Positions 1-20,037 of a stretch of DNA of 20,037 nt are shown one piece after another. Position 1 is the stretch's first letter. Each line of letters opens with the position of its first letter. Position numbers and translations under genes: made by a program. Source of the DNA: a virus; the IMG/VR virus record IMGVR_UViG_3300027810_000075, positions 1 through 20,037 of that record; one strand, 5' to 3'. The notes below the pieces were generated by a model, which ran no database searches, had not been told where the DNA came from, and worked only from the letters and a program-made list of their open reading frames with translations.

Positions 1-408
1 CTTGAGAATGGGCGTGAAGTTAAAGACATGGTGGGCCATGTCGGCAAGTTTCTCAGTGCAGAGGCTGATCTAAAAGACGCCGTCAGTCGCAAGAAGAAAA
101 ACCCCATCACCGCTATTACAGGCGGCGCAGAGGGCGACTGGGAAGAGTTCCAGGCCCTTGAAGACCTTAAAGAAAAGCGCCGTGAATTGGAGTCTTGGTG
201 CAGATTGTATGGTCCGCCGGGCACTTGGGACCGCTGGATTTCTTGGGAAGCCGAAGCGCGTAAAGCTCGACGCGCAGCAGAAAAGCAAAAAGAAAAAGAG
301 CGTGAGGAGTTGGTGGAAGCCATCATGTACGCAGTTTCTGGAACGCTTGCCCTTGGCGGTGCTGGCGCACTGATATATTTTCTTGGCCGCTATTGGGAGA
401 AATGGTGA
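1..408 (+). CDS. Coiled-coil protein with C-terminal membrane segment (5' end missing)
   Basis: The frame is open from the first base of the window, so the ATG at 28 is probably internal and the true start lies to the left. The visible part is very rich in Lys, Glu and Arg and should form long helices or coiled coil (roughly codons 50-110). It then has a hydrophobic stretch near the end (AVSGTLALGGAGALIYFLG) that looks like one transmembrane helix, followed by a short WEKW tail. I recall similar proteins (a GREVKDMVGHVGKFL-type N-terminus) in marine phage structural regions, but no function is known to me. A membrane-anchored helical protein beside lysis genes could be a spanin-like or virion membrane-contact protein; that is inference only. 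Its stop overlaps the next start (TGATG). Confidence 0.75.
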   Translation, partial: LENGREVKDMVGHVGKFLSAEADLKDAVSRKKKNPITAITGGAEGDWEEFQALEDLKEKRRELESWCRLYGPPGTWDRWISWEAEARKARRAAEKQKEKEREELVEAIMYAVSGTLALGGAGALIYFLGRYWEKW

Positions 409-581
409 TGTGGGTTTTGATTTGGTTCCAGATTATTAACAACAATGTCTCTCATTATGAACTGGGTCAGTTCATCTCCAGCAGCGAGTGCGCTAGGGCA
501 AAGGACGACGCCAAGGTTTTGATTACGGACAGTCACACGGTAACGTATTGCTTTGAAGTTATATCGAAACAAGAAGGGTAA
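408..581 (+). CDS. Small membrane-anchored or secreted protein of unknown function
   Basis: This is a 57-residue protein starting MWVLIWFQI. The chosen start is the ATG at 408, overlapping the previous stop (TGATG), with GGGAGA seven bases upstream; an in-frame ATG at 402 is the alternative. The short hydrophobic N-terminus could be a signal or anchor sequence. The rest is polar, with two cysteines (ECAR and YCFEV) that could form a disulfide in the periplasm. Small proteins of this shape occur in marine phage genomes without an assigned role. A promoter and the lysis cassette lie directly downstream, so this gene probably closes the preceding transcription unit. Function is not recognised. 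Confidence 0.6.
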   Translation: MWVLIWFQIINNNVSHYELGQFISSSECARAKDDAKVLITDSHTVTYCFEVISKQEG

Positions 582-592
582 TTATGTTGTAT

Positions 593-620
593 ATGACAAA
601 TGGGGAAAAGTTGTTATAAT
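593..620 (+). promoter_or_regulatory. Sigma70-type promoter upstream of the lysis cassette
   Basis: The -35 hexamer ATGACA (593-598, five of six matches to TTGACA) is separated by 16 bp from a perfect -10 hexamer TATAAT (615-620). It sits in one of only two real intergenic gaps of the window (582-667). Transcription would start near 627, giving a leader of about 40 bases before the holin start at 668, which has its own AAGGAG site (654-659). The position suggests that host RNA polymerase transcribes the holin-endolysin genes, and perhaps the head genes after them. Confidence 0.7.
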
Positions 621-667
621 AACACACCACAGGCATTATGCGATTGCTTACGCAAGGAGTTTGAACG

Positions 668-910
668 ATGGCGATACGACTAGATGAGTGGAAAGTTCTA
701 CCGCGTCTTATGATGCTGGCTACAACTATTATGTACATACGTTGCTTGGAGTGGGCGATGTCCCAACCTGACTTGTCAGTATCACAAGCGGGCCTAATAT
801 CCGTTGTAACTGGGGCTTTCACAGGAAGTTTCGGCATCTGGATGGGCAAAGAGTCTACAACCACTGTGACATCAAACAAGGTTGTGCATGAAGAGAGGTA
901 CGACAAATGA
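668..910 (+). CDS. Putative holin (two transmembrane segments)
   Basis: This is an 80-residue protein with two hydrophobic segments (about residues 10-30 and 41-60) and a charged, polar C-terminus ending HEERYDK. That size and topology fit a class II holin, which forms membrane lesions that let the endolysin reach the peptidoglycan. An AAGGAG site lies eight bases before the ATG. The stop overlaps the start of the next gene (ATGA). It directly precedes a GTA-type holin and an endolysin, which supports a lysis role; it could equally be an antiholin. The assignment rests on topology and neighbours, not on a diagnostic motif. Confidence 0.65.
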   Translation: MAIRLDEWKVLPRLMMLATTIMYIRCLEWAMSQPDLSVSQAGLISVVTGAFTGSFGIWMGKESTTTVTSNKVVHEERYDK

Positions 911-1368
911 TTACATTACTTGGAAGTCTACTTGGATTTGGCACCTCCTTTATGCCGGAGGTACTTAACTTCTTCAGGGCGGGTCAAGACCACAAGCACA
1001 GTCTTGAGCGCATGAAGCTTGAGATGGACCTTATGGCTCGGCGCAATGAGTTGAAGCTTGATATTCTGGATAAGCAGGCTGGTATCAAAGAGACAGAGGG
1101 GCTGTACAAACATGACAGCATGGACGCTGGAGGTTTTATTAACGCACTACGAGGCAGTGTCCGCCCTGTCATCACTTATGTTTTTTTTGGCCTTTTCGTT
1201 GCCATCAAGGTGACGGCTATCGTTGCGCTAATGGGCGCGGGTAATGACCTTGGAAGATCGTTGTCGCTAATCTGGGATGATGCTACATCCGGTTTGTTCG
1301 CGGCTATAATATCATTTTGGTTCGGCGGTCGCGCTGTATCTAAGTACATGAAGGGTGGAGTAAGATGA
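907..1368 (+). CDS. Holin of 3TM family (GTA-type holin)
   Basis: This 153-residue protein has a hydrophobic N-terminal segment (residues 2-23), a charged coiled-coil region (about 28-68), and two strong transmembrane helices (about 88-110 and 125-141). The features SVRPVITYVFFG and IISFWFGGRA are typical of the holin 3TM family found in gene transfer agents and marine phages. Its likely role is to permeabilise the inner membrane at the end of infection. It overlaps the upstream holin candidate and the downstream endolysin by four bases each (ATGA), so the three should be translationally coupled. There is a run of eight T within the third quarter of the gene, and the frame reads straight through it. 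Confidence 0.82.
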   Translation: MITLLGSLLGFGTSFMPEVLNFFRAGQDHKHSLERMKLEMDLMARRNELKLDILDKQAGIKETEGLYKHDSMDAGGFINALRGSVRPVITYVFFGLFVAIKVTAIVALMGAGNDLGRSLSLIWDDATSGLFAAIISFWFGGRAVSKYMKGGVR

Positions 1369-1820
1369 CGTATAAATTATCACAGCGCAGCCTTGATAAA
1401 CTCGAAGGCGTAGACGAGCGTCTACAGGCGGTTGTTAAACACGCTATCACTGCAACTAAGATTGACTTCGGTGTGATCCAAGGCATGAGAACGCTAGAGA
1501 TGCAAAAGGAACTCGTGGCCAAGGGTGCGTCCCAGACCATGAAGTCTAAACATCTCGTTGGTCATGCCGTCGACCTTATGGCTTATGTTGGCGGGAAGGG
1601 ATCTTGGCAGTTAAATGTTTATGATGATCTCGCCGATGCAATGAAGGAGGGCGCTGACATGGTTGGCGTTCAGTTGCGTTGGGGTGCAGCATGGCACATC
1701 AATGACATTCGTAAGTGGGAAGGCACGATGGAAGAGGCTATGAATAACTACATCGATGTGCGTAGATCAGCTAATCGCCGCCCGTTTATTGACGGGCCTC
1801 ATTTTGAACTAATGGTTTAG
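1365..1820 (+). CDS. Endolysin, M15-family zinc peptidase
   Basis: This 151-residue protein belongs to the M15 / VanY-like group (T5 endolysin type), which cleaves peptide bonds in the peptidoglycan stem peptide. The zinc site is visible: S-K-H63-x2-G-x-A-x-D70 (SKHLVGHAVDL) and the C-terminal D143-G-P-H146-F-E-L, giving ligands H63, D70 and H146. The conserved arginine in QGMRT (residue 42) is also present. The size matches single-domain phage endolysins, with no cell-wall-binding domain and no signal peptide, so export should depend on the holins just upstream. It starts by ATGA overlap with the 3TM holin. Confidence in fold and role is high; the exact bond cleaved is inferred. Confidence 0.9.
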   Translation: MTYKLSQRSLDKLEGVDERLQAVVKHAITATKIDFGVIQGMRTLEMQKELVAKGASQTMKSKHLVGHAVDLMAYVGGKGSWQLNVYDDLADAMKEGADMVGVQLRWGAAWHINDIRKWEGTMEEAMNNYIDVRRSANRRPFIDGPHFELMV

Positions 1821-1830
1821 GAGAACTACA

Positions 1831-2151
1831 ATGCCAGCACCTATGAAATCACTACGCCCCAAGAAACGTCCCAATCGCCGTTTGGGCCCAGACGACGAGG
1901 GCAGCACTCGCAGCCCTGACGGAATCTATGTGACGGATCGTGACAACGCCGACGCAGCTTCTCGTGGTAATAACGAGGCAAGACGCCGCGCAGAAGAAGG
2001 TAGTCCTAGAGACACCCCGACATACATGAACGGTGGCATGGTCAAGCAGGGGTACATGGGCGGCGGCATGATTAAAAAAGGTTACATGGACGGCGGAGAA
2101 GTTCGCCAGGGTGATGTTCGTGACAATGCAAAACGCGGGAAGTGCTACTGA
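1831..2151 (+). CDS. Small GGMV-repeat protein of marine phages
   Basis: This is a 106-residue protein. The N-terminal 60 residues are very polar and arginine-rich with many Asp (KKRPNRRLGPDDEG and similar). Residues 65-94 are three 10-residue repeats of the form Y-M-x-G-G-x-(V/I)-(K/R)-x-G, and the C-terminus is DNAKRGKCY. An AGGAG site overlapping the endolysin stop lies upstream of the ATG. Short proteins with glycine-methionine GGMV tails are frequent in marine phage structural regions but have no known function. A second protein with a related tail is encoded at 7509-7724. The basic, glycine-rich and probably disordered character could suit nucleic acid or capsid contact, which is speculation. 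Confidence 0.75.
   Translation: MPAPMKSLRPKKRPNRRLGPDDEGSTRSPDGIYVTDRDNADAASRGNNEARRRAEEGSPRDTPTYMNGGMVKQGYMGGGMIKKGYMDGGEVRQGDVRDNAKRGKCY
2023..2112 (+). repeat. Three 30-bp in-frame tandem repeats
   Basis: Units at 2023-2052, 2053-2082 and 2083-2112 each begin TACATG and encode Y-M-x-G-G-x-(V/I)-(K/R)-x-G. The nucleotide units have diverged (AACGGTGGC, GGCGGCGGC and GACGGCGGA after TACATG), while the amino-acid pattern is kept. Confidence 0.85.
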
Positions 2152-2510
2152 TGACCACAATTATGATTAGCATTCTGTCTGAAGGAATGCCTGTAGATAA
2201 GATGGGAGACGACGACGACGGTAAGTCTTGTCCTCTTCCGACTCAAGACGCCGACATGAACATGGAAAACAAGGACATGGCGGAGTACGAGTATGACTAC
2301 AAAGCCGCTGTAACAGATGACGAGTGCGGAAACTGCGGGATGTATAACCAGACCGCGGATATGCTGGAGTGTATTGGGGACGACTCTGGGGACGTTGGCT
2401 ATTGCCAACTGCTGAAATTCTGCTGTAGTAGTGAGAATACATGCAGTGAGTGGGTAGAGGGTGGACCGATCACATCTGACCTACAAGAGGAATACAAGGA
2501 CAATCTATAA
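2151..2510 (+). CDS. Cysteine-rich HiPIP-like protein
   Basis: This 119-residue protein starts at the TGATG overlap with the previous gene; an upstream in-frame ATG at 2142 is less likely. The N-terminal half is strongly acidic (GDDDDGK, EYEYDY). The C-terminal half has C59-x2-C62-x11-C74-x10-C85-x5-C91-C92-x5-C98-x2-W101, plus C27 further upstream. The C-x2-C, single Cys and G-Y-C order resembles high-potential iron-sulfur proteins, which hold a 4Fe-4S cluster with four cysteines. Marine phages carry related small genes near their head genes. The extra CC and C-x2-W cysteines go beyond the classic four. A zinc-binding or disulfide-knot protein is the alternative. Its role in the phage is unknown. 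Confidence 0.65.
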   Translation: MTTIMISILSEGMPVDKMGDDDDGKSCPLPTQDADMNMENKDMAEYEYDYKAAVTDDECGNCGMYNQTADMLECIGDDSGDVGYCQLLKFCCSSENTCSEWVEGGPITSDLQEEYKDNL

Positions 2511-2722
2511 TGGATGTTGTTGATTGGGCAAAATACATATACAAGAAACTTGAAGAGCGGGAGAAGGATCTTTCTGCCGCTCTTGCAAGCGGTGCTGTTA
2601 AAGACTGGGAACAGTACAAAATGTCGGTGGGAGAGATACGGGGACTCTCTTTCGCTCGTGAAGAAATCAAGTCCCTGCTGGAGAGAACCGTAGACGATGT
2701 CGAAGACCTTATATCTTCCTGA
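2510..2722 (+). CDS. Small helical phage protein of unknown function
   Basis: This 70-residue, charged and probably all-helical protein has the sequence features DWAKYIYKKLEEREKD and GEIRGLSFAREEIK. It starts by TAATG overlap with the HiPIP-like gene and ends 26 bases inside the co-chaperonin gene. Marine phages commonly have a gene of this size and pattern (a helix with ALASGAVKDWEQY, then GEIRGL) next to portal or head genes; its function is not known to me. The location suggests a head-assembly accessory role, which is inference. Confidence 0.75.
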   Translation: MDVVDWAKYIYKKLEEREKDLSAALASGAVKDWEQYKMSVGEIRGLSFAREEIKSLLERTVDDVEDLISS

Positions 2723-3185
2723 TCACGTTGCGCAGAAAATGAAGAAGGAGAAGGTTACTGCAAAAGCAGAGCCTGAAGCTTTGGATAGCGCATACGTTGA
2801 CGCTAATGAGCGGGTGCTAGACCCCTCCCTTTTAGACAAACCGCTACTCGAAAGACTTCCGCAGCCGACAGGTTGGCGGGTTTTAGTTATGCCGTACCAA
2901 GGCAAGGCTAAAACAGCGAGTGGTTTGTATATCCCTGATGAAGTTCGAGAGCGAGAGTCGGTAGCCACGGTTGTGGCGTACGTGATGAAGCTTGGACCAC
3001 TAGCTTACAAAGACCCTGACAAGTTCGGGGCAGATGGTGAGCCGTGGTGTAAAGAAGGTCAGTGGGTTTGCATTGGTCGTTACTCAGGTTCCAGATTCAA
3101 AATTGATGGCGGGGAGGTTCGTATCATCAATGATGACGAGGTTATCGCCACTATTATGGAACCCGATGATGTTAAACATATTTAA
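2697..3185 (+). CDS. GroES-like co-chaperonin (Cpn10 family)
   Basis: This 162-residue protein has a GroES-fold domain at about residues 53-154. LPQPTGWRVLVMPY matches the first strand, KTASGLYIPDE matches the mobile loop that docks on GroEL, and GRYSGSRFKIDG-x2-VRIINDDEVIA matches the C-terminal strands (host GroES has FGKYAG-x-KIDGEE). It has about 50 extra N-terminal residues compared with bacterial GroES (about 97 residues). It probably forms a ring that replaces host GroES on host GroEL and tunes it for folding the capsid protein, as T4 gp31 does. The scaffold and capsid genes follow directly. The start at 2697 has GGAGAG upstream and overlaps the previous gene; the ATG at 2739 has no good ribosome site. 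Confidence 0.88.
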   Translation: MSKTLYLPDHVAQKMKKEKVTAKAEPEALDSAYVDANERVLDPSLLDKPLLERLPQPTGWRVLVMPYQGKAKTASGLYIPDEVRERESVATVVAYVMKLGPLAYKDPDKFGADGEPWCKEGQWVCIGRYSGSRFKIDGGEVRIINDDEVIATIMEPDDVKHI

Positions 3186-3196
3186 GGGGACAGGCT

Positions 3197-4051
3197 ATGT
3201 CTGAAGAAAACGAGATTGAAGAAACAGAAATTTCTATTGAAGACCCTGAAAGTCAGGAAGAAGCAAAAGTTAAGCCTGAGTCTAGCGAAGAAGAGCTAGA
3301 TTCTTACAGTAAGGGTGTTCAGACGCGCATCAAAAAGCTGACGGAGAGATATCGTCAGGAAGAGCGTGATAAGTCAGAAGCTGTTCGGTTATCCCAGCAG
3401 CTGATAGACGAGAACAACAAGCTGAAAACTCGCGTGAAGGCTTTGGACACAGGCTACTTGTCTGAGTATGGAAGCCGACTGGAGTCTCAAACAGATGGCG
3501 CAAAGCGCGTCTACAAAGAGGCTTATGAGGCTGGAGATACGGACAAAATGCTGGAAGCCCAGCAGGCGTTGTCTAATATCGCCGTTCAGCAGCAGCAGTA
3601 CAACACTGCGAAAGCTCGGGCTGAACAGCAGGCTAAGATGCCTGTTCAGCAGCAGCAACCTGTACAGCAACCTGTACAACAGCAGCAAGCGGCACCAGTT
3701 CCAGATGCCAAAGCTGTTGCGTGGAAAGAGAAGAACAAGTGGTTTGGTCAAGATAAGATCATGACAACGGCTGCTTACACAGTACATCAGGAACTCGTCG
3801 AGGAACAAGGGTTTGACCCGAACAGCGATGAGTACTATACTGAGGTTAATCGTCGTATGCGTGGGGAGTTTCCTCACAAGTTTCAGGCGACTAAATCGGG
3901 TGGAGGAAGTCAGGTCGCTTCTGCTGGTAACTCCGCATCCCGCAGCACGAAAACAGGGCGCAGGTCGGTCAAGCTATCGCATTCCGCAGTTGCGATTGCC
4001 AAAAAGCTAGGCGTACCTCTTGAAGAATACGCAAAGTATGTAAAGGATTGA
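3197..4051 (+). CDS. Capsid assembly scaffolding protein
   Basis: This 284-residue protein is laid out like T7-type scaffolds. It has an acidic disordered N-terminus (residues 1-45), a coiled-coil region (about 46-130), a glutamine-rich linker (about 131-167), and a conserved helical part with WFGQDKIMTTAAY and GFDPNSDEYY. It ends in a basic C-terminus with AVAIAKKLGVPLEEYAK. Scaffolds guide coat-protein assembly into the procapsid and then exit; the basic C-terminal helix normally contacts the coat. Its place between the co-chaperonin and the coat genes agrees with this role. No protease motif is seen, so scaffold removal may not be proteolytic, or the protease is elsewhere. The assignment rests on architecture, position and remembered family resemblance. 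Confidence 0.8.
   Translation: MSEENEIEETEISIEDPESQEEAKVKPESSEEELDSYSKGVQTRIKKLTERYRQEERDKSEAVRLSQQLIDENNKLKTRVKALDTGYLSEYGSRLESQTDGAKRVYKEAYEAGDTDKMLEAQQALSNIAVQQQQYNTAKARAEQQAKMPVQQQQPVQQPVQQQQAAPVPDAKAVAWKEKNKWFGQDKIMTTAAYTVHQELVEEQGFDPNSDEYYTEVNRRMRGEFPHKFQATKSGGGSQVASAGNSASRSTKTGRRSVKLSHSAVAIAKKLGVPLEEYAKYVKD
3585..3695 (+). repeat. Low-complexity CAG/CAA (poly-Gln) tract in the scaffold gene
   Basis: Repeated CAGCAGCAR and CCTGTWCAG blocks encode Q-rich sequence with QQQQPVQQPVQQQQ. The tract forms the linker between the coiled-coil and the C-terminal region. Such tracts can change length by slippage, so linker length may vary between related phages. Confidence 0.8.
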
Positions 4052-4055
4052 TGAC

Positions 4056-4517
4056 ATGACTGACACTAGAACACCGCGCAAGAGCGCAACACGCGAAACA
4101 GAAACGCGCAGAAAACCATGGGCACCGCCCAGCCACCTATCTGCACCAGAGGCCCCAGAGGGCTTTGTGCATCGTTGGGTACGAGTCGCAATGCGTGGCG
4201 AGGAAGACAAAATGAATGTCACCTCCAAGCTACGTGAAGGATGGGAACCTGTCCGGAAAGATGAGTATCCAAACTATGAGGCTGCAACCATCGATGATGG
4301 TCAATACGCAGGCGTCATAGGACAAGGTGGGCTGATGTTGTGTCGTATGCCTGAACAGACAGCACGCGAAAGAAACGAGTACTACGGGGGCCGAACCCGC
4401 GAACAGATGACAGCTGTAGACCAGGACCTAATGAAGGAACAACATCCTTCGATGCCGATCCACAATGATCGACAAAGTCGTGTATCCTTTGGAGGCCGCG
4501 AACGCGACTCCAATTAA
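4056..4517 (+). CDS. Conserved marine-phage protein between scaffold and coat genes
   Basis: This 153-residue, very polar protein starts four bases after the scaffold stop. It has an Arg/Lys/Thr-rich N-terminus (TPRKSATRETETRRK), then KPWAPPSHL, GFVHRWVRVAMRGEEDK, LREGWEPVRKDEYP, IGQGGLMLCRMPEQ and a C-terminal EQHPSMP-x3-DRQSRVSFGG. I recall these blocks as a conserved family in marine phages, always near the scaffold and coat genes. It has no membrane segment and no catalytic motif that I can identify. A minor capsid or head-completion role is plausible from location only. Confidence 0.78.
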   Translation: MTDTRTPRKSATRETETRRKPWAPPSHLSAPEAPEGFVHRWVRVAMRGEEDKMNVTSKLREGWEPVRKDEYPNYEAATIDDGQYAGVIGQGGLMLCRMPEQTARERNEYYGGRTREQMTAVDQDLMKEQHPSMPIHNDRQSRVSFGGRERDSN

Positions 4518-4534
4518 TTATATGAGGTGCTATT

Positions 4535-5185
4535 ATGGCAAATTCTAACGGATCCTTTGGGCTACGTCCCATTGGTATTGTTGGACAAGGTTCGAATACT
4601 ACGGGTGCTACCGAGTATCGTATCGCGTCAAACAACAATACAAAAATGTATCAGGGCTCTCCTGTTGTCCCAGTTGCGGGCGGAACTATCGGTGCAGCGC
4701 AAGCTGCTGCTGGTGGTAACGTAGCATTCGTGGGTGTTTTCTGGGGTGTCGAGTACGTTCGCGCATCAGACGGCAAAACAATTTGGGCTCCTTCCTGGCA
4801 GGGTACTGCTGCGGGTGCGGATGCAAACTTCCCTATCAAGGCGTTTGTTTACGACAACCCAATGCAGACGTTCACTATTGCGACATCTAATGTCGTTGGT
4901 GCAGCGAACACTGAAGCGGAAGTTCGTGCGATGGTCTTTAAGAACATCGCAATGGCAACGGCCACTGCGGGCAATGACACCACTGGTATCTCTTCTGCAT
5001 CCGCAGACTTGAATACTGCTGCTGCCACTGCTGCTCTTCAGCTGCGTGTTATTGGTGTCCAAGACGACGCTGACAACTCTGACTTCACAGTCGCTGGTAT
5101 CCCACTCATCGTACGTCTCAATACATCGTTCAACTCTGCCAATGGCGGGATTGCAGCGGGTACTGTTTCGTCCACTGGCGTTTAA
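4535..5185 (+). CDS. Putative head decoration/structural protein
   Basis: This 216-residue protein is rich in Ala, Gly, Thr, Val and Asn and is probably all-beta. It begins MANSNGSFGLRPIG and has VFWGVEYVRASDGKTIW, KAFVYDNPMQTF and VAGIPLIVRLNTSFNS. It is a family I recall from marine phages, encoded immediately before the major capsid gene. Composition and position suggest a virion protein such as a capsid decoration protein, but I know of no direct evidence for this family. It has a GAGGTG ribosome site eight bases before the ATG. The coat gene follows after a 13-base gap in which its own ribosome site overlaps this gene's stop. Confidence 0.75.
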   Translation: MANSNGSFGLRPIGIVGQGSNTTGATEYRIASNNNTKMYQGSPVVPVAGGTIGAAQAAAGGNVAFVGVFWGVEYVRASDGKTIWAPSWQGTAAGADANFPIKAFVYDNPMQTFTIATSNVVGAANTEAEVRAMVFKNIAMATATAGNDTTGISSASADLNTAAATAALQLRVIGVQDDADNSDFTVAGIPLIVRLNTSFNSANGGIAAGTVSSTGV

Positions 5186-5191
5186 GGAGGT
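5183..5191 (+). promoter_or_regulatory. Full-length Shine-Dalgarno for the major capsid gene
   Basis: TAAGGAGGT is a nine-base perfect complement to the usual 3' end of bacterial 16S rRNA (ACCUCCUUA). It lies seven bases before the capsid ATG at 5199 and contains the TAA stop of the preceding gene. It is the strongest ribosome site that I see in the window, fitting the need for hundreds of coat copies per particle. Confidence 0.85.
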
Positions 5192-5198
5192 CTAACAC

Positions 5199-6113
5199 AT
5201 GGCTATTTCACGCGCACAACTGGCTAAAGAGCTAGAACCAGGCCTAAACGCCTTGTTTGGTATGGAGTACAACAAGTACGAAAACCAACACGCCGAAATC
5301 TTTACAACAGAGTCTTCCGATCGAGCATTCGAAGAAGAAGTTATGTTGGCCGGGTTTGGCGCAGCACCAACTAAGTCGGAAGGTTCTTCCGTCAACTTTG
5401 ACGACGCTAACGAAGCATACACTGCTCGTTACAACCACGAAACTGTGGCGTTGGCATTCTCAATTACTGAGGAAGCTATCGAAGACAATCTCTATGATCG
5501 TCTTGGTTCACGTTACACTCGTGCGTTGGCTCGTTCAATGGCACACACGAAGCAGGTTAAAGCGGCTTCAGTGCTTAACAACGCCTTTGCTGGCGGTGCT
5601 ACAGCTGGTGGTGACGGCGTTGCTCTTTGTGCAACAACCCACCCACTGACAAACGGCGGCACATTCGCAAACACTCCAGCAGTAGCTGCTGATTTGAACG
5701 AAACTTCTTTGGAAGACGCTCTTATCAACATCGCTGGCTTTGTTGACGAACGTGGCTTGAAGGTCGCCCTGCGCGGCACCAAGTTGGTCATCCCGCGTCA
5801 ACTGCAATTCGTTGCAGAACGCTTGATGGTTTCAAACTTGCGTGTTGGCACAGCCGACAACGACACGAACGCTCTACGCTCAATGGGTATGTTGCCTGAT
5901 GGTTATGCCGTCAACGACTTCCTCACTGATCCAGATGCGTTCTTCGTGTTGACAGATGCTCCTCGTGGTATGATTCACTTTGAGCGCACACCACTCTCCA
6001 CCAACATGGAAGGTGATTTCGACACGGGTAACATGCGCTTCAAGGCGCGTGAGCGTTACAGCTTCGGCTTCTCCGACCCACGTTGTATCTTCGGTTCTGC
6101 AGGGGCGGCGTAA
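5199..6113 (+). CDS. Major capsid protein (Mu gpT-like, HK97 fold)
   Basis: This 304-residue coat protein begins MAISRAQLAKELEPGLNALF. It has TTESSDRAFEEEVMLAGFG, the central helix region FSITEEAIEDNLYDRLGSRY followed by TRALARSMAHTKQVKAA, and a C-terminal block (KARERYSFGFSDPR). This pattern matches Mu-like major head subunits (gpT family) seen in many marine phages, which have the HK97 fold. The length fits a mature-size coat with no long N-terminal delta domain, consistent with a separate scaffold gene upstream. It follows a perfect Shine-Dalgarno and is closed by a strong terminator at 6136-6170, so it is the last gene of its transcription unit and is probably the most expressed. Confidence 0.88.
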   Translation: MAISRAQLAKELEPGLNALFGMEYNKYENQHAEIFTTESSDRAFEEEVMLAGFGAAPTKSEGSSVNFDDANEAYTARYNHETVALAFSITEEAIEDNLYDRLGSRYTRALARSMAHTKQVKAASVLNNAFAGGATAGGDGVALCATTHPLTNGGTFANTPAVAADLNETSLEDALINIAGFVDERGLKVALRGTKLVIPRQLQFVAERLMVSNLRVGTADNDTNALRSMGMLPDGYAVNDFLTDPDAFFVLTDAPRGMIHFERTPLSTNMEGDFDTGNMRFKARERYSFGFSDPRCIFGSAGAA

Positions 6114-6135
6114 GTCTCCACTCACTACTAGAGTC

Positions 6136-6170
6136 AGAGGCGGTCTTCGGATCGCCTCTTTCTTTTTGTT
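6136..6170 (+). terminator. Rho-independent terminator after the capsid gene
   Basis: AGAGGCGGTC (6136-6145) pairs with GATCGCCTCT (6150-6159) over ten base pairs (one G-U), closing a UUCG tetraloop (6146-6149). A T-rich tract TTTCTTTTTGTT follows. This is a textbook intrinsic terminator 22 bases after the coat stop. It should end or reduce transcription before the tail genes. Confidence 0.92.
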
Positions 6171-6184
6171 TAGACCTGATGTAT

Positions 6185-6220
6185 TGTCAGGGCATCCCTG
6201 ACAGTCGCATGGTGCGGCTG
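6185..6220 (+). promoter_or_regulatory. Two tandem overlapping hairpins in the leader of the next gene
   Basis: Hairpin 1 is a perfect 8-bp stem with a CAT loop (TGTCAGGG 6185-6192, CCCTGACA 6196-6203). Hairpin 2 is an 8-bp stem with one G-U and a TGG loop (CAGTCGCA 6202-6209, TGCGGCTG 6213-6220). They share bases 6202-6203, so the full stems cannot form together. A TGACA at 6219-6223 could also pair with the TGTCA that opens hairpin 1. There is no T-tract, so they are not simple terminators. They could be an RNA processing site, an mRNA-stabilising 5' end, or a protein-binding site. I see no convincing promoter between the terminator and 6246. Confidence 0.6.
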
Positions 6221-6245
6221 ACAATTGCCACGACAGGAGACTCAC

Positions 6246-6716
6246 ATGGCTAATACAACTTTTTCAGGCCCGATACGGGCAGGTAATATTAAGAATACAA
6301 CTGGTACAACTGTAGGCACAGACATCGCTAATGTTGGCTATGTTACGATGATGCAGACGCATACCATGGATATTTCTGGTGGTGCGATTGCTGCTGGTGC
6401 AACCAGTATGGTTATCCCCGCAAATTCAAAAATCATTAATTGTGTGGTAGATATGGCCACAGCAGCATCTGGAGCAACAAACGTCAGTGTTGGCGATACT
6501 GTTGGTGGTGCAACCACAATCCTAAACGCGCTGGCAGTAGGCACATCTGTAGGCATTAAAGCACTGGGAATTTCTGGTGGTGGAACTCTCGCTTGGGGTG
6601 ACACAGGAGCTGCTGATCTAAAACTTACTGTTACAAATAGTGCAGCAACCACAGCGGGTGTCTGTGTAATCACCATTATGTACGCACAGGCTTACAACAC
6701 CGCAATCCGTCCATAA
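6246..6716 (+). CDS. Putative virion structural protein (MANTTFSGP family)
   Basis: This 156-residue protein starts at the ATG at 6246, which has AGGAGA just upstream; an in-frame ATG at 6225 lies inside the hairpin region's 3' flank and has no ribosome site. It is Ala/Gly/Thr/Val rich, with alternating hydrophobic strands typical of beta-sandwich virion proteins. The opening MANTTFSGPIRAGN is one I recall from marine phage structural genes encoded just after the major capsid protein. It is the first gene after the terminator and hairpins. A head-fibre or decoration role is possible; no specific domain is recognised. Confidence 0.7.
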   Translation: MANTTFSGPIRAGNIKNTTGTTVGTDIANVGYVTMMQTHTMDISGGAIAAGATSMVIPANSKIINCVVDMATAASGATNVSVGDTVGGATTILNALAVGTSVGIKALGISGGGTLAWGDTGAADLKLTVTNSAATTAGVCVITIMYAQAYNTAIRP

Positions 6717-6727
6717 GGAGTAGTTGA

Positions 6728-7009
6728 ATGGCTGGCTCAGACATAAATGCGTATTCTCATGCGCAAGGTGCGGCGGCGGCTCTTATAGGGCCGTCCAGAT
6801 CGCGACTTCAGGCCGTAAACATATACGCGACTACGGCGGGCTCGTTTACTCTTACCAATGGTAATGGGGGAGCAACGCTGTTAACGCAGAAATTCCCCGT
6901 AGGCATGAACGAGATATACATTCCTGAAAATGGAATGTTGTTTACTTCGGGAGTCTACATTTCTGCGCTTACGGGCGCAGGGACCGAACTTACGTTTCTC
7001 CTAGCGTAG
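6728..7009 (+). CDS. Small beta-rich protein, probably structural
   Basis: This 93-residue protein has few charged residues and strand-like segments (LQAVNIYATTAGSFTL, MNEIYIPENGMLFTSGVYIS). It is preceded by AAGGAG overlapping the stop of the previous gene. The pattern, with Gly/Thr/Ala-rich strands and a central NGMLFTSGVYIS, recurs in marine phage structural clusters as an unannotated small protein. It has no membrane helix or enzyme motif. A small virion or head-associated protein is the most likely role, judged by neighbours. Confidence 0.65.
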   Translation: MAGSDINAYSHAQGAAAALIGPSRSRLQAVNIYATTAGSFTLTNGNGGATLLTQKFPVGMNEIYIPENGMLFTSGVYISALTGAGTELTFLLA

Positions 7010-7017
7010 GAAAACTA

Positions 7018-7263
7018 ATGGCTAAGATCGACAAGTCAAAGATGAAGTGCAACGTACCGAAGCGCCAGATCTCTGGCGGCAAGAAGTCTGTTGTAAAGGC
7101 TTGCGATAAAGGCAAAGAAAAGATCGTTCGTTTTGGCGATGCCAACATGACAATCAAAAAAGACAACCCTAAACGTCGCAAGTCGTTTAGGGCTCGTCAT
7201 GGTTGTGACAAAGGTACGTTAGACAAACTAAAGGCCAAGTACTGGTCTTGTAAGGCGTGGTGA
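7018..7263 (+). CDS. Small Lys/Arg-rich cysteine protein of marine phages
   Basis: This 81-residue protein has about 26 Lys/Arg, four cysteines (C11, C29, C63, C78) and H61. It begins MAKIDKSKMKCNVPKR and has VVKACDKGKEKIVRFG, RRKSFRARHGCDKG and a C-terminal KYWSCKAW. I recall this family in many marine phage structural regions, generally annotated as hypothetical. The strong positive charge suggests DNA binding or packaging into the virion; the spaced C/H residues could hold a metal ion. Both ideas are inference. The next two genes are also small, and all three lie directly upstream of the connector gene. Confidence 0.8.
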   Translation: MAKIDKSKMKCNVPKRQISGGKKSVVKACDKGKEKIVRFGDANMTIKKDNPKRRKSFRARHGCDKGTLDKLKAKYWSCKAW

Positions 7264-7267
7264 CGAA

Positions 7268-7507
7268 ATGAAGATTGATTTCCAGCATATTATTTCCGTG
7301 ATATCTCTAGGGGTGTTAAGTTGGGGTGCGCTACAGGTTTCTGAAATGAAGGCGGAAGTCGCTGTTGTGTCTTATAGGGTTGAAGAGAACTACGAGATGA
7401 TTAAGCCTATGTGGCAAGATTTTTTAGTTAGAAGGGCCAACCACTATGACAATATCAAGGGGCCAAACAGCGTTCCAAGTTTCCAAGCCTCCAGAAAGGA
7501 CGAGTAA
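7268..7507 (+). CDS. Small membrane-anchored coiled-coil protein
   Basis: This 79-residue protein has an N-terminal hydrophobic helix (about residues 8-24, IISVISLGVLSWGALQV) followed by a charged segment (EMKAEVAVVSYRVEENYEMIK) that may form coiled coil. The last 15 residues are polar. One transmembrane helix plus a periplasmic coiled coil is the shape of an inner-membrane spanin or of a small holin-associated protein, but the lysis genes are 5.5 kb away and no partner lipoprotein is seen. The ribosome site is weak. The function is unknown. Confidence 0.6.
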   Translation: MKIDFQHIISVISLGVLSWGALQVSEMKAEVAVVSYRVEENYEMIKPMWQDFLVRRANHYDNIKGPNSVPSFQASRKDE

Positions 7508-7508
7508 A

Positions 7509-7724
7509 ATGGGTAAACCGGGACTCTGGGACAATATAGAAAAGAAGCGGAAACGTATCGAGGGCGGTAGCGGAGAACGCATGCGCAGCCCCGGCGATAA
7601 AGGTGCTCCTACTGCTAAAGCGATAAAGGATTCGCAAGGTAAGGCTAAAGGTGGTATGGTACGTTATAAGAACGGCGGCTGTGTAATGGCTAATCGCGGT
7701 GTTCGTGACACGAAGATGGGATAA
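7509..7724 (+). CDS. Small basic GGMV-tail protein of marine phages
   Basis: This 71-residue protein begins MGKPGLWDNIEKKRKRIEGG, continues with GERMRSPGDKGAPTAKAIKDSQ, and ends KGGMVRYKNGGCVMANRG then VRDTKMG. The start at 7509 is one base after the previous stop, with AAAGGA upstream; longer in-frame starts (7446) lie inside the previous gene. The N-terminal pattern (MGKPGLW..I..KRKRI..GSGE.MR.PG..GAPT) is one I recall from many marine phages as an unannotated family. The tail shares GGMV, NGG and VRD motifs with the protein at 1831-2151. It is strongly basic; the function is unknown. Confidence 0.8.
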   Translation: MGKPGLWDNIEKKRKRIEGGSGERMRSPGDKGAPTAKAIKDSQGKAKGGMVRYKNGGCVMANRGVRDTKMG

Positions 7725-7728
7725 GTAG

Positions 7729-8394
7729 ATGACTACGTCAGGTACAAGGGACTTCAATCTTGATGTCGGTGAGATAATTGAGGAAGCGTATGAGCGGTGC
7801 GGCCTCGAGGTTCGCACTGGCTATGACGCACGTACTGCGCGTCGATCACTTAACCTGATGTTTGCTGAGTGGGCCAACCGTGGCTTAAATCTGTGGACTG
7901 TGAAGCAGGCTTTTTTCACAGTTACACAAGGTGTCTCCGAGTACACGTTAGAGTCGGGCGTTGTAGATTTGTTGGACGTTGTTATGCGCAGAGACAACAC
8001 AGACTACGAAGTACAGCGGATCAGCCGCGGTGACTACGCTACGTTGCCTAACAAAACAACGCAGGGCAGACCTAGTCAGTTTTGGCTGGATCGTCAGATA
8101 GAACCCAAACTGTATCTTTGGTCCGTTCCAGAGAACTCAACCGACCAGATCCGGTACTACTATGTGCGTAGGATCGAGGACGCGGATGACTTGGTTAACA
8201 CAACGGACATGCCTTTCAGGTTTTACCCGTGCATGGCGGCAGGGTTGGCTTACTATATGGCAGTCAAACGTGCTCCAGACAGAGTTCAGATGTTGAAATC
8301 TATCTACGAAGAAGAGTTCCAACGTGCTGCGGACGAAGATCAAGGCCGTACCCCGTTGAAACTTCAACCTAGTTTAGCTTATTTGAGGGTCTAA
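7729..8394 (+). CDS. Head-tail connector/adaptor (P22 gp4-like)
   Basis: This 221-residue protein begins with helical segments (DVGEIIEEAYERCGLE, ARTARRSLNLMFAEWANRG), then a middle beta region with IYDLLDV-type strands, LPNKTTQGRPSQFWLDRQ and LYLWSVPEN. It ends in a C-terminal helical region (CMAAGLAYYMAVKRAPDRVQ). This is the layout I recall for marine phage adaptors related to the P22 gp4 tail accessory factor, which binds the portal and closes the head after packaging. It is the first gene of the connector/tail block and is translationally coupled to the next gene (TAATG). The family assignment is by pattern, not by structure. Confidence 0.75.
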   Translation: MTTSGTRDFNLDVGEIIEEAYERCGLEVRTGYDARTARRSLNLMFAEWANRGLNLWTVKQAFFTVTQGVSEYTLESGVVDLLDVVMRRDNTDYEVQRISRGDYATLPNKTTQGRPSQFWLDRQIEPKLYLWSVPENSTDQIRYYYVRRIEDADDLVNTTDMPFRFYPCMAAGLAYYMAVKRAPDRVQMLKSIYEEEFQRAADEDQGRTPLKLQPSLAYLRV

Positions 8395-8720
8395 TGCCTT
8401 ACGCAGCGGGAAAAAATGCTTGGGGAATATCCGATCGGTCTGGTCGCCGTTACCGTCTTCGTGAGATGAAGGTGGAGTGGACAGGTGCCAAGGTTGGTCC
8501 CGACGAGTTCGAGACGAAGCATCCTCAGTTGTTTCCACCGAAAGCTTTTCCGGACCCTCAAGCGTTAATGAATCCCAGACCAGAATCGGGACTCGCAGAG
8601 CAGCGGGCGGTGCAGTGGGGGTGGAACCCAGTTGGGTTTGCCTATATCCCTGGGATCAGCCCTCCGGATAACTTGGTTTCTCAAGGTTCCGTTGGAACAG
8701 TAACGGTGGGAACAACATGA
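8394..8720 (+). CDS. Conserved small marine-phage protein lacking its usual zinc-finger cysteines
   Basis: This 108-residue protein starts MPYAAGKNAWGISDRSGRR and has LREMKVEWTGAKVGPDEFE followed by TKHPQLFPP, a proline-rich middle and a Thr/Val/Gly tail. Relatives that I recall have a C-x2-C-type zinc finger here (CDRSG ... CPDCYEPKHPQ). In this copy the positions read ISDRSG and VGPDEFETKHPQ, and there is no cysteine at all, so metal binding has been lost or replaced. It overlaps both neighbours (TAATG upstream, ATGA downstream), tying it to the connector genes. The role is unknown. Confidence 0.75.
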   Translation: MPYAAGKNAWGISDRSGRRYRLREMKVEWTGAKVGPDEFETKHPQLFPPKAFPDPQALMNPRPESGLAEQRAVQWGWNPVGFAYIPGISPPDNLVSQGSVGTVTVGTT

Positions 8721-9367
8721 GTTTTACATACGGCGAGTTAAAGCAAGCGATAGAAGACTATACGGAAAACAATGAAACGTCTTTCGTAAACAACATCCCG
8801 TTGTTCATTCGGCAAGCGGAAGAGCGCATTCTAAAGAGTGTGCAACTCAGCTTATTCCGGAAAAACTCCAATGCTCCGACTACAGCAGGTAACCCCTATC
8901 TTGGGTGCCCCTCGGACTTCTTGGCCCCTTTCTCTTTGAGTTTGACAGGGGCTAGCGGCAAGAAGGTCTTTGTTGATTTTAAGGATCCTTCTTTTGTCCA
9001 GACGTACACGCCGGACCCCTCGACTGTAGGACAGCCTCGCTATTATTCTCAGTTCGATGTTAACAACTTTATTCTAGCGCCCACTCCAGCCGGAGTTTAC
9101 ACCGCCGAACTACATTACCTTTATCGTCCGCTGAGTTTGACGAAGGGCACTGACGAAGGTACAACTTGGTTAAGCACTAACGCGGAGATGGCTTTGTTAT
9201 ACGGCGCTTTAATCGAAGCGTACATTTACATGAAGGGTGAGCAAGACATTCTGGCGATGTACAACTCAAGGTTCCAAGAGTCTCTCACGGGGGTGAAGAT
9301 GCTCGGAGAAGCAAAAGAAACCACCGACCAGTATAGAACGGGTCAGCTTATAAGGGATAAACAATAA
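8717..9367 (+). CDS. Phage adaptor protein (short-tailed phage type)
   Basis: This 216-residue protein starts MSFTYGELKQAIEDYTENNE. It has NNIPLFIRQAEERILKSVQL, CPSDFLAPFSLSL, VGQPRYYSQFDVNNFILAPT, YTAELHYLYRPLSLT, and a C-terminal helical segment with AEMALLYGALIEAYIYMKGE ending KETTDQYRTGQ. This pattern is that of marine phage adaptor proteins (similar to adaptors described in podoviruses of the SU10 type), which form the ring between portal and tail. The start is an ATGA overlap with the upstream gene, and the stop overlaps the next start (TAATG). With the P22 gp4-like gene it supports a short-tailed particle. Confidence 0.78.
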   Translation: MSFTYGELKQAIEDYTENNETSFVNNIPLFIRQAEERILKSVQLSLFRKNSNAPTTAGNPYLGCPSDFLAPFSLSLTGASGKKVFVDFKDPSFVQTYTPDPSTVGQPRYYSQFDVNNFILAPTPAGVYTAELHYLYRPLSLTKGTDEGTTWLSTNAEMALLYGALIEAYIYMKGEQDILAMYNSRFQESLTGVKMLGEAKETTDQYRTGQLIRDKQ

Positions 9368-9663
9368 TGTCTGTTGGATCGCTAACTCTACCTCGGTACG
9401 CAAATGTTGTTGGAGTAAAAACCACTAGCAACCGTGGCTTTACTCCGGAAGAACTTTCAGAAGAGTGCGTAAAGAAGATACTGTCTGTATCCGACAGCGC
9501 CCACCCTGCTATACGAGAGCAGGCTCACGATTTCTCTGTCGCGGTTCAGAAAACCGTGGTAGAATATATGCGGCAGGCTATTCGTAGTGACCGCACAACT
9601 GTGTATAATGCACTAAACGACGCGGGGCACCCCGACTTAGCCGAGCTTATAAGGAGACTCTAA
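9367..9663 (+). CDS. Small helical marine-phage tail-region protein
   Basis: This 98-residue, mainly helical protein has SNRGFTPEELSEECVKKILS, DSAHPAIREQAHDFSVAVQK and a C-terminal DRTTVYNALNDAGHPDLAEL followed by IRRL. The pattern (GFTPEELA..., HPAIR.QA, SDRTT.YN, AGH.DLAELIR.L) is one that I recall from a conserved but uncharacterised family encoded between adaptor and tail genes of marine phages. It starts by TAATG overlap with the adaptor gene. It has no membrane segment. It could be a tail-assembly factor, but this is only inferred from location. Confidence 0.75.
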   Translation: MSVGSLTLPRYANVVGVKTTSNRGFTPEELSEECVKKILSVSDSAHPAIREQAHDFSVAVQKTVVEYMRQAIRSDRTTVYNALNDAGHPDLAELIRRL

Positions 9664-9665
9664 CG

Positions 9666-10115
9666 ATGGCTTTTACCGGAAACTTCATGTGTACTTCGTT
9701 CAAGCAGCAGCTGCTGCAGGCGAAACACAACTTCACGGCTTCTACAGGCCATACGTTTAAGCTGGCGCTGTACAGTGACAGCGCCACGTTTGACGCGGCT
9801 ACAACAGCGTATACCGCGACGAATGAGGTGCCAGACTCGGGCTCCTACACGGCGGGTGGCGGAGATTTGACGAATATAACTCCGACCATTTCTGGTACAA
9901 CGGCGTTAACGGATTTTGACGATCTTACATTTACCTCGGCAACAATCACTGCCCGAGGTGCTTTGCTCTATAACTCAACTACAGACGGCGGCACAGGCAC
10001 CACCGACACTGTTGTGGTGCTGGACTTTGGATCGGACAAGACATCTACTTCAGGGGACTTTCAGATTGTGTTCCCAACAGCGGACGCAAGCAACGCGATC
10101 ATCCGGTTGTCGTAG
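9666..10115 (+). CDS. Conserved beta-rich tail/virion protein (MAFTGNF family)
   Basis: This 149-residue protein has SFKQQLLQAKHNFTASTGHT, FKLALYSDSATFDAATTAYT, LTNITPTISGTTALTDFDDL, TFTSATITARGALLYNST and TVVVLDFGSDKTSTSGDFQI. The family is very common in marine phages and is usually unnamed; composition and context point to a virion component, probably tail. It has a good AAGGAG site 9-14 bases upstream. The next gene starts immediately after the stop (TAG ATG). Confidence 0.78.
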   Translation: MAFTGNFMCTSFKQQLLQAKHNFTASTGHTFKLALYSDSATFDAATTAYTATNEVPDSGSYTAGGGDLTNITPTISGTTALTDFDDLTFTSATITARGALLYNSTTDGGTGTTDTVVVLDFGSDKTSTSGDFQIVFPTADASNAIIRLS

Positions 10116-10460
10116 ATGGCTAGGGTTTTTGATCGGGTAAAGGAAACTAGCACAAGCACTGGTACAGGGGACATTACCCTGTCGGGTGCTGATGTGGGCT
10201 TTCAAGCTTTTTCTGGTGTCCTTTCTGTGGGCGACCAGACCTTTTACACGATTGAAGACGACACAGGAGAGTACGAGGTAGGCTTGGGGACATACTCCGC
10301 GGTGGACACCTTGACTCGTACTGAGGTCTACGACAGTTCAAACAGCAACTCTTTGGTGAACTTTATTGCAGGTTCTAAGAGAGTTTTTATAACGTATCCG
10401 GCTTTGCGCTCGGTTACAGATCAACAGGCGGTTGCTTTCGCAGTCGCGCTTGGGGGATAG
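10116..10460 (+). CDS. Small tail/virion protein with fibre-like N-terminal domain
   Basis: This 114-residue protein begins MARVFDRVKETSTSTGTGDI and contains FQAFSGVLSVGDQTFYTIED, YEVGLGTYSAVDTLTRTEVY and SKRVFITYPALRS. This VKE-TSTSTGTG-I-L-G...GDxxxY-I-ExD..EVG-GTY....LxRxxVxxSS pattern occurs in phage tail fibres and short stand-alone virion proteins. It directly abuts the previous stop with no gap, and ends two bases before the giant gene. It may work as a fibre-attachment or trimming component; that is inference. Confidence 0.75.
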   Translation: MARVFDRVKETSTSTGTGDITLSGADVGFQAFSGVLSVGDQTFYTIEDDTGEYEVGLGTYSAVDTLTRTEVYDSSNSNSLVNFIAGSKRVFITYPALRSVTDQQAVAFAVALGG

Positions 10461-10461
10461 A

Positions 10462-13400
10462 ATGGCTAAACATCTTGTTTTTGACTACACTTTTGATGCA
10501 TCGGCTAAGACTATCACCCTAGACGGGGTTTACTCTCAAAAGAGAATGTTGCTGATTACAAATCAGAACAACAACGAAATCATCTTTTCCTTTAATGACG
10601 CATCAAAAGGACTGTCGGACATTGCGTTTGACTATACCTCTTACACCACCACACTGACGTTGACCTATGACACTACGTCGATGGCAGACACGGATCCTTT
10701 GCAGATTTTTGTAGAGAACGACAATCAGTCATTTAAGCCTGACAGCACGTTTGTTGACGCAGTATCCAAGTTCCGCGTATCCAACCCAGAGAATTTGATC
10801 GACACTGATTTTGAGTACGGCCTGCAGTCTACAAAGTGGGAGACTCTCGAGCTAACAAAAAACATCCCTACGTTCTTTTCCCGTAACGGGGACCAAGATC
10901 TTGGGATTTCTTCCATTGTTGCTGGAGCCAATAGCAACGTAATTACTGTCACCACTTCTGAAGATCACGGTCTTCAAAGTGGGTCACCTATTATTGTAGT
11001 TGGGACTACGTTTATTTCTGCAGATGGTGGTTTTGTTGTAGACGGCACACCGACCACAGATACTTTTACATACAGAGCAAAGTCTCGGCAGACTATCACA
11101 GGCAGCATTCAAGAAACGTACACTCAGTTATTTGCAGGATCTGTTTACACAGGTACGGAGTTTTCTCTCTCTAACTTGTCGAGCATTACATCGGATGGTG
11201 CTGCCCAAAGTACACTGTCTGTGAACACTGAGTACCCGACTAACTTTACAAACGGCACTAGCGTCACGCTGGCGAACACTTTTGCTAAAGCTTCGCTGTT
11301 CTTTAACACGGATAACGTGGAGCCGGAAAACAGGGGCGTAGTTAACCAGAGCGGAACTGCGGCCACGGCGTCAGGATTAACAGGCTTCCCTATGACTGCG
11401 GTTAACGCGGTGGACTTTGAGCCTGATTATCCCCCTGGATTATCTACAGGCACTACCCCCCCTTTCTTTTTTGAGGAGGGAGACTACACAATTAATACCA
11501 GCCTGGACACAGTGACTTTTAATGAACCTCACGGTTTCGCTAGTTCAGATAGTGTCGTTTATGTGTGCGACACTGATACGAACACGCCGATTGGTGGACT
11601 AATCGCGAATACGGGGTATTACGTAACGAGAATAAGTGACACGGTTCTTAGATTTCAGAGGTTGAGGTCAAACTCATCCTTTTACAAAATTCCGCTTAAC
11701 AATACTGGCGGGGTAAGTGGTGGTCAGACACGTTCGGCGCTTATTAAATCTTGGGTTGCTAACATAGCAAACTCCGCCCGAATTCGACTTGTAACTGGAG
11801 TGAACTCATTATTCCCAGTTAGCACTAGTCAAGCAACCAATCGTTTTATAACTTTTAAAGCTCACAATTATGTCTACAGTGCCTCTGCCATGCCCAGACA
11901 ACTGGGGCCGTTTGATGCCCCGCAAGAGTTCTACGGGAAACACCAAAGCGCCACTTACTTTGGTGTTTACGGCAGCCCAACCTCTACCACCCTTATTAAC
12001 GCCACGGGGCTTGTTAATCATCATATTATTCCGATTAACGCTTCTCTTTCTGAAATTAAAAACTCTTTTCTTATACCAAACCACGGTTTAGCTACCGGGG
12101 GCACCGTTACTGTAACAGCGACAACAGGCACTCTTCCTGCCGCGTTAACCTCGGGTGACAGCTACACCGTTAACCGAGGTTCCCAGGATCGTTTTTCCCT
12201 TAGAGACCCTCAAGCTTCAGGAGCAGACATAGATTTCACGGACCTTGGATCTACGGACCTTGTGTACAATGTAGTTGGCAACGCTAAATTTGCACTTGGT
12301 GACACAATAACGATTGCCGGAGTAGAGGTTTCTGAAGGTTATCCTGTAACTTATGATAGTAACGGTGGGACCGCCATCGGTGGATTAACCTCGGGCACGG
12401 AATACTACGTTGCAAGGAAGCAGGGAGACTCGTTTAATCTTGCAACTACCCCCAACTACATCACCAGTACACAATATGTATCTAGCCAAAATATCGGCTC
12501 ATCATCGGCGGCTTACTTTATCTTTAGAACTAATCACGGCTTTCAGACAGGGCAGGCTGTCCAGTACGTTGCTGGTACGCCAAAGGCTCCTCTGCAGAGC
12601 GGCGAAGTTTATTATGTTCATAGAGTCTCATCTTCGCTCTTCACACTTTACTATACATCTGCCGATGCCATAGCTGATACAACTGCAAACCGAATTAATA
12701 TTATCTCAGACCCTTCGAACACTACAACCGCAATATTTTATGGAACATCTATTATAGACCTTTCAAGTGTTCCGAGCCCTGCTGAGAATCAAATACTAAT
12801 AGCGGACGCTATTGGCGCAGCGGATGGGGTGTACGAGGTTTCAGGGACTTCTGCGGATCAACTTTCGTTTACATTAGCTTCGGAATCCCTTGTGGATTCT
12901 CGGACGTTTGTGAAAGTAAGCCAAGACTCTTTCACGGCGGCATTAGATGCGTTCTATGTTGTTGACCATGGGTTTGTTACTGGAGAATCGGCTGTGTACA
13001 CCGAAAGTTCAGCAACTGGGCAAGTTGGGATTATCGGGCTTACTAGTGGTACCACCTACTTTTTGATCGCTTCGAGCAAAGATTTTTTCCAAGTTGCTTC
13101 AACTCAAGAAAACGCTTTGGCGGGAACGGCTATTAGTCTTACAAACACAGGTATTACCAATGCCGCTCGGACTGGTACTTTTAGCTTGGACTCAACCACT
13201 ATTGCGGGTTCAGTTTCCGCACTGGGTTCAGTTTCCTATGAAGCAAGCAGCACCGTAATATCTGGAGAAGGTACGACCTTCACGTCTTATTTCAACTCTG
13301 GAGACAAGATACTTATAAATGTCCCACACGCGGTAAGCAGCACGGCCATCACGGCAGTTTCGGCAAGCCCTGACTATGTAATTACTGCGGCAAGCCACGG

Positions 13401-16092
13401 ATTGTCTGATGGCGACACGGTAACTATCACGGCCACGGGTACGCAGCCTTCAGGTACCGTGTCCACATACTTATATTTTGTTTACACCTCTGGTCTAACT
13501 ACCCCCGCGGACCAGTTCACCCTTGCTAATTCAGAAAACTTTGCCCTAACGGGAACCTCCCCCGTAAATGTAACAGACATCGGGGTTGGGGCTTCTGTAA
13601 ACTTTTTTGAAAACGTGGGTGCAACCATTGAACGCACTATTTCCTATGTAAATAGTGACACCCAGCTGTCGTTGACAGCTGCAATGCCCGCCACTGCTCA
13701 AACGGGTGTTCATTATTTCTTGCGGACTCAGGCACTACTGCGCTCTGACGGATTTGCTCTTCACAGACCCTATGACGGTGGTGTGGACCTTATACCTTCA
13801 AGCAACCCTGATAGCCGCATGATCAGGCAAACTCGGAAGTATTTCCGTTATCAGTCGGGTAAAGGGATTCAAGTTTCTTTCGCGGTTAACTTTAGCCCAA
13901 CAAGCGGGATTGATGCGTTTGCCTTTGCAGGCTCCGTTAACTCTTTGGCACAGGGAACAATTACTACACGGTTCCCACACCGTTTAACCCCAGGGTTAAA
14001 TATTGTGACTTCGGGATCAACAAACACGGATACAGACGCAATAGGCGTTTTCTTTTATGACGTTACGATAGGCGTAAGTGGCAGCGACGACGTGTTTCTT
14101 TTGGAGGGTGAACAGCCCGAGACCCCAATTACTATGTACGAAGGCCGAACATACAGGTTCGACCAATCGGATTCTACTAACGCTGGCTACACTCTTCGTT
14201 TTTCAACAACACAAGACGGCGACAATAACGGTGGTACACAGTACGCAACTGGAGTTACTGTGGTTGGAACGGCAGGTTCTGCTGGAGCGTATACCCAGAT
14301 TGTAGTCGCAACGGCGGCACCTGTTCTGTACACATATGTTAGCGGGACGGCGGCAGCGGGCTTTCAGGCTGACACGCCTGTTGATCCAAAGAATGGAACT
14401 GAAAACCTTTGGAACGCAACGATGCCTGTTCTTTCGGTTCTTGATGACTACAGATTTAAGGTTCAGCTACCTGGGATACCATCGGACGCTACCGCTCTAG
14501 GTGACGTTGAGTACTATGTCGACGGTTGGCAAAACAGTTCCCTCCGTTGCGGAATGTTTGACGATCAGAACGGGATATTCTTCGAGTACACGGGCTCAGT
14601 GCTTAACGCTTGTCGTAGAGATTCGGTCAAACAAATAAGCGGATTTGCCTCGGTCACGTTCCGTTCAGGGGTTGTAAACGGCAATGGGACTAAATTTACG
14701 TCACAACTTTCCGTTGGAGACTACGTCGTAATAAAAGGTCAGACCCATCAAGTTGTACGAATTAACAACGACACCAGCATGGCTATTTCGCCCACTTACG
14801 CAGGGGTTACTTTAGACAGTGTAATTATCTCTAAATCTAACACCGTTCGAGTTCCTCAAACGCAGTGGAACTTAGACGTATGCGATGGAACTGGACACAC
14901 GGGGTTCAAGCTAGACATCAATAAAATTCAGATGGCTTACCTTGACTACTCTTGGTACGGCGCAGGCAAGGTCCGCTTTGGTTTTAAAGACCAGAACGGC
15001 GACGTTCAGTATGTTCACCAGTTTGTTCACGGGAACTTCAAGACTGAAGCCTATATGCGGTCAGGCAACCTACCTGCTCGATATGAAATTGAAAACACAG
15101 GGGCACCGACGTATGTCCCGTCTCTTGCGCACTGGGGCACCTCAGTCATTATGGACGGAACATTTGACCCAGATAAAGCCTATGTGTTCAACGCTTCATC
15201 TAACAACGTAACTCTGACCCAAGCGTCTAGTTTAACCGTGGACGCCAAGGTTGATTACCTTGGTCAGTACTCCACCAACAGAAACTACAGCAGCATTGGG
15301 TACGCGATACTTTTAGACGCTCCGGAAGGAAACTTAAACTCTGTGGCGGCTGGCACACTTATTACAGGGGCTGGCCTGCCTTCAGGAACAGTAGCCAAGT
15401 TGCCGCTCAGTACCTTCGTTAACCCCTATCAGCCTTATTTGCCGGGGCTTGTTTCAAGGGAAGGTTTTGGGAATAACAAAAACACTGAAGAGGTTAGAAA
15501 CCTATTAGTTGTTGACCAACAGCCAACAGTGATTTCTGGCACGTCAACTCCGTATGTAATAGGGGATGCCGCGGTAGAGCAGGTTGTTACGGACCCTATC
15601 CCACTCATCAGCATCCGTCTTGCTCCAAGCGTTGACACAAGTACTCCAGGGTTCTTGGGGGAACGTGAAATTATTAACCGTATGCAGTTGATTCTTAACC
15701 AAACGTCAATCTTGAGCACCCACACGGCAGAGATTCAGTTGGTTCTTAACGCCCAGTTAAATACAAACGCTTGGCAACGTGTGAATAACCCGAGCCTCAG
15801 TCAGCTTTTGATTCACTCAAACGAAGACTTCCTAACTGGTGGGGCCAGTATTTACAACTTCCGAGCTTCAGGGGACACTGGCACAACAAACCGTGTTCAG
15901 CAGCTTACCTCCGAAAACCTTGCTGAAGTTGCGACCCTCGGTAACTCTATCTTAGGGGGCAATAATGTTTACCCTGATGGACCAGACGTTTTAACTGTTG
16001 TCGCGACCCTACAGGAAGACCCGTCAACGGTTTCAGCAACCAACCCCTTTGTTATTACAGGACGAATTAGTTGGTCTGAATCCCAAGCGTAA
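10462..16092 (+). CDS. Giant mosaic tail/adhesin structural protein (1,876 aa)
   Basis: The start at 10462 has GGGGGA upstream; an earlier in-frame start (10432) lies inside the previous gene. The N-terminal part has FRVSNPENLIDTDFEYGLQ followed by STKWETLELTKNIPTFFSR, a block I recall from cyanophage tail proteins. About eight beta modules follow, each opening with an HG-x3-G motif (near residues 169, 356, 540, 691, 835, 977, 1172) and often containing GLTSGTEYYV and F-x-L. Two G-x-GT-x-FTS-x2-x2-GD segments lie near 933 and 1404. A cupredoxin-like module (about 1215-1310) is followed by a C-terminal region with WYGAGKVRFGFKDQNG, AYMRSGNLPARYEIENTG and LAHWGTSVIMDG, also cyanophage-like. It is probably a trimeric tail-fibre or baseplate-type adhesin. 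Confidence 0.82.
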   Translation: MAKHLVFDYTFDASAKTITLDGVYSQKRMLLITNQNNNEIIFSFNDASKGLSDIAFDYTSYTTTLTLTYDTTSMADTDPLQIFVENDNQSFKPDSTFVDAVSKFRVSNPENLIDTDFEYGLQSTKWETLELTKNIPTFFSRNGDQDLGISSIVAGANSNVITVTTSEDHGLQSGSPIIVVGTTFISADGGFVVDGTPTTDTFTYRAKSRQTITGSIQETYTQLFAGSVYTGTEFSLSNLSSITSDGAAQSTLSVNTEYPTNFTNGTSVTLANTFAKASLFFNTDNVEPENRGVVNQSGTAATASGLTGFPMTAVNAVDFEPDYPPGLSTGTTPPFFFEEGDYTINTSLDTVTFNEPHGFASSDSVVYVCDTDTNTPIGGLIANTGYYVTRISDTVLRFQRLRSNSSFYKIPLNNTGGVSGGQTRSALIKSWVANIANSARIRLVTGVNSLFPVSTSQATNRFITFKAHNYVYSASAMPRQLGPFDAPQEFYGKHQSATYFGVYGSPTSTTLINATGLVNHHIIPINASLSEIKNSFLIPNHGLATGGTVTVTATTGTLPAALTSGDSYTVNRGSQDRFSLRDPQASGADIDFTDLGSTDLVYNVVGNAKFALGDTITIAGVEVSEGYPVTYDSNGGTAIGGLTSGTEYYVARKQGDSFNLATTPNYITSTQYVSSQNIGSSSAAYFIFRTNHGFQTGQAVQYVAGTPKAPLQSGEVYYVHRVSSSLFTLYYTSADAIADTTANRINIISDPSNTTTAIFYGTSIIDLSSVPSPAENQILIADAIGAADGVYEVSGTSADQLSFTLASESLVDSRTFVKVSQDSFTAALDAFYVVDHGFVTGESAVYTESSATGQVGIIGLTSGTTYFLIASSKDFFQVASTQENALAGTAISLTNTGITNAARTGTFSLDSTTIAGSVSALGSVSYEASSTVISGEGTTFTSYFNSGDKILINVPHAVSSTAITAVSASPDYVITAASHGLSDGDTVTITATGTQPSGTVSTYLYFVYTSGLTTPADQFTLANSENFALTGTSPVNVTDIGVGASVNFFENVGATIERTISYVNSDTQLSLTAAMPATAQTGVHYFLRTQALLRSDGFALHRPYDGGVDLIPSSNPDSRMIRQTRKYFRYQSGKGIQVSFAVNFSPTSGIDAFAFAGSVNSLAQGTITTRFPHRLTPGLNIVTSGSTNTDTDAIGVFFYDVTIGVSGSDDVFLLEGEQPETPITMYEGRTYRFDQSDSTNAGYTLRFSTTQDGDNNGGTQYATGVTVVGTAGSAGAYTQIVVATAAPVLYTYVSGTAAAGFQADTPVDPKNGTENLWNATMPVLSVLDDYRFKVQLPGIPSDATALGDVEYYVDGWQNSSLRCGMFDDQNGIFFEYTGSVLNACRRDSVKQISGFASVTFRSGVVNGNGTKFTSQLSVGDYVVIKGQTHQVVRINNDTSMAISPTYAGVTLDSVIISKSNTVRVPQTQWNLDVCDGTGHTGFKLDINKIQMAYLDYSWYGAGKVRFGFKDQNGDVQYVHQFVHGNFKTEAYMRSGNLPARYEIENTGAPTYVPSLAHWGTSVIMDGTFDPDKAYVFNASSNNVTLTQASSLTVDAKVDYLGQYSTNRNYSSIGYAILLDAPEGNLNSVAAGTLITGAGLPSGTVAKLPLSTFVNPYQPYLPGLVSREGFGNNKNTEEVRNLLVVDQQPTVISGTSTPYVIGDAAVEQVVTDPIPLISIRLAPSVDTSTPGFLGEREIINRMQLILNQTSILSTHTAEIQLVLNAQLNTNAWQRVNNPSLSQLLIHSNEDFLTGGASIYNFRASGDTGTTNRVQQLTSENLAEVATLGNSILGGNNVYPDGPDVLTVVATLQEDPSTVSATNPFVITGRISWSESQA
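14104..14391 (+). other. Cupredoxin-like module inside the giant protein, metal ligands absent
   Basis: Residues about 1215-1310 of the giant protein contain YEGRTYRFDQSDSTNAGYTL then RFSTTQDGDNNGGTQYATGV, with GTAGSAGAYTQIVV and VLYTYVSGTAAAGF. I recall the same module in other marine phage proteins with ligand-like residues GHPLRFS and YYYC-x2-HSGM. Here the His is Y1243, the Cys is V1293 and no His or Met follows, so the visible Cu-type ligands are lost. Confidence 0.6.
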
Positions 16093-16104
16093 AGGAGTAA
16101 GACT

Positions 16105-16674
16105 GTGTTTGGCTACTCTGCTTTTTCCGAGGCTCCTTTTGCCACGCAGTCGGGATCTTCCGTCAGCGTACTGGTTAGTCTGGAAGGGGTTGCTTCCAGC
16201 GCATTAGTGTCTGCCGTTAGTTCTGTAACTGGGACGGCTCTTGTCTTGCCGGATGGATTGTCTTCGGATGGTCTAGTAAACGGAGTAACCGTTTCGGCGG
16301 GTACAGGGGTTGTGGTCTCAATCACTGGTCTGGAGTCTGTCGGTGAAACCCCTGGGGATGTGGTAATCCCTATTTTCTTGGCTGGGGTAGAGTCCGTTGG
16401 GGAAGTCGGTCAAGCTGATGGTCGAAGCGTAGTCTTTGTCGATGTTACAGGCGTGGAAAGCAGCGCCGTTGTTGGCGAAATAAATGTTATCATCAATGTG
16501 GCCCCTGTTGTCGCAGGTTTAGAAGCCACAGGGTTTGTGGGGATTTTGTTCGTTTGGGGTCAAATTGACCCGAACCCAGGGACTGGATATTCTCCTATAG
16601 CCCCGAACCCAGGAACTGTGTATACTGATATCAACCCTCAACCAAGCTCGGCTTGGGAAGAGATAGCGGCGTAG
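16105..16674 (+). CDS. Tail protein with six GV/L-E-S-x-G beta repeats (GTG start)
   Basis: This 189-residue protein starts at GTG 16105, with AGGAG eight bases upstream and no ATG in a suitable place. It opens FGYSAFSEAPFA. Six repeats of the form x-G-(V/L)-(A/S/E)-(S/A)-x-x-x-V-G start near residues 27, 50, 75, 94, 116 and 138, spaced about 20-25 residues, for example LAGVESVGEVG and VTGVESSAVVG. The C-terminus has I-x-P-N-P-G-T-x-Y units near 154 and 165. The repeats suggest a stacked beta structure, as in fibres. The motif recurs in the last gene of the window. I recall similar FAEAPFA-type proteins beside marine phage fibre genes; the function is inferred. Confidence 0.72.
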   Translation: MFGYSAFSEAPFATQSGSSVSVLVSLEGVASSALVSAVSSVTGTALVLPDGLSSDGLVNGVTVSAGTGVVVSITGLESVGETPGDVVIPIFLAGVESVGEVGQADGRSVVFVDVTGVESSAVVGEINVIINVAPVVAGLEATGFVGILFVWGQIDPNPGTGYSPIAPNPGTVYTDINPQPSSAWEEIAA

Positions 16675-16683
16675 GATAAAAAA

Positions 16684-17769
16684 ATGGCAAGCACATATAG
16701 CTCCAACGGGTATCTAGAACTCATAGGAACCGGGGAACAGTCGGGTACTTGGGGAAACACTACGAATGATAACCTGCAGATTTTAGATCGTATGGTCGAT
16801 GGGGTAGGGTCTATTGCTCTAACGGGGACAAGCTACAGTATCAATACCAGCACTGACGGAGACCTTTCTGACGGCCACTATAAAACTTTGGTTTTAGGGG
16901 GCAATCCAACAGGGACTTGCAATGTGTTCATATCACCGAACACCGTTCAAAAACTGTATGTCGTGGTCAACGAAAGCGGACAAATTGTTGTTATGCAGCA
17001 AGGTGCGGCGGCGACTGTGACTATTCCCAACGGGCAGACGGCTATTGTGTACGCAGACGGCGCAGGGGTTGGGGCTTCGGTTAAAGAAGTAACAGGCTTA
17101 GTTCAGCAAGGTATTACAGCGACAACTGCGGAACTGAACGTCTTGGACGGTATCACTTCGTCAACTGACGAACTGAACGTCTTGGATGGCATTACCTCGT
17201 CAACCGTGGAACTAAACGTCTTGGACGGTATCACTTCGTCAACTGACGAACTCAATGTGTTGGATGGCATTACCTCGTCAACTGCGGAACTCAATGTGTT
17301 GGTCGGTATTACAGCGACATCTGCGGAACTCAACCTTTTAGACGGGTCTACACCGGGGACAACTTCTCCTTCGAATGCCGTTGTAACAGACAGCAGCGGG
17401 GACGTTTTGTTTTCGGAGAAGTTGAAGGCAAAAAGTTACACTGAAACCTTTGTTACGCTGACACGAGCCTTGACTACCACTATCGACGTAAGCTCCGGCA
17501 ACCACTTCTATGTGGACTTGAGTGCGGGAAGCACAACTTTTGCTTTCTCTAACCCGCCCGCATCAGGAACGTCGTACAGTTTAATTCTAGAAGTCGATCA
17601 AGGCTCTAGTTCCTCAAGTACGATCTCTTTCCCATCGTCCGTGAAATGGGCTCTAGGTTTATCTCCAACTCTTACTGTTGGTGCCTCTTCGGTAGATGTT
17701 TTTGTAATTTACACTCACGACGGCGGCACGACCTACTACGGTTTTGTTGCTGGTCAAGACATGAGTTGA
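16684..17769 (+). CDS. Tail fibre protein with 13-residue ELNVLDGIT repeats
   Basis: This 361-residue protein has an N-terminal domain with LELIGTGEQSGTWGNTTNDN and LQILDRMVDG, found in many phage tail fibres, then a beta region to about residue 140. Residues about 143-222 are a tandem 13-residue repeat, ELNVLDGITSST(D/V/A), with five full copies and partial copies at each end; this motif is widespread in phage fibres and may form a trimeric stalk. The C-terminal ~110 residues (YTETFVTLTRALTTTIDVSS to YYGFVAGQDMS) resemble a distal fibre domain. AGGA overlaps the upstream stop. It probably mediates host contact; the receptor cannot be told. Confidence 0.85.
   Translation: MASTYSSNGYLELIGTGEQSGTWGNTTNDNLQILDRMVDGVGSIALTGTSYSINTSTDGDLSDGHYKTLVLGGNPTGTCNVFISPNTVQKLYVVVNESGQIVVMQQGAAATVTIPNGQTAIVYADGAGVGASVKEVTGLVQQGITATTAELNVLDGITSSTDELNVLDGITSSTVELNVLDGITSSTDELNVLDGITSSTAELNVLVGITATSAELNLLDGSTPGTTSPSNAVVTDSSGDVLFSEKLKAKSYTETFVTLTRALTTTIDVSSGNHFYVDLSAGSTTFAFSNPPASGTSYSLILEVDQGSSSSSTISFPSSVKWALGLSPTLTVGASSVDVFVIYTHDGGTTYYGFVAGQDMS
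17131..17340 (+). repeat. 39-bp tandem repeats with a 78-bp higher order
   Basis: Units begin at 17131, 17170, 17209, 17248, 17287 and 17326 (the last partial), each starting GAACT. Units 1 and 3 differ by one base; units 2 and 4 share the core TTGGATGGCATTACCTCGTC. The copies alternate A-B-A-B, pointing to duplication of a 78-bp pair. All units are in frame with the fibre gene. Confidence 0.88.
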
Positions 17770-17778
17770 GGGCACACT

Positions 17779-19137
17779 ATGAGCGTATCTTCTCGGCACT
17801 TGTTAATGGGCAGTTCGAAAAGTTCTCCGTACTGGGTTCGTGAGCAGGCCAACATCAATTTTACGGGTTCAGCCACCGACAGTTTACAAAATATTTACGC
17901 TGTCACTAGCGCGGGTTCTTTGTTCAAGTACGATAGAATTGGTCGCTTGATGTGGGCTATTCAATCCGATCAGAACGAGGCACACGTAGGGGTGCAAGTA
18001 AACTCGGCGGATGAGGTGGTTGTTTTTGGAAAAAACTCATCCTCGAACAAAGCGTATATTATTAAGTTCGCGGACACAGGGACTCGAGTAAAGTCTGTTG
18101 AGTTTTACGGGACAGGTGGTGTCCCCGACATGTTCCCGCTGGGCATGACGATAGACGATAGCGACAATATCTATATAGTTTATTACGATCTGCAGACCTC
18201 CCTCGGGGACATTACAAAATTCGATGACCAGCTGACTTTTTTATGGGACAGGGGTCTTAGAAAATCCGGTGAAGTCGTGACCCTAGAGTGCGTTACTGCT
18301 TATGGAAGCAGTGTTTATTTTGGCGGACATGTAGGTCCATCGGACGCTAGCGAAACCTTTGGGCTTTACGGAAAAATAGCCGCATCGAATGGAGCTGTCC
18401 AATATAACTACCGTATTCGATTAAACGGTAGTACTGGGGATCAGATATATCTAAACGCAATATCGTATGACTCTAATCGGGACCAACTCGCTCTATCTGG
18501 CCATTCCGGTAACAATAGTCCTGATAGAGTTGGATTTTCTTTTCAAGCCGTACCAGGTGGGTCAGGTGGGTATGCTATGGACGCTAATACCAGGTATACT
18601 TGGAAGAATAAGACCGGATCAGCTTTCCCAGACGCAACGTACACTCGATGGAACGACGCTGGGGCATCCCAACCTCTGGACTCTACTTTTGAGGCGTACT
18701 TCACCGACTTTAATAATAACGAGATTGTCCGAGTAGTTAGTTCAGTGAGTGGTACTGCTGAGATTACCGCAGCAGATGTCTGGACTGGATACAAGCCGTC
18801 TTTGAACGACGCGCACTATATTAGTTTTAATACATCGAACAATAGCTTTGTTATCGGGGGAAGAGATAAACTCTTATCTTTAGCCACATCTTCTGCTGAC
18901 TTCGACTTGTATAGCAACTACATCACCTTTGGCGGCTACACTTTTGAGGGCGACGTAGATAGAACAGCTACGGGGGATTACGAGTTTACTGACGCAGCGG
19001 ATTATGTACAAGTCAGTGGTGGTTTATCAAACACCACGGGAGTCGTTATCACATACGTTACCTACACTGGGACGGACAGCGCGATAACAGACGCAACGGG
19101 GTTCAAACCTTTTCCTGTAACAATCTCCGCGCTATAG
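17779..19137 (+). CDS. Beta-propeller-like tail protein, candidate host-contact protein
   Basis: This 452-residue protein has repeats resembling NHL/PQQ-type propeller blades: DSLQNIYAVTSAGSLFKYDR then IGRLMWAIQ, and DDSDNIYIVYYDLQTSLGDI then TKFDDQLTFLWDRG, with looser copies at VNSADEVVVFGK and YGSSVYFGGHV. Such D-x2-x-NIY-x-V...K-D-x-W patterns are typical of propeller blades. The C-terminal ~150 residues are beta-rich and less repetitive (FGGYTFEGDVDRTATGDYEF). The gene lies between the fibre gene and the gp10-like gene, with GAGGG upstream of the ATG. It has no signal peptide. It is probably virion-borne, and receptor or polysaccharide binding is plausible from position only. Confidence 0.65.
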   Translation: MSVSSRHLLMGSSKSSPYWVREQANINFTGSATDSLQNIYAVTSAGSLFKYDRIGRLMWAIQSDQNEAHVGVQVNSADEVVVFGKNSSSNKAYIIKFADTGTRVKSVEFYGTGGVPDMFPLGMTIDDSDNIYIVYYDLQTSLGDITKFDDQLTFLWDRGLRKSGEVVTLECVTAYGSSVYFGGHVGPSDASETFGLYGKIAASNGAVQYNYRIRLNGSTGDQIYLNAISYDSNRDQLALSGHSGNNSPDRVGFSFQAVPGGSGGYAMDANTRYTWKNKTGSAFPDATYTRWNDAGASQPLDSTFEAYFTDFNNNEIVRVVSSVSGTAEITAADVWTGYKPSLNDAHYISFNTSNNSFVIGGRDKLLSLATSSADFDLYSNYITFGGYTFEGDVDRTATGDYEFTDAADYVQVSGGLSNTTGVVITYVTYTGTDSAITDATGFKPFPVTISAL

Positions 19138-19153
19138 AGGGAACCAAGACAAC

Positions 19154-20037
19154 ATGACGTTACAACCTCTTAAATTTAACCCTGGTGTAAATCGAGACAC
19201 CACCTCGTACACTAACGAAGGCGGCTGGTTCGATATTGATAAAGTGCGGTTCCGTCAGGGCTTGCCAGAGAAAATCGGCGGCTGGACAAAGTCAACAACT
19301 CAATCTTTTCTAGGGTCTTGTCGCGCTCTTCACCCGTGGGTTACTTTAGATTTTGCTAGGTACTTAGGTATGGGTACAAGCAAAAAGTACTATGTGAGTT
19401 ACGGCGGAACTTTTTACGACATAACCCCTATTGCGTCCGTTAACAGTTTAAACTCGGACATTAGTGTTTCCATTGGTCGTGGCGTATCCACCGAAGGACA
19501 AGCAGGGCAACTCGTGGAAAACGACAACTTCGCTGTTCTAGACGGGGTGTCTTCAACAGGTGCTGTTGGGAGTGCCTTGGCGTTCACCCCTGCTGACGAC
19601 ACTACTCTTGTTTTTGTACAGAACGCGGCATCCGTAGGGGAAGTCGGAACTGTTAGTACAACAAATTTTGTTTCCGTTTCGGTGCAGGGCTCGGGTTCAA
19701 CGGGGGAAACTTCTCAACTCGGTGTCTCAACTCGAGATGTAAACAGCACCGACGATTTGGTTTTTTCTGCTGAGTTGGGGTCTTCCACGATACTGATCAC
19801 AGTAAACGAGGATCATGGCGCGTCTCCCGGTACCTTTGTGACGTTTAGCGGAGTCTTGGGCTTGGGCGGAGCTATCACCGCAGGGGTCTTGAACCAAGAA
19901 TACGAAATAGTTTCCGTACCGACTCCGAACACGTTTACTTTTTCTGCAAGAACGGCGAACACAGCCATCCAAACGCTTGTCGTTGCGGGACAGATCATAG
20001 ATACCCCTGTTCTTGCAACTGCGTTAGACGCTGGGGA
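19154..20037 (+). CDS. P22 gp10-like tail/stabilisation protein (3' end missing), with insert
   Basis: The frame runs from the ATG at 19154 to the window end (294 codons seen). The opening MTLQPLKFNPGVNRDTTSYT, with GGWFDIDKVRFRQGLPEKIG and ALHPWVTLDF, matches a large marine-phage tail family that I associate with P22 gp10-type packaged-DNA stabilisation / tail-tube proteins. Residues 210-260 carry HGASPGTFVTFSGVLGLGGA and ITAGVLNQEYEIVSV, a beta module like those in the giant gene. Residues about 95-198 (19436-19747) hold an extra segment with four G-x-S-x-G-x-x-G repeats resembling those of the protein at 16105-16674. GAGG lies 13 bases before the ATG, a rather wide spacing. Confidence 0.8.
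   Translation, partial: MTLQPLKFNPGVNRDTTSYTNEGGWFDIDKVRFRQGLPEKIGGWTKSTTQSFLGSCRALHPWVTLDFARYLGMGTSKKYYVSYGGTFYDITPIASVNSLNSDISVSIGRGVSTEGQAGQLVENDNFAVLDGVSSTGAVGSALAFTPADDTTLVFVQNAASVGEVGTVSTTNFVSVSVQGSGSTGETSQLGVSTRDVNSTDDLVFSAELGSSTILITVNEDHGASPGTFVTFSGVLGLGGAITAGVLNQEYEIVSVPTPNTFTFSARTANTAIQTLVVAGQIIDTPVLATALDAG

Follow-up and report, generated by a model that had tools for sequence, protein, structure and literature searches.

The locus and its giant virion protein

The DNA analysed here, called the window below, is a 20,037-base fragment from a linear virus record, and its phage is probably a podovirus. The major capsid protein shares 71% identity with the capsid protein of Pelagibacter phage HTVC023P and 67% with its counterparts in phage DSL-LC04 and phage 023Pt_psg01. 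The gene order of GroES, capsid and adaptor-like genes is also similar to that in the records of these three phages. The GroES-like co-chaperonin gene lies upstream of the capsid gene and is found in 023Pt_psg01 and DSL-LC04 as well.

The module studied here lies in frame within an open reading frame of 1,886 codons (10432-16092), which is listed from a TTG at 10432. The true start is more likely the ATG at 10462, which is preceded by GGGGG (Table 1). In profile searches, the whole giant protein matched phrog_5838 (virion structural protein, E 3.2e-165) and the module alone matched phrog_693 (tail fibre, 1.2e-17). Both labels are general, and neither family carries a cupredoxin annotation. No second copy of the module was detectable elsewhere in the window.

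Table 1. Positions in the window of the genes, the module, its ligand columns and the surrounding host domain.
Feature	Position	Strand	Description and basis
GroES-like co-chaperonin gene	2697..3185		phrog_3188
Major capsid protein	5199..6113		
Giant virion structural protein gene	10462..16092	+	~1,876 aa; phrog_5838 virion structural protein
Left half of small host domain, module inserted after it	13960..14043	+	ITTRFPHRLTPGLNIVTSGSTN...; alignment with module-less L083, L086 and MW202722
Complete cupredoxin-like module, ligand-less	14044..14397	+	118 aa, eight beta strands; AlphaFold2 and alignment
Ligand 1 column, Tyr replaces His (GHPLRFS in relatives)	14188..14190	+	alignment
Ligand 2 column, Val replaces Cys (YYYC)	14338..14340	+	alignment
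Ligand 3 column, Thr replaces His (C-x2-H)	14347..14349	+	alignment
Ligand 4 column, Ala replaces Met (H-x2-M)	14356..14358	+	alignment
Right half of host domain	14398..14474	+	TENLWNATMPVLSVLDDYRFKVQLP; alignment with module-less L083, L086 and MW202722

The module and its ligand columns

Positions 14104-14391 translate in frame to EGEQPETPITMYEGRTYRFDQSDSTNAGYTLRFSTTQDGDNNGGTQYATGVTVVGTAGSAGAYTQIVVATAAPVLYTYVSGTAAAGFQADTPVDPK. The module extends about 20 residues further towards the N-terminus, where the first beta strand, GVFFYDVTIG, is located. An earlier sequence-only reading had described a 95-residue module that keeps the scaffold of a metal-binding family, and both the translation and the alignment with relatives agree with this. 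The relatives do show GHPLRFS and YYYC-x2-HSGM at the aligned positions, and the replacements of His by Tyr and of Cys by Val could be placed at exact codons. The same reading took the second His and the Met to be absent. These ligands are indeed gone, but they were substituted by Thr and Ala rather than deleted. The window module therefore has Tyr, Val, Thr and Ala where the ligand set of a type 1 (blue) copper site has His, Cys, His and Met in canonical positions.

Three other causes of this difference were rejected. Sequencing error does not account for concerted codon changes in three separate loops, and a frameshift or pseudogene is at odds with an open reading frame under purifying selection. 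Misalignment of the ligand columns was discarded because the alignment with three intact relatives (L002, L082 and L120) is ungapped across 87 residues.

Relation to cupredoxins

When the window module was searched as a single sequence, neither Pfam nor the PDB gave a useful match or a cupredoxin match, and a first profile of 14 rows that included the window returned only noise from the PDB. A broader profile of intact copies was required. With this profile, plastocyanins were the top PDB matches (1fa4, E 0.0085), and HMMER aligned the H, C, H and M of the phage copies to the copper ligands. In hhalign, the family profile matched five cellular plastocyanin-like proteins, taken from the genomes behind the loci, with 96.7% probability; this match is strengthened by one of the five rows (L303), which is intermediate between the phage modules and Copper-bind. 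Pfam Copper-bind (PF00127) matched five members of the family out of 24, with E-values no higher than 1. One divergent phage copy, at 23.7 bits, exceeded the curated cut-off of 21.2 bits; most phage copies score under this threshold, and the window has no PF00127 match and does not belong to that family by its cut-off.

The predicted structures point to the same fold. The AlphaFold model of the intact L120 module (pLDDT 94.9) has PDB neighbours that are almost all blue-copper proteins, namely plastocyanin, pseudoazurin, rusticyanin, AcoP and multicopper oxidases (laccases). The Foldseek similarity to solved cupredoxins is modest, with E ~2e-3 and TM 0.5-0.57 for the small ones. The AlphaFold2 model of the window module (pLDDT 92.2, pTM 0.85) is a predicted eight-stranded sandwich. 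Its best PDB match is SO1698 (3nji), followed by multicopper oxidases and copper nitrite reductases. Among viral models, it superposes on a virion protein of S-TIM5 (TM 0.89), a cultured cyanophage with an intact module, and on structural proteins of further cyanophages, at TM values reaching 0.9. Judged from the predicted models and their PDB neighbours, the module probably has the seven- to eight-stranded Greek-key beta sandwich of cupredoxins. At the level of profiles, the family is related to known cupredoxins, whereas the window copy alone is not matched to them. The family is a cupredoxin family, and the two outcomes that would have spoken against the sequence-only reading, an unrelated fold and ligand positions that do not correspond, did not occur: profile, hhalign and models agree on the fold, and the positions match those of the intact phage copies as well as the His, Cys, His and Met of plastocyanin.

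The intact phage copies share with plastocyanin, amicyanin and pseudoazurin (PF00127) the fold and the order and alignment of the four ligands, and with amicyanin the C-x2-H-x2-M spacing. Plastocyanin-type proteins are small electron carriers, whereas the phage modules are built into large virion proteins, and all four ligands of the plastocyanin type are missing from the window copy.

L303, from a single-cell Bacteroidetes genome, is a cellular Copper-bind protein with SGHPFYIKT...YYYQCSLHNGMYGTI that bridges plastocyanin-type proteins and the phage modules. A cellular protein of this kind is a possible source of the phage domain, to judge from sequence.

Orthologues with and without the copper site

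The giant proteins L002, L082 and L120 carry the module at the insertion point seen in the window. All have the complete ligand set (HCHM), with GHPLRFS and a ligand loop of YAYCTNHSGM, YTYCSNHSGM or YTYCSVHSNM. In L083, L084, L086, L087, L088 and the podovirus record MW202722, the same host domain occurs without the module (for example SEATGSSATAFNGTRTVSSIVDDY). Because intact and empty-site orthologues share one site, the module must be a loop inserted into a beta domain of the PHRL type. The window carries the disarmed orthologue of the intact copies. In a tree built with the ligand columns left out, the window groups with L002, L082 and L120 with an SH-aLRT of 88, which is below the starred level; this tree is built on few columns and leaves many forks open. 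Of 60 positions invariant in these three relatives, the window has changed 14, comprising all four ligands and 10 of the 56 others (Fisher p = 0.002). The DGTH loop was changed together with the ligands and reads DGDNN in the window.

In more distant orthologues (L090-L100), an intact module is found elsewhere, on the N-terminal side, at residues ~330-450 of the giant protein. It therefore seems that the giant protein acquired the domain at least twice.

Ligand states across the family

A scan of IMG/VR with the window module found 566 related stretches of viral contigs, of which the best 80 were kept. A second scan with a 14-row alignment added 80 loci from viruses and 66 from assemblies of bacteria or archaea; many of the latter are MAGs or single-cell genomes that possibly contain phage DNA. 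The DNA probes of these two scans contained no ligand residues, so the sample was not selected for ligands. The probes of a later scan, for which the ligand-less protein of cyanophage PSS2 was the query (12 loci), included the site loop of that protein. A profile search of the scanned loci and annotated phage records yielded 252 distinct copies with a length of 70 residues or more.

The sequence-only reading had proposed counting intact and ligand-less copies. All four ligands were kept in 229 of the 252 copies, three in 1, two in 0, one in 6 and none in 16, so that 22 copies keep one or none. If the four columns were independent, the expected numbers would be 179, 64, 9, 0.5 and 0.01, a comparison that is descriptive since near-copies are not independent. 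There is a clear gap between the "all" and "none" states. The sole copy with three ligands (HCHQ; L231, a SAR86 MAG, ORF residues 825-918) has Gln in place of the axial Met, and Gln is the axial ligand of stellacyanin. Among 24-25 diverse intact copies, only the Cys column and the two ligand His columns are invariant; the Met column and that of the Pro following the ligand 1 His are nearly so. The His of the DGTH loop is present in 182 of 230 intact copies and is lost in the window.

Recurrent loss in other lineages

On the tree, at least eight changes between the intact and lost states are needed, three of which are forced by starred branches alone; shuffles averaged 20.6. The clearest independent loss is seen in the C-terminal module of L157, which is disarmed, compared with that of L150, which is intact (His to Asn, Cys to Ser and His to Gln). 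The two modules differ by 52 synonymous and 13 nonsynonymous changes (dN/dS ~0.02), and the ligand loss in L157 is recent as judged by sequence comparison. Ligands have also been lost in the stand-alone protein of cyanophage PSS2, in giant-protein relatives of freshwater type (L108, L109, L111, L114 and L115) and in giant ORFs of Flavobacteriaceae assemblies. In T4-like cyanophages, the baseplate wedge initiator gp7 has one HCHM module and one ligand-less module per protein. Such two-module records (L288-L294) come from P-HM2, S-CAM22, P-RSM4, P-SSM4, MED4-213, S-IOM18 and S-MbCM25; the ligand columns of the disarmed copy are less surely aligned because of an insertion.

The presence of the metal site thus varies between lineages and even between two domains of one gp7, which fits the suggestion of lineage-specific metal binding as far as the site itself is concerned. 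The other option offered by the sequence-only reading, recycling of the fold without its metal site, fits the same picture. Of this option, the loss of the site from a retained fold holds, and the plain structural or binding role is one that we infer.

Explanations for the ligand-less module

Our preferred explanation, to which we give a probability of roughly 0.7, is that the module is a reusable cupredoxin-fold domain whose copper site was lost in place in the window, with the scaffold under selection as a metal-free structural or surface-binding unit. Marine phages build this beta-sandwich into tail, tail-fibre and baseplate proteins, and in most copies the set His, Cys-x2-His-x2-Met would form a type 1-like copper site. 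The module of the window, inserted as a loop in a small beta domain of the giant virion protein, has lost this set by substitution, most likely in place, with the scaffold under purifying selection. Its present job on the virion is most likely structural or surface-binding and metal-free, and the former copper loops would be available as an ordinary contact surface. Loss of the ligands as a set from a constrained scaffold is expected if the domain has its own job and the metal is optional; this job may be that of a spacer, decoration or contact surface. Each intact module most likely takes up a single copper ion, in a type 1-like site located where the loops end its sandwich, and this copper might act in domain stabilisation, cell-surface redox chemistry or receptor binding. 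A bolder claim is that the tails and baseplates of many marine phages contain genuine type 1 copper centres, with more than a few in each virion, and that phages have repeatedly switched off the centre but kept the domain. We regard this as a tentative proposal, somewhat more likely to be wrong than right.

The intact His, Cys, His and Met could instead be a structural feature or a site for another metal, in which case losing them would alter the packing without costing a copper function. Searches of the open-licence literature turned up no account of virions with blue copper, and the frequent DGTH His, also lost in the window, indicates that conserved polar loops need not be ligands. This alternative is nevertheless unlikely, since all four residues align with those of plastocyanin at amicyanin-like spacing, the ligand columns are the most conserved even when copies of ~20% identity are included, the four ligands vanish together across copies, and the one three-ligand copy has exchanged Met for the axial residue of stellacyanin.

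Another origin to be considered is import of the module, or of its site loops, from an old metal-free subfamily. Cyanophage PSS2 has a stand-alone ligand-less module of 112 aa (ACT65642.1, L270:3067-3405), which adjoins the tape measure gene downstream: YYYAVGTAAMGG. The window and PSS2 have the unusual residues DGxNNxGxxYATGV and GTAA in common, as import would predict. The tree without ligand columns, however, places the window with L002, L082 and L120 and not with PSS2. The insertion point is the same as in these three relatives, and all four have YEGRTY, TPxDP and a GF that follows the Met column. Import is thus improbable, and the likeness to PSS2 in DGxNN, YATGV and GTAA is probably convergence. 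Least probable is that the window copy is a functionless, decaying remnant tolerated as a loop insertion. The orthologues wholly without the module indicate that the giant protein does not require it. But the window module has no stop or frameshift and a confidently predicted fold, and its core is 61-65% identical to L002 and L082, not below the flanking host domain (59-61%). Its dN/dS against L082 and L120 is well under 1, at 0.16-0.25, or 0.12-0.16 without the site codons, with dS near saturation. Both the identity of the scaffold and the low dN/dS speak against decay.

Known parallels and significance

Ligand-less cupredoxins are known in eukaryotes, where early nodulin-like proteins and ephrin ectodomains keep the fold and use it for structure or binding. 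As in the window, the fold is kept and the copper ligands are lost, so this kind of change is already known. The eukaryotic proteins belong to another lineage and context, whereas the phages have intact and disarmed copies at the same site of orthologous proteins. A phage family of plastocyanin-like domains and its repeated, site-matched disarming appear to be new; no relevant paper on cupredoxin or plastocyanin domains in phages, tail fibres, baseplates or virions was found in the open-licence literature.

Iron is present in phage tails through the HxH metal-binding motifs of the tail fibres of T4 (gp37) and Alteromonas phage R22Y (PMC11705849). These motifs likewise put metal-coordinating residues on adsorption proteins, including those of marine phages, but they hold octahedral iron by paired fibre histidines rather than in a single-domain cupredoxin site, and no sequence relation is claimed.

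The plastocyanin-like domains of marine phage virions are an apparently undescribed family, and they include natural matched pairs with and without metal ligands: the window against L120, L002 and L082 at the same site of orthologues, the close homologues L157 and L150, and the two copies within single baseplate proteins of cultured cyanophages. With such pairs, the presence and role of copper in phage particles can be tested directly. Our data suggest a building block that is reused with the metal site as an optional, dispensable part. If virions do hold genuine copper centres, copper occupancy would be an evolvable trait that could matter for stability, for receptor binding or for redox reactions at the envelope of the host.

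The C-terminus of gp9 of T4-like cyanophages also has an intact module, HPFRxQS...YYQCTxHxxMxGTI, in the five records covering it.
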